Origin: Actinomycetes bacterium
GTDB lineage: Bacteria; Actinomycetota; Acidimicrobiia; Acidimicrobiales; Acidimicrobiaceae
Reading direction: 5' to 3'
Length of the DNA stretch: 59,742 nt
NCBI GenBank assembly: GCA_021803345.1
Contig: JAJZLS010000041.1
Span: 1-59,742 of the forward strand
Shown: positions 1-59,742 of the stretch, piece after piece
Numbering within the stretch: the first letter of the stretch is position 1
How the letters are laid out: each line of letters starts with the position of its first letter
Notes under the pieces: generated by a model
What the model was told of the DNA's origin: nothing
The model's database searches: none
Seen by the model: the letters and a program-made list of their open reading frames with translations, nothing else
Program-made: the position numbers and the translations under genes

Positions 1-227
1 TAATTTGAATTCTGAGGACCCAAGCCAGTCTCACATTTAGCTGACAGCTCAGCAATAGCTCGAACACGACCCATGCGGGCACTGCTCTGAAGGGTCCGGA
101 TCGGATATTAACTTATGCATAACATATCTATTGCTAGACCACGTTTACATTACTGAGGGAAAAACCAAATTAAAACAACAATGCGGACCAAGAGACCCGC
201 ATGCATTGATTACATCGATTTATTTAT

Positions 228-264
228 GGAACCAGCTCAGGGTTACTAACCCCAAGCTGGTTCC
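228..264 (-). terminator. Hairpin downstream of the DEAD-box helicase gene
   Basis: A 10-bp perfect inverted repeat (GGAACCAGCT / AGCTGGTTCC) encloses an inner GGGTT/AACCC pair, giving a long stem just past the helicase stop codon. No T-run follows on either strand, so it may be a weak terminator or an mRNA 3'-end stabiliser. Bases 1-227 hold no gene I can support. A 6-bp ATGCGG/CCGCAT stem lies at about 181-202. Confidence 0.5.
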
Positions 265-276
265 ATACACGATTAT

Positions 277-1722
277 TTATCGGCTGTAGCTACGTCTTCG
301 AGTGCCAGCTACTGCAGGGCGACCTGAGGACCGTGATTCAGAACTCCGAGGCTGCCCATATCCCTGACGCTCACCTCGTGGTTCGCTACTTTCGAAAGAA
401 CTCCTGGCAGCATTTCCAAAACGGCTTGCCCCGGAACCTGATGATCCAGACCGAGCACCATGACGGCTAAACCCTCCTGATCTCTTCTGGTATCCACCAC
501 CACTTCTACCTTGAGGTTTAGGTCCTTGACGGATCTCCAGGATGTCGTCAAATTCTACAATCTCGCTGGCCTGACAAGCCTTAACTAATAGCGAGAGTCG
601 CGAATCGCTTGGGTCAACTTTGTAGATCGGAGTATCACTGCCGAGTGACCTCTGAAGCTGCTTCAATGCCCTGGCTGATCTCGGTGTGGTCAGAGTCACT
701 ACAACTCCAACTGATCCACCTCTGGCGGTACGACCTGAACGGTGGATATATGCCTTGTGATCTTCTGGTAAATCGTAGTGAATCACCAAATCAAGACCAC
801 TGACATCCAGACCTCTGGCAGCAACGTCGGTGGCAACAAGAACTCTCAAAGATCCTTTGACAAATCGCTCTAATACCCTGTTACGTGCCGACTGGCGAAG
901 ATCTCCATGCATTGACGACGATCTAATGCCGTAGTCGTTCAAAAGGTCAGAGATTTCGTCTGCCCCACGCTTAGTCTTTACAAAGATTAGAGTGCGGTCA
1001 GATCCCTGGGCCATTTCTGCCACGGCCTCGATCCTGTCCCGCTCCTCAACAGCTAGGAAATACTGGGTCATCTTGGGGGTCGTTTCCGGTTCTGATGCAA
1101 CCTCGTGACGGACCGGATCATTCATGTGACGCTTAATCAGCTTGTCGACATCGCCGTCCAGAGTGGCAGAGAACAGCATCGTCTGACGCTCGGGATAAGT
1201 CTGCTCTAGAATCTCTTCAACCTGGGGAGTAAATCCCATGTCCGCCATCCGGTCAGCCTCGTCTAAAACTACTGAGGTAATCCTGGATAAAGAGATCGCA
1301 CGACGCTTCAGCAAGTCTATTAGCCGCCCAGGTGTAGCCACAACAACGTCGGCGCCACGTCTTATAGTCTTTATCTGCTGCTCGATGCTCACTCCACCGT
1401 AGACAACTGCAACCCGGACTTCTCGGGGACCTGCTATCGAAGCAAGAACGTCTCGTACCTGGACCGCCAATTCGCGAGTCGGAACCAGCACAAGCGACCT
1501 TGGGTGCTTTGACTGTCCCTGTTCCTGCTGCTGAAGCAGCGCAATTCCAAATGCCAATGTCTTGCCAGAACCAGTATCAGCCTTGCCGCATATATCTCGA
1601 CCCAAAATTGCGTCTTTTAGAGTTGCTGCTTGAATTGGTAGTGGTGACGTTATTCCCTGGCTGGCCAAACCTTCAATGATCTTGCTATCTACGCCTAGGG
1701 ACGCGAAACTAACTGCTGTCAT
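277..1722 (-). CDS. DEAD-box ATP-dependent RNA helicase
   Basis: ATP-dependent RNA unwinding, probably in ribosome assembly or mRNA turnover in the cytoplasm. The 481-residue protein shows a Q-motif region near residue 31, Walker A (TGSGKT, about 50-55), PTREL (81-85), the DEAD box (154-157), SAT (185-187) and the C-terminal HRSGRTAR motif (about 330). The last 80 residues are rich in Gly, Ser and Arg, a basic RNA-binding tail typical of RhlE/CsdA-like proteins. The gene stands alone, with about 220 non-coding bases between it and the malic enzyme gene upstream. The subfamily (RhlE, CsdA or DeaD) cannot be settled by eye, so no symbol is given. Confidence 0.93.
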   Translation of the reverse strand: MTAVSFASLGVDSKIIEGLASQGITSPLPIQAATLKDAILGRDICGKADTGSGKTLAFGIALLQQQEQGQSKHPRSLVLVPTRELAVQVRDVLASIAGPREVRVAVVYGGVSIEQQIKTIRRGADVVVATPGRLIDLLKRRAISLSRITSVVLDEADRMADMGFTPQVEEILEQTYPERQTMLFSATLDGDVDKLIKRHMNDPVRHEVASEPETTPKMTQYFLAVEERDRIEAVAEMAQGSDRTLIFVKTKRGADEISDLLNDYGIRSSSMHGDLRQSARNRVLERFVKGSLRVLVATDVAARGLDVSGLDLVIHYDLPEDHKAYIHRSGRTARGGSVGVVVTLTTPRSARALKQLQRSLGSDTPIYKVDPSDSRLSLLVKACQASEIVEFDDILEIRQGPKPQGRSGGGYQKRSGGFSRHGARSGSSGSGASRFGNAARSSFESSEPRGERQGYGQPRSSESRSSGRPAVAGTRRRSYSR

Positions 1723-1946
1723 TATTTCCTTTTTCCATTTGCGCTCATTTGAGCGACTTCTGCGATCTGAGTTCGTCTTATAGATGACTCTTTAGACCGT
1801 AGAATACAAACGGAATGAAAGACGATCACAGATAGCTGCACTGTGCAGCGATTCGTAGTAAATAATCTAGCAGCTAAAGATAACTTTAATGCCGCAATAG
1901 ATTCGCGTGACTTAGGTCACAAGCCATAACCAGCCGATGGGTAGCC

Positions 1947-3359
1947 CTAACTATTGAGCGAATGCCTCACTACACCCTCTGCCTTAGCAGCTTCAGCCAC
2001 TGCGGCGGCCACTAATGCAACTACTGATTTATTGAATACGGAGGGAACAATATAGGTTGGCAATATCTCGTCTTCAGATACGGCGGAAGCAATTGCATCA
2101 GCGGCCGCCAACTTCATCGATTCAGTGATTGTCATCGCCCCTGCGTCTAAAGCACCCCTGAAGATACCTGGGAAACATAGTACGTTGTTTATTTGATTCG
2201 GGTAGTCACTACGGCCGGTAGCAATCACCGCTGCAACACCATCCATCTCCTCTGGCATTATTTCCGGAGTGGGATTGGCTAGAGCAAATACGATCGGTTT
2301 AGGTGCCATTGCCATCACATCTCCTCTTGAGACGAGTCCCGGTCCAGACACACCAACGAAAAGATCGGCTCCTACCATCGCCTCCGAAACAGAACCCGAT
2401 AGATTATTGGGATTAGTATTTTCGGCGAGCCAGGCCTTGGCACCTTCAAGCCCTTTTCTCCCCTTATGAATAGCTCCCTGGCGATCGGTTACTATGACTT
2501 CAGGAACCCCAGAGTTGATCAAGATTTTGGCAATGGCAACCCCGGCTGCCCCGGCACCCATTATCACCACTTTGAGGTTGTCCATACTCTTGTCTACCAC
2601 TCTGAGAGCATTTCTAAGGGCCGCCAACACCACTACTGCCGTGCCGTGCTGGTCATCATGAAACACTGGTATGTCAAGCCTCGACCGAAGCGCCTCTTCC
2701 ACCTCGAAACAACGCGGAGCAGCAATATCCTCTAAGTTGATTCCACCGAAGGTCGGTTCAAGACGGGCAATTGTTTCTATCAACTCTTCAGTTGAATTAA
2801 CCTTCAGACAGATAGGAAAGCCATCAATGCCAGCGAACTCTTTAAAAAGCTGGGCTTTACCCTCCATCACTGGCATGGCAGCGTGGGGTCCAATGTTGCC
2901 AAGCCCCAATACTGCTGTTCCATCGGACACAATGGCCACGGTATTTGACTTTATGGTGTATCGATGAACCTGAACTGGCTTATCCACAATTTCCATGCAT
3001 ACTCTGGCCACGCCAGGCGTATATGCCATAGAAAGGTCATCACGATTATTGATGGGAGTTTTGCCCCTGACTTCAATTTTTCCGCCCAGATGCAATCTAA
3101 ATGTCCGATCGAGGACGCTTCGAATATGCACACCTTCAACAGCTTCGCATGCTGCCCTTATATTGGCAGCGTGCGTTTCATCTGCAGCCAGTACAGTAAT
3201 GTCACGGATTATAAGATCCGGGAATACCTCAACCAGATCCAGGCCCAAAATATTACCGCCAGCCTCTCCGATTGCAGTGGTAAGACGTCCAAGCGATCCA
3301 GGACGATTAGATATTTCGGCCCGAATTGTAACAGAGTAAGAAACGTTAGGAGTAGCCAT
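1947..3359 (-). CDS. NAD(P)-dependent malic enzyme with N-terminal ACT domain
   Basis: Oxidative decarboxylation of malate to pyruvate, linking the TCA cycle to pyruvate. Residues 1-80 form an ACT-like domain (SNRPGSLGRL, then alternating strands), a small-molecule-sensing module. The malic enzyme N-domain follows (the AYTPGVARVC segment; GNIGPHAAMPVMEGKAQLFK with the catalytic Lys). The dinucleotide-binding domain has a GAGAAGVAIAK motif at about 285. The 470-residue length fits short bacterial malic enzymes plus ACT. The gene is transcribed away from the E1 gene, with about 210 bases between them. Cofactor preference and the ACT ligand cannot be read from the sequence. Confidence 0.92.
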   Translation of the reverse strand: MATPNVSYSVTIRAEISNRPGSLGRLTTAIGEAGGNILGLDLVEVFPDLIIRDITVLAADETHAANIRAACEAVEGVHIRSVLDRTFRLHLGGKIEVRGKTPINNRDDLSMAYTPGVARVCMEIVDKPVQVHRYTIKSNTVAIVSDGTAVLGLGNIGPHAAMPVMEGKAQLFKEFAGIDGFPICLKVNSTEELIETIARLEPTFGGINLEDIAAPRCFEVEEALRSRLDIPVFHDDQHGTAVVVLAALRNALRVVDKSMDNLKVVIMGAGAAGVAIAKILINSGVPEVIVTDRQGAIHKGRKGLEGAKAWLAENTNPNNLSGSVSEAMVGADLFVGVSGPGLVSRGDVMAMAPKPIVFALANPTPEIMPEEMDGVAAVIATGRSDYPNQINNVLCFPGIFRGALDAGAMTITESMKLAAADAIASAVSEDEILPTYIVPSVFNKSVVALVAAAVAEAAKAEGVVRHSLNS

Positions 3360-3569
3360 ACTCCCTGATGCTAGCCGAAATTTTGTACCAGGTTAAACAG
3401 ATACTGCCTATCTAAAAAAGTTATACCTGTAAAATCAATCCGATTATGCCAAAAGTTGCTAGATTTGCCTACTTGAATAAATAAGAACAAAAGCTGCAGA
3501 AAGTTCATAAATTCCAGTCATGAAACCTAATTTGATGCAAGAATTACATAAAACCCATAAAGGTTACAA

Positions 3570-5714
3570 ATGCTATGGTTTAAGAAGTCTCGAAAACGCA
3601 CGGAGAAAGCCTTGGCTGTAAATCCAGGCGACGAGACGAAAAACGAAATAGAAACTGCCCTGGCCACTGACTCTTTGAGCCACGTGCTTGACGCCTCAAA
3701 TCTCGGTCAGCACAAAGAGCTAGGCCTCAGCGATCAAGACGTACGAGAGATGTACGAGATCATGCTGACCAGCAGACTGGTAGACCAAAAAATTTGGACC
3801 CTGAACAGAATGGGTAAGGCTCCATTTTCCATTTCCTCCACCGGACATGAAGCAATCCATGCTGGAATTGTCAAGGCTATCAACAAAGGTCAGGATTGGG
3901 TACTTCCTTACTACCGCGACCTGGGTATCATGATCGGTCTCGGGTTAACTCCGTACGAAGCTTTCCTCGGAATTTTTGCCAAAGCTGAAGACCCGAATTC
4001 AGGCGGACGCCAAATGCCCAACCACTGGTCACTTCCGAGGGCACGTGTAGTGACGGGATCTTCACCAATAGCGACACAATTGCCTCATGCGTCAGGGATC
4101 GGATACGGGCTAAAACTTGACCACTCCAGCGAGGTTGTAATTTGCACCTTTGGAGACGGAGCCACATCAAAAGGTGACTTTCACGAAGCGCTAAATTTCG
4201 CGGGAATCCACAAACTGCCAGTTGTATTCATATGTGAAAATAACGGATATGCAATTTCAGTACCACTTGCAATGGAATCCGCTGTAACTGAACTTTACAA
4301 GAAATCAGCGGCCTACAACATTGAAGGTATCCAGGTTGACGGCAACAACCCGCTTGCGGTATATCAGGCCACCAAAAGAGCTGTCGAAAAGGCCCGCAAT
4401 GGAGGCGGTGCCACTTTTATTGAGGCAATTGCATATAGATTCGGGCCACATACATCAGACGATGACGATAAAAGTTACAGAAGCCGGGAAGAGGTGGAGA
4501 CTGCAAAAGCGGCAGATCCTATTGCCAAGTTCGCAACATATATGACTGAGAAAGGTCTAGTCACTGACTTTGAAATCTCACAGCTCAAAGACCAGCTGGC
4601 TAAAACCATCAATCACCAGGCTTCCCTTGCTCAAGAAGCGCCGGACCCGAGCCCTGAGTCAGTCACAAAAAATGTGTACTCCAAAGAGATCGAAAATAAA
4701 ATTCCGGCGAAATTTGAGAAACTTTCCTTTGCAACAGAGCGCACAGGAAATGTGGTGGAAGCAATCAGAACCGGAATGCGGCACATTCTCGACACTGACC
4801 CCAGATCAATAATTCTCGGCGAAGACGTTGGCCGAAAAGGTGGTGTATTCAAAGCCACTGATGGCCTTTGGCAGAAATATCCCGAGCGCGTGATCGATAC
4901 CCCACTGGCAGAGTCGAGCCTTGTAGGATTCGGAATTGGTCTGGCGTTCATGGATAAAAGACCGATTATAGAAATCCAGTTTGCCGATTTCATACACTCT
5001 GCATTCGATCAGATTGTGTCAGAGGCAGCCAAGGCCTACTACCGTTCGGACGGAGGATGGTCAGTTCCTATGGTCATCCGTACTCCGTGGGGAGCTGGAG
5101 TTCATGGAGCTCTCTATCACTCCCAGTCAATCGAATCCCTGTTTGCCCATATTCCCGGCCTCAAAGTAGTTATCCCCTCGACACCCAAAGATATGATTGG
5201 CCTATTGAACTCGGCTTATCAGGATCCCGATCCGGTTCTGTTCCTCGAGCACAAGAAAGCCTACCGGCTCATATCTGGGCCGATCCCGGAAGCCAATTTC
5301 ACCGTGCCGATCGGCAAGGCGGAAATAGTCAGGCCGGGCAAGGATTTGACCATAATCACTTATGGACTGCATCGGCACTATGCGCTAGGCGCGGCCGAGC
5401 AACTTGCCGATGCTGCCGATATCGAAGTGGTCGATTTGCGAACCATTGCGCCCCTCGATAAAGCAACCATCTTGGACTCAGCACGCCGGTGCTCCAAGGT
5501 GCTGATAGTCCACGAGGACAACCTTTCGTTCGGGGCGGGTGCGGAGATCGCAGCATTGATTGCAGAACACGCATTCTGGGAGCTGGACGCTCCAGTAAAG
5601 CGCTTGGCTACGCCAGATATTCCGCTGCTGGGATTTTCGTCAGCTATCGAAAAAACGGTCCTATTGGGCACAGATGAAATAATCAGAGCAGCAAAGGACC
5701 TGCTTGAGATCTAG
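3570..5714 (+). CDS. Fused alpha/beta E1 subunit of a 2-oxo acid dehydrogenase (branched-chain type)
   Basis: Thiamine-diphosphate-dependent decarboxylation of branched-chain 2-oxo acids, the first step of the BCKDH complex. The 714 residues carry both subunits normally encoded separately. The alpha part occupies about 50-370, with the TPP motif starting GDGATSKGDFHEA near residue 194 and ending ENN. The beta part occupies about 385-714 and includes the GEDVGRKGGVF and TPLAES segments. Residues 1-50 are a charged extension. AAAGG precedes the ATG. No E2 lipoyl acyltransferase or E3 gene lies next to it, so the rest of the complex must be encoded elsewhere. Pyruvate or acetoin E1 is an alternative, but the similarity pattern favours branched-chain substrates. 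Confidence 0.88.
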   Translation: MLWFKKSRKRTEKALAVNPGDETKNEIETALATDSLSHVLDASNLGQHKELGLSDQDVREMYEIMLTSRLVDQKIWTLNRMGKAPFSISSTGHEAIHAGIVKAINKGQDWVLPYYRDLGIMIGLGLTPYEAFLGIFAKAEDPNSGGRQMPNHWSLPRARVVTGSSPIATQLPHASGIGYGLKLDHSSEVVICTFGDGATSKGDFHEALNFAGIHKLPVVFICENNGYAISVPLAMESAVTELYKKSAAYNIEGIQVDGNNPLAVYQATKRAVEKARNGGGATFIEAIAYRFGPHTSDDDDKSYRSREEVETAKAADPIAKFATYMTEKGLVTDFEISQLKDQLAKTINHQASLAQEAPDPSPESVTKNVYSKEIENKIPAKFEKLSFATERTGNVVEAIRTGMRHILDTDPRSIILGEDVGRKGGVFKATDGLWQKYPERVIDTPLAESSLVGFGIGLAFMDKRPIIEIQFADFIHSAFDQIVSEAAKAYYRSDGGWSVPMVIRTPWGAGVHGALYHSQSIESLFAHIPGLKVVIPSTPKDMIGLLNSAYQDPDPVLFLEHKKAYRLISGPIPEANFTVPIGKAEIVRPGKDLTIITYGLHRHYALGAAEQLADAADIEVVDLRTIAPLDKATILDSARRCSKVLIVHEDNLSFGAGAEIAALIAEHAFWELDAPVKRLATPDIPLLGFSSAIEKTVLLGTDEIIRAAKDLLEI

Positions 5715-5720
5715 TCAGTT

Positions 5721-6350
5721 CTATAGTTCCAGGCCACCTTCATACTCGAAACCCAGATCATGGGCAGTAAAGAGCGGCTGGAATTTAACGCCCACCTGCC
5801 CAAGCAGCTTCTTTGCACTTCCGCCTCTATCAACCATTGCTATTGCGAGTACCACCTCGGCGCCGATTTCACGCACCGCTTTAACTGCTTCAAGCATCGA
5901 AGTACCCCGTGTCACGGCATCTTCGGTGATCACCACTTTGTCTTGGGGGTCAAGCATACCTGCAATCCTCCCACCTCCTCCATGGTCCTTCACCTCTTTG
6001 CGCACCGAGAAGCTACGTAGGGGATGACCAAGGGAAGTGCTTACTGCCGCAGATGAAAATGCCACTGGGTCAGCTCCCATCGTGAGCCCACCAATAGCTG
6101 TTGCCTCCATCGGAAGAAGGCGGTAGATGGCATTTGCCACCAGCAGCATCCCATCCGGAGAACAGACAGTTTTCTTGGCATCTATGAACCAGGCACTCTT
6201 TAGGCCGGACTTGAGCGTGAAATCACCTCTGAGGATAGAGCGTTTCTCGATGTGATCCAACAGACGTGATCGCAAAGCGTTGGAGTCCAGTGAAGCTATC
6301 TCCTGAAGGTTCGCAGGTTGCAAATCAGGCAATTCTGATTTCACCTCCAT
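5721..6350 (-). CDS. pyrE: Orotate phosphoribosyltransferase
   Basis: Joins orotate and PRPP to form OMP in pyrimidine synthesis. The PRPP-binding loop is visible as VVITEDAVTRGTSMLEAV (about residues 138-155), together with FTLKSGLKSAWFID near the N-terminus and RKEVKDHGGGG. The 209-residue length is normal. The start overlaps the end of purM by 26 bases, so purF-purM-pyrE reads as one transcript coupling purine and pyrimidine synthesis. The stop lies six bases from the convergent E1 gene. Confidence 0.93.
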   Translation of the reverse strand: MEVKSELPDLQPANLQEIASLDSNALRSRLLDHIEKRSILRGDFTLKSGLKSAWFIDAKKTVCSPDGMLLVANAIYRLLPMEATAIGGLTMGADPVAFSSAAVSTSLGHPLRSFSVRKEVKDHGGGGRIAGMLDPQDKVVITEDAVTRGTSMLEAVKAVREIGAEVVLAIAMVDRGGSAKKLLGQVGVKFQPLFTAHDLGFEYEGGLEL

Positions 6351-7392
6351 TATCTACTACTTCTCCCAAAGCAAAGGTCTGGATTGAATGTCCCTCCAAG
6401 TGGTCTCTGACTTTTCTTTCCGACTTTTCATTTACAGCAAGCACCATGCCAACTCCCATGTTGAAGACTCGATACATTTCCTCATCCGAGATCGACCCAG
6501 CCTGCTTTATATCAGTGTATATTCCTGGAATCTCTACCAATGAGAGATCGATTTCGGCTCCCATTTTTTCAGGTAGTGATCTCGGCAGGTTCCCGACTAG
6601 GCCTCCACCTGTAATATGCGCACAACTCGAGATAGATTCCCGGTCCGCAATTGAACTGATGGCAGCACTGTAAATCACAGACGGCTCAAGCAGAATCTCA
6701 AATAGGGACTTCCCGGAATCATTCCAGTTGGGCGAAGTCCCCAACTCCTTGATCCCATTCTCAGCCATGTCGCCAAATAAGGCGGCCCTTGCAAGAGAAA
6801 AACCATTTGATCTTAGATTTGGGGATGCCAATCCAATCAGTCGATCACCCAGCTTCACCCTATGCGATCCCCAGATCCGCCCGCGGTCAGCAAGGCCAAC
6901 TGCAAAGCCGGCCAGGTCAAAGTCGCCTTCCTTCATAACCCCGGGATGCTCGGCCATCTCACCACCTATCAGAGAGGTGCCCGCCACTTGACAACCAGCA
7001 GCAATGCCACTTACAAGTTGTTCGATATGGGATGGATCCAGTTTGCCTATCGAAATGTAATCCAGCATAAATAGAGGCCTGGCTCCAGTGCATACAAGGT
7101 CGTCGACACACATCGCTACCAGATCTATACCTATGCTGTCATATTTCCCAGCCCATTTTGCCACCATCGCCTTGGTACCGACACCATCTGTAGATGAAAC
7201 CAGGACTGGATCTGCGATACCTGATAAATTGGGAGCAAACATTCCCGCAAATCCACCGATGTCAGATATCACTTCTCGAGAAAATGTCGCCTGCACTTTT
7301 TCACGTATCTTCGATACAGCGGCTTCTCCGGCCTCTATGTCCACACCCGAAGCTGCATAAGTCAGAGATTTATGACCATCTAGATTATTCAA
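6325..7392 (-). CDS. purM: Phosphoribosylformylglycinamidine cyclo-ligase (AIR synthetase)
   Basis: Converts FGAM to AIR with ATP, step 5 of purine synthesis. The 355-residue protein shows YAASGVDIEAGEAAV at the start, VSSTDGVGTKAMVA, DLVCTGARPLFMLDY, SLIGGEMAEHPG and HITGGGLVGNLPR, all standard PurM landmarks of the PurM/PurL/ThiL/HypE ATPase fold. Its ATG overlaps the purF stop by four bases, implying translational coupling. Confidence 0.96.
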   Translation of the reverse strand: MNNLDGHKSLTYAASGVDIEAGEAAVSKIREKVQATFSREVISDIGGFAGMFAPNLSGIADPVLVSSTDGVGTKAMVAKWAGKYDSIGIDLVAMCVDDLVCTGARPLFMLDYISIGKLDPSHIEQLVSGIAAGCQVAGTSLIGGEMAEHPGVMKEGDFDLAGFAVGLADRGRIWGSHRVKLGDRLIGLASPNLRSNGFSLARAALFGDMAENGIKELGTSPNWNDSGKSLFEILLEPSVIYSAAISSIADRESISSCAHITGGGLVGNLPRSLPEKMGAEIDLSLVEIPGIYTDIKQAGSISDEEMYRVFNMGVGMVLAVNEKSERKVRDHLEGHSIQTFALGEVVDNGGEIRIA

Positions 7393-8960
7393 CTAACCGT
7401 ATTCCCCAGTTTTTGAGACGACGCTATCTCGACTCGAACCGGAACCGGATAATTTCCGGTCAAACAGGCATCGCAAAATCCGTAGTCTGCATCGATCGCC
7501 CGTCTCAAGTCTTCCAGGTCCAAATAAGCGATAGAATCCACGCCTAAATATTCTCTAATCTCTTCAATACTTCTGTAGGAGGCAAGCAGATCTGGCCTTG
7601 AAGGAGTGTCGATGCCATAGAAGCATGACCATCTATATGGAGGCGAGGAAACCCTGAGGTGGATCTCTTTAGCTCCGCCTTCCCGCAAAAGCTTAACCAT
7701 TGCTTTTGTAGTTGTTCCCCTAACTATCGAATCGTCAACAACCACTAACCGCTTGCCAACAATATTCTCGGTAAGCGTATTCAATTTACGCCTAACTCCA
7801 TTTGCACGCTGTGTTTGGTCTGGAGTGATGAAAGTCCTACCAATGTAGCGATTCTTCACTAAACCCTGCCCATAGGGAATCTGGGCTTGAAGTGCATATC
7901 CTTCTGCGGCAGGCACTCCGGAGTCAGGTACACCCATAACCATATCGGCTTCAACTGGCGCGGTCATTGCCAGATACTGGCCCATTCGGCGCCTGGTTCC
8001 ATGCACCTCCCGACCCAATAATCGAGAGTCTGGCCTGGCAAAATAGACAAACTCAAAAATACATAATTTAGGATCGATGCGATCAGCAGGAAATGGGAAG
8101 TAGCTTTCTGGATCACTGTTACCAGAGATCACCACCATCTCTCCCGGCTCCAGTTCACGAACAAACTTAGCACCTATGACGTCGAGAGCTGGGCTTTCAG
8201 AGGCAAACACCCACCCTGAATCCAGCTTCCCCAGACATAATGGCCGAAAACCATTGGGGTCTCTGACCGCCACCAGATTAGTGACATCCATCAACACTAA
8301 AGAAAATGCTCCCTTTAATTTTGGAAGCACGATCATCAAAGCATCTTTTAAGGTATTAGGTCCTATTTCAGCTGAATAATGCTGAGACAAAAGCTCCGCC
8401 AGAACGTCTGTATCTGAAATCGCTATTCCAGGAAGAAGTCCTGCCTCCTCCACCAACTCCGCGGTATTGGTTAGATTTCCATTATGACCAAGCGCAAATC
8501 CAGCTTCGCCGATGGCCCTGAATACTGGCTGGGCGTTTCTCCATGTGGAAGCGCCGGTAGTGGAATATCGGGTGTGACCAATTGCCATCTCACCCGGCAA
8601 AGCCAGCAAGGTTCTTTCATCAAAAACATTGCTGACAAGTCCCATGTTCTTTACGACAGTAATTCCATCACCGTCAGATACTGCAATGCCAGCAGATTCC
8701 TGTCCCCTATGCTGCAGTGCATACAATCCGTCAAAGGTGAGGTGCGAGACTGACCCGCCCTTAAGCTTTATCCCAAATACTCCACAGGCCTCCTCCGGCG
8801 CATCCGCAGGCTCTGAAGGCTGCAGCTGCTCAGAGGGTACTAGGTGCGAATTCGCGGCTGGAATAATTTTAAATATGGTCTTGGGTTGGACCGAACTACT
8901 GGGGGCTATATGCCCAGATTCGCCCTCGAAAGCCAATAAAGGGTCCTTGCTCAAGGACAT
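7389..8960 (-). CDS. purF: Amidophosphoribosyltransferase
   Basis: Commits PRPP to purine synthesis by forming phosphoribosylamine with glutamine as nitrogen donor. The Ntn-type glutaminase domain begins at Cys59 (EEACGVFGIK), which must become the N-terminus after processing. The PRPP loop appears as LVVVDDSIVRGTTTKAMV in the C-terminal phosphoribosyltransferase domain. The leader before the catalytic Cys is 58 residues, well beyond the usual short propeptide, and contains no internal ATG, so it appears genuine. This is the first gene of the purF-purM-pyrE group and diverges from the PHP gene. Confidence 0.96.
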   Translation of the reverse strand: MSLSKDPLLAFEGESGHIAPSSSVQPKTIFKIIPAANSHLVPSEQLQPSEPADAPEEACGVFGIKLKGGSVSHLTFDGLYALQHRGQESAGIAVSDGDGITVVKNMGLVSNVFDERTLLALPGEMAIGHTRYSTTGASTWRNAQPVFRAIGEAGFALGHNGNLTNTAELVEEAGLLPGIAISDTDVLAELLSQHYSAEIGPNTLKDALMIVLPKLKGAFSLVLMDVTNLVAVRDPNGFRPLCLGKLDSGWVFASESPALDVIGAKFVRELEPGEMVVISGNSDPESYFPFPADRIDPKLCIFEFVYFARPDSRLLGREVHGTRRRMGQYLAMTAPVEADMVMGVPDSGVPAAEGYALQAQIPYGQGLVKNRYIGRTFITPDQTQRANGVRRKLNTLTENIVGKRLVVVDDSIVRGTTTKAMVKLLREGGAKEIHLRVSSPPYRWSCFYGIDTPSRPDLLASYRSIEEIREYLGVDSIAYLDLEDLRRAIDADYGFCDACLTGNYPVPVRVEIASSQKLGNTVS

Positions 8961-9100
8961 AAATTCGCTCGTCTTCCCAGTCTTAGTAGAACAATAAAAT
9001 CCCGGCTACCAACCAAACACACCATACCAACGCAACTCAACAGACTAAGATGATCGGACGCCCAAGCGTGATTAGCCAGCTTCAATGGAACTTTATCAGA

Positions 9101-9128
9101 TTGCCATAACTTTACATACAAATAATAC
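9101..9128 (+). promoter_or_regulatory. Candidate promoter of the PHP gene
   Basis: TTGCCA and TAATAC are separated by 16 bases and end about 40 bases before the PHP start codon, which has a GGGA element. The call is from pattern only. The purF promoter should lie on the opposite strand of the same gap. Confidence 0.35.
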
Positions 9129-9168
9129 CCTGGAACGTAAAAAATAGAACTAAAAACGGGAACCATTT

Positions 9169-10005
9169 ATGATTGATCTGCATACTCACTCACGATATTC
9201 AGACGGCTCCGACAGCCCGACTGACATTATCCACCTGGCCCATCAAGCCGGCTGCAGCTACGTTGCACTCACTGACCATGACCGTCTTGATGGAATAAAA
9301 GAGGCCGCAGATGAAGCCAGTAAGACTGGGATCGGGTTCATTCCAGGAGTAGAGATTTCCTGCATCTTTGACAGTGGTACCCTACACCTGCTGGCATATT
9401 TTCTAAACCCAACAGACGGTCCATTGCAAGACCGCCTCATTGGAATGCAGGAGGCACGGACCAAAAGAAACCTGGAGATGGCCGAAAAACTTCAGCAAAG
9501 TGGGATTCCAATCACCTGGGAAGAATTGATGGAAGAAGCCGGTGGTCCGAATCTAGGAAGACCCCATTTTGCTGCGGTCATGGTCCGAAAAGGGATTGTC
9601 TCATCAATTCAGGAAGCCTTTGACACCTACCTGGCAAAAGGTAAGCCTTTCTATGTCCAAAAAGTACAGATAACTACGCCGGAGGCAATCCGATTGACAA
9701 AAGAATCAGGTGCTGTGCCAGTTATCGCACATCCTTCCACCTTGGGATTGACGCCAACCAAGTTAGAATCCTACCTGAGGGAAATGAAGGCATTTGGGCT
9801 TGCAGGAGTGGAAAGCTACTACGCAAGGTGCACCCGACAAGAGCGGGCAGGTATGGCCAGTATTGCTGAGTCGCTAGGCCTTGTGGCGACGGGCGGCTCC
9901 GACTATCACGGCAGCTATAAAGTTGGCCTTAATATTGGCACTGGTGAAGGAGACCTAAACGTTCCTGATTCGGTCGTAGAGCAGCTCAGATCCAGAATTA
10001 TTTGA
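9169..10005 (+). CDS. PHP-domain metal-dependent phosphoesterase
   Basis: Probable phosphoesterase of the RNase AM / 3',5'-nucleotide phosphatase type. Metal ligands are visible in [12 protein letters not shown] (residues 3-14), LTDHDRLDG (about 36-44), PGVEISC (about 63), IAHPS (about 184) and GGSDYHG (about 243). The 278-residue length fits the stand-alone YciV-like family. Its last eight bases overlap the end of the convergent purL gene. It sits inside the purine block on the opposite strand, so any functional link to nucleotide metabolism is an inference from position. Confidence 0.85.
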
Positions 10006-12211
10006 GAAATGAAGGCCTGTAAGCAGCCCTGAGCTTTTCCACTTCAACCTCAATTAGGCCCGGCACACAAATCTTAGTTCCGGTTACACGACCAATTTTT
10101 GCTGCCGGCAGACCCCGGCAGGAAATGTATTCAACCACTTCCTCCGCTGAATTGGTAGCTACAAGCACCCTTGAGCCGGACTCCGAGAACAGCTCGAAAT
10201 GGTCAACTATAGCACCGGCGTCGATGTCAGCTCCAAGAGTGCCAGCCAAAGCCATTTCCGACAAAGCCAGTCCAAGACCGCCGTCAGATACATCATGCAT
10301 GGCAGATATGGCAAATTCGTCTGCCCGCTGGCTCAACTCAATGATCAAATTCACCAGTTCCATGTGTAGCTTCAAATCAAGCTGTGGCAGTTCGCCATCT
10401 ATATCCCCTTTGAGTTGGTATGCCCATCTCGAGCCAGCCAGGTTTCGCTCAGTCTTGCCTACCAGCACCAGATCGGCGTTCTCTGAAAAGCCAATACTTC
10501 TGGGCTGCTGGCGTAGCTGGTCAATTACTCCAAGAGTGGTCACCACCGGGGTTGGATCTATATCCACCCCGTTCACCTCATTGTACAGAGAAACGTTTCC
10601 TCCAACTACCGGTATCTCAAGCTGAAGACAGGCCTCCGCAATGCCATCGATAGCCTCGGACAGCTGCCACATCACTTCTGGATGCTCAGGATTACCAAAG
10701 TTAAGACAATCCACCAAACAGGCAGGCTTTGCGCCAGTCATCGCCACATTCAATGCACTTTCAGCGACCACCATGGCTGCTCCAGCTCGGGGATTAACCG
10801 CACACCACCTGGAGTTTCCATCCGCAGATACAGCTATAGCCTTACCACTGAATTCTACTCCTGGACCGGCGGCCCGAAGAAGAGTCGCATCCATCCCAGG
10901 CTTTACTACCGTATTTAAAAATAGCTGGTGATCATACTGGGTGTAGACCCAGGCCGGATCGAAAAGCATCTGCATGAGATCGTTCTCAAGATCCGAGCCA
11001 TCACAGCCAGCCCCAGCGACTCTAGACTTGCGCGACTCAAGGTCCGCCGGAGCCTCTCTCTTCCGGTCGTATTTTGGAGCTTCATCAGCCAATGATCCCG
11101 CAGGTACTTCGGCCAAAAGCCGGCCACCCTGGCGGTCAAATACACACAACATGCCCACTGAAATACCGGAGTCAGTCTTAACAGGCTCAGTCACCTTCCC
11201 TATTACGGAAGCTGACACTTCCCACTTTTTAGCCACCTTGAGTACCTGGTCCAGTGAGTCAGGGGTGACGATCGCCAGCATCCGCTCTTGACTTTCTGAA
11301 GTCATCACTTCGAATGGCTCCATATTCTGCTCACGGACCGGGATCTCAGATATGAATACATCCATACCCATTCCGGCATTGGCAGCCGTTTCAGATGTGG
11401 CACAGGTGATTCCCGCTCCACCGAGATCTTGAATCCCAACGACCAGCTTGAGGTCAAGCAACTCCAAACATGCCTCTATTAACCGCTTTTCCTCGTAGGG
11501 GTCACCCACCTGAACACTGGGACGCTTTGTGGAACTGTTTTCATCGAAGCCCGCCGAAGCCAACACCGAGACACCACCGATACCGTCTCTTCCGGTAGAG
11601 GCACCAAGCAGTACCGCCAAATTGGATGCTCCCGATGCCTTTGCAAGCACCAGACGGTCCCGCGGAAGGATCCCAATTGCCGCCACATTCACTAAAGGAT
11701 TCGAATTGAAGGTCTTATCAAATACCGTCTCCCCACCTACAGTAGGGACTCCGACGGCATTGCCGTAGCCGGATATCCCGCTCACCACTCCGGTGAATAT
11801 CCATCGATTCTTAGCATCGTCAATTGGACCCATGCGCAAAGAGTCGAGAAGAGCTATAGGCCGGGCACCCATAGTAAAGATATCCCGCAGTATTCCCCCC
11901 ACTCCAGTTGCGGCACCCTGGTATGGTTCAATCGCTGAGGGGTGGTTGTGGCTCTCCATTCGAATTGCCACAGCGATCCCATCTCCGATATCAATTACAC
12001 CGGCGTTCTCACCGGGACCAACCAAAACATTCTCACCCTTGGAAGGCAACCTTCCCAAATGAATTCTCGAAGATTTATACGAACAGTGTTCGCTCCACAT
12101 CACTGAGTACATTGCCAATTCCAAATGATTTGGCGATCGTCCCAGAACCTCTGTAATCATTTCAAGTTCAGAGTCGGTTAGACCCAGCGTACGGTGTATC
12201 GGCATTTCCAT
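9998..12211 (-). CDS. purL: Phosphoribosylformylglycinamidine synthase subunit PurL
   Basis: Large subunit of the three-part FGAM synthase, which acts with PurQ (glutaminase) and PurS. At 737 residues it is the short PurL form, which needs PurS and PurQ; both are encoded upstream. Landmarks are [12 protein letters not shown] near 35-46, [27 protein letters not shown], a [10 protein letters not shown] segment and [12 protein letters not shown]. No good ribosome binding site precedes either of the two close ATGs (12211, 12205), so a leaderless mRNA is possible. A plus-strand gene at 12431 separates it from purQ, so it probably has its own promoter. Confidence 0.96.
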
Positions 12212-12430
12212 GATTACAAACTAGAGGCTGCAGCAGTTGGGTGAGGTAATTTAGCAGCTAACAGGCAACTTTTTTAAAATTAGTTTTACATTATTTGAAG
12301 AATCTAACCAAAAATCAATCCCAATTCCCTGCAAATAATTGTCAATTAGTAATCCAATTAGTGTGAGAAGGATAAGACAAATTATTACTATTATTCTGAG
12401 AATCATGAAATAAGTCTTATACTTGAAGCT

Positions 12431-12883
12431 ATGGTAACTTCGACTTCTAGAAAAACACAGCCCGTTTCTGCAGACCAAAAAGAGTCTCTTCCACTCGGAA
12501 GAGAACAGACTAAAATTGTGAAACAATATCTGGAAGCGCTTGAAATATCAAGGCCAAAAAGAGGGCGAAAACGAACATTAGAGTCAATCAATAAACAATT
12601 AAAAGCGATTGACGACCTGCCAAAAAATACCAACCCATTAAAGAAACTCCACCTTACCCAGAAGAGAATTGAACTCAACGCAGAACTAGAGCGGATTAAA
12701 AATGGCCCTGACCTGGAAAAATTGGAAACTGAGTTCATCAAAGTAGCTAAAGAGTACTCCCTCAAAAATGGGATATCCTTCCCTGCCTGGAAAGAACAGG
12801 GGGTCAGCGTCGAAGTTCTGGCTAAGGCTGGAATCATTCAGCCAAACAAACCGGGTAGAAAACCCCGGGTCGCTAAGCAGTAA
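12431..12883 (+). CDS. Conserved small basic protein of unknown function (actinobacterial type)
   Basis: A 150-residue charged protein. Residues 40-52 are a basic KRGRKRTLESINK stretch, then a predicted helical/coiled-coil middle (about 55-110). The C-terminal block GISFPAWKEQGVSVEVLAKAGI is followed by a basic PGRKPR tail. I recall uncharacterised actinobacterial proteins with the same layout and an AW+E-GV-LK-AGI block, but no established function. The basic ends suggest nucleic-acid binding, which is inference only. It lies between purL and purQ on the opposite strand and ends in a hairpin. Confidence 0.8.
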   Translation: MVTSTSRKTQPVSADQKESLPLGREQTKIVKQYLEALEISRPKRGRKRTLESINKQLKAIDDLPKNTNPLKKLHLTQKRIELNAELERIKNGPDLEKLETEFIKVAKEYSLKNGISFPAWKEQGVSVEVLAKAGIIQPNKPGRKPRVAKQ

Positions 12884-12900
12884 TTTCGCTTTCGAAATTA
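12881..12900 (+). terminator. Short hairpin at the stop codon of the 12431 gene
   Basis: A perfect TAATTTC/GAAATTA stem with a six-base loop begins in the TAA stop itself. It may serve both this gene and the convergent purQ. There is no strong T-run. Confidence 0.4.
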
Positions 12901-12947
12901 CAAGTCAAAGTGTTGTGGTATTCATCTGATACATGCAACATATAGCG

Positions 12948-13607
12948 CTAAATATTTGCAATAAATGACTGTATTATTTTAAGTCCATCGGTAAGACCGG
13001 TCAAAGAATCGCATGCCCGCTCAGGATGAGGCATCATTCCGACAACATTTCTCTTCTCGGAACAGACTCCGGCAATTGAGTTCATTGAACCATTTGGGTT
13101 ATCCAGATATCTCAATACAATCTGGTCATTATCTTCAATATCTGCCAGAGTTCTTATGTCACAGGTGTAATTTCCCTCAAAGTGATTGATCGGAAGGCGC
13201 AGGATCTCCCCGGCATTTGAAGTCGAAGTAGCCACCGAATCACTAGTTTCAACTTCTACTTCCACCTCTTTGCACAAAAATCGCAGCCCGGAATTCTTCT
13301 GCAGTGCACCCGGCAACAAACCAGCTTCAGTCAACACTTGAAATCCGTTGCAGATCCCGAGTATCGGGCCGCCTCTCTTGGCAAATTCACCTACAGCTGC
13401 CATCACAGGAGAGAATCTGGCAATTGCCCCGGGGCGAAGATAGTCACCATGGGCAAAACCCCCCGGCAGAACGACTCCGGAAACATCATCTAGACTCGAT
13501 TGCCCATGCCACAGAAAGCTGGTCTTGACCCCATTCGACTCTAATACCGCTGCCACATCGAATTCACAATTAGAACCGGGGAAGACGACGATTCCTACGC
13601 TCTTCAT
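12948..13607 (-). CDS. purQ: Phosphoribosylformylglycinamidine synthase subunit PurQ
   Basis: Glutaminase subunit that feeds ammonia to PurL. It is a class I amidotransferase: FPGSNCEFDV at the start, GGFAHGDYLRPGAIARFSP, the nucleophile elbow ILGICNGFQVL (Cys about residue 85) and HPE near the C-terminus (MMPHPERACD). The 219-residue length is typical. It lies six bases downstream of purS and is the last gene of the purA-to-purQ run. Confidence 0.96.
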   Translation of the reverse strand: MKSVGIVVFPGSNCEFDVAAVLESNGVKTSFLWHGQSSLDDVSGVVLPGGFAHGDYLRPGAIARFSPVMAAVGEFAKRGGPILGICNGFQVLTEAGLLPGALQKNSGLRFLCKEVEVEVETSDSVATSTSNAGEILRLPINHFEGNYTCDIRTLADIEDNDQIVLRYLDNPNGSMNSIAGVCSEKRNVVGMMPHPERACDSLTGLTDGLKIIQSFIANI

Positions 13608-13612
13608 ACCAA

Positions 13613-13864
13613 CTACGCCTTCACTATTTCAATTTTTACATCTTCTAAAACCGGATTGGACAAAAGTGAAGTCGCTATCTGATCGACCTTCTGCTCAGCC
13701 GAGGCCTGAGTATCAGCATCCAGCTCGAGCGAAATTATCTTCCCCATCCGAACACCTGAAATACCTGAAAATCCAAGTGCAGAGATTGCCTCCGAAATGG
13801 TATGTCCTTCCGGATCCGCAATGCCTTCCCTTAACCACACCTGAACCTTAGCGTTGAACCTCAT
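13613..13864 (-). CDS. purS: Phosphoribosylformylglycinamidine synthase subunit PurS
   Basis: Small structural subunit bridging PurQ and PurL. The 83 residues from the ATG at 13864 (MRFNAKVQVWLREGIADPEG) match the usual size of about 80. The frame is open for 19 more codons upstream, but these are unlike PurS. A GGAGG lies 22 bases before this ATG, and a GTG two codons upstream (13870) is an equally possible start. It is followed closely by purQ. Confidence 0.92.
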   Translation of the reverse strand: MRFNAKVQVWLREGIADPEGHTISEAISALGFSGISGVRMGKIISLELDADTQASAEQKVDQIATSLLSNPVLEDVKIEIVKA

Positions 13865-13940
13865 CTGCACCCATCTTCTCTTTTTGACCTCCCACCCTCC
13901 CACGAGGAAGGAGACTGACACGCTAAATTGATCAATATCT

Positions 13941-14813
13941 TTACGCTACAAATTCGCAACCGCTTATTCGTTCGTAAACTGCAATGTAGCGGTTCCGGAG
14001 TGACTCCTGAATCGCCATAGGCAGACTTGGTGGCGGTGGTAATTTATCCCAACCCGTCGATTCCAGCCAATCCCGAAGTGGCTGCTTGTCATATTGAGTA
14101 GGCTCACCACCCGATCCAAGCTCAGTGGCTTCCCAAATCCGCGAAGAATCAGGCGTAAGGATTTCGTCACACACCGCCAGTTCCCCGTCTATGAATCCGA
14201 ATTCAAATTTGGTGTCGGCCAGAATGACTCCGGCCTCTCCTGCCCTTTGGGCTCCGGCAGAGTAAATGGCGAGGGAAAGCTCTCTGGCTTTTAACGCTAC
14301 ATCCCGTCCAACCAGGTCGACTGCGTCCTCAAATGAAATATTTATATCATGTCCGGTAGCAGCCTTGGTTGAGGGGGTAAAAATCGGTTCTGAAAACTTG
14401 GCTCCGCCTACCAGTCCAGAGGGCATGCGCTGCGAGTGCACGCTCTGGGTGGCAAGGTACTCCTTCAGCGCTGAACCAGCCAGGTACCCACGTACTATAC
14501 ACTCTATTGGAAGCATTTCCGCTTCCTTTACCAACATTGACCTTCCAACAAACTGACTCGGCAACTCATGTCCAAGCTCCTCGGGTCCAGGATGAGCACT
14601 TATCAAATGAGTTGGGTATCGATCTCCAAGGTAATCAAACCAGAATTCGCTCATCGCGGTCAGCACTTTACCTTTATCGCGAATTTCTTCTTTCATTACG
14701 ACATCGAAAGCGGAAACCCGGTCTGAAGCTACCATCAATAGCTTCCTGTCCCCAACTGGCCCAACCCTGTAAAGGTCTCTTACTTTTCCCTGATGAATGA
14801 GTTGCAGTGACAA
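13941..14813 (-). CDS. purC: SAICAR synthase
   Basis: ATP-dependent ligation of CAIR with aspartate. Landmarks are LIHQGKVRDLY at the N-terminus, VASDRVSAFD, ECIVRGYLAGSA, and LADTKFEFG followed by DEILTPDSSR. The 290-residue length matches the long SAICAR synthase form. It sits between purB and purS in the same direction. Confidence 0.96.
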   Translation of the reverse strand: MSLQLIHQGKVRDLYRVGPVGDRKLLMVASDRVSAFDVVMKEEIRDKGKVLTAMSEFWFDYLGDRYPTHLISAHPGPEELGHELPSQFVGRSMLVKEAEMLPIECIVRGYLAGSALKEYLATQSVHSQRMPSGLVGGAKFSEPIFTPSTKAATGHDINISFEDAVDLVGRDVALKARELSLAIYSAGAQRAGEAGVILADTKFEFGFIDGELAVCDEILTPDSSRIWEATELGSGGEPTQYDKQPLRDWLESTGWDKLPPPPSLPMAIQESLRNRYIAVYERISGCEFVA

Positions 14814-14848
14814 AACGCTTCCCAGATCTCTCTTTTAGTATTCTCTAT

Positions 14849-16213
14849 TTATTCGACTCTCGAACCAACAAGAAGTTTCCGGTATTGATCAGTTTTACTC
14901 TTCGGAAGGGCAATTTCTCTAAGCAACACCTCAAATGTGTTGCTTACGTTCGACAGAGCAGACTTTAGTTCCATCGCTTTTGCTATCTGATCCTGGGTAA
15001 GTTTCACTTCAGGATCGTCCAGCAGTACCTTTGAAAAGTGAGTTTTCCTCTCCCAAGCCTGACGAGCGCACCTTTGGACAATCCGATAAGCATTATCCCT
15101 TGAAAGCCCCGAAGAAACAAGGGCTAGCAGAACCGGCTGAGAAAATACCAACCCATAAGTGCGATCGATATTTTCAAGCATTCGCTCTTTGTAAACCACA
15201 AGCCCTGCAATTAGAGAATCAAATTTCGAGGTAACATAGTAGGCGAGTGCAAAAGCATCAGGAATTATGATGCGTTCCACCGAAGAATGTGAGATGTCTC
15301 TTTCGTGCCAAAGTGCCACGTCTTCCAAAGCTGAAATAAGGTAGCCCCTCATAACCCTAGACATTCCCACAAGCCTCTCAGACAGAATCGGGTTTCTCTT
15401 ATGAGGCATAGCGGATGAACCCTTTTGACCTTGGCTGAAATACTCCTCAGCTTCCTGAACCTCGGTGCGCTGAAGATGACGGATCTCAGTAGCAAATGTT
15501 TCTATCGAACTTGCCAACGCGCTCAGAGCGTAAATAACCTCAGCATGGCGGTCTCTAGCTATCACCTGAGTTGCAGGCACCGGCTTCAGACCCAAATTTT
15601 CACACACGAAAAGCTCGATCGAGGGTTCAATGTTGGAATAAGTCCCGACAGCACCGGAGAGCTTGCCGACAGAGATACCATCACGTGCCATTTTCAGGCG
15701 GCGCAAATCACGATTAACCTGAAGCGTCCATAGGGCAATCTTGTTGCCAAAGGTGGTAGGTTCAGCGGCCATTCCGTGAGTACGGCCCAGCATCGGTGTC
15801 ATATAATGCTCAAAAGCCTTATCGGCAAGCGTAGCTATCAGCTTTTCCACCTGTCCAATGACAGCATCTAATGCCCGGGTCATCATGTAACACAATGCGG
15901 TATCTACTACATCTGACGAAGTAAGGCCATAGTGAATCCATGCACCTGCGGGAAAACCAATTGCGGCCTGAACTTCATCTACGAATGCGGCGACATCGTG
16001 GTTTGTTATCTTTTCTCTTTCAAGCACTTTCGCTACGAAATCGGCGTCAATCACAGGCGCCTTCGACCGCACTTCTTTGGCGTGCTCTGCCGGAACCACT
16101 CCGAATTTCGCCCAAGCTTCAGTTGCCAAAATTTCCACTTCAAGCCAAGTCGCAAATCTGGCCTGATCGGAGAAAATATCTGTTATCTCTTTGGGACTGT
16201 ATCTATCGATCAC
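14849..16213 (-). CDS. purB: Adenylosuccinate lyase
   Basis: Releases fumarate from SAICAR and adenylosuccinate. This is a fumarase/aspartase superfamily protein. The signature SSAMPHKRNPILSE (about residues 262-275) carries the flexible catalytic loop, with HYGLTSSDVVDTA (about 94) and TPMLGRTHGMAAEP (about 139) as further active-site segments. The 454-residue length is slightly above the common 430. It serves both the purC product and the purA product, and both genes are neighbours. Confidence 0.96.
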   Translation of the reverse strand: MIDRYSPKEITDIFSDQARFATWLEVEILATEAWAKFGVVPAEHAKEVRSKAPVIDADFVAKVLEREKITNHDVAAFVDEVQAAIGFPAGAWIHYGLTSSDVVDTALCYMMTRALDAVIGQVEKLIATLADKAFEHYMTPMLGRTHGMAAEPTTFGNKIALWTLQVNRDLRRLKMARDGISVGKLSGAVGTYSNIEPSIELFVCENLGLKPVPATQVIARDRHAEVIYALSALASSIETFATEIRHLQRTEVQEAEEYFSQGQKGSSAMPHKRNPILSERLVGMSRVMRGYLISALEDVALWHERDISHSSVERIIIPDAFALAYYVTSKFDSLIAGLVVYKERMLENIDRTYGLVFSQPVLLALVSSGLSRDNAYRIVQRCARQAWERKTHFSKVLLDDPEVKLTQDQIAKAMELKSALSNVSNTFEVLLREIALPKSKTDQYRKLLVGSRVE

Positions 16214-16266
16214 AACTTACCAATCTAAATTCTTTTTATAAATCGTATTGCCGGTGAAGCTGAGCC

Positions 16267-17502
16267 TCAACCATTTTCACTTGCTCGCAGCGCTATATCG
16301 CTACGGTACTGCATATTTTCGAACCGGATGCTGGAGATTGTTTTATAAGCCAACTCTCTTGCTGCTCTCAAATCCTTGCCCGTCGCTGTAACATTCAGCA
16401 CTCTGCCCCCCGCTACTACCAGTTCTCCAGAAGAAAGAGACTTAGTCCCGGCATGATAAATCCGCACATCAGGATCGAGACTCGTGGAGTCTATCGAAAT
16501 CTGAGCCCCGGGTATTGGCCGCTCGGGATAACCTTCAGCAGCCAAAACTACAGTGACGACAGCCTCATCAATCACCTCGGGCTTAGTTTTCAACTCTCCC
16601 TGAGCAAGCTGATATAGCAGTTTAGCCAGGTCATTTTGGATCCTTGGAACAACTACCTGGGTCTCGGGATCGCCGAATCTTATATTAAACTCAACAACTT
16701 TCGGACCATTACTGGTGAGCATCAGTCCTGCATAAAGGATTCCCCGATAATCAATCCCCCTCCTGATAAACTCCTTTATCAGCGGATCAATCGACTCATT
16801 TATTACCCGGTCTATTAACTCAGGGCCAACACCGGGAACTGGACTAAAGGCACCCATTCCTCCAGTATTAGGCCCAAGATCGTTATCGTATATTCGCTTA
16901 AAATCACTTGCTGGGGGAAGAGCGAAACCTTTGTGGCCATCGCAAAGAACCAGCACTGAAATTTCCGGACCCTCCATGGCCTCTTCAATGACAACCTTTG
17001 TCCCGGCGCTGCCAAAAGAATGTCCGCTCAATTTCTCCGTGACATCAAAAATCGCCTCATCACGATCTGTGGTAACCAGAACCCCTTTGCCGGCAGCCAA
17101 CCCATCGGTCTTTATCACATATGGTCCGGGGTATGAATTGAGATATTCAATCGCGCTTTTTGAATCAGTAAATGTTCGAAACGATGCAGTTGGAATACCG
17201 GCTGAATGCAAAATCTCCTTCATCCAGGCCTTAGAACCCTCCAGCTGTGCACCGACACGTCCTGGGCCAACTACCAGTTTGCCCAGGTCTCTAAGACGAT
17301 CCGCTATTCCATCTACCAAAGGAGCTTCAGGCCCGATGACATAAAGGTCGGCTTCAATCGATTCAAATGGACCTGGTGAAATCTCAGCAATTTCCGCTAT
17401 CCCAGGATTACCTGGAAATACCACTACCTCATGTCCGGATGAAACAAAAGAGTCGACTAGTGCATGCTCGCGACCTCCAGAACCGTAAACCGCGATCTTC
17501 AC
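16267..17502 (-). CDS. purD: Phosphoribosylamine-glycine ligase (GAR synthetase)
   Basis: ATP-grasp ligase forming GAR from phosphoribosylamine and glycine. It shows VYGSGGREHALVDS (residues 4-17), the ATP-grasp part YVIKTDGLAAGKGVLV (about 133), EEAMEGPEISVLVLCDG and PNTGGMGAFSPVP. The 411-residue length is normal. Its ATG directly follows the purA stop, indicating one transcript. Confidence 0.96.
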   Translation of the reverse strand: MKIAVYGSGGREHALVDSFVSSGHEVVVFPGNPGIAEIAEISPGPFESIEADLYVIGPEAPLVDGIADRLRDLGKLVVGPGRVGAQLEGSKAWMKEILHSAGIPTASFRTFTDSKSAIEYLNSYPGPYVIKTDGLAAGKGVLVTTDRDEAIFDVTEKLSGHSFGSAGTKVVIEEAMEGPEISVLVLCDGHKGFALPPASDFKRIYDNDLGPNTGGMGAFSPVPGVGPELIDRVINESIDPLIKEFIRRGIDYRGILYAGLMLTSNGPKVVEFNIRFGDPETQVVVPRIQNDLAKLLYQLAQGELKTKPEVIDEAVVTVVLAAEGYPERPIPGAQISIDSTSLDPDVRIYHAGTKSLSSGELVVAGGRVLNVTATGKDLRAARELAYKTISSIRFENMQYRSDIALRASENG

Positions 17503-18819
<1,317 letters not shown>

Positions 18820-18887
18820 TTATCTATCTCATAAATCACTTCGTTACCAAAGTTGGCACAGATCATAAATCCTAGCTGAAATCAACC

Positions 18888-21386
18888 TCAAGATAGGACA
18901 AGATGTGGAGCATCCAGCGACGGAACGTCAACTTTTATGACCGAGCCCTCGGAATATTTATTTTCAAGGAGCGCAATTGCTATCGGATCACTCAATTCCC
19001 TTTGAACTACCCGCTTCAGAGGCCTTGCACCGTATACCGGATCATAGCCAACCCTCGACAACCAGGCCTTGGCCTGATCTGTAATCTCAAGCTTTAGTGA
19101 TCTCACCTCAAGCCGCTGACGCAGTGAGCTGACAACAAGGTCAACTATCTTCGTAAGGTCATCCTGGCTGAGCGAGTGGAACCTGATAATTTCATCGATC
19201 CTGTTGATAAATTCAGGCCTGAAAACTGTAGCCGGATCCCCAGAAATGTTGGAGGTCATAATCAGTACTGTATTGGTAAAGTTAACTGTCTGCCCTCGTG
19301 AATCAGTCAGCCTGCCGTCATCTAAAACCTGAAGCAGTATATTGAACACATCAGGGTGGGCTTTCTCTATTTCATCCAGCAATACTACCGCATACGGACG
19401 ACGTCTGACCGCCTCGGTGAGCTGGCCGCCCTCGTCAAACCCTACATAACCTGGGGGGGCTCCCACCAGTCGTGAAACTGTGTGGCTCTCCTGATATTCG
19501 CTCATGTCGATACGTATCATTGCCCGTTCATCGTCGAACAAAAACTCGGCAAGGGTCCTTGCCATTTCGGTCTTTCCGACTCCGGTGGGACCCATAAACA
19601 AAAATGAGCCGATCGGGCGATTGGGATCACTGATCCCAGCCCTTGACCGCCTTATTGCATTGGCAACAGCTGACGCGGCCTCATCCTGGCCAACTACCCT
19701 TTGGTGCAGATACTCTTCCATGTGCACCAGTTTGGCAATCTCGCCTTCCAGCAGCTTCGAAACTGGGATCCCTGTAGCTTTTGAAACTACTTCGGCAATG
19801 TCCTCTTCGTCAACTTCCTCTTTGAGCATTCTTCCCTGGTCCTGCATTTCCATAAGCCTCTCGGTGGCCATCGAGACTTCTTTGGTCAGACGGGGTATTT
19901 CTCCATATCTCAGTTCCGCCGCCTTATCTAAATGCCCTTCTCTCTCAAACCGCTCAGCCTGGTCCTTTATACTTTCCAGCTTCTCCTTGATACTGCGGAT
20001 AGCGTCAATGGCTTCCTTTTCCGATACCCACTTAGCTTTGAGAGAATTGAACTCTTCATTCAGATTTGCTATCTCCGACTCAAGTCTCGAGAGGCGCTCC
20101 TGGGAGGCTTTATCAGTTTCTTTGGCCAGAGAAATCTTCTCGATCTCCAGCTGTCGTATCTTTCGATTGACGACGTCGATCTCGGTCGGCATCGAATCAA
20201 TTTCGATCCTCAACCTCGAAGCAGCCTCGTCTATTAAATCAATGGCCTTATCAGGCAGAAAACGGTCGGTGATATATCTATCCGATAAAACTGCCGCTGC
20301 TATCAAAGCTGAGTCCTGAATTCGCACACCGTGATGGACCTCATATTTATCCCTGAGGCCTCTGAGGATCGCCACGGTCGCGTCTACGCTCGGTGGATCC
20401 ACAATGATCTTCTGGAAACGCCTTTCCAGTGCGGGATCTTTTTCAATATATTTTCTGTATTCATCTAAGGTGGTAGCCCCGACCATCCTTAGCTCGCCCC
20501 GAGCCAACATAGGCTTCAACATATTGGAGGCGTCCATAGCACCTTCGGTGGCTCCAGCTCCAACTACGGTGTGTAACTCATCAATGAAGGTGATGATTTC
20601 ACCATCCGAGTCAGATATCTCCTTGAGTACCGCCTTAAGCCGCTCTTCAAATTCACCCCTGAACTTCGCTCCGGCCACCATCGCCGCCAGATCAAGTCCG
20701 ATCAACCGCTTATGGCGGAGCGACTCTGGTACATCGCCCTCGACAATTCTTTTAGCCAAACCTTCCACAATCGCTGTTTTACCGACTCCTGGCTCTCCGA
20801 TCAGGATCGGGTTATTCTTGGTTCGACGTGAAAGAACCTGTATTACCCTTCGGATCTCGTCATCGCGGCCTATAACCGGATCGATCTTTCCTTTTCGAGC
20901 CTGATCGGTCAAATCCCGACCAAATTTTTCAAGTGCCTGATAAGTTGCCTCTGGATTTTGCGAGGTTACATTATGTGAACCGCGAACCTCCCGGAGCGCA
21001 ACCATCAGGGATTCCCGGGAAACCCCAATCAGGTCGGACAGGTTCACCAAAAGGTGTTCTACCGAAATATATTCGTCACCCATCTTTTCACGTAGCGAAT
21101 CTGCTCCATTTAGCACTTCAATAAAGGCCCGGGAGTATTGGGGTTCGGTCCCATAGGCTTTTGACATTTTGGCAGTTGCATCGCTAAGAGTATTTCTCAG
21201 AGACAACGGGGAAATACCTACCCGATTCAGAATAGGTAAGGTCAGCCCCTCTTGTTGAGACATCAGCGCCAGAAGGAGGTGGGCAGGAGTTATCTCAGAG
21301 GCCGAGGTCTCCCTGGCATTTGCAGTTGCTTGCGCGATGGCTTCTTGAGTCTTTATTGTCCAACGATTCGGATCAGTTCCAGCCAT
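18888..21386 (-). CDS. clpB: Chaperone disaggregase ClpB
   Basis: Hexameric AAA+ ATPase that extracts polypeptides from aggregates together with DnaK. The 832 residues hold the N-terminal Clp domain ([11 protein letters not shown]), the first Walker A GEPGVGKT near 200, a long coiled middle domain (about 400-530) needed for DnaK contact, the second Walker A GPTGVGKT near 600, and [13 protein letters not shown] near 760. It is a little shorter than the usual 850-870, with a compact stretch after the TSN motif of the second ATPase domain. It lies 40 bases after hspR and thus in the chaperone operon. Confidence 0.95.
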
Positions 21387-21426
21387 CTAATTGCCTCCCA
21401 TCTCTTTTACCCAAATCTTCTCCTGA

Positions 21427-21837
21427 TTACTTTTGTCGTTGAAAACTTTTCAAAACTGTCAAAGTGTGTGAAAAAGGCACCAGCTCTCGTTTGTACTGCC
21501 GCTCCACCTCTTCGCTGTAACGTTTCAATTCCTCTTTTGCTGCGGCAAGCTGGCTCCTGAGAGAAGCTATCTCATTCTCCATTTCGATAAACTTCTTGAC
21601 TCCTTCCAAGTTCAGCCCCGAGTTGGTGAGCTCCTGAATCTTGCGGAGCTTTTGGACATCTTCCTCGCTGTAACGACGAGAGCCTCCCCCGGTTCTGATT
21701 GGATCCACCAACCCCTTGCGTTCATAAATCCTTAGAGTCTGTGGATGCATGCCAGCCAGCTCTGCGGCAACCGAAATTACATAAACAGCCTTAAGCGAAC
21801 CCTTGCCTGGGTCTAAATAACCGTTACTTTCGAGCAC
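21427..21837 (-). CDS. hspR: MerR-family heat shock repressor HspR
   Basis: Repressor of the dnaK operon in actinobacteria, which senses free DnaK. The MerR-type helix-turn-helix is clear: YVISVAAELAGMHPQTLRIYERKGLVDP, then GGSRRYSEEDVQKL, followed by a dimerising coiled coil to residue 136. The GTG at 21837 is chosen because GGAGG lies about ten bases upstream inside dnaJ. A TTG three codons earlier is also open. It overlaps dnaJ by 14 bases and is followed by clpB. Its operator is probably the inverted repeat at 25489-25513. Confidence 0.92.
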   Translation of the reverse strand: MLESNGYLDPGKGSLKAVYVISVAAELAGMHPQTLRIYERKGLVDPIRTGGGSRRYSEEDVQKLRKIQELTNSGLNLEGVKKFIEMENEIASLRSQLAAAKEELKRYSEEVERQYKRELVPFSHTLTVLKSFQRQK

Positions 21838-22954
21838 TTGCCTCAACCTCCAAATACTTTCTTGGCGACTCTTTAGTTGCTAGCGCAAACGCCTCAATTG
21901 CTTTTCTCTGCTCTTCCGTCAACTTTTTAGGTACATCGATCTCCAGAGTGACCAGCAGGTCGCCCTTATCATTTGATTTCCCCCGTTTAAGAACGCCCTT
22001 CCCTTTGGCGCGCAAGGTGAGGCCTGATTTAGCCCCCGGAGGTACCTTCAAAGAAACTTGACCATCCAAAGTGGGGACGGTGATTGTAGTACCGAGTGCA
22101 GCTTCTGCAAACGTAACTGGCACCGTGAGCGCCAGGTCGGAGCCTTTCCGTGAAAATATTTTGTGTGGAGTAACATGAATCACCACGTACAGGTCGCCCG
22201 CAGGACCACCGTTGGCTCCAGCACTCCCTTTTCCTTTTAGCCGGATCCTGGATCCATCTTCAACTCCATAGGGAATCCTGACATTTACCTGACGGTTCTT
22301 AGACTCCACACCTCTGCCATGACAGTTAGGACACACCTTTTCGATTCTCAATCCCCGGCCGCCACAGGCCGGACACGGTCTTGAAAAAGAAAAAAATCCC
22401 TGATTGTCAGATACCGACCCGGTACCTTGACACCTGGCGCATACAACCGGTGCAGAACCGGGAGCGCTACCAGTTCCATGGCAAGTAGAACATGGCACAT
22501 CGGAAATGATATTTAGTGAAGTAGTAACACCCCGTACAGCATCTTCAAACGAAATGTGAACTTCCGCCTCTAGATCCGCTCCCCGGACCGGGCCTCTTTT
22601 TGAAGTCGAACTCCGGGCGCCGCGATTAAACAACCCGCCGATTAAATCGCTCAGGTCTTCAACCCTCGCACCGCTAAAATCGCCACCGCCAGACTGTCCA
22701 CCAAAACCGGTGAATCCTCCGGACGACATCATTGATCTGGCTTCGTCATACTCCTTGCGCTTAGCGGAATCGCCAAGAACTTCATATGCGGCAGAAATAT
22801 CTTTGAACTTGTCCTCCTGGCCCGGGTGAGAATCAGGATGATATTGTTTAGCAAGCTTCCTATAAGCGCGAGTGATCTCTTTGTCAGTTGCAGTCTTTGA
22901 TACTCCCAAAATCTTGTAATAATCTTTTTCAAACCACTCGCGCTGCGGAGCCAT
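21824..22954 (-). CDS. dnaJ: Chaperone DnaJ
   Basis: Hsp40 co-chaperone stimulating DnaK. The J-domain occupies 8-75 with the HPD motif (YHPDSHPG). A Gly-rich linker with GGFTGFGGQSGGG follows. Four zinc repeats (CSTCHGTG, CARCQGTG, CPACGGRG, CPNCHGRG) span about 155-220. The C-terminal substrate-binding part runs to 376. It is a complete type I DnaJ, located 10 bases downstream of grpE. Confidence 0.95.
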   Translation of the reverse strand: MAPQREWFEKDYYKILGVSKTATDKEITRAYRKLAKQYHPDSHPGQEDKFKDISAAYEVLGDSAKRKEYDEARSMMSSGGFTGFGGQSGGGDFSGARVEDLSDLIGGLFNRGARSSTSKRGPVRGADLEAEVHISFEDAVRGVTTSLNIISDVPCSTCHGTGSAPGSAPVVCARCQGTGSVSDNQGFFSFSRPCPACGGRGLRIEKVCPNCHGRGVESKNRQVNVRIPYGVEDGSRIRLKGKGSAGANGGPAGDLYVVIHVTPHKIFSRKGSDLALTVPVTFAEAALGTTITVPTLDGQVSLKVPPGAKSGLTLRAKGKGVLKRGKSNDKGDLLVTLEIDVPKKLTEEQRKAIEAFALATKESPRKYLEVEASARK

Positions 22955-22963
22955 ATCTATTTT

Positions 22964-23527
22964 TTATCCTTGTCCTACTACCTTTACCATTGCTGGACGT
23001 ACCACTTTTTGCTTCCATCTATAACCGGTACGGAGTACCTCTGTTACCTTGGCGCGGCCTTCACCGGGCTCATGTATCACTGCTTCATGACAGGTCGGGT
23101 CGAAATCCACATCAGCGATGTTTATCTGCTCCAGCCCTTCCTTTGCCAATATATCGAAAAGCGAGTTTGATATTTGTGCCAGGGAAGACGTCAATTCCGG
23201 GTTCTCTCCTGAGTGCGCCAATGCCAGCTCAATATTGTCAAGTGCCGGCAATAACCGTACGATCAAAGCCTCTACCTTCTGGTCCCCGACTTCCAGGGAC
23301 TGCCTGGTTACCCGCTTACGATAATTATCGAAGTCCGCAGCAGTTTGCTGCAACGACCTCAGATACTCATCCCTTTGCGCGGTAAGCTGCTCAACCATAT
23401 CTTCCGCAGTTGGTGCAGATTGTTCCGGCTGAGCTTCTACCTCGTCTTCAGGCTGAAGAGATTCTTTAGCATCCAACGAAGACAGGTCGTCTGGAATTTC
23501 TGGATTTTGGTTATTAAATTCGCTCAT
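22964..23527 (-). CDS. grpE: Nucleotide exchange factor GrpE
   Basis: Exchanges ADP on DnaK. The protein has an acidic Glu/Asp-rich N-terminus (about 1-50), a long coiled coil starting near AQRDEYLRSLQQTAADFDNY, and the C-terminal beta domain ending HEPGEGRAKVTEVLRTGYRW. The ATG at 23527 is chosen over the upstream one at 23572 because AGAGGA precedes it at good spacing. That gives 187 residues. It lies between dnaK and dnaJ in the same direction. Confidence 0.93.
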   Translation of the reverse strand: MSEFNNQNPEIPDDLSSLDAKESLQPEDEVEAQPEQSAPTAEDMVEQLTAQRDEYLRSLQQTAADFDNYRKRVTRQSLEVGDQKVEALIVRLLPALDNIELALAHSGENPELTSSLAQISNSLFDILAKEGLEQINIADVDFDPTCHEAVIHEPGEGRAKVTEVLRTGYRWKQKVVRPAMVKVVGQG

Positions 23528-23592
23528 AATTCCTCTGCTTAGATGCCCCTGGGGGATGCTCTGAGCGAGCATCCCCGAAGATGCTTATCCGA

Positions 23593-25449
<1,857 letters not shown>

Positions 25450-25479
25450 TTATAAAGCTTGTGAAAATTTACATTATCC

Positions 25480-25513
25480 ATTATAGCTAAGTTGAGTGTG
25501 ACCATATCAACTT
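25480..25513 (-). promoter_or_regulatory. HAIR-like HspR operator and dnaK promoter
   Basis: An outer 7-bp inverted repeat (AAGTTGA / TCAACTT) spans 25489-25513. Read as HAIR half-sites, GTTGAGT-N7-TATCAAC (25491-25511) keeps the N7 spacing of the published box CTTGAGT-N7-ACTCAAG, with one half well matched and the other degenerate. On the minus strand TATAAT (25480-25485) follows the box, and TTGATA (25505-25510) overlaps it as a possible -35. Repressor binding here would block the promoter. Confidence 0.6.
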
Positions 25514-25574
25514 TTCTATATGTTCCTCTATAATTCTACAAAATTGTTTCTTACTTGGCCATACGCGCTATCTT

Positions 25575-26270
25575 ATGATCATGGCAAGTTTGATTCTATT
25601 AAGACATGGGCAGAGCACCTGGAATTTCGAGGAACGCTTTACCGGTTGGGTCGACGTAGACCTGACTGAAAAAGGAGTAGAAGAGGCATACCAAGCAGGT
25701 AGACGCCTACTGGAAGAAAATATAGACATTGACGTAGTACATACCTCAGTACTGCTCCGGGCCATCAGAACGGTTGATGCAGCACTGCATGCCTATGGCA
25801 GATCCTGGGTTCCGGTATACAAGCACTGGAGACTGAACGAAAGGCACTACGGAGCACTTCAGGGATACAACCGGGAAGAAATGGCGAAAATCCATAGTCC
25901 CGAACAAGTGCGTATTTGGCGCAGAAGCTACGACGTCCGCCCTCCTCTCTTGGACATGGAAGATGAAAGACATCCCAGGTTTGACCCAAGGTACAGCCAA
26001 CTTGCGCCAGATGTCCTGCCACGTGGAGAATGCCTCAAAGACGTCTTGGAGCGGATGCTGCCCTATTTCTTTGATGCTATCGTGCCAGATTTAAAAAGTG
26101 GTAAGAACGTTCTTGTATCGGCTCACGGAAACTCGCTCAGAGCGATGATAAAGCATCTTGAAAATATCGGAGACGAGGAAATTCTCGACCTTGAAATCCC
26201 CAACGGAATTCCGATTGTGTACCACTTTAATGAAAACTTCAAAGCAGAAAAAACCCACAATCTGGATTAG
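25575..26270 (+). CDS. gpmA: 2,3-bisphosphoglycerate-dependent phosphoglycerate mutase
   Basis: Interconverts 3- and 2-phosphoglycerate in glycolysis and gluconeogenesis. The phosphohistidine motif LLRHGQSTWN lies at 8-17, with FTGWVDVDLTEKG, SVLLRAIRT, LNERHYGALQG and the second catalytic His in SAHGNSLRAM (about 179). At 231 residues it is slightly shorter than E. coli GpmA. Two ATGs two codons apart (25575, 25581) are possible. No ribosome binding site is visible, so a leaderless mRNA is plausible. Confidence 0.93.
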   Translation: MIMASLILLRHGQSTWNFEERFTGWVDVDLTEKGVEEAYQAGRRLLEENIDIDVVHTSVLLRAIRTVDAALHAYGRSWVPVYKHWRLNERHYGALQGYNREEMAKIHSPEQVRIWRRSYDVRPPLLDMEDERHPRFDPRYSQLAPDVLPRGECLKDVLERMLPYFFDAIVPDLKSGKNVLVSAHGNSLRAMIKHLENIGDEEILDLEIPNGIPIVYHFNENFKAEKTHNLD

Positions 26271-26549
26271 TCCGCAAATAATCGGTAGTTACAAATCAAT
26301 TGAAGCGTCATAGTTTGAGTTCTCTGGGCCCAAACCGGCAGTTGGCGTTTTCTGTTATACAGCTGACTACCTTTTCAAAATCCCTCCGAAAGAACCTAAA
26401 AACACTTAAGCGTCAGTTCTATAATTCGAAACTCCCCCTCTTAAAATCTAAATATAGCCAGGTTGTTTTAACGTAGCGCAGTGCTGCACCGGCTCGCAAA
26501 AAACGGAACCCGAGGCCAGAGAAAGCGTGAGACCCACTTGGATAAAGAC

Positions 26550-27020
26550 ATGCTGGACCCAAATGGAGATGCAGACGAATATTTCATGGATTTAGCTCTG
26601 AAGGAGGCGAAGCTTGCTCTAATTGAAAAAGAGGTTCCGATCGGTGCCATAGTGGTGAAAGAGGGGAAATTAATTGCTTCAGCTCATAACTTACGGGAGA
26701 GCCTCAATGACCCCACAGCACATGCGGAAATACTGGCTCTCAGAAAAGCCTCGGAGAGCCTTGGTAGTTGGCGGCTAAGCGACTGCACCGTATATGTGAA
26801 TCTCGAGCCATGTCCAATGTGTGCTGGCGCTCTTATAAGTGCAAGGGTAAGGAGGGTGGTTTACGCCAGCAGTGACCCCAAAGCCGGAGCTCTTGGAACG
26901 CTCTACAACTTAGGCAGCGACCCTAGACTAAATCATGAACTTGAAATTCGAAGTGCGGTGTTGGAAGAATATTCCTCTAACTTGATTTCAGAGTTCTTTC
27001 GCGGGCTACGTACCCGCTAA
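26550..27020 (+). CDS. tadA: tRNA-specific adenosine deaminase
   Basis: Converts A34 to inosine in tRNA-Arg(ACG). Zinc and catalytic residues are visible in DPTAHAEILALR and EPCPMCAGALI. The start is uncertain. The frame is open from a GTG at 26481; the ATG at 26550 gives 156 residues and the ATG at 26586 (MDLALKEAKLA) gives 144, all compatible with the family, and none has a convincing ribosome binding site. Its likely substrate, tRNA-Arg(ACG), is encoded at 39337 in this window. A cytosine or guanine deaminase is an alternative, but the motif spacing fits TadA. Confidence 0.88.
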   Translation: MLDPNGDADEYFMDLALKEAKLALIEKEVPIGAIVVKEGKLIASAHNLRESLNDPTAHAEILALRKASESLGSWRLSDCTVYVNLEPCPMCAGALISARVRRVVYASSDPKAGALGTLYNLGSDPRLNHELEIRSAVLEEYSSNLISEFFRGLRTR

Positions 27021-27032
27021 CCTGTTGTGCCG

Positions 27033-27120
27033 GGAGGGATGCGAGAGCGGACGAATCGAACGGTCTCGAAAACCGTCGTGTCGAAAGGCACCGTGGGTTC
27101 AAATCCCACTCCCTCCGCCA
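27033..27120 (+). tRNA. tRNA-Ser(CGA)
   Basis: An 88-nt cloverleaf. The acceptor GGAGGGA pairs with TCCCTCC, the discriminator is G, and CCA is encoded. The anticodon loop CTCGAAA carries CGA at 27067-27069, which reads UCG. A long variable arm typical of tRNA-Ser follows, and the T-arm is GTGGG-TTCAAAT-CCCAC. Confidence 0.96.
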
Positions 27121-27122
27121 GG

Positions 27123-27170
27123 CCACCGCTGTGGATTGAAACTTCACACTGCAGCGGTGGTTGGCTTTTT
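27123..27170 (+). terminator. Rho-independent terminator of tRNA-Ser
   Basis: A 9-bp perfect stem CCACCGCTG / CAGCGGTGG (27123-27131 and 27152-27160) is followed by a GGCTTTTT run. It lies three bases after the tRNA CCA. Confidence 0.8.
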
Positions 27171-27223
27171 GCAGAGCCTGTGAATCCATTTAGTTCAAAA
27201 CTTTGCCAACCAAAACCTAAACC

Positions 27224-28153
27224 CTAGCCGTGGCTATGTTGATCTGTATTTTGAGCTCTTTTTTCCAGCCATCTTCGCAATCCGTTGGCGTTGGCATGCA
27301 TGCCATTGAGGGTGTCGAACATTTCCACTACCTGCGGATCCTTGTCATCGGTTTCAAAACGAAACGCAGCTTCCAGAGCAGCTTCTATATCCTGGTTGTT
27401 TGTAAAAGCCTGTTCAGCAACGAACGCCCATCTATTTACAACATCTTCTGCATTTAGAATCAACTCTTCGCTGTTTGGGAAAAGCCCGTAATGGGCCATG
27501 GCTATCCCAGAGGGATTATATGCAAGAAACTTTTTCAATGAAGATAGAACCAGTTCCAGGTCAAAATCTGGGGGAGGAGTAGCCGGTCGGAGTACTCCAA
27601 TCTCCGGGATCAAGACGCCAATTGCGTCTCCAGAGAACACTGTGCCGCTATTTGAGTCAAAAAATCCCAGATGATGCTTAGCGTGACCTGGCGAATCAAT
27701 TGCTTCGAGGTATCTATTGGCTGAAACATTTATCCGTTCCCGATCTTCCAATACCTTTACCCGAGAAGACTCAGTCGGTTCAAGCCGTCCATATAACGAG
27801 TCCAAAAGATCCCCATAAACCATCGAAGCCGAATTTACCAGCCTTGAGGGATCGATAAGATGGCGAGCTCCTACTGGATGGACATAAATAGTAGCATTCG
27901 GAAACACCTTGGCGATGTCTCCCACAGCTCCAGCATGATCAAGATGTATATGGGTTACCGCCACCCCAGCAAGGTCATTGGGTCCCAATCCGATCGAGTT
28001 CAGCTCAGTTACAACCGCCTCAAAGGAACTCTGGGATCCGGTTTCGATCAATACCGGAGCGTCTCCGGTTATGACAAATCCAGCTGTAAGGTGCTGCCAC
28101 CCTCCGAGCATTGTATCGATTTCGATGACTCCGTCAGTAATTTCTTTAGCCAC
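27224..28153 (-). CDS. MBL-fold metallo-hydrolase
   Basis: Zinc-dependent hydrolase of unknown substrate. The metal motif THIHLDHAGAVGD lies at about residues 66-78. Further ligands are in YVHPVGARHL, SPGHAKHHLG and FSGDAIGVL, and a downstream MAHYG fits the last His. The fold occupies about 10-230; the C-terminal 80 residues look helical. The layout resembles glyoxalase II-like and other stand-alone MBL enzymes, but the substrate cannot be assigned. It converges on tRNA-Ser and is separated by 77 bases from the ABC-F gene. Confidence 0.88.
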   Translation of the reverse strand: MAKEITDGVIEIDTMLGGWQHLTAGFVITGDAPVLIETGSQSSFEAVVTELNSIGLGPNDLAGVAVTHIHLDHAGAVGDIAKVFPNATIYVHPVGARHLIDPSRLVNSASMVYGDLLDSLYGRLEPTESSRVKVLEDRERINVSANRYLEAIDSPGHAKHHLGFFDSNSGTVFSGDAIGVLIPEIGVLRPATPPPDFDLELVLSSLKKFLAYNPSGIAMAHYGLFPNSEELILNAEDVVNRWAFVAEQAFTNNQDIEAALEAAFRFETDDKDPQVVEMFDTLNGMHANANGLRRWLEKRAQNTDQHSHG

Positions 28154-28230
28154 AAAATCACTCTACTAAAAAACCGCCTCCCGTGAAATCCATATAGGAG
28201 GAATTTCAGACATCTGTAAACGAATGCAGG

Positions 28231-29835
28231 TTAGGCCATAGCCACTAACTCGAGATAATTGTCATCGTAATAATCCACCAGTCCATCGGGCAGTATAAGC
28301 ACCTTGTCCGGATTGAGGGAACTTGCGAATGGCTCATCATGAGTTACCACCATCATCGTTCCCTTCCAGGATGACAGTGAAGTAGCAATCGCAATTCGAG
28401 ATTCTGGGTCCAGGTTATTTGTTGGCTCGTCAAGTAGCAGCAGATTATGCCTTCCTGCGACTAATAGCGAGAGCGACAGCTTGGTTTTCTCTCCACCTGA
28501 CAGTGTGTGAGTTGGCTGAAAGATGACGTCTCCGACGAGACCAAAGGAAGCTAACAGACTTCGGCTTTCCGTTATCGTCCCCCCTAAGGTTTGATTCATT
28601 TGGGCAATGGGGGTACTGAAGGGATCCAGGTTTTCATGCTCCTGCGCGTAATAGCCGACACTTACGTCGCGTCCAAATTCAACCTTGCCCAAATCAGGAG
28701 TAAGCTCGCCAGTGATCAGTCTAAGCAAGGTGGTCTTGCCGGCACCATTAAGTCCGACTACCAAAAGCCGTTCAGCCCTCGAGACTTCGAAAGACACGTC
28801 CTCGAACACTGGTCCCTGGCCAAACCCCTTGCACAATCCGGACACCATCAACACGTCTTTCCCACTCGATGGAGGATCAATCATGCGGGCTGCGACTTTG
28901 ACCCTTGAATTGTCAGAGGCATCGCCAATCTGGCCTACTAATCGCTCTACGCGCTTGTCCAGCGACTGGGCCACCTTTGCCCGCTTGGCACTGGAATGTC
29001 TCATTGAGTCTGCCTGCGAACCCAGGCGTTTGATTTCGCCCTGAAGCCTCAAATTCCGCTTCCTCTCTGCAGCCTCATCCTCACTTCGAGCCCTTTTATA
29101 TTGAGTGAACGTTCCTTTGTACTCAACCAGCTTGCCGTCACCCAGCCCTCGCTCCAGATGAAAAATCCTCGTGATCGCTTCATCTAACAAGTCGAGATCG
29201 TGACTAATGACAATCAGTGCCCCGGGATACGAACGCATAAACGACAGAAGCCAATTCTTTGAATCCAGATCAAGGTGGTTGGTAGGCTCATCCAGTAACA
29301 GTATGTCGCTCCCGGCATAGAGAATTCTCGCAAGCTCCACTCTTCGTCGTTCACCGCCGGAAAGATGTGAAAGTGACAATGAGAATCTACTTTCGGATAT
29401 ACCCAAGCCGGCAAGTATCTTTTTGGCATCAGATTCGGCCTGATATCCACCACTATTAGAGAAGGCTTCTTCCTTACGGGTAAATTTCCTGATATTCGAG
29501 TCGCTTGGATCAAGTTCCATATCAAGTCGGACTTTTTCAAGCTCCTCTGACAGATGGTCCAGTCCCCGGCCAGATATAACCCGGTCTACTACCCGTGAAA
29601 GTGCTGCCTGGTCGTCAACTTTGGCCTCCTGGTTCAAATAGCCAAGACCACCGCTAATCGTAATTTTGCCCGTGGCAGGTTGAGTCTCGCCAGCCAGAAC
29701 TTTTAGCATGGAGGTCTTGCCGGCACCGTTGCGACCTACTATGCCTACCTTATCTCCAGGCACGACACGAAAACTGACGTCATCGACAATCAGCTTTCCA
29801 CCAATCTCAACTGAAAGCTTTTCTGCAATTAGCAT
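28231..29835 (-). CDS. ABC-F family ATPase
   Basis: Ribosome-associated ATPase of the Uup/EttA class, not a transporter, because no membrane segment is present. The 534 residues hold two ABC domains. The first has Walker A GRNGAGKT near 35, signature LSGGERRRVELAR near 160 and Walker B LLLDEPTNHLDL near 180. The second has Walker A GLNGAGKT near 367, LSGGEKTKLSLS near 445 and LLLLDEPTNNLDP near 465. A charged linker lies between them. Whether it confers antibiotic protection or tunes translation cannot be told from sequence. Confidence 0.93.
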   Translation of the reverse strand: MLIAEKLSVEIGGKLIVDDVSFRVVPGDKVGIVGRNGAGKTSMLKVLAGETQPATGKITISGGLGYLNQEAKVDDQAALSRVVDRVISGRGLDHLSEELEKVRLDMELDPSDSNIRKFTRKEEAFSNSGGYQAESDAKKILAGLGISESRFSLSLSHLSGGERRRVELARILYAGSDILLLDEPTNHLDLDSKNWLLSFMRSYPGALIVISHDLDLLDEAITRIFHLERGLGDGKLVEYKGTFTQYKRARSEDEAAERKRNLRLQGEIKRLGSQADSMRHSSAKRAKVAQSLDKRVERLVGQIGDASDNSRVKVAARMIDPPSSGKDVLMVSGLCKGFGQGPVFEDVSFEVSRAERLLVVGLNGAGKTTLLRLITGELTPDLGKVEFGRDVSVGYYAQEHENLDPFSTPIAQMNQTLGGTITESRSLLASFGLVGDVIFQPTHTLSGGEKTKLSLSLLVAGRHNLLLLDEPTNNLDPESRIAIATSLSSWKGTMMVVTHDEPFASSLNPDKVLILPDGLVDYYDDNYLELVAMA

Positions 29836-29921
29836 AACTTATACAGCCTAAGCCTCAAAACTGATAATGCGCCTAATCGTGCGAGCAAAACATCGATAGG
29901 CAGGTGCTGGGACCAGAAATG

Positions 29922-30707
29922 CTAATAGGTCTGAGAGGTATTAAGCTCCCGACGGATAACCTTCCACTCAGGAAGAAATTGATCCATCACCTGAGTAAAC
30001 CTTGGCCCATGGCCGTGCTCGATGAGGTGGGCTAACTCGTGAACGACAACATATTCAATACAACGGCTTGGCTTTTTTGCAAGCTCCAAAGATAGCCATA
30101 TCCTGGCGTCCGAGACATTGCAGCTGCCCCATCTTGTTTTCATTTTTTTGATTCGCCATTGGCTGGCTTTGACTCCCATCACAGGCTCCCATTTTTCAAA
30201 ATATGGTTGAGCAATGGCTTTGATTTGAGCTCGATACCACTCATCCAATAGTTTGCCCCGCTGGATATCGGTGTAGCCGGGGGGCACTTTCATCTCTATT
30301 ACATCAGGCTCGCACACGCGTACAGACGGACGACCGGAAGTATTAAAGACATTCAGCCTCAGCAGCGAACCACAGTAAAAATGGCGCTCACCTGACATGA
30401 ATCGGGGATGCTCAATTCCTGAACTTGCCCGGGCCTGCTGAGTCCTGATCCATTCCAAACGTTTCTCGACTATGTCAGTAATTGTTGAAATTGGTAAACC
30501 AACTGGGACAGAAATACGAACTGCTCCGTTGGGCGGATATACCCTCAGGTGAACATTCTTGATCTTTTTTCGATACAGTTCTACGCTGATATCGCCTACC
30601 TTGAGAACCGAAACCGTCCTTGAATTCTCATTGCCGATATTGGAGGACGGTTTTGACTTTTGGGTTCCTCGGAATAGGTTTCTTGAACTGCGCAACATAA
30701 GTTCCAT
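29922..30707 (-). CDS. YgjP/WLM-type zinc metallopeptidase (DUF45)
   Basis: Putative zinc peptidase. The motif HELAHLIEHGHGPRFTQVM (about residues 220-238) supplies HExxH plus a third His. The preceding TRWGSCNVSDARIWLSLEL block is typical of the DUF45 / YgjP family. The 261-residue protein has a basic N-terminal 30 residues of unclear role. It lies six bases downstream of the marP stop in the same direction, so the two are probably co-transcribed. The physiological substrate of the family is not well established. Confidence 0.87.
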   Translation of the reverse strand: MELMLRSSRNLFRGTQKSKPSSNIGNENSRTVSVLKVGDISVELYRKKIKNVHLRVYPPNGAVRISVPVGLPISTITDIVEKRLEWIRTQQARASSGIEHPRFMSGERHFYCGSLLRLNVFNTSGRPSVRVCEPDVIEMKVPPGYTDIQRGKLLDEWYRAQIKAIAQPYFEKWEPVMGVKASQWRIKKMKTRWGSCNVSDARIWLSLELAKKPSRCIEYVVVHELAHLIEHGHGPRFTQVMDQFLPEWKVIRRELNTSQTY

Positions 30708-30712
30708 TGATG

Positions 30713-31912
30713 CTACGAAACGCAGCCGCCGCTTGAAACACCTTTAGTAGAGTGCTCATTGGCTAAGATTTTTTGATCAACCGCCGGGCTTGCAAGGGCA
30801 AATCCGATATTTGGATTGGTGGTGGATCGTGAAAATACCACCCCTATGACTTGTCCCTTCATATTGAGCAATGGTCCACCGGAGTTGCCGGGACGAACAA
30901 TAGCTTCAATCTCGTATACCAGTCTGGTAGTCAGCCCTTGGCCGTAAATATCTCTTCCAGTTGCGTTGAAGGTAGCCATGACCCCGGCCGGTCCATAAGT
31001 CAGCGGACCGCCACCTGGATACCCAAGCACTACAGCTTCTGTGTCCCTGTATACCGTCTGAGTGGATACAGTCAATGGAGGCTCAGTCAAACCCTGAGTT
31101 TTCAGCAGTGCAAGGTCAAGTCTGGGATTGAAATAGATTACCGTTGCGTGGTGCTGACCACGGCTGTCGATAATGTATGGATTAGCTATCCCAGCCACTA
31201 CGTGGGCATTTGTCACCACAATATTGGGTGCAACAACAAATCCAGAACCTTCCTGAATTTGGCCACAGCCAACCCCTTCAATCTTTAGCGTTGAGACTTC
31301 GGCGGTCTTAACCACCTGATTCACTTGAGCGGTGTCTGGTAGCCCTACTGGCCCGGCCAGCTGAGGTGGCAATGACGCAAACACAGAGGGAAAACCTTGT
31401 GAGTTAACAAATGCTTGTACTCTGGAAAATACTGAAGGGGCCGCCGGCAAAACGTTATCCAAAGCCCGTACGATCCTCGAACTTGCCACTTGAGAGGATA
31501 ACCAGGTAAATGGGGAATTGACAGCTATACCGGCCAAAATCCACACTCCCAGCAGCGTAGCCACCACTGCAATTGCGGCACCCAGTGCAGAGTCCACCGC
31601 TGCCAACTTGACTTTCCTAATGGTGCGCCATGCCTTTACGCCTATTCGCCGACCAGCTCCGGCAAGAAGTGTTGCCGTACCGAACAAAATGACCAGCGAG
31701 ACAATGGTACGCCACAGTGGAGTATGGATTGGCCCAACTATAACCGGCGCGACAATTGCACCAAGAAATAGCCCAATCCAGAATCCTGCATAGGAGCCTA
31801 GCTGGACCGATGCTCCCAATTGAATCCCACGAATTGCAGAGATTGCAACGGCGATCAAAAGAATAACATCTAGAATGTCAAAACCTATTGCGGCGGTTAA
31901 ATGAAATGGCAC
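30713..31912 (-). CDS. marP: MarP-like membrane serine protease with CvpA domain
   Basis: Four N-terminal membrane segments (about 10-130) form a colicin V production (CvpA) domain. A periplasmic trypsin-like protease follows, with the triad His237 (TNAHVV), Asp266 (RLDLALL) and Ser344 (PGNSGGPL). Cys216 and Cys397 sit where M. tuberculosis MarP forms its Cys214-Cys395 disulfide, so the match reaches fine detail. In M. tuberculosis MarP is needed to hold cytoplasmic pH in acid and to resist oxidative stress. That role is inferred here, and it would suit an acid-tolerant actinobacterium. It is followed by the YgjP-like peptidase gene. Confidence 0.9.
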   Translation of the reverse strand: MPFHLTAAIGFDILDVILLIAVAISAIRGIQLGASVQLGSYAGFWIGLFLGAIVAPVIVGPIHTPLWRTIVSLVILFGTATLLAGAGRRIGVKAWRTIRKVKLAAVDSALGAAIAVVATLLGVWILAGIAVNSPFTWLSSQVASSRIVRALDNVLPAAPSVFSRVQAFVNSQGFPSVFASLPPQLAGPVGLPDTAQVNQVVKTAEVSTLKIEGVGCGQIQEGSGFVVAPNIVVTNAHVVAGIANPYIIDSRGQHHATVIYFNPRLDLALLKTQGLTEPPLTVSTQTVYRDTEAVVLGYPGGGPLTYGPAGVMATFNATGRDIYGQGLTTRLVYEIEAIVRPGNSGGPLLNMKGQVIGVVFSRSTTNPNIGFALASPAVDQKILANEHSTKGVSSGGCVS

Positions 31913-32017
31913 TAATGCATCTCTTCATAGTATTTTCGGACAAAGGGAAACCTAGAGCAAAGCATAGATCGATTACCACCCACACTAACCCGATAAATTC
32001 TAACTTTTAACTACGTT

Positions 32018-32115
32018 GTGCTAGGTAAATCGACCTAGATTTGCTGGAATTATCCAAAGATAATTCCACGGATCACCTAAAAATAGATGACCGTCCTAAG
32101 CCCATCCCCTAGCAC
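32018..32115. other. Structured intergenic element with nested hairpins
   Basis: GTGCTAGG (32018-32025) and CCTAGCAC (32108-32115) form an 8-bp closing stem. Inside lies a perfect 10-bp hairpin TGGAATTATC-CAAA-GATAATTCCA (32045-32068) and a second stem ACGG-A-TCA / TGA-CCGT. An alternative CTAGGT/ACCTAG hairpin uses part of the outer stem. It lies just past the stop of the selenoprotein gene and before marP on the same strand, so it could be a terminator, a processed 3' UTR or a leader element. It is not a tRNA: no T-arm is present on either strand. Confidence 0.55.
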
Positions 32116-32120
32116 GTTTT

Positions 32121-32585
32121 CTACTTAGCAGTGAGTCTCTTTAAATCCTCTAAGACTTGCTGAGCATGACTTTGAGGATCAGATACCTCATATGAAACTT
32201 GTATTATTCCATCAGGATCTATCAGGTAGCTAATACGCTTTGGCAAACTTTCATACTGATCACCCGGTTCGCGCATCACTTGATAAAGCGGTCCAACTTT
32301 CTTTTCTGAATCACTTAGCAGCTGATACTTGAACCCCTGCTCCTGGGCAAATTTTCTATTCTCCTCAACCGAATCGAAAGATGCACCCAGAATTACCGTC
32401 CCTAGCTCCTGTAAATCTTGGGATCTGTCACGCAGACCCTGACCTTCGATGGTTCAGCCAGGAGTCCCAGCTTTGGGATACCACCAAAGCAGAACCCACT
32501 TGCCTTTAAATGACGATAGCGACACCAAATTGCCAGATTGATCCGGCAAGGTGAAGTCTGGAGCCGCTGTAGTTGACTCTAGCAT
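32121..32585 (-). CDS. Probable selenocysteine-containing peroxiredoxin (PrxQ/Bcp type), in-frame TGA at codon 44
   Basis: Thiol/selenol peroxidase reducing hydroperoxides. The frame begins MLESTTAAPDFTLPDQSG and runs 155 codons to TAG. A single in-frame TGA at 32454-32456 (codon 44) falls exactly where the family has its peroxidatic Cys: WYPKAGTPG-U-TIEGQGLRD, compared with the canonical YPKxxTPGC-T-E-C-FRD. Homology continues unbroken after it (GASFDSVEENRKFAQ, LLSDSEKKVG, KRISYLIDPDG). The PrxQ resolving Cys five residues on is Gln. A GAAAGG lies eight bases before the ATG. A hairpin with a GGUCU loop follows the TGA. Readthrough by selenocysteine is therefore the best reading; a nonsense pseudogene is the alternative. 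The window shows no sel genes. Confidence 0.82.
32423..32450 (-). promoter_or_regulatory. SECIS-like hairpin for selenocysteine insertion
   Basis: Starting four bases after the TGA, ATC pairs with GAT and GTCA with TGAC around a loop GGGTCTGCG. The loop contains GGTCT 16-20 bases after the TGA. The E. coli fdhF SECIS presents the same GGUCU, followed by GC, in its loop 19 bases after its UGA. The match to the SelB-recognised loop was made by eye; folding energy was not computed. Confidence 0.65.
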
Positions 32586-32730
32586 GTTCGATACCTTTCA
32601 CCTAGTTTTACTATGCAAGCTTATCTGATTATTTGCCTTACTTCAGAAATACTCCTATCTAATACCAGATACCCGCATCAGACGAAATGCCCCGGTTGGC
32701 GACTATCTTCTATTCCGGAGGTTTTATAAA

Positions 32731-33135
32731 GTGCTTGCGTCTGCAATAAATGGAATCCGTCTCAGCATTCACGTTTTAGCCGCAACGGTATGGGTTGGCG
32801 GCCAGATTACACTTGGGGGTCTGGTACCAAGCATCAGGAAGGTATCGCCGGAGGCGATATCTGCTGTAACCAAGGCTTTTGGACGGCTTTCGTGGCCCGC
32901 TTTTTGGATACTGGTTTTGACTGGATTCTGGAATATCGGTGCAGTCAATATCAATTCCCAGTCAACAGCATGGCAGATAGTTCTATATGTAAAGATATTT
33001 ATCGTGATTGTCTCCGGTGGATCAGCGTATCTGCATACAAAGTCAAAGACAACCAGGTCCCTGGCGATTTGGGGCGCAATTTCCGGCCTTTCAGCGGTTT
33101 CAGCACTTGTTATGGGCGTTTTCCTCGCCAACTAA
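32731..33135 (+). CDS. Small integral membrane protein, CopD-like
   Basis: A 134-residue protein with four predicted membrane helices (about 9-30, 50-70, 80-100, 112-133). The first helix contains HVLAATVWVGGQ, and KAFGRLSWPAFWILVLTG follows, a pattern seen in copper-resistance D and related haem/copper membrane proteins. It starts with GTG at 32731 after a GGAGG at good spacing. It diverges from the selenoprotein gene. Metal transport or haem binding is possible but not shown. Confidence 0.75.
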   Translation: MLASAINGIRLSIHVLAATVWVGGQITLGGLVPSIRKVSPEAISAVTKAFGRLSWPAFWILVLTGFWNIGAVNINSQSTAWQIVLYVKIFIVIVSGGSAYLHTKSKTTRSLAIWGAISGLSAVSALVMGVFLAN

Positions 33136-33269
33136 TCTCCGAATGTTTTTACAGCAGAGATCTGCTCACTTATAGATAAAATTAATATCTGTCATCGCTC
33201 GAGCCAATGTCGTCTCGGACGAAGCCAGAGAAGTAAAACTATTCGATCGAGATGACGGGTTTAAAATAC

Positions 33270-36200
33270 ATGAGCAAAAATCCCAAAAATTTTGGACTAT
33301 ATAACTCTGAGTTCGAACATGATGCCTGTGGTGTTGCATTTGTAGCCAACATGAAAGGTGATAAGTCCCACGACATTGTAGAAAAGGGACTTACCGCACT
33401 TCTAAACCTTGAGCACAGGGGTGCTTCAGGGGCTGAAGTCAATACCGGTGACGGCGCCGGGATTCTGATTCAGATACCCGACAAATTCTTCCGTGAAAAT
33501 GCAGACTTTGAACTTCCGGCACCTGGTTTCTACGCAGTTGGAAATATGTTTATCCAAAAGGGATCCGAGCAGGCCGTACAAGAGGTAATTGCCAAAACTG
33601 CTGCCGAAGAAGGCGTAAAGATACTTGGCTACAGGGTGGTTCCGACCGATAACTCAACTCTAGGGATAACCGCTCTTTCAGTTGAACCTTCAGTCATCCA
33701 GCTCTTTATCGCTGGCGAAGCCAACCAAAGCGGGATAGAACTGGAACGGCTTGTCTATGTATTCAGGAAAAGGGTTGAGAACTCAACTGATGCAGTGTAT
33801 TTCTCATCACTTTCCTCTAGAACCATTGTCTATAAAGGCATGCTTACCACCCCTCAGGTGTCGGAGTATTACCTGGACATATCTGATCCAAGCTTCGAAT
33901 CGGCCCTTGCCCTGGTTCACTCCAGATTTTCTACTAATACCTTCCCCTCCTGGCCTTTGGCACACCCCTATCGCCTGATAGCTCATAATGGGGAGATCAA
34001 TACGCTAAGAGGCAATAGGAACTGGATGACGGCACGGGAGGCAATGCTTGAGAGCAAAACAATTCCGGGTGACCTAAAGAGAATTGTTCCGATTATCACT
34101 CCCGAGGCTTCTGATTCCGCCTCATTTGATGAAGTGCTTGAACTTCTTCACCTTGACGGCCGCAGCCTGGCGCATGCAGTTTTGATGATGATTCCGGAAG
34201 CCTGGGAAAACCACGAGTCAATGGATCCCAAGAAAAAGGCATTTTACCAGTACCATGCGTCCATCATGGAACCATGGGATGGTCCAGCGTCCATAGCATT
34301 TACTGACGGTACCGTAATCGGAGCTGTCCTCGATAGAAATGGTCTGCGCCCCTCCAGATACTGGGTTACTTCAGACGATCTCGTGGTCATGGCCTCCGAA
34401 GTCGGGGTATTAGACATCGAGCCAAGAAAAGTAATCCAAAAGGGACGGCTGCAGCCAGGACGAATGTTCCTTGTAAATACGGCCGAAGGCCGAATAGTTT
34501 CTGATGAGGAAATAAAGAGCACCTTGGCTTCGGAAATGCCGTACCAGAAGTGGATAGACGAAAATCTTGTATCAATTGACGATCTGCCCCCAAGACACAT
34601 GCTGGTTCCACAACACTCCTCAATAGTTCAGAGGCAGCGTATGTTTGGTTACACCCAGGAAGACATGCGACTGATTGTTGGACCGATGGCAAAAACTGGA
34701 GTGGAACCGATCGGTTCCATGGGTTCAGATACACCACCCGCAGTTCTTTCAGATCGCTGCAGGCTGTTATACGACTATTTCCACCAGTTATTTGCCCAGG
34801 TTACCAACCCGCCACTGGATGCAATCCGTGAGGAACTGGTCACGTCACTTTCAAATACTATTGGACCATCAGGAAACATTCTCGACCCGGGCCCGGAATC
34901 GATTCGTCAGATTCAGGTGCCATTTCCAATTATCGACAACGACCAACTGGCAAAGTTGGTATACATCAACGAAAACGGAGAGACTCCCGGGTTCAAATCA
35001 CACGTGGTTGACGGTCTTTACCCAATTGCCAAGGGAGGCCCGGGTCTTAAAGAAGCGATCACCCAAATACGCCAATCTGTCAGTGCCGCAATTAAAGATG
35101 GCGCTAACATCATCATTCTTTCGGATCGCCTGGTCACCGAAGAGCTGGCACCAATACCATCGCTACTTTTGCTTTCCGCAGTTCACCATCATTTGATCCG
35201 CACCGGAGACCGCACCAAGGTAGCCCTTGTGATTGAGACTGGTGAAGCTCGGGAAGTCCACCACATGGCTTTACTTGTGAGCTATGGTGCTTCAGCGATC
35301 AACCCCTATCTTGCATTTGAATCTGTGGTTGATTTGATCAGAGAGGGCATTCTCACAGATATCACACCTAATAAAGCAGTCAAAAACTACATAAAAGCTG
35401 CCGGCAAGGGAATTCTGAAGGTGATGTCCAAGATGGGCATATCCACCGTCGCCTCGTACACCGGGGCCCAGGTCTTTGAGGCCATCGGATTGTCACGGGA
35501 ACTCGTCGACGAGTACTTTGTAGGCACGACCAGCCGAATAGGCGGAATTAACCTTGACGTTATTTCAAAGGAAGTGGCGACCCGGCACCACCTTGCGTTC
35601 CCAAAGCATCCTGAGGAACTTGCACATCGGTCCCTTGAAGTTGGAGGGGAATACCAGTGGAGAAGAGAAGGGGAATACCACCTGTTCAACCCTGAAACGG
35701 TGTTCAAGCTTCAGCACTCAACCCGCCAACGCAGATATGACGTGTTCAGTGACTACAGCAGATTAATAAATGACCAGTCGAAGAGAATGGCCACAATCAG
35801 AGGTCTGTTCGAACTCAAAACCGAAGGCAGAAACCCAATACCGATCAACGAAGTGGAACCGATATCTGAAATAGTCAAGCGTTTTGCCACCGGTGCCATG
35901 TCATATGGTTCGATTTCCGCAGAGGCGCACGAAACTCTGGCCATCGCTATGAACCGCTTAGGGGCAAAATCCAACACCGGTGAGGGTGGAGAAGATCCGG
36001 AACGGTTCATTCCCCTTGAAAACGGTGATTCAAAAAAGAGTGCCATAAAGCAGGTCGCTTCGGGACGATTCGGAGTTACCAGTGAATTCTTAGTTAACGC
36101 CGAAGACATTCAGATTAAAATGGCGCAAGGAGCAAAGCCGGGAGAAGGTGGCCAGCTGCCTGGTGACAAGGTGTATCCCTGGATTGCCAAGACTCGTTAT

Positions 36201-37799
36201 TCAACCCCTGGTGTGGGACTGATTTCACCTCCTCCCCACCACGATATATATTCGATCGAAGATCTGGCTCAGCTTATCTACGACCTAAAGTGCTCCAATC
36301 CATCCGCACGAATCCACGTGAAGTTGGTTGCCGAGGTTGGAGTGGGCACGGTGGCTGCGGGTGTGGCTAAAGCGCACTCGGACGTGGTACTTATCTCAGG
36401 TTTTGACGGTGGTACTGGAGCGTCCCCGCTCACATCGCTAAAGCATGCCGGCATACCATGGGAGCTTGGACTTGCAGAAACCCAGCAAACTCTTCTGGCT
36501 AACAATCTGCGCGACCGAATTGTTGTCCAGGTAGACGGCCAGCTCAAAACTGGACGAGACGTAATCATTGCAGCACTTTTAGGTGCTGAAGAATTCGGAT
36601 TCTCTACTGCCCCACTGGTAGTTTCAGGATGCATCATGATGAGAGTATGCCATCTGGACACTTGCCCTGTTGGAGTGGCTACCCAGAATCCGGAGCTGAG
36701 AAAACGATTCTCCGGTAAGCCGGAGTTTGTAGTTACATTCTTTGAATATATTGCCGAAGAGGTACGTCAGTATCTTGCACAGTTAGGGTTTAGAACCCTG
36801 AATGAAGCAATAGGCCATGTGGAGTTGATCGAAGCTAAAAAGGCCATCGACCATTGGAAAGCATCAGGGCTGGATCTGTCTCCGCTATTCGAGATGCCAC
36901 AGCTTGAAGAAGGTGCGTCTCTGTTTGCCACCTCAAAGCAGGACCATGCACTTGATAAAGCTTTGGACAATGAGCTGATCGAGGCATGTCGTCCAGCTCT
37001 GTATGACAAATCTCTGGTGCGGGCCTCCTTCCCAATCAAAAACGTCAACCGAACTGTTGGCACGATGCTGGGCTCTGAATTGACCCGTCTTCATGGTGGT
37101 GTCGGACTCCCCAATGACAGCATTTGGCTAACCTTCAATGGCTCTGCCGGACAAAGCTTCGGGGCATTTGTTCCAAAAGGTATAACGCTGGAACTGATAG
37201 GAGACTCAAACGACTATGTCGGCAAGGGATTATCGGGAGGGAAAATTATTATCAAGCCCGACCCCACAGCACCTTTCATCCCAGAGGACAACATCATCGC
37301 AGGAAACGTGATACTCTACGGAGCCACATCAGGTCAAACCTATATTCGGGGAATTGTTGGCGAACGATTCGCGGTCAGGAACTCGGGAGCAGTTGCTGTC
37401 GTCGAAGGCATTGGCGATCACGGATGTGAATACATGACCGGCGGAAGAGTAGTAATAATAGGTCCAACCGGCAGGAACTTTGGGGCTGGAATGTCCGGCG
37501 GCGAGGCATACGTCTACGATCCTAACTACAAGTTTGAGTCACTTGTGAACCATGAGATGGTGGATCTCGACCCTCTTGAGCTGGATGACAGGAATTGGCT
37601 GGCCAAAACTCTTTCGGATCATGTTGCATATACCGGCTCTACCGTTGCAGAAAAGATCCTTGAAAACTTCGACGTGGAAGTAAACCGATTCATAAAGGTA
37701 TTCCCCCGTGATTACAAAAGGGTGCTTCTTGCAAAAGAAGCCGCCAGGGTACAAGGCGGAACCGAAAAAGTCGTGTTCACTCCAGACAAATCAGTTTAA
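33270..37799 (+). CDS. gltB: Glutamate synthase (NADPH) large chain
   Basis: Makes two glutamates from glutamine and 2-oxoglutarate. The N-terminal Ntn glutaminase starts at Cys20 (EHDACGVAF) after a short propeptide. The central and FMN-binding synthase domains follow, including [14 protein letters not shown] and [11 protein letters not shown] near 890-930. The 3Fe-4S cysteines are in [17 protein letters not shown] near 1120. The beta-helix GXGXG domain is at the C-terminus. The ATG at 33270 is chosen because it gives the usual propeptide; an ATG six codons upstream (33252) is also open. It is followed by gltD after 23 bases. Confidence 0.96.
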
Positions 37800-37822
37800 A
37801 CAACAGGCTAAAGGAATATATA

Positions 37823-39292
37823 ATGGCTGACCCTAAGGGATTCTTGAAATATGAACGGGCCACACCGACCCGAAGACCCTCTGAACTTAGAATTCGCGAT
37901 TGGAAAGAAGTATATAACCCCTTTCCTGAAAATGCTTTGCAGGTACAAGCTGCGCGATGCATGGACTGCGGCATTCCATTTTGCCATCTGGGATGTCCAC
38001 TGGGGAACCTGATTCCAGAGTGGAACGACCTTTCATATCGGTCGAACTGGAGAGAGGCAACAGACAGACTCCAGGCCACCAATAACTTTCCGGAATTTAC
38101 TGGACGCCTTTGCCCGGCTCCATGTGAAGCAGCCTGCGTGCTGGGAATTAATTCAGATCCAGTTTCAATTAAAACAGTTGAACAATACCTGGCTGACAAA
38201 GCTGCCGCAGAGGGCTGGATCGCTCCAGTAAAGCCAACGGCAAAGACTGGCAAAAAAGTGGCGGTTATTGGATCAGGACCGTCGGGACTGGCTGCTGCCC
38301 AACAGTTGACCCGCGCTGGTCATGATGTAACGGTATATGAAAGAGCTGACAGAATAGGTGGCCTGCTGAGATACGGGATTCCTGAATTCAAGATGGAGAA
38401 GGCAGTGCTTGAGCGCCGCTTGAACCAAATGAGAGGGGAGGGAACCATATTTGTAACAGGTGCTGAAGTGGGGAAAAATCTGGATCAACAGGTTTTGATT
38501 GACAGCAATGACGCAGTAGTTGTCGCCATTGGCTCAACCATAGGACGGGACCTCCCGGCACCTGGAAGAGAACTCACAGGGATCTATCAGGCAATGGAAT
38601 ACCTGCCCCTTTCGAACAGGGTTCAAGAAGGAGATATCGCCTCATCGCCTATTGATGCAAATGGCAAAAAAGTTGTGATAATAGGAGGAGGAGACACCGG
38701 AGCTGACTGTTTAGGCACCGCGCATCGCCAAGGTGCAGAATCAGTTGTCCAACTTGAAATTCTTCCACGCCCACCTGAAGTGCGGCACGAATCCACTCCA
38801 TGGCCAACTTGGCCTTTGATGTACAGAACTTCCTCCGCCCACGAAGAAGGAGGAATCAGAGAATTTTCGGTAAATACCGAAAGATTCCTCGCCAACGAAG
38901 ATGGCTCCGTTCGAGCAATTCTGGTCCACAGGGTCGAGACGGTCGTAGAAAATGGGCGTCCCAGTTTCAAGAAAGTTGAGAACAGCGAGTTCGAAATCGA
39001 ATGCGATCTGGTCTTTCTGGCAATGGGATTTCTTGGACCAGAAAAGGATGGATTGATCGAAAAACTCGGTGTCCAACTGGATCAACGAGGAAACATTGCA
39101 ACTACCTCTACCTGGAACACCAACGTTCCAAAAGTTTTTGCAGCGGGTGATGCACGCAGAGGCCAGAGCCTAATTGTGTGGGCAATTGCTGAGGGCCGGT
39201 CAGTAGCGAGGGCGGTCGATCAGTTTTTGATGGGCGACTCCGACTTACCGGCTCCTCTCACGGTAGACGACAGACCAATCGCTGTTTTGTAG
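37823..39292 (+). CDS. gltD: Glutamate synthase (NADPH) small chain
   Basis: Feeds electrons from NADPH to GltB. The N-terminal half has cysteine clusters for 4Fe-4S centres (CMDCGIPFCHLGCPLGN near 50 and CPAPCEAAC near 100). The FAD motif VIGSGPSGLAAAQQL (about 151) and the NADPH motif IIGGGDTGADCLG (about 291) follow. The 489-residue length is typical. An AAAGGA precedes the ATG. It ends 44 bases before tRNA-Arg. Confidence 0.96.
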   Translation: MADPKGFLKYERATPTRRPSELRIRDWKEVYNPFPENALQVQAARCMDCGIPFCHLGCPLGNLIPEWNDLSYRSNWREATDRLQATNNFPEFTGRLCPAPCEAACVLGINSDPVSIKTVEQYLADKAAAEGWIAPVKPTAKTGKKVAVIGSGPSGLAAAQQLTRAGHDVTVYERADRIGGLLRYGIPEFKMEKAVLERRLNQMRGEGTIFVTGAEVGKNLDQQVLIDSNDAVVVAIGSTIGRDLPAPGRELTGIYQAMEYLPLSNRVQEGDIASSPIDANGKKVVIIGGGDTGADCLGTAHRQGAESVVQLEILPRPPEVRHESTPWPTWPLMYRTSSAHEEGGIREFSVNTERFLANEDGSVRAILVHRVETVVENGRPSFKKVENSEFEIECDLVFLAMGFLGPEKDGLIEKLGVQLDQRGNIATTSTWNTNVPKVFAAGDARRGQSLIVWAIAEGRSVARAVDQFLMGDSDLPAPLTVDDRPIAVL

Positions 39293-39336
39293 CAGAACCG
39301 GATCAATGATACGGCTATCCTTGTAAGTCGTCATAT

Positions 39337-39413
39337 GCGCTCGTAGCTCAGCGGATTAGAGCATCTGACTACGGATCAGAAGGTCGGGGGTTCGAATCCC
39401 TCCGAGCGCGCCA
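39337..39413 (+). tRNA. tRNA-Arg(ACG)
   Basis: A 77-nt cloverleaf. GCGCTCG pairs with CGAGCGC, the discriminator is G, and CCA is encoded. The anticodon loop CTACGGA holds ACG at 39371-39373, whose A34 would be changed to inosine by TadA. An integrase gene begins 76 bases after the CCA, so the 3' half is a likely attachment site. Confidence 0.96.
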
Positions 39414-39450
39414 GGTAGATATAGGTTTTTGAGTTTTGATAGTTGACTCG

Positions 39451-39470
39451 ACCAACATTAAACCAACATT
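39451..39470. repeat. Tandem ACCAACATT repeats between tRNA-Arg and integrase
   Basis: Two exact 9-mers ACCAACATT begin at 39451 and 39462, 11 bases apart, about one helical turn. They lie where integrase or excisionase arm sites are usually found. Function is inferred from position. Confidence 0.4.
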
Positions 39471-39488
39471 TTATGATACGATATTGTC

Positions 39489-40631
39489 ATGCGAGGGTCG
39501 ATCAGAGAGAAGCGACCGGGCGTTTGGGAACTGCGAGTTGAACTACCCAACGACCCAGTCACAGGAGCACGACGTCAAAAATATTCGACCGTCAAGGGTC
39601 CAAAGCGCAAAGCTCAGTTCGAATTACAAAAGCTACTGGTCGATGCCAAAGATGCCAAAGCTCGGGCATCGAGTGCCAGTGTCGAATATGTGATTAATGC
39701 TTGGTACGAAGCAGCAGAGGGAAGGCTCACTCCTAAGACTGCCTCTAATTACGAGTGGCGAGTCCGAAGGAATATTCTTCCTTCTCTTGGGAAAATCCAA
39801 GTCGATGAACTCACACCTGCTCACATCGACAAGCTCTACCGTGAACTTGAGGTCAAGGGCGACAGCCCAGCTGGCATCCGTCAAACCCACGCAATCCTGA
39901 GAAGTGCCCTGAATCAGGCCGTCAAGTGGGGATGGCTCGACTCGAATCCGGCCTTGCGTGCCAGCCCTCCGAGACTACCCCAAAAGGATATGGCTTCAAT
40001 CTCCGTCGAACAACTCGCGGTTTTGATCCGAGATGCTGAACAAGCCAATCCACAGTGGGCAGCGATGATTGCACTGGCTGCGGTATCGGGACTGAGACGC
40101 GGAGAACTACTAGGGCTCAAATGGAGCGACATCGAGGACAATTCGATTCGGATAAGGCGCTCACTTGGCTACACGCCTAAAGACGGCATATTCGAAGGAC
40201 CAACCAAGACTCGCCAGACACGTCGAGTTGCATTAGATCAGGTTGGAATGGCCATTATTGAAAGGCAGAAAGAAGAGATCAGATTCGCTGCCGATAAGGT
40301 CGGGTCTTTGGTTGCGGAAGATCCATACCTGTTCTCACCGGAGCCAGATGGGGCTAAACCATTCCATCCTGATTCGATAAGTAAGGTCTTTCGTCGAATA
40401 GCGGACGCTCATGGTTGGAGAGAAATTCACTTCCATTCGCTCCGTCACTTCTCGGCCAGCGAGATGATTGCCGCGGGAGTCGACGTCAGAACTGTTGCAG
40501 CACGACTCGGCCATGCCGATGCTTCGATAACACTGAGAGTATACGCCCACGCCCTTCCAGAGCGAGACCGGGCGGCAGCGGAGATACTTGGCTCAAGAAT
40601 TTCCTTTCCAAAATCAATCGATCGCGCATAA
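39489..40631 (+). CDS. Tyrosine recombinase (phage-type integrase)
   Basis: Site-specific recombinase that would insert and excise the element at tRNA-Arg. It shows an N-terminal AP2-like arm-binding part (about 1-60), a SAM-like core-binding domain (about 62-150) and a catalytic domain with Arg in SGLRRGELLGLKW (about 203), HSLRHFSA (His and Arg about 316-319), LGHADASIT (His about 342) and the nucleophile Tyr in LRVYAHALP (about 351). At 380 residues all catalytic residues are present, so it may be active. It reads away from the tRNA and ends before a strong bidirectional terminator. Confidence 0.93.
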   Translation: MRGSIREKRPGVWELRVELPNDPVTGARRQKYSTVKGPKRKAQFELQKLLVDAKDAKARASSASVEYVINAWYEAAEGRLTPKTASNYEWRVRRNILPSLGKIQVDELTPAHIDKLYRELEVKGDSPAGIRQTHAILRSALNQAVKWGWLDSNPALRASPPRLPQKDMASISVEQLAVLIRDAEQANPQWAAMIALAAVSGLRRGELLGLKWSDIEDNSIRIRRSLGYTPKDGIFEGPTKTRQTRRVALDQVGMAIIERQKEEIRFAADKVGSLVAEDPYLFSPEPDGAKPFHPDSISKVFRRIADAHGWREIHFHSLRHFSASEMIAAGVDVRTVAARLGHADASITLRVYAHALPERDRAAAEILGSRISFPKSIDRA

Positions 40632-40771
40632 AACCTGGCCAAGGGAAATTGCCCGAAAGCTCAATTGAAACGAACATAAACTATTACATCCAACGCAAAG
40701 GCAAAGTAGATTTTGGTCATCTCGGAAACTTCCTTGTTGGTGTTTCTCAAACTAACCGATCCCTCCGTTTA

Positions 40772-40799
40772 GATGACCTCCGCTAAAGCGAAGGTCATC
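40772..40799. terminator. Bidirectional terminator after the integrase
   Basis: An 8-bp perfect stem GATGACCT / AGGTCATC encloses an inner GCT/AGC pair. It lies between the integrase end and the convergent HTH gene, with short A/T-rich flanks on both sides. Confidence 0.65.
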
Positions 40800-40821
40800 A
40801 TTTATGGGTTTGAGTGAGCAT

Positions 40822-41061
40822 CTAATCGTTGTAGTGATTATCAGCATCGTTCACATCAATACCTAAGATAGATTCGGAACCCAGGGCAATGATTTCAATC
40901 AGTTTGTCACGGGAAAACCGCCACTGGCCATTCGGAACTCTCCATGCCGGAATCAGACCATCTCGGGCCAGCCCCTGAATATGAGATACCGAACATCTGA
41001 GCAACCGAGCAGCTTCTTTGGAAACTAGAATCGGTTGATAGGTGGGATATGTACTAGTCAT
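40822..41061 (-). CDS. Excisionase-like helix-turn-helix protein (copy 1)
   Basis: A 79-residue DNA-binding protein of the excisionase/MerR-like wHTH family (HTH_17 type). It has VSKEAARLLRCSVSHIQGLARDGLIPA, then a wing NGQWRFSRDKLIEI. GGAGGAGA precedes the ATG. A paralogue lies at 46253-46459 with the same RLLRCSV, AREDLIPAWR and NGQWRF blocks. Its promoter carries the shared ATATGTATGCAC motif. A role in excision direction or element gene control is likely. Confidence 0.8.
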   Translation of the reverse strand: MTSTYPTYQPILVSKEAARLLRCSVSHIQGLARDGLIPAWRVPNGQWRFSRDKLIEIIALGSESILGIDVNDADNHYND

Positions 41062-41097
41062 TTTGATTTCTCCTCCGTACGTCTGACTTTGTAGTTC

Positions 41098-41126
41098 TTA
41101 TATATATATGTATGCACCAAGTGCAA
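41098..41126 (-). promoter_or_regulatory. Promoter of HTH copy 1 with shared motif
   Basis: On the minus strand TTGCAC (41121-41126) and ATATAA (41098-41103) are separated by 17 bases. The spacer contains the 12-mer ATATGTATGCAC (plus-strand reading, 41106-41117) that recurs upstream of two other minus-strand genes of the element. Confidence 0.55.
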
Positions 41127-41372
41127 AGGTGCTGGTCTTGGAAGTGCATCGGATTGTAAGCAACACCCGAAATGCAAGAAATTTTGTAGGTGGAAAATAT
41201 TCCGAAAAGTGGTTTCCGAGTCCTGCTTCATCCGGGTCCCGGCCTTTGCTTCCTTCAAAGTGATCCGAGCAACCACGAGTGAGTATTCGTTCAAGACCAC
41301 CCTGTGACCCAAGTATTAGTTGTGTTTGTGTCGTTTAGTTCTAGAATGGGTTGTACTTGAAAAGGAGTAACC

Positions 41373-41822
41373 ATGTCGATGCTGATGCCCCATGCGACAG
41401 ACCCGCTCGAGACACCTCGTGCCGCTCAGATCGAGGAACTGCTCCAGAAAATGCGAGAATCACATCTCACTCCGCGAATTTCGCTCGAGGGACAGAAAAT
41501 TACATTGCCTACAGAAGTAAATGAGGCAATTTTAGATATTCTTGAGCGCTTTGCCGAGGGCCATGGAGTCATCGTCGCCTCGATCGACTCGCTACTAACG
41601 ACGTCCCAGGCTGCTGAGCTTCTTGGAATTTCACGCACTTACATGATACGCCTGATCGATGAAGGTCGTATCCCAGTACAGTACCGGGGAACTCATAGGC
41701 GGGTACACCTTAAAGATGTAACGGAGTTCATGGAAACCTCTCGCAGAACGCGTGCCGACAAGCTGGACGCTATTGCGCAGTTGTCTGAACGTACTGGCCA
41801 ATACGACAGCGACCCCTTCTAG
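41373..41822 (+). CDS. Antitoxin with excisionase-type DNA-binding domain
   Basis: A 149-residue protein. Residues 65-120 form an excisionase-family HTH (TTSQAAELLGISRTYMIRLIDEG, then RGTHRRVHLKDVTEFM). The N-terminal 60 residues are a regulatory extension and the tail is charged. It lies 12 bases before a PIN-domain gene, the order expected for a type II pair in which the antitoxin binds DNA and the toxin. A ribosome binding site AAAGGAG precedes the ATG. Confidence 0.8.
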   Translation: MSMLMPHATDPLETPRAAQIEELLQKMRESHLTPRISLEGQKITLPTEVNEAILDILERFAEGHGVIVASIDSLLTTSQAAELLGISRTYMIRLIDEGRIPVQYRGTHRRVHLKDVTEFMETSRRTRADKLDAIAQLSERTGQYDSDPF

Positions 41823-41834
41823 ACGTGGGGTTTC

Positions 41835-42227
41835 GTGTTTTTTTTGGATGCGAATGTCATCATTCCTACTAGACGGCGAGACATTCTTCTGACTTTGGCA
41901 GAAGCGGACCTCTACGTCCCCTTATGGAGTAGCTCCTGCCTTGAGGAAATGGATAGGCACTTGCCCGAATCAATGACACTGGCAGACCGAGAGTTTCTTT
42001 TCAAAATGATGAATGAGGCGTTTCCAGAGTCACTCATCGAGTGGCCAAAAACAGTTGACGTGTCTGTGCGCCTAAAGATCAACGAGAAAGATCAACACAT
42101 CGTCGCTGCTGCTCTATGGGGCAAGTCCGACGCACTACTAACCAACGACGCCACTCTTCGGGATGAACTCATTGCCAGCAAGCTCATTGACAACACAACG
42201 ACTCATTACACTTCATTGGATTTCTAG
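41835..42227 (+). CDS. PIN-domain ribonuclease toxin
   Basis: A 130-residue PIN protein, the probable RNA-cutting toxin of the pair. Acidic residues for metal binding are Asp5 (FLDANV), Glu37/38, Asp86 and Asp99, with TNDATLRDEL near 103-112. It starts at a GTG (41835) 12 bases after the antitoxin stop, preceded by GTGGGG. The stop codon abuts a truncated transposase frame, so the last residues may have been altered by the insertion. Confidence 0.82.
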   Translation: MFFLDANVIIPTRRRDILLTLAEADLYVPLWSSSCLEEMDRHLPESMTLADREFLFKMMNEAFPESLIEWPKTVDVSVRLKINEKDQHIVAAALWGKSDALLTNDATLRDELIASKLIDNTTTHYTSLDF

Positions 42228-42535
42228 AGGAAATTGAAACGAGCATTGACAGTTCACTTTCCATCCACATCGTTTTAGACGATGGTTCCTCACACACCTC
42301 CAAGGCCTGGATAGCCGAACACCCTCGCTTTGTAATACATCACACCCCGACTCATGCCAGCTGGCTCAATCAGGTTGAAGCATTCTTTTCGATTCTGACC
42401 CGCAAACTTTTGCGCCGAGGGGAGTTCTCTCCCAAAGAGGATCTGGTTGAGAAAATGACGGCCTTCATCGATCACCATAGTAAAACGCCAACACCGTCCA
42501 AGTGGGTCTACAACGCCAAGCGACCAGCTGAATGA
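42228..42535 (+). pseudogene. IS630-family transposase, C-terminal fragment
   Basis: An open frame without a start encodes about 100 residues of an IS630 DDE transposase C-terminus: IHIVLDDGSSHTSKAWIA with the second catalytic Asp, then HHTPTHASWLNQVEAFFSI with the last acidic residue, and RKLLRRGEF. The N-terminal two thirds are missing. The frame begins at the PIN stop codon, marking a deletion or recombination junction. Confidence 0.85.
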
Positions 42536-42726
42536 GTATATACAACGAACTTATGTGCGGGAGCGCTAGATCCCCGGCTCTGACTCTCAACACGCAAGAA
42601 TCCCTTCTGGTAGTGACTGTGTTTGACAAGTGAAAGATCTATTGGCTCTTATTAAGTCGAAAAGTTGTGCAAGTATGGTGCAATTTAGTAAGATAACTAC
42701 TACGAGATGTCAATAGGAGGACAATA

Positions 42727-43506
42727 GTGGCTTTGGATTTGCCTTTGCCAATGAAGGACAAGCTGGTTAAATCTCCGCTCAGTCTTGTAGTTTGCCAAGT
42801 GAGGCATGAAGAGATTTCGGCTGTTAGCGATGCAAATCGAGTTCTCCAACTTCATTCAGAAGTAAAGAATCAGTACCCTTTGCTTGAGCAACAGTATGGT
42901 CAGTCATTGACTATCAGTGCTGGGCCTGGTGGAGTTCAACAGGATCAACAGAGATTAGAACGTGGCTGGCGGATGAAATCTTCCGATGGCTGGAATGTCG
43001 TTATCATGCCAAATTTCTTTTCGCTTGAAACTACTTCATATACGGAGTGGGAAGAATTCCGTGAGCGAACTGAAATCATAATTCAGTTAATATCCAAGAT
43101 TCTTTCCCCCCAACTTGAGCAAAGGATCGGGATCCGCTATATCAATCACATTAGAGTTCCTGGTGTCAATACTCCAAGAAGCTGGTTAGAGAAGATTGAT
43201 GCTGCGTTTCTTGGTCCTATCGGTCATGAGGTGCTTGGATCTGCAGTAGTAGAGAACCAGCAGGTTACCCAGTTCGACTTGGCTGAAGGCCGCGTCGCTA
43301 TTGTGAGGCATGGAACTACTCGAGATATCAGTGCTCGGGAGGACAACTATGTTTACATTATTGATCAGGACTGCTTTAGTCAGCGTGGTCACGCATTTCG
43401 TCAGGATGACGTGTGCAATGAAGTAGCTGCATTGCACACACTGCAGCTTCAGGTTTTTCAACAGGCAATCACGGGTAAGTTTTTGGAATATTTAAGGGGA
43501 GAGTAA
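42727..43506 (+). CDS. TIGR04255-family protein (unknown function), gene 1 of a three-gene operon
   Basis: A 259-residue protein matching the sporadically distributed TIGR04255 pattern. It has an N-terminal PLPMKDKLVKSPLSLVVCQVRHE, a central WNVVIMPNFFSLETTSYTEWEEF (about 100-122), and RIGIRYINHIRVPG (about 135-148). No catalytic motif or membrane segment is seen. GTG start at 42727 with AGGAGG seven bases before it. Its stop overlaps the next ATG (TAATG), so the two are translationally coupled. Members of this family occur in accessory regions; a defence role is possible but unproven. Confidence 0.72.
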   Translation: MALDLPLPMKDKLVKSPLSLVVCQVRHEEISAVSDANRVLQLHSEVKNQYPLLEQQYGQSLTISAGPGGVQQDQQRLERGWRMKSSDGWNVVIMPNFFSLETTSYTEWEEFRERTEIIIQLISKILSPQLEQRIGIRYINHIRVPGVNTPRSWLEKIDAAFLGPIGHEVLGSAVVENQQVTQFDLAEGRVAIVRHGTTRDISAREDNYVYIIDQDCFSQRGHAFRQDDVCNEVAALHTLQLQVFQQAITGKFLEYLRGE

Positions 43507-44471
43507 TGGCCGTTGTGGAGGACCAAAGTGTTTCACGGGTTGGCATATATGCACAAGCCTGGGAAATCGGTGAAATTGCAGAAACCCCGTTGCCTCAAGG
43601 TTCTATCGATTGGTTAGACAACCTATCATCAGTCACGAAAACAGAAATCAGTACTTCTTCCGGTTGCCAAGAGAGTGAAGTGTTGCAAGGAAAGTCACCT
43701 GATGGGCGAGAGTGGAAACGTATTTGGGAGATTCTTCTTGAGAGGTCCCGCGACCCTAATACTGAAATCGTTGGTTTGATTCCGAATGATCGATGGTCCC
43801 ATAGTGGTTTGGTAGGTGTAATAGGAGGGATATCTGCCGCGCTTGTTTCTGAAATCGTTCTAGTGGGTGATCCAGAGAATGCAATGTGGGATCCCACACC
43901 AGTTTCGTCTTCCGGCTTTGCAATCCGTCTTGTCTCATCAGAATTTCAGACGAGGGAATTTAGGAGCTTTGTGCTTCCAGGTGCTAAGACTCAGCAAATA
44001 TATTCCACCGAAGTGGTTCTGAGAAAGTTTGACGATCTGAAACGATGGCTGAATCGCGGAGAGCGTTATACAGCTAAAATCAGCAGGATATCAATTAGGA
44101 GCCTACGATACTGGTCTGCGGACAATTCTATCCAGCCTCGAGCTGCCACGGTGCGTAGACTATTTGAGCTTCATTCTTTGGTAGGTTCACTCGTGGAAAA
44201 GGCTGGGGAGGATGCCACACGAAACTGGTTCTCAACATCAACAGATAATGGAAAAAGTCGACTAGATCTACTAACACATGAGGATGGTGTTAGGCTTCTC
44301 ATTAGGGAAGCGAGTGATATCTTGTTTGCGAAACCGTCACCCACAACTACGGACATTGCTTACGAGGAGGAGCTTGAAGACCAGGAATTCCCTCCTGACG
44401 ACTATGTTGAACGAGTACCCAAGACGAACCCCCGACGACCACGGAGAGTCTTGCGCGGTAAGTTGGGTTAG
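43506..44471 (+). CDS. Protein of unknown function with MbcA/ParS-like C-terminal region, gene 2 of the operon
   Basis: A 321-residue soluble protein. Residues 1-205 resemble nothing I recognise. They include a hydrophobic GLVGVIGGISAALVSEIVLVG stretch (about 101-121) that is too polar at its borders to be called a membrane helix. The segment from SIQPRAATVRRLFELHSLVGSLV to LLIREASDILF (about 205-275) recalls the Xre/MbcA/ParS toxin-binding domain. The tail is rich in Glu, Pro and Arg. It overlaps gene 1 by one base and ends three bases before gene 3. Confidence 0.6.
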   Translation: MAVVEDQSVSRVGIYAQAWEIGEIAETPLPQGSIDWLDNLSSVTKTEISTSSGCQESEVLQGKSPDGREWKRIWEILLERSRDPNTEIVGLIPNDRWSHSGLVGVIGGISAALVSEIVLVGDPENAMWDPTPVSSSGFAIRLVSSEFQTREFRSFVLPGAKTQQIYSTEVVLRKFDDLKRWLNRGERYTAKISRISIRSLRYWSADNSIQPRAATVRRLFELHSLVGSLVEKAGEDATRNWFSTSTDNGKSRLDLLTHEDGVRLLIREASDILFAKPSPTTTDIAYEEELEDQEFPPDDYVERVPKTNPRRPRRVLRGKLG

Positions 44472-44474
44472 ACC

Positions 44475-45344
44475 ATGATCGACAGTGGTGTACCCCCGCT
44501 TGCAAAGTGGCCCGCGGGAGTACTGGATAACTTGAAGCGTTGGGAACAAGGTAATCTAGTTCGTTATCCACCGTTCTTTTACTTCGCGGATCCTAACGTT
44601 CCCATTTGGTCTGCAACGATGGACTACAGTGCTGATTCAGAAGGACCCGAAATAATATTACCTGAGGGAGATAACCTTCCATTATATGGCATAATAACAA
44701 CACAGACTTGCGACATTGCCGAAGAGGACAGCGATAGGCCAATCAGACCGTGGATCCAAATGTCCCCAGTCTATTCAACGAAAAGCTGGAAGAAAAGCAA
44801 ACTGGAAGATGGAAATGGACCCCGCTATCTATTTCTAATCCCTGACATTGACGAACCAGGGGTTTGGGTAGCCGATTTTCGTATCGAAATACCTATAGAA
44901 AAAGGTTGGCTTGCTAATCAGGAGCCCATTCAAGGCTTTCGCGATGATGAAGAGAAACACAAACTCGGTGAACGACTAGCGTGGTTACGAAGTAGACCAG
45001 CCTGGTCACCGCCGCTTGTCGAAGCAATACGATCTCTCAATAGAAAATTGCAGAGTCTTTACCAGCAAGATGAATCATACCTCGGGGATGAACTAGAGAG
45101 AAGTCTCGAAGAAGTGGCAGTCCTTGTAGACGATTACTCCGAACAGCATGAAGTTCAGTTTGTCTTCATAACTTCTGATAATTTATCTGATGACTGCAAG
45201 GAATTACTGGGACAGTGGTGGGACTCAGCGCGAGAAGAAGCCAATAGATCAAATCTGACGCTACATGCGTCCGATTTTGTTAAGTCGGAAAATCTCTCCC
45301 TAGCTGACTATCGAAAAATGACTCGAGTACTATCTTTTAGATAG
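44475..45344 (+). CDS. Protein of unknown function with TQTCD motif, gene 3 of the operon
   Basis: A 289-residue soluble, acidic protein that I cannot assign. The striking block is YGIITTQTCDIAEED at 71-85. A similar (S/T)QTCD element occurs in other uncharacterised accessory proteins and could hold a reactive Cys79. WLRSRPAWSPPLVEAIRSLN and a coiled stretch follow near 180-220. The C-terminal third has a QFVFITSDNLSDD strand-loop. The ATG lies three bases after gene 2. No similarity to the RES or ART toxin folds was seen. Confidence 0.6.
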   Translation: MIDSGVPPLAKWPAGVLDNLKRWEQGNLVRYPPFFYFADPNVPIWSATMDYSADSEGPEIILPEGDNLPLYGIITTQTCDIAEEDSDRPIRPWIQMSPVYSTKSWKKSKLEDGNGPRYLFLIPDIDEPGVWVADFRIEIPIEKGWLANQEPIQGFRDDEEKHKLGERLAWLRSRPAWSPPLVEAIRSLNRKLQSLYQQDESYLGDELERSLEEVAVLVDDYSEQHEVQFVFITSDNLSDDCKELLGQWWDSAREEANRSNLTLHASDFVKSENLSLADYRKMTRVLSFR

Positions 45345-45802
45345 CGTCTGGAATTGGCTCAATAGCCACTACAACATCTGAAATCGGGTGGTAGGCAGAG
45401 AGCGCCACATCGAAGGGCTCCTAGGTATGATCTATTATGTCGTGTTTAGTAGACGATTGCTGGGACTCGGAAAGTCGATTATGTGATCACGCAAGTGCGT
45501 TTGACCGAATCCAGCATTTCGATCCAGGACGAACTATTCGAGGCACGTTGGCCATTTACTGTCTTTTACGGTTTTTGTTGACAGCGTCCCTTAGTTCATT
45601 TGAATTGAGATTCCCACGGAAATTAGAGGGATAATGACAAGTGGCCGATAGCGAAGGCGTCGAGCAGGTCTATCGGAGAGATCCGAGATGGGCAAGCGGG
45701 GAGTCAAAACCTCTTAGGAGGGAGCAAGCGTGCAGACCATAGACCCACTAGGTGCGAGTCCTGCAGCCTCGTCATTCCTACAATGGAGGAGCCAAGCCGC
45801 TC
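45345..45802. other. 458-base region without a supported gene; possible structured RNA
   Basis: All frames are short or interrupted. Bases 45640-45790 are rich in small inverted repeats: CCTC-TTAG-GAGG near 45710, and TGCAGAC / GT-C-CTGCA near 45731-45765, which encloses a smaller TAGG/CCTG stem. This could be a remnant of a structured RNA or an insertion end. No known RNA family was recognised. Confidence 0.3.
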
Positions 45803-46003
45803 ATGTCACGGCGAAGGCAGCAACAGTTGATGCCGGAATTTATTGCCTATATGATCGACGCCAACCCGTCGGTAGCGCGCCGAGCGCTGATTGAAATGGC
45901 TCGCCGCAGATGGAAGGCCCCATTCGCTTCAACAGACAGCGAAATCATTAATCGTCTTCAGGCGTACTTCCAAAGACAAGGGTGGTCTGCCCTGGGGCTC
46001 TAG
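45803..46003 (+). CDS. Small Arg-rich protein of unknown function
   Basis: A 66-residue frame starting MSRRRQQQLMPEFIAYMIDA, then PSVARRALIEMARRRWKAP, predicted helical and basic. GGAGGA lies 12 bases before the ATG. It follows the structured stretch directly and could be a remnant of a larger gene. No family recognised. Confidence 0.4.
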   Translation: MSRRRQQQLMPEFIAYMIDANPSVARRALIEMARRRWKAPFASTDSEIINRLQAYFQRQGWSALGL

Positions 46004-46252
46004 CTCAAATCATGGAGTACCATTATTGGCGCTTTCGATTCACCAGGTCTCGTAAGATCCGCGCAAGGATACAACGACCATAGGATGCAGATTCGATCCA
46101 TCCACCTCCAGAGTAAGTAAGCACAAAATCGCTTCGGTCTACAGTCCTAGGCACAAATATACAATTTCTTTCATGGACCGGAAATCAGAATATGAATAGT
46201 GACTATTTACCAATACCACTTTTAAAAATTGAGTTTGTTGCCACAGATAACT

Positions 46253-46459
46253 TTAGATACCGTATGGTTTATCGGAACCTCGGGCGACCATTTCAATCAG
46301 ACTTTCCCGACAAAACCGCCATTGGCCATTCGGTGCCCTCCAAGCTGGAATTAAATCTTCTCGGGCGAGCTCCCTTATATGGCATACCGAACATCGAAGT
46401 AGCCGTGCTGCTTCCGCTGCACTGAGCATACGTTGATGAGATTGATAGGTGCTGTTCAT
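46253..46459 (-). CDS. Excisionase-like helix-turn-helix protein (copy 2)
   Basis: A 68-residue paralogue of the protein at 40822-41061. It shares LSAAEAARLLRCSVCHIRELAREDLIPA and NGQWRFCRESLIEM. The ATG at 46459 has GGAGGA seven bases upstream; an in-frame GTG at 46474 is less well placed. The shared ATATGTATGCAC motif lies 40 bases upstream (46499-46510). The roughly 450 bases from 46475 to 46928 hold little else besides a decayed frame at 46729. Confidence 0.78.
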   Translation of the reverse strand: MNSTYQSHQRMLSAAEAARLLRCSVCHIRELAREDLIPAWRAPNGQWRFCRESLIEMVARGSDKPYGI

Positions 46460-46498
46460 AACGCACTCCTCCACTTGATCAGAAAACTCTTCCTATTT

Positions 46499-46510
46499 AT
46501 ATGTATGCAC
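46499..46510 (-). promoter_or_regulatory. Shared 12-bp motif upstream of HTH copy 2
   Basis: ATATGTATGCAC, identical to the copies at 41106 and 53151, in the same orientation relative to its gene. TTGCTA (minus strand, 46515-46520) lies just upstream as in copy 1. The following -10 is less clear, so a regulator site is as likely as a promoter core. Confidence 0.5.
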
Positions 46511-46728
46511 CAGGTAGCAAAGTTCTTATTTAGAACGCAAAGATCATCCATAAACCCACCGATTTAAAAACGTGGAAGTTGGTGACAGTGGTCGACCAAC
46601 CTAGCCAAAAGACGCTGGTCAAGCAAAACCAGGCTCTAGCTTTGAACTTGAAAGTTGCTACACCCAATTCAAATAAAACTGCATTCAGCAGATTCAGTGG
46701 AAACAATTCAGACCGAAACATAATGATG

Positions 46729-46909
46729 CACAATTACCAGGGTATTTGCTTTCGAGGATTCGCCAAAAAGCGATGCGGCATCAATTCTTAATATTGTGAG
46801 ATCCAATTTAAAATGCTCTAAAGAGGTTCAAGAAAGCTTTCTCAGCGCATTCCACAAAGTGACTGGTGAGTCAAAACGTAACATAAGTGCTACACTAGAT
46901 TTGGTTTAG
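46729..46909 (+). pseudogene. Decayed or truncated frame ahead of the XRE gene
   Basis: An open frame of about 60 codons without ATG ends ...SILNIVRSNLKCSKEVQESF and SAFHKVTGESKRNIS before TAG. The composition looks protein-like. It stops 19 bases before the XRE gene, where a HigB-type toxin would be expected. A GTG at 46796 could start a 37-residue peptide. No family recognised. Confidence 0.25.
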
Positions 46910-46928
46910 AAGTGAGATAAGGATTGCT

Positions 46929-47294
46929 ATGCCCACCACTCATCAGAAGGCGCAGGTGCTTGACACCAGTCATTACCAGAATCGCCGCTCTCGTGAGTTG
47001 AGCGACGCCACCTTTGAACAGCATTATCGGCAGGCACGAGCCGAGATAGCCCAGGTCGATGCCGTCATGCGTCAACTTGATTCCCTAAGGGAGGATGCAG
47101 GCATGTCAAAGGCGGAGCTAGCTCGTATGATCGGCAAGAACCCATCCGTTGTGCGCCGACTTTTTACTGCAGAAGTGAACCCCGAGCTGAAAACTATTGC
47201 TGCAATTGCAAGTGCTCTTGGTGCTCGCCTGGAGATCATCAGCGAGAAACCTGGGTCCACGAACTGCGATGATGCGCCATATGCGATTGCTTGA
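46929..47294 (+). CDS. XRE-family HTH protein, orphan antitoxin-like
   Basis: A 121-residue protein with an N-terminal 45-residue extension, then an XRE helix-turn-helix at about 55-105 (REDAGMSKAELARMIGKNPSVVRRLF, TIAAIASALGARLEII). The layout resembles HigA-type antitoxins, which pair with RelE/HigB toxins, but no toxin gene is intact beside it. AAGGATT precedes the ATG. The 256 bases after it (47295-47550) hold no supported gene. Confidence 0.75.
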   Translation: MPTTHQKAQVLDTSHYQNRRSRELSDATFEQHYRQARAEIAQVDAVMRQLDSLREDAGMSKAELARMIGKNPSVVRRLFTAEVNPELKTIAAIASALGARLEIISEKPGSTNCDDAPYAIA

Positions 47295-47550
47295 ATGACC
47301 GCATATAGGGCCTTATGGCTAAAATATGTATTGTTTTATGGCCTGAAATTTAATCCACCGCAGAATCCATTGGACGCAAATTTTGCGATGAAACGCATCG
47401 ACCTAAATTGCGTCAATGCCAATTCACCAGTCAATCACCCCTGGCAAAATTAGCAACATTTGAGTTATTGCGATTACCAAACGACGTTAGGCAGAATCTG
47501 TATCACCATAATCGCGAAGCCATTAAATTTCATCTGAGGGAAAACCATCA

Positions 47551-48201
47551 TTATGACTGAGATGGGGCAATATGTGAGATCAATCTATGCATTCCAGAAG
47601 AAGGATTGTTGTGCGGAAACTGCGTGTCATTTCCCTTATGACGTTCATCAAGTTCTGCTGCACGCTGGGCTGCCTCAGTAACCAAGGGCATATACGTTAC
47701 CGCGTCAAGACCTTTGTCTTGCGAGCCATCCAAACTGCGCCGGAGTTTACGAGCTTCTGTATTGTCTAACCAAGCAGTCTGATTCTGAAAATGGAGGATA
47801 AGCCATAGTTCGAAGCAGGGATTGGAAATCGCGAGTTCAATTCCGTTCTGTCGAGCTTGCTCCACTGTTTCTCTCAGTGCAGGATGGTTCTTCGGCCATT
47901 CAACATCAAAAACACACCAGAATTCGTCAATCTCGCCATCGATTTCAATGGACCTGTTGCGGGCATCGATCGCCATGGAGACCAACGTACTGGGCACCGA
48001 ACCACCCAGTCCGTTTTGCACCTGCAAATCGACCGCCGCACTATCACGTACCGATGGTTGTCGCTTTAGTGCTTCGAGATACTCTGGCTCGGTCTTCACG
48101 CCTTCACAAAAAATGAGGATCGTTCTTCTAGGTTTGCGAACTGCCACCCGGCGCTTGAGAGAGCGACCTCGAGCGCCTTTGGTGTCGTGAGATCTAGCCA
48201 C
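47551..48201 (-). CDS. rloB: RloB-like protein (Toprim-like)
   Basis: Partner of an AAA15/RloA ATPase. The motif ILIFCEGVKTEPEYLEALKR (near residue 29) is the RloB signature with the Toprim-like catalytic Glu. A DEFWCVFDVEW strand (about 95) supplies further acidic residues, and NPCFELWLILHF (about 125) is the other conserved block. The GTG at 48201, five bases after the rloA stop, is chosen; the longer frame would run back into rloA. RloA/RloB were first named as open frames linked to type I restriction loci in Campylobacter. An antiphage role is inferred. Confidence 0.83.
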   Translation of the reverse strand: MARSHDTKGARGRSLKRRVAVRKPRRTILIFCEGVKTEPEYLEALKRQPSVRDSAAVDLQVQNGLGGSVPSTLVSMAIDARNRSIEIDGEIDEFWCVFDVEWPKNHPALRETVEQARQNGIELAISNPCFELWLILHFQNQTAWLDNTEARKLRRSLDGSQDKGLDAVTYMPLVTEAAQRAAELDERHKGNDTQFPHNNPSSGMHRLISHIAPSQS

Positions 48202-48205
48202 TGGT

Positions 48206-49498
48206 CTAAAACAGCCCAAGCGCCTGACGGAGCGTAAACTGGTCAAGTTCAGGAACTGCGCCAAATCTCCCTTGCAGATATGCCCTTTCCAGGTTTAGTG
48301 ATCTCCTGACTTTATCTCCACCAAATTCCGCCAGAGCGGTCAAGGTGGTAGTTCCATTCTCACCTTTTTCAGTCAGCCAAACTTCATCACGATTCAGGTG
48401 ATTGAGAAGACTGGTGTCATGGGTGGTGAAGATCAGCTGGGCTCCTCTGGGGTTAGTCTCTGGATCTTGAAATAGTTCCACAAGACGCGCTGATAATCTG
48501 GGATGAAGGCTCGCGTCAATCTCGTCAAAGATAAGGATTTGGCCCCTACTCAAAGCACTCAGAGTGGGCCCAATGAGGGAGAACCATATCTGGGTTCCAG
48601 CCGATTCTTCTTCAAAATCAAAAGCTAGTTCTTCACCTAATACGCGGTGTATTAGTCGTAGCTGTTTTCGGGGATAAACACGTGCTTGGTGAGTTTCCTG
48701 CGACTCATCCATTTCAAATTTACTAATCTGTACATCGTCAATACCAAGATCGGCGAAACGCAAAAGTGCCAACGCTGACTCTCGCGACGCCACAGGGACA
48801 GAACCCGGTTCATCAAAGAGAGATGTCTGTATTAAAGATCCCTGCTCTTCAAAAAGTCGTCCAGTTGCATTAGTACCAAACATCGCAGCTCTTAGCGGTC
48901 CATTAATAGGAGTTCGACGCCGAGGAATAAATATCCCAAAACCAGCCAGTGCACGCGCGAACGGCTCCACCTCCGGCTCATCAAACCTCATAGCCGCTGA
49001 AAGTACCAGTGTTGTAGGTGTTAGCAGTTCTCTTACACCTGATAACACCCCAAGTCCTCGGCGAAAGCTGACTTTTGTTCCCTCTCGCTCGAATAATATA
49101 CGCCGACGACGCTCAGGATAGCTGTATAGTCCCTCGAATAAGACTTCGGAGTGGTTCAGCTCGATTCGGTAAGCGTATCGTACCTCATTGACCACCATCT
49201 CTACCTCGTAAGTAGACTCCGTGCTGGGACCTCTACCGAACTTGAATGGTTCACGGGGGATGAACTTATCCCAAGTGCGGAGCGAACTGCGTATGGCAAT
49301 CGAGAGCCATGCAAGAGCTTCAATCACATTCGACTTGCCAGAAGCATTGGGGCCATAAATACCCGCAACTGTAAGAACGCTCTCCGAAAGTGATCCGAAT
49401 GATCGTATCGATACCCGATCCTCGTCGACTGCGATCATTGACAATTCAACAGGTTCCAAGATTGACCGATGATTAGAGACTTCGAACCTAAGGAGCAT
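48206..49498 (-). CDS. rloA: RloA-like AAA15-family ATPase
   Basis: A 430-residue SMC/OLD-like ATPase. Walker A GPNASGKSN lies at 49-57, a QTSLFDEP-containing middle follows, and the ABC-like signature is degenerate. Walker B ILIFDEIDASLHPR (about 340) and the H-loop QLIFTTHDTSLL (about 372) are clear. It precedes rloB with a five-base gap in one transcript. This ATPase-plus-Toprim layout resembles OLD and Septu-type defence pairs. No restriction-modification genes are nearby. Confidence 0.86.
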   Translation of the reverse strand: MLLRFEVSNHRSILEPVELSMIAVDEDRVSIRSFGSLSESVLTVAGIYGPNASGKSNVIEALAWLSIAIRSSLRTWDKFIPREPFKFGRGPSTESTYEVEMVVNEVRYAYRIELNHSEVLFEGLYSYPERRRRILFEREGTKVSFRRGLGVLSGVRELLTPTTLVLSAAMRFDEPEVEPFARALAGFGIFIPRRRTPINGPLRAAMFGTNATGRLFEEQGSLIQTSLFDEPGSVPVASRESALALLRFADLGIDDVQISKFEMDESQETHQARVYPRKQLRLIHRVLGEELAFDFEEESAGTQIWFSLIGPTLSALSRGQILIFDEIDASLHPRLSARLVELFQDPETNPRGAQLIFTTHDTSLLNHLNRDEVWLTEKGENGTTTLTALAEFGGDKVRRSLNLERAYLQGRFGAVPELDQFTLRQALGLF

Positions 49499-49747
49499 GA
49501 TCTTATATTAGCATTGTGGCAGCGTTTACACGTGTCGATACGTCAATATCTGACAATTTATCGCTTGAAAATGCATCACACTGCATCTAGCGCCTCTAAG
49601 TGATAACCTGGCCACACGGCCTTTGACTCGACTTATCTTGCACCCCCACAACTCTGTGATTAGCTTTCAACATTTGTCAGGATTCGCTTCTATGGCCGGC
49701 AGGGTGTCACTTTAGTACGATCTTCTGTTTTACAAAACCGCTGTCAA

Positions 49748-52700
49748 CTAGCGGCTTCTGCCGTATCCGTAGCCACCTCCACCACGACCTTTCGATGTCC
49801 CTCGGTCATAGCTTGAACTACTTGAGCTACTTGAACTCCTGTAGCCGTTCTCTTGACTTGCCTTATAAGCTGCTTCTCGCATTGCCTTTTCTTGGGCAGC
49901 TCTTTCCTGTGGTCCCGGGTCGAGATCCGGATAGTACATCTCGTCGCTGTCAGGTTCGATCCTTCTGACTTTGTCGATTTTGAAATAGTCATCCTTGATA
50001 GACCATCCTTTCCCTAGCATTTTCCACAACACACTGTCATATTTGAATTTGTCAACAACCCAAATTCCATCGTCGTTCTTATAGAAGAATCCGCCGCTAT
50101 ATTTACGTTTCTTCCAATTCTCAAATTGCTGCTCAGGACTAGGTGTGATCTTTTCAGGGCTATCGGATACTCTAATGGGTTCGTCATCCCAGGTTCCAAA
50201 GATCTTGTTGCTGACTACTTTAGGCTTCGGCTTTGCTTGAATATCTGGTTCTGAGATTTTGTCTTGATCTGAAATCTCTGGTTCGACTGGTTCTGGTTCG
50301 ACTGGTTCCGGTTCGACTGGTTCCGGTTCGATATCTTCTGGGCTAGCTGACTCCGATGCTCTGGCTTTATAAATCAAGTCACTGGGTCCACCACTGTCAC
50401 TGGAATTACTAGCTCGCACCTCTTTAACACTTTGGGCCAAAGTGGGATCAGATTTACACATCTCATCTACTGTCTGGGCTATTCCTTCACGAAGTAGAAC
50501 TTGTTCTACAACCGACCTGGGGTCTTCGGTTTCACTAAGTGCAATTATTACTGGAGCGTATCTTCCTCTAGTGGTAGCTGAATATAGCCATTCACGGGTT
50601 TCCATTCCGGTTACAACCACAACTGAACGGCTAAATGTCTGGCCCTGGGCTGAATCTCCAGTATGAACTCCACCAAGTGTAAGGGTGTCTTTGGCAACAT
50701 CACGTCTGATAGTGGCACTGTATCCATTTACTTTGATTACAACTGAAGACTCATTTACTTCTACGATTTGGCCCTTTTGTCCGTTATGGAAAACTTGTGA
50801 GAATTCACCATCTGGCGACATAACTTTCAAGTTACGCCGAATTACAACTTCATCGCCTACCCAGCCGGCAATAGAGTCACGCAACATTACGACGTTTGGA
50901 GTATCAGTTCCTGGTAGCATTTCCATTTCTGGTCTTGGAAGCAGTTGCGCGATTTGACATCTGAGATCATTTGATTGAACCACAACTTCAGAACCAGAAA
51001 AACTATTTACTATATCGATTATCTCTTCGATCTTTTCTGCCGGTCTGATCTGCAGTAGATCAAGAACTTTTTCAGGTTCAACTTCACCTGTAACTACGTT
51101 TCGAAGCTGGTCATGAACTTCTCTCCATGGTTCACATCTCTTTGTTTCATCAAGGGTTGCCATCCCTAGTTCTTGTGCAACATCGATTAGCAATCTTGCT
51201 GAAGTAGAGCCGTCAATTGGCTGGATCTGATGTTTATCACCAAGTGCTTTTACGATTACACCAGACTCTGCCAAGGAAAGGATCATCTCGATATCTGAGT
51301 GGTCAAGTAGACCAAGTTCATCAACTACAAGTACATCTCCCGGCATTGGTATGTCGGCAAAGTTGTCTGGATATATGTTGGCTTTATTACCGAAGTTATG
51401 GTCAGTATTGCGTGCGTTTATGTTGGAATTATTGCCGTACCTATTACCAGAATTGTCTGGATTCATACTGCTGTTGACGTAAGTACTCATGTTTCTATTT
51501 GCGCGTAGATTTTCGTTATCAGAACTGAGCGAATCGCCGAGTGCAATTCGTCGTCTGAGAGCTTGAGTAGAAAGTGATCTGGAACTTATTGCACCGGCTG
51601 AAATACCGGTTTCAGTTGCAGTCAGGCGATTTCTTGCAGTTGCCCAAACCCTAACTCCCCGGTCATTCCAGTATTTGTTTGCCAAGGTAAGGGACTGGGT
51701 CTTTCCTCCACCAGCAACACCTGAAATGACACAGAGAGCCGGTCCGGTGGTATTTGTGAGTTGTTCATCAATTGACGGCTTATGCGAACCTACAAAGGGA
51801 AAATCACTGGCTGGGTTAGCTGCATTTGTGATTTCGCTACCGGTAGTCAGTACCTTGGTTGCCCTGGTGCGGATCTCATCTTCACGTATCAGCTGTGAGT
51901 GAAGTACCCAGTGTTTATCACCAACTAATACTCTCGGATCTGCACCTACTTTAGCCATCAGTTCTGGACGTTCGCTGTCATCAGCAAATCGGGCACAGAG
52001 TCCAGCAACTGCTTCTGGTTTTGGTGCTCGTGGTAGTGTTGCCATTAGAGCAATAACTGAAGTTACATCGTCATATTTCGGGTACTCAGACCAAGCCTTC
52101 TTTGCCACCTTCGACATTTCATCCCAATCACTGACGCCATATTTTTCGGCTAACCATTTACCGATTATTTTTGACTTTTCTGGATCTGACATAGCTTCAT
52201 CAATTGCGTGCTCTATAGCTTCGCCGCCAAAGTGTTCACCACCGAGTTGCTCACCACCGAGTTGTTCACCTCTAGCTATTTTGATCATATTTATAAGACT
52301 TTCTGGAAGGCCTTTGTCAGCTTTGCCCTCACAGATCTGTCTCCAGTGATGCCAGGCCTGTTCATCAGATATCGGAATATCATTAGCTGCAAAATAGGTC
52401 TGGATTGCTTTTACTGAGTTGCGGCCTGTAGAGGCTCGTTCTATAATTTCTGGATCTACTCCTACTACTTCACCATCAAGGCCAAATCCAAGGCCGATCT
52501 TTGCCATTTCATTAGCTAATACTCTTCTTACAGAACCATCAGCCAGCTTTGCGCTCTCATTGAGTAGTTTTTTACCGTCAATCTGGCCACGTCTACCGTC
52601 AATGGTTTCAGCTGTTGCTGAGATGATGAGATGAATGTGCATGTGTGGATCACCTCCGGCACTTGCCGCATGTCCAACCCACCATCCCTTTAGGCCAGAA

Positions 52701-53146
52701 ACTGGAACCTTTTCGCTGCCACCGTCACCGAAGCGAACCACACTTGCTTTTTCAAGTTCATCCATATAGGTCTGGGCTAGCTTTTCTCTTATTTCAGAAA
52801 ACCAGGACTTGAGTTCGGGATCTGATGCACACAAAAGAGAGAGTCCTTTAGGTACGTCTATTATTGCCCCCCAGGAAACTACCTTTACTTCTTTTCGGGC
52901 ATTAGCTGATAATGCTCGTGCAACTGAAGCAGGATCAGTGGGATCTTCGTCTGTGTAAGATTCTTTCCAGCCTTTTCCAATCCAATGTGGATTTCTGGCT
53001 TCTCCTCCAAGGATCTCTGCAAGTGCTTCAACTTTGAGACTTCCATAGGCTAGAGGAATTGAAGAAGCCTCTTCGTCGAGTCTTTTTAGTACCACCGAGG
53101 CGATATCGGTAATTGGTTTGATTTTCTGTAAAGTTTGTCCACTCAC
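49748..53146 (-). CDS. MOBF-type relaxase/helicase (TrwC/TraA-like)
   Basis: Nicks the transfer origin and unwinds DNA during mobilization. Numbered from the TTG at 53170, the relaxase domain spans about 40-290. It has VPKGLSLLCASD and the three-His metal motif in GGDPHMHIHLI (about 172-182); the catalytic Tyr may be in IPLAYGSLK. The RecD-like helicase has Walker A GVAGGGKT near 485 and Walker B VLVVDELGLLD near 613. The C-terminal 250 residues are low in complexity: EPEPVE repeats near 960, then a run of Ser and a Gly-rich basic end. The start is uncertain, as GTG at 53146 lacks a ribosome binding site and overlaps a candidate promoter. Confidence 0.85.
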   Translation of the reverse strand: MSGQTLQKIKPITDIASVVLKRLDEEASSIPLAYGSLKVEALAEILGGEARNPHWIGKGWKESYTDEDPTDPASVARALSANARKEVKVVSWGAIIDVPKGLSLLCASDPELKSWFSEIREKLAQTYMDELEKASVVRFGDGGSEKVPVSGLKGWWVGHAASAGGDPHMHIHLIISATAETIDGRRGQIDGKKLLNESAKLADGSVRRVLANEMAKIGLGFGLDGEVVGVDPEIIERASTGRNSVKAIQTYFAANDIPISDEQAWHHWRQICEGKADKGLPESLINMIKIARGEQLGGEQLGGEHFGGEAIEHAIDEAMSDPEKSKIIGKWLAEKYGVSDWDEMSKVAKKAWSEYPKYDDVTSVIALMATLPRAPKPEAVAGLCARFADDSERPELMAKVGADPRVLVGDKHWVLHSQLIREDEIRTRATKVLTTGSEITNAANPASDFPFVGSHKPSIDEQLTNTTGPALCVISGVAGGGKTQSLTLANKYWNDRGVRVWATARNRLTATETGISAGAISSRSLSTQALRRRIALGDSLSSDNENLRANRNMSTYVNSSMNPDNSGNRYGNNSNINARNTDHNFGNKANIYPDNFADIPMPGDVLVVDELGLLDHSDIEMILSLAESGVIVKALGDKHQIQPIDGSTSARLLIDVAQELGMATLDETKRCEPWREVHDQLRNVVTGEVEPEKVLDLLQIRPAEKIEEIIDIVNSFSGSEVVVQSNDLRCQIAQLLPRPEMEMLPGTDTPNVVMLRDSIAGWVGDEVVIRRNLKVMSPDGEFSQVFHNGQKGQIVEVNESSVVIKVNGYSATIRRDVAKDTLTLGGVHTGDSAQGQTFSRSVVVVTGMETREWLYSATTRGRYAPVIIALSETEDPRSVVEQVLLREGIAQTVDEMCKSDPTLAQSVKEVRASNSSDSGGPSDLIYKARASESASPEDIEPEPVEPEPVEPEPVEPEISDQDKISEPDIQAKPKPKVVSNKIFGTWDDEPIRVSDSPEKITPSPEQQFENWKKRKYSGGFFYKNDDGIWVVDKFKYDSVLWKMLGKGWSIKDDYFKIDKVRRIEPDSDEMYYPDLDPGPQERAAQEKAMREAAYKASQENGYRSSSSSSSSSYDRGTSKGRGGGGYGYGRSR

Positions 53147-53150
53147 ATAT

Positions 53151-53162
53151 ATATGTATGCAC
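53151..53162 (-). promoter_or_regulatory. Shared 12-bp motif at the relaxase start
   Basis: Third exact copy of ATATGTATGCAC, overlapping a 12-bp perfect palindrome ACATATATATGT (53145-53156). If it is a promoter core as at 41098, the relaxase would start downstream of 53146. If it is an operator, it would control relaxase expression. Confidence 0.5.
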
Positions 53163-53249
53163 GAGCTCAAAAGTTAGCTGTTGGTTCTAAGCATGACCAT
53201 GCATATGTGCTCTCATCTCATCTCAATTTTGATCTCAATTTTGAACTCG
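53163..53249. other. Candidate transfer origin region
   Basis: Directly upstream of the relaxase lie GCATG-AC-CATGC (about 53191-53202), an imperfect long repeat GAGCTCAAAA / TTTTGAACTC near the edges, and two direct copies of ATCTCAATTTTGA. Inverted and direct repeats beside a relaxase gene are typical of oriT. No nic site could be identified by eye. Confidence 0.35.
53216..53234. repeat. 19-bp direct repeat, left copy
   Basis: TCTCATCTCAATTTTGATC, repeated exactly at 54752-54770. The two copies bracket about 1.5 kb containing decayed sequence and the PemK/MazF pair. Confidence 0.75.
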
Positions 53250-53504
53250 TAAGCGGAGTCAGAGTTACGAGACCAGCACAAGCATGCGCTCGCTACCAAG
53301 CTAGGCCATCAAAACCGTCGACCTTCTAATCCCGTCGGCAATTTCTATTCTCACACTTGGGCACGAGTAGAGGAATGGGGATTGTTGAGGTCAACAAGAT
53401 CGACTACGTGGTGAACGCCCTGAACTCTTGGCGCTCACTCATTCCGCGGTATATCGGATGACCGAGAAATCTGGTTTTGACAACGAGACGGTTTCTGCTG
53501 GTGG

Positions 53505-53777
53505 CTAAGCCTCGGCCTCTATGAGTAAGCGCAGCGCCTGGGGTTTCATACGGAGGTACTTGTCAGCATGTTCCGTTATCAGCAAGATCTCCAAATACTG
53601 GTCAAACATGGTTTCAACTGCCGCTGCGGTGAGAGCGACAAAGCTCTCCTCCCATCTTGCACTTGGAAGCATTCCAGTGTCTCTAAGTATTAGGCACGGC
53701 TTGTTGCGATGTGAAGGGCTGGGGGATAACCAAATTGCATCAAAAGCAGGTTGATAATCATGGAGCGGACGTCGGAA
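53505..53777 (-). pseudogene. Decayed frames, one Fic-like
   Basis: One minus-strand frame is open for 90 codons without a start (53505-53777). It ends WEESFVALTAAAVETMFDQY and MKPQALRLLIEAEA, with an internal ATG at 53672. An overlapping frame reads RSMIINLLLMQFGYPPAL, resembling the helix after the Fic motif (LLMNLLL--GYPP), before a stop. The likely reading is a frameshifted Fic or other toxin remnant. The rest of 53250-54005 holds no supported gene. Confidence 0.3.
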
Positions 53778-54014
53778 TCAGTCGAAAGACATTACAAGTG
53801 TCTTCGAGGCGAGATAAATAAAGCTATCTCGATCTGAATTGTCGATGATAGGTAGTTTTTGTACTCCGGTTTTCACCAGACCAAAAAGCCCGCTGGAGCA
53901 ATGGCTTACCCAATGTCATTATGTCTCTTCTGTAGTTCGAGATTATCGTACCTGTTAGAGTTGAGTATGTGACAACTCAGCTTTGATCTTGACTACCGAA
54001 AGGCGGTGTTATCT

Positions 54015-54224
54015 ATGTTGCAAACACTAGAAGTGGAAATCGATGAGCAAGGTCGAGTTCATCCCGTCGGTGAAGCGGTGAAACTTCCAGTGGGACCTGC
54101 CCTGTTAACCTTCTTGGCGCCAGCGGGAAACGAGACGGCCATCCTCTCTGAGGCGGCTCTCGCCGAGGACTGGCTCAAACCGGAAGAGGATGAGGCATGG
54201 GCGTATTTGCAGCCGGGCAAGTAG
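54015..54224 (+). CDS. Antitoxin of a PemK/MazF-type module
   Basis: A 69-residue protein. The N-terminal MLQTLEVEIDEQGRVHPVGE recalls AbrB/MazE-like or short beta-strand antitoxins, and the acidic C-terminus (LAEDWLKPEEDEAW) fits a toxin-binding tail. The ATG at 54015 is chosen with AAAGG about 11 bases upstream; a GTG at 54006 is also in frame. Its end overlaps the toxin start by 28 bases. Confidence 0.72.
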   Translation: MLQTLEVEIDEQGRVHPVGEAVKLPVGPALLTFLAPAGNETAILSEAALAEDWLKPEEDEAWAYLQPGK

Positions 54225-54529
54225 TCATAATGCCGTTTCCGTTCTCTGACCTCTCTCGCAACAAATATCGTCCTGCTCTTCTGTTAGCTGATGTCGGGCG
54301 GAGGGATTGGATTGCCTGTCAGATTACAAGCAATCCTTATGCCGACTCTAATGCTATTGTCCTTGATAGCAGCCACTTCGATCAAGGGGGACTGGCACAT
54401 ATCAGTTACATCCGCCCTGGGAAGCTCTTCACAGTCCATGAAGACCTCGTAGACAGCGCGGTGGGAACGCTCAAACCTGTGATCATTGACCAGGCAAGAG
54501 AAGCAGTGATCCAAATGGTGCGGGGATAA
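54197..54529 (+). CDS. PemK/MazF-family endoribonuclease toxin
   Basis: A 110-residue ribosome-independent mRNA endonuclease fold. GQVVIMPFPFSDLSRNKYRPALLL at the N-terminus is the family hallmark, with the Arg-Pro of the RPAL motif, followed by CQITSNPYAD and SYIRPGKLFTV. It overlaps the antitoxin gene by 28 bases, implying coupled translation. All key segments appear intact. Confidence 0.87.
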   Translation: MGVFAAGQVVIMPFPFSDLSRNKYRPALLLADVGRRDWIACQITSNPYADSNAIVLDSSHFDQGGLAHISYIRPGKLFTVHEDLVDSAVGTLKPVIIDQAREAVIQMVRG

Positions 54530-54593
54530 CGAGCATTAGGTGGGTAATGTACAGAGCTGCAATACCTGACTATTCCGGTTCTCCTGCGGGTGG

Positions 54594-54666
54594 ATTATTG
54601 CAACTCCCGCGAATATTTCCGGCAATCCCGCTAGTAATTATGCCAACTCACGCGAGCAGTTTCCGG
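54594..54666. repeat. Imperfect direct repeats resembling an IS end
   Basis: Two related 29-30-base units (54594-54622 and 54637-54666) share ATTAT-GC-AACTC-CGCGA and end in TTTCCGG. Tandem terminal repeats of this kind are known at ends of IS21-like elements. No transposase remains. The surrounding 54530-54988 holds no supported gene. Confidence 0.45.
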
Positions 54667-54751
54667 TAGTTATCACAGTTTTTTCTTTTATCCCCCCTTC
54701 TGTTGTTCTGAACTAAAAGGCGAGTCAAGCGTTGCATGTCTGGTCTGGTCT

Positions 54752-54770
54752 TCTCATCTCAATTTTGATC
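54752..54770. repeat. 19-bp direct repeat, right copy
   Basis: Exact copy of the sequence at 53216-53234. It could be one footprint of a lost insertion or an element end. Confidence 0.75.
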
Positions 54771-54988
54771 CTTGTCGAGATAGGTCGAAACCAAACTGCA
54801 CAGCGTTGTCTGATTCCGAAGTCGCAAAATCAAGTTCTGCAATGCCTTGTCATTGCGAATTGCGAATTTCAGGGATCCGGGAAACTCAAGCAAGAAGATC
54901 TCCCGTTGTTTGCAATGGCACGAAAATTAACTCTGACACCATCTACATCTCAAGCTATTTCTCTGCAGTCTAAGAAAGATAATAACAC

Positions 54989-55032
54989 TTGACTATTGGT
55001 ATACCAAGTAGGTATACTCTATTGGTATCCAA
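54989..55032 (+). promoter_or_regulatory. Promoter with triple GGTAT operator for the GntR gene
   Basis: TTGACT (54989-54994) and TATACT (55013-55018) are separated by 18 bases. The spacer holds a perfect palindrome TTGGTATACCAA (54996-55007). GGTAT recurs at 54998, 55011 and 55024, exactly 13 bases apart, the last in TTGGTATCCAA. FadR-type GntR proteins bind TGGT-N2-ACCA sites, so autoregulation by the next gene is likely. Confidence 0.75.
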
Positions 55033-55058
55033 GACAAAGTCACAATGGAGACGGATTT

Positions 55059-55745
55059 ATGGACGAAACATCGCAGACTGTTAATCTTTACCAACGAGTA
55101 CGAGCTGACATACTCTCGCTCGAATTGATGCCAGGTGAAAGAGTTACCGAAAGAGGATTAGAGAGCATTTTTGGAGCCTCTCGCACACCGGCAAGGGCAG
55201 CCCTTATGCGTCTTGAGACAGAGGGACTAGTTCAACGCGACGGACGGGGGTGGATGGTATCTCCAATTGACATTTCCGAAATCCGTGCATTGGCTGAACT
55301 TAGGGAGGCTGTTGAAACAGCAGCCATTCGCCTAAGCATAAGCCGCGCATCTGATGCCGATATTGAGTCGTTGACAGAACTCCTTGAATCAGACCATCCG
55401 TCACTTGATGAAGAAGAGAGCGTACGGGCGGGCGGAGATTTTCACGTTGAACTTGCCCAGCTTTCCGGAAACAAGTTTCTCATAGAGGCGGTGCGCAATG
55501 CTATGACACGTCTAGCTCGTACCCGCTGGCTTGAAGTTCGAACTCCGGAAGCACGTGAAAAGGCATGGCAGGAACATTGGCAAATCCTGGAGATGGTAAG
55601 GATGCGAAATGCAGATGCGGCTGCGACTTTGTGCGCTGAACATATTAGAGGAACCAACGAGCGCTTACTTGACTTTTTGGCCAGTGAGCGTCGCAGACTA
55701 AGGGGAAATGGTCTTTCAATTATCAACAATTTAGAAGCCATCTGA
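55059..55745 (+). CDS. GntR-family regulator, FadR/FCD subfamily
   Basis: A 228-residue repressor. The winged HTH occupies about 10-75 (YQRVRADILSLELMPGERVTE, then GASRTPARAALMRLETEGLV), and an FCD ligand domain spans about 85-215 with metal ligands probable in GGDFHVELAQLSGN and AEHIRGTNE. The ATG at 55059 is chosen because GGAG lies eight bases before it. The upstream frame extension crosses the operator. It precedes leuC by 36 bases, so it may control leuCD in response to a carboxylic acid. Confidence 0.87.
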   Translation: MDETSQTVNLYQRVRADILSLELMPGERVTERGLESIFGASRTPARAALMRLETEGLVQRDGRGWMVSPIDISEIRALAELREAVETAAIRLSISRASDADIESLTELLESDHPSLDEEESVRAGGDFHVELAQLSGNKFLIEAVRNAMTRLARTRWLEVRTPEAREKAWQEHWQILEMVRMRNADAAATLCAEHIRGTNERLLDFLASERRRLRGNGLSIINNLEAI

Positions 55746-55781
55746 ACAAATCGAACAGATTACACCGATAAGGAGAGCGAA

Positions 55782-57209
55782 TTGGCTAGTCCACGTACTT
55801 TGATCGACAAAATATGGGAGTCGAGACTGATCGACTCAAAACCGGAGGGAGATCTGATATACATCGACCTTCATCTTTTCAATGAAGTGACGTCCCCACA
55901 GGCTTTCGAAGGACTAAAGCTCAAAGGCCGAGAAGTAAGAAGGCCTGAACTTTGCATGGCAACTGCTGATCATGATGTACCAACCGGAAAGCCTGGTCTT
56001 CAGGTGCTTGACGAGATAGCGGATAAGCAACTTCGCTTTCAGAAAACGTACTGCAAAGAATTTGGAATTGAACACTATCCGATGTCGAGTTCTGGAAATG
56101 GGATCATACATGTGCTCGGACCCGAGAAAGGCCTAACCCAGCCCGGCATGACCATAGTGTGTGGTGACAGCCATACCGCCACACACGGTGCATTTGGAGC
56201 GATCGCATTTGGAATCGGAACCAGTCAGGTTGAACACGTCTTGGCTACCCAAACACTTCGCCTGTCACGCCCCAAGACAATGTCAGTAACTTTTATGGGT
56301 ACCCCCCATCCCGATGCAACTGCTAAAGACTTGGCATTAGCTGTCATTAACACTCTGGGTACCGATGGAGGGACTGGCTATTTGATCGAGTTTCGGGGCG
56401 ACGTCGTACACAACCTTTCGATGGAAGGCCGTATGACCCTTTGCAACATGGCGATCGAAGCTGGTGCAAGATCTGGACTTGTGGCTCCTGATGAAACAAC
56501 TTTTGCCTACCTAAAAGGCAAAGAACGTAGCCCGAAAGGATCACTCTGGGATTTGGCAGTGGACTACTGGCATAGCTTGGCCACAGATCCAGGTGCACAA
56601 TTTGAAAAAGAGATCGAGATTGACGTGACTGGGTTAGGACCGATGGTTACCTGGGGTGTAAATCCGGCACAATCGGTCCCGGTTGGCTCAAAAATACCCT
56701 CGCTCGAATCATTTGCAACCAAATCTGAAAGAGATGCCGCTGTTGCTGCACTTTCGTATATGGGATTAGAACCTGGAATTTCTGTTTCAGATATTCCAAT
56801 ACATACGGTATTTATAGGTTCGTGCACCAACGGTCGTCTGGAAGATCTTCAGGCTGCCGCAAGAGTGTTAGCTGGAAGAAAAGTCTCAAGCAGTATACGT
56901 GCACTTGTTGTTCCAGGTTCAGCTTCGATCAAGCGTGAAGCGGAACGGCTTGGCATTGACAAGGTATTTAGTAAAGCTGGATTTGAATGGCGCTCTCCAG
57001 GATGTTCGATGTGTGTTGGGATGAACGGCGACGTCGTTCCGCCTGGTAAACACAGCGCATCCACTTCAAATCGAAACTTCGAAGGTCGACAAGGACCTGG
57101 GGCACGTACCCACTTGGTCTCTCCTGAAACTGCCGCAGCAACCGCAGTCTTGGGCAGGATTGCCTCTCCCAGCGACCTGCCTCAAGTAAATAAAAAGAAA
57201 GGGAAATGA
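55782..57209 (+). CDS. leuC: 3-isopropylmalate dehydratase large subunit
   Basis: Isomerises 2- to 3-isopropylmalate in leucine synthesis with LeuD. The 4Fe-4S ligands are Cys of FIGSCTNGRLED (about 347) and PGCSMCVGMNGD (about 408 and 411). VCGDSHTATHGAFGA and GIGTSQVEHV are also standard. It starts with TTG at 55782 after AAGGAG. The 475-residue length is normal. leuB is not in the window. A homoaconitase role is possible but less likely. Confidence 0.94.
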   Translation: MASPRTLIDKIWESRLIDSKPEGDLIYIDLHLFNEVTSPQAFEGLKLKGREVRRPELCMATADHDVPTGKPGLQVLDEIADKQLRFQKTYCKEFGIEHYPMSSSGNGIIHVLGPEKGLTQPGMTIVCGDSHTATHGAFGAIAFGIGTSQVEHVLATQTLRLSRPKTMSVTFMGTPHPDATAKDLALAVINTLGTDGGTGYLIEFRGDVVHNLSMEGRMTLCNMAIEAGARSGLVAPDETTFAYLKGKERSPKGSLWDLAVDYWHSLATDPGAQFEKEIEIDVTGLGPMVTWGVNPAQSVPVGSKIPSLESFATKSERDAAVAALSYMGLEPGISVSDIPIHTVFIGSCTNGRLEDLQAAARVLAGRKVSSSIRALVVPGSASIKREAERLGIDKVFSKAGFEWRSPGCSMCVGMNGDVVPPGKHSASTSNRNFEGRQGPGARTHLVSPETAAATAVLGRIASPSDLPQVNKKKGK

Positions 57210-57817
57210 TGGAACCTGTATCAATCATTAAAGGAAGTGCATATCCTATCCGGCGTTCGAATATAGACACCGATCAAATACTTCCAGCGAAGTGGATGAA
57301 ACGAGTCGAACGAACTGGATATGAGAACGGACTCTTTGAGATTTGGCGAGAAGATTCAAGTTTTATCATTAACGATCCCGAGAGGTCTCAAGCTTCGATC
57401 ATTGTGGCTGGTGAAAACTTCGGATGTGGGTCGTCTAGACAGCACGCAGTTTGGGCACTGCGTGACTTTGGAATCAAAGCCGTCATTAGCTCTAGAATTG
57501 CTGACATTCATAGAGGAAATCTTCCTCAAGAAGGAATAGTTCCTGTTGAGCTCGATCAAGATGTGGTCGAGCTGATCATGGCAGCTACTGAGGCGAATCC
57601 AACAGTAGTAATTGAAATAGATGTTACCAACAGAACCGTCACATGTGAAGATGCTCAAGTTTTTGCGAAACCATTTCGGATCGATAATGCGTCGCATTTC
57701 AACTTAATTCACGGATATGACCCGATAGATATTACATTGACTTTTGAGAAATCCATCGAAAAGCACGAGTCATCGAGGGATCCGTGGCTTCCGAAATGCA
57801 GTCCAGAGTTTGCATAA
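57206..57817 (+). CDS. leuD: 3-isopropylmalate dehydratase small subunit
   Basis: Swivelling domain that completes the LeuCD active site. NIDTDQILPAKWMK (about 18-31), GENFGCGSSRQHAVWAL (about 68-84) and FGIKAVISSRIADI are conserved. The 203-residue length is typical. Its ATG overlaps the leuC stop by four bases. Confidence 0.95.
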   Translation: MMEPVSIIKGSAYPIRRSNIDTDQILPAKWMKRVERTGYENGLFEIWREDSSFIINDPERSQASIIVAGENFGCGSSRQHAVWALRDFGIKAVISSRIADIHRGNLPQEGIVPVELDQDVVELIMAATEANPTVVIEIDVTNRTVTCEDAQVFAKPFRIDNASHFNLIHGYDPIDITLTFEKSIEKHESSRDPWLPKCSPEFA

Positions 57818-57949
57818 GATGCATATCAGCCGTCCTTTGTGGCTCACTAGGTTGCCGCCAAATTTCGAACGCTTTTTTGGTTTGCATCTGTCGCTGGCTC
57901 ATCGAGCATCGTCGTTGTAACTATCCCATAGTTCTGTAATACTTCATAT

Positions 57950-58315
57950 ATGGTGCAACCACTTGTCGTAGCTCCGGTTGTCGAAGTTCGTAAAAAACTA
58001 TCCGCAATTCTTGCACGTTTTCGCACTGAAGGGAAAGCTGCTACTCCTCTATTCCTGGGAGCGCACCGCACCCCAGAAGCGGTACTGTTGTCTTATCTGC
58101 AGTACCAGGAAATAATGACTGAGCTAGATCAATTACAGTCGCATCGGGACCGTGAACACGCAGACATGATTGCCCTAGCCTCGGTCAGGGCCGAAGGTCA
58201 GGAGCCCACTGCTTTAAGCCACTCACTTGAGGCTCAGGTAACGGCAGGTCGGTTGAGTGACGCAGATGCACTTACTGCACTAAAACGTCACCACACCCAG
58301 GGACCTCCAACCTAA
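57950..58315 (+). CDS. Phd/YefM-like antitoxin with extended C-terminus
   Basis: A 121-residue protein. The N-terminal half resembles Phd-type folds: VVEVRKKLSAILARFRTEGK, then PLFLGAHRTPEAVLLSYLQYQEI. The C-terminal half is helical and acidic (ALSHSLEAQVTAGRLSDADAL), fitting toxin neutralisation. It lies four bases before a truncated Fic-type toxin, so it is now probably an antitoxin without a functional partner. Confidence 0.75.
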   Translation: MVQPLVVAPVVEVRKKLSAILARFRTEGKAATPLFLGAHRTPEAVLLSYLQYQEIMTELDQLQSHRDREHADMIALASVRAEGQEPTALSHSLEAQVTAGRLSDADALTALKRHHTQGPPT

Positions 58316-58319
58316 ACTG

Positions 58320-58505
58320 GTGTCTTGGGACAAGTACGTCGATGCCAATGGAGTACTGCGTAATCTCCTCGGTATCACTGATGCCAATAGACTGAGTGAG
58401 GTAGAGGCTGACTTCACTCGACGCCGTATTCGAGAATTAGAGATCTCAACTGAGCTAGTAGGTCGAGATCAGCCGTTAGAGACCGTTGACATCCCGAAAA
58501 ATTGA
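58320..58505 (+). pseudogene. Truncated Fic-family toxin (N-terminal part only)
   Basis: GTG-started frame of 61 residues. YVDANGVLRNLLGITDANRLS is the N-terminus typical of Fic/Doc-like AMP-transferases, but the frame stops well before the catalytic HxFx(D/E)GNGR motif. The gene therefore encodes no enzyme. AACTGG spacing and proximity to the antitoxin indicate a former operon. Confidence 0.65.
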
Positions 58506-58840
58506 CACCTTCCGATCTGGCCTAAGAATCTTGATAATTATAAGAGGGTATGGGCACGAATGCCGTGGAGGTAAAGATCTCTCAATTATACGAGATTACG
58601 ACGGCGCGCCCCGTTGACGAGGGAAATTCGGTTCGGTCACAATCACAGATTTTCGCTTACACGCAACTTGAACAGAAACTTTATGGTTCAGAACAATAGC
58701 TCTGGAGTGCATCCATTCTTGGGAACTGGTTCGATTCCGCTGCATCGCACGATAGTGATCTGAAGGGATTTCGGCTAACTTCGGGGAAAGACGGTGCGCA
58801 CCATTCTGGCTCATTTTCCCATGGAGACTACTGCGGGGCT
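58506..58840. other. 335-base stretch without a supported gene
   Basis: A minus-strand frame is open across 58596-58898, but it overlaps the end of the BNR gene and has no recognisable domain. No clear repeat or tRNA is present. Confidence 0.35.
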
Positions 58841-59742
58841 CTATGGAGTCGACTTCAGGCCCATACTTGCACAACTTTGCTCCTGGAATGAATGACACGG
58901 TGGAATCACACTTGAGAAATGTGCTCCCCCGTCACGGGTCAAGAGTAGGGTGTCGGATGTAGTGATAGCCCAGCCACTGTTAGGAGAAGAAAACTGTAGG
59001 GGACCAGCAACGCTATGATCCCCCAGACTCCCAACAACAGCTGAGATCGTATTTGTTCTCACAGAAATCCAACTCTGTCCTTCATTTGCAGTCCGATACA
59101 GCTTTCCACCTGCCAAGTAGATGAATGTGGTTGAATTTATTGCAGCAAATGGCTCTGACCCAACTGCCACACAAGTTTGACAGATTGGGCCAAGCACCGT
59201 GGGAGCCATTGTCGGCAGGGCCTGAAATGGTGTAGTGTAGGGCGTCCAGGTTTTACCACTGTTGTTGGTTGTTTCTACTAGAGCATTGCCCGATTTAGGC
59301 TGTGCCAGCAAAACTCCTGTTTGACCAAAAAATGTCGGCAGAGTAAGGGACTTGAATACGGTTTGAGATTCATTTCCGGCTGGTAAAAGGACTTCCTTCC
59401 AGCTGGCACCACCGTCTTTGGTCAAGTACAGTTCGGTTCCCTGGGGATTCAGCCCCCAGCCAATATTAGAAGATACAAACTTGATTCGACCGACTGGAAC
59501 CTGACTGTTGACCACTGACCAAGTTGAACCACCATTGGTGGAAGCAAGTATGGCCGAGGTATTTGTACCTAATGGCGAATACGGTTCAACTGTTACGAAT
59601 CCGTCATTCGGGTTGGCAAAGCTGAGGCTGTCACTTACACGACCAAGTGGAGCAACCTTAGGAAGTAGTCCCGATGTCCAGCTCAACCCTCCATTTACAG
59701 TGTGATCAACACCCAATCCTTTTGCTATCCCGGCAATTAGCC
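58841..59742 (-). CDS. BNR/YCF48-like beta-propeller repeat protein, 5' part outside the window
   Basis: At least 300 residues. Repeated Asp-box-like motifs occur about every 50 residues: TVNGGLSWTS, TNGGSTWSVV, TKDGGASWKE, NNSGKTWTPY, TANEGQSWIS and TRDGGAHFSS. This pattern is typical of sialidase/YCF48-type propellers in secreted or surface proteins of many actinobacteria. The frame is open to the window edge, so the N-terminus and any signal peptide lie outside. The C-terminus contains CxxC-like pairs (ICQTCVA; CHSFQEQSC) that may be disulfides. Confidence 0.8.
   Translation of the reverse strand, partial: LIAGIAKGLGVDHTVNGGLSWTSGLLPKVAPLGRVSDSLSFANPNDGFVTVEPYSPLGTNTSAILASTNGGSTWSVVNSQVPVGRIKFVSSNIGWGLNPQGTELYLTKDGGASWKEVLLPAGNESQTVFKSLTLPTFFGQTGVLLAQPKSGNALVETTNNSGKTWTPYTTPFQALPTMAPTVLGPICQTCVAVGSEPFAAINSTTFIYLAGGKLYRTANEGQSWISVRTNTISAVVGSLGDHSVAGPLQFSSPNSGWAITTSDTLLLTRDGGAHFSSVIPPCHSFQEQSCASMGLKSTP

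Follow-up and report, generated by a model that had tools for sequence, protein, structure and literature searches.

A cysteine-free Bcp/PrxQ-type peroxiredoxin with a predicted selenocysteine active site in an uncultured member of the Acidimicrobiaceae

Peroxiredoxins of the Bcp/PrxQ type usually, albeit not universally, carry a resolving cysteine five residues downstream of the peroxidatic one (position +5). In the 1-Cys peroxiredoxins, such as the mycobacterial AhpE and the Prx6 types, there is a single catalytic residue, and an outside thiol resolves the oxidised form. Peroxiredoxins in which selenocysteine (Sec) occupies the catalytic site have also been described. The Sargasso Sea yielded 43 sequences in 2005, assigned to COG1225 and carrying a TxxU site (PMC1088965); later counts were 12 Sec peroxiredoxins in a survey of 2006 (PMC1794560), 253 in the GOS set in 2008 (PMC2398784) and, by 2016, 91 proteins in 78 organisms (PMC5029168). 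The Sec peroxiredoxin family is also listed in a 2026 review (PMC13188914). PrxU of Eubacterium acidaminophilum is another bacterial Sec peroxiredoxin, going by the titles cited in PMC13188914 and PMC8533274.

Here we analyze a gene from a 59,742-nucleotide stretch of DNA (hereinafter, the window; contig JAJZLS010000041.1, assembly GCA_021803345.1) that belongs to an uncultured actinobacterium of the family Acidimicrobiaceae. A preliminary description of this locus, made from the sequence alone, proposed that the gene encodes a PrxQ-type selenoprotein and stated that Sec-containing peroxiredoxins exist in some bacteria; the latter statement is accurate, with COG1225 forms known since 2005 (PMC1088965). 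The window gene can be likened, by description, to the Sargasso/GOS family common in marine microbes, with which it shares the COG1225 class, the TxxU site and a candidate bacterial SECIS directly downstream (PMC1088965 and PMC2398784). The Sec-PrxQ enzyme type is already known, and the window gene is an added member of it, with a one-Sec feature that is worth testing. Neither a missing resolving Cys in Sec-PrxQ proteins nor such a gene in Acidimicrobiia was mentioned in the literature text that we could search, with figures and subscription papers lying outside this scope, so that the absence is unproven; papers naming Acidimicrobi* together with selenocysteine or selenoprotein dealt with other subjects, judging by their titles and the beginnings of their abstracts.

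The gene lies on the minus strand, with an ATG at 32585 and a TAG at 32121, and reading through codon 44, a TGA that is the only in-frame stop before the TAG, yields a product of 154 residues (Table 1). When Cys stands in for Sec, the Pfam domain AhpC-TSA matches this product in one stretch (residues 7-130, 3.3e-33) that spans the TGA, and the site context, WWYPKAGTPG-U-TIEGQGLRD, fits the peroxiredoxin motif Pxxx(T/S)xxC as given in PMC5302317. In a sequence comparison with PDB entries, the first of the closest matches is named AhpC/TSA and is followed by six that carry the name Bcp; by sequence, the window protein thus falls in the same fold family as the Cys-type PrxQ/Bcp proteins (thioredoxin-dependent thiol peroxidases). 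It differs from these in having the predicted Sec at the peroxidatic site and Gln, not Cys, at residue 49, five positions after it; indeed, the entire protein has no Cys. In its single catalytic chalcogen residue the protein is like the AhpE and Prx6 1-Cys types, although it belongs to another subfamily and would use selenium instead of sulfur. Nor is it of the modeled PrxU type, given that it scores 62.5 bits against the PrxU model NF040737 (233 positions), for which the cut-off is 270.

The preliminary description, which left the strand unstated, was otherwise correct in what it read from the sequence, namely the frame broken solely by the TGA at 32454-32456, the homology on both sides of this codon, its peroxidatic position, the Gln in place of the resolving Cys that makes the enzyme one-Cys-like, and the splitting of the gene by standard annotation: the only open reading frames listed in the peroxiredoxin frame under translation table 11 are pieces of 43 and 52 aa. 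Furthermore, each of the 12 NCBIfam families listed for the window protein falls below its cut-off, including NF006960 (1.4e-33, 116 of the 140 bits). Because no NCBIfam family fits at the cut-off and standard translation splits the gene, this antioxidant enzyme of uncultured actinobacteria is easily missed.

Table 1. Features of the peroxiredoxin locus, in window coordinates
Feature	Positions	Strand	Details
Putative Shine-Dalgarno-like GAAAGG	32594..32599	minus	8 nt before ATG; read from sequence
Predicted Sec-peroxiredoxin gene (Bcp/PrxQ type)	32121..32585	minus	154 codons + TAG; zero cysteine codons in frame; translation with TGA = U, Pfam AhpC-TSA
Active-site motif P37-KAG-T41-PG-U44, i.e., Pxxx(T/S)xxC with predicted Sec for Cys	32454..32477	minus	P37, T41 and position 44 invariant in 10-row alignment
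In-frame TGA, predicted Sec codon 44, peroxidatic position	32454..32456	minus	Same column TGA in 9/60 related genomes besides the window's own
Codon 49 CAG (Gln), usual place of the resolving Cys	32439..32441	minus	Translation, alignment, column counts
SECIS-like hairpin	32421..32439	minus	5' arm 32439-32433 GGGTCTG, loop 32432-32428 CGTGA, 3' arm 32427-32421 CAGATCC; from fold
Gene downstream of the peroxiredoxin	30713-31912	minus	Colicin V-type membrane part + trypsin-like protease domain; neighbour kept in 7/7 genus loci

The TGA-containing gene was found in 10 of the 61 related genomes searched, that is, in the window's own genome (G000), in 6 of 9 genus mates, in none of the 27 members of other genera of the family and in 3 of the 24 other members of the order. 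Among 110 homologous loci aligned at the peroxidatic column, 68 have TGA and 42 have TGC or TGT; the in-frame TGA lies in a column where homologs have Cys. A scan of titled genome records kept the best 80 of 569 relatives, and of these 80 loci, 58 have TGA at the site and 22 have TGC or TGT; judging by the record prefixes, many independent projects contributed to them; three of the 58 TGA loci (L091, L096 and L110) have site sequences equal to those of G009, G053 and G040, respectively, and probably come from the same genomes. The mean pN/pS ratio, calculated for 21 pairs from 7 genus members with synonymous sites near saturation (pS 0.71), is 0.20 upstream of the TGA and 0.20 downstream of it, so both flanks are under purifying selection. 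Because TGA occupies the same column in the window genome and in 9 of 60 relatives, and both flanks are under selection, chance is excluded, and the TGA-interrupted Bcp/PrxQ frame is confirmed as real.

Starting 14 nt past the TGA of the window gene is a hairpin of 7 pairs, one of them G-U, with a CGTGA loop in which G is second. This arrangement agrees with the described bacterial SECIS, which lies immediately 3' of the UGA and has a small apical loop with a G (PMC1088965), and makes the hairpin a candidate SelB-binding site. After removal of 6 duplicates and 1 locus near a contig end, the 110 loci left 61 TGA and 42 Cys genes for counting, with a hairpin defined as a stem of 6 or more pairs, the 5' arm ending exactly at +21 and a loop of 5 to 7 bases. 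By this definition, whose position was read off the same, mutually related sequences as those counted, the hairpin is present in 55 of the 61 distinct TGA genes, including that of the window, compared with none of the 42 Cys homologs. Reshuffling of synonymous codons leads one to expect it in 7.9 +/- 2.5 TGA genes, with a maximum of 17 in 500 runs. Covariation is apparent as well: in the group with a 7-base loop (n=38), both partners of a pair change with pairing kept (TA to CG, GC to AT), and in the group with a 5-base loop (n=13), CG is replaced by TA or GC, again with pairing kept. Less favorable are the folds of single sequences, a weak test: only 11 of 61 TGA sequences, and also 5 of 42 Cys sequences, beat 95% of their own synonymous shuffles, and the window sequence is not among them (p 0.145). 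No hairpin was found at the shared position in 6 of the 61 TGA genes (L030, L093, L121, L137, L157 and L158). Being only 19 bases long, the hairpin offers a simple marker for finding further genes of this type.

Taken with the selenocysteine machinery described below, these data make it very probable that the product is a Bcp/PrxQ-type peroxiredoxin (COG1225) with one Sec and no cysteine, in which UGA 44 is decoded as selenocysteine through a downstream bacterial SECIS, with the Sec insertion, the peroxidase activity and the reductant being predictions. The hairpin just downstream of UGA 44 would recruit SelB with Sec-tRNA-Sec, and the ribosome would then read the UGA as selenocysteine. Going by the chemistry of the family, the Sec selenolate would attack the peroxide and become a selenenic acid, which would be reduced by an outside thiol, conceivably that of thioredoxin, mycoredoxin or a low-molecular-weight thiol; such a thiol would be needed because the chain has no resolving Cys.

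The selenoprotein reading of the preliminary description is supported by the conserved TGA and the SECIS-like hairpin and, in the same genome, by a tRNA-Sec and a SelD with a UGA of its own. Specifically, the window genome encodes tRNA-Sec with the anticodon TCA (G000:C52:19515-19606, 69.2 bits compared with a gathering score of 47) and SelD (G000:C56:7180-8103, locus L017, 377 bits compared with 125), in which an in-frame UGA lies within GAG-U-ACK, at what we take to be the catalytic Cys position of SelD. This selD is likely a second Sec gene of the genome; a putative hairpin is predicted to start 25 nt downstream of its UGA. Two minus-strand regions of the window, 6526-7107 and 11636-12031, also match the SelD model weakly and below its cut-off; these are AIR-synthase-family domains. 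Thus, of the sel genes named in the preliminary description, selC and selD are present, whereas searches of the G000 assembly recovered neither selA nor selB. They were likewise not found in G002 and G003, both carriers of the TGA gene. SelA matches are strong in 7 of the 9 genus mates, with SelB beside SelA; among the 10 genomes with the TGA gene, 7 have strong SelA matches and SelB above the cut-off. tRNA-Sec is present in all 10 of these genomes compared with 14 of the 51 genomes that lack the TGA gene (Fisher p = 2e-5, not corrected for relatedness).

The absence of selA and selB might reflect a true loss in the lineage, the TGA gene and tRNA-Sec being relics on their way out, and both marker genes that flank selA-selB are indeed missing from G000, G002 and G003 as well. 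In the genus mate G009, selA-selB and tRNA-Sec are on one contig, about 14 kb apart, and contig C52 of G000 is collinear with G009 between tRNA-Sec and NAD synthase, after which it breaks off inside the syntenic run. For the NUBPL/Mrp-type ATPase near selA, the best relatives are only 41%, 42% and 41% identical in G000, G002 and G003, respectively, and for the ArsA-type gene beyond selB, the best matches are 38%, 44% and 42%, compared with 88% in G001. The same missing stretch contains two adjacent glutamine synthetase genes (the identities of all these genes rest on Pfam). Glutamine synthetase is 94-100% identical in G001, G004 and G009, whereas the protein search came up empty for G000 and G003 and gave just one match of E=2.7e-4 in G002. 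A DNA search of G000 with an 11.6-kb contig of a genus mate, run without a positive control, also found nothing. Because the glutamate synthase encoded in the window uses glutamine, the cells are unlikely to have lost every glutamine synthetase, and because the selA-selB stretch is missing together with glutamine synthetase, it appears to be missing from the three assemblies and not from the cells. Moreover, the TGA, the hairpin and both halves of the protein are intact in all three genomes. A genuine loss is therefore very unlikely; an assembly gap is the likeliest reason for the absence of selA and selB from G000, and we infer that both genes reside in a portion of the genome that was not assembled. 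The stretch absent from all three of G000, G002 and G003 carries, in genus mates, selA-selB along with the genes for glutamine synthetase, the NUBPL/Mrp-type ATPase and the ArsA-type protein.

Still less likely is it that a near-cognate tRNA (for Trp, Cys or Arg) reads through the UGA and yields a selenium-free protein. The lack of selA and selB from the assembly would fit such decoding, but tRNA-Sec accompanies the TGA gene in every genome where the latter was found, SelA and SelB are evident in most of them, the SECIS-like hairpin is conserved, and the site is the position of the catalytic chalcogen.

Even lower is the probability that the TGA arose through faulty sequencing or assembly, or that it is a nonsense mutation marking a gene in decay. 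Although the assembly that contains the window is fragmented (90 contigs, completeness 94.9%), 9 other related genomes and most of the best-matching titled records share the TGA, and the hairpin tracks it; because the TGA is conserved across relatives and pN/pS is equal before and after it, error and pseudogene are rejected for the family. General reassignment of TGA to a sense codon (e.g., Trp) in the host, which an internal TGA in an otherwise open frame might suggest, is just as improbable and is rejected because TGA also terminates 8 of the 40 long non-overlapping frames of the window and, in 4 of the 9 related genes listed (L023, L027, L028 and L029), the gene that carries the internal TGA, and because the internal TGA falls at the place of the homologs' Cys in both the peroxiredoxin and SelD.

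The genomic neighborhood is stable within the genus: all 7 genus loci have the trypsin-like/Colicin V protein and glutamate synthase as neighbors, and 6 of the 7 also have a CopD-like protein. In the GOS data, Prx is reported beside SelW (PMC2398784). Within 2.5 kb of 63 Sec loci, inspection by eye revealed no gene for a redox partner in the 14 clusters that recur most often, and the largest cluster covers 8 loci; this search used open reading frames of at least 70 aa in the standard code, which small or Sec-containing partners escape. When the window was scanned for genes interrupted by a single TGA, six frames emerged, including the peroxiredoxin, and none of the other five resembles a known selenoprotein, as judged by eye.

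The absence of the resolving Cys is not peculiar to the window protein. Residue +5 is other than Cys in 59 of the 61 TGA genes (Q in 23, K in 9, N in 9, R in 7, G in 6, L in 2, and E, T and S in one each), compared with Cys in 39 of the 42 Cys genes, and 38 of the 65 distinct Sec proteins have no Cys at all (with start codons chosen by position). For the phylogeny, Sec was coded as Cys; the resulting tree of 107 distinct proteins unites 61 Sec proteins, including that of the window, in a single clade (100/99 support), within which the proteins of the window and its six genus mates cluster together (100/98). The same 61 proteins are those with the WWYP motif, which is found only together with Sec (61 of 61 proteins that have it, none of the 42 Cys proteins), in a sample that was fetched with Sec queries and, for the titled records, limited to the best 80 of 569 relatives, so that WWYPKA-type Cys members beyond these 80 would escape it. 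By record title, the Sec carriers include Acidimicrobiia, Alpha- and Gammaproteobacteria, Gemmatimonadetes and SAR324, with single bins of Myxococcota, Planctomycetota and Bacteroidota; the Planctomycetota bin shares its site sequence with an alphaproteobacterial bin and could be a product of misbinning. It is conceivable, though we put the chances somewhat below even, that Sec peroxiredoxins of the WWYPKA type represent an ancient subfamily, distributed over Actinomycetota, Pseudomonadota, Gemmatimonadota and other groups, that lost its resolving Cys along with the fixation of Sec; selenium would then be the basis of a distinct one-Sec mechanism with no reversion to Cys, and not a replacement for sulfur. 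The link between Sec and the absent resolving Cys presents a testable case of selenium altering the catalytic cycle of a peroxiredoxin.

Several Sec proteins deviate from this pattern. Two from Fidelibacterota are placed weakly beside the main Sec clade, and two from Acidobacteriota lie apart from it, among the Cys proteins. The latter (L157 and L158), which are PrxQ proteins with TGA at the site, are without the shared hairpin, and L158 keeps the +5 Cys; possibly, they represent a separate gain of Sec. Finally, L030 (from G040) is a Sec form within the main clade that retains the +5 Cys and has a possible hairpin in another register; it is a possible intermediate or, alternatively, a case in which the resolving Cys was regained.
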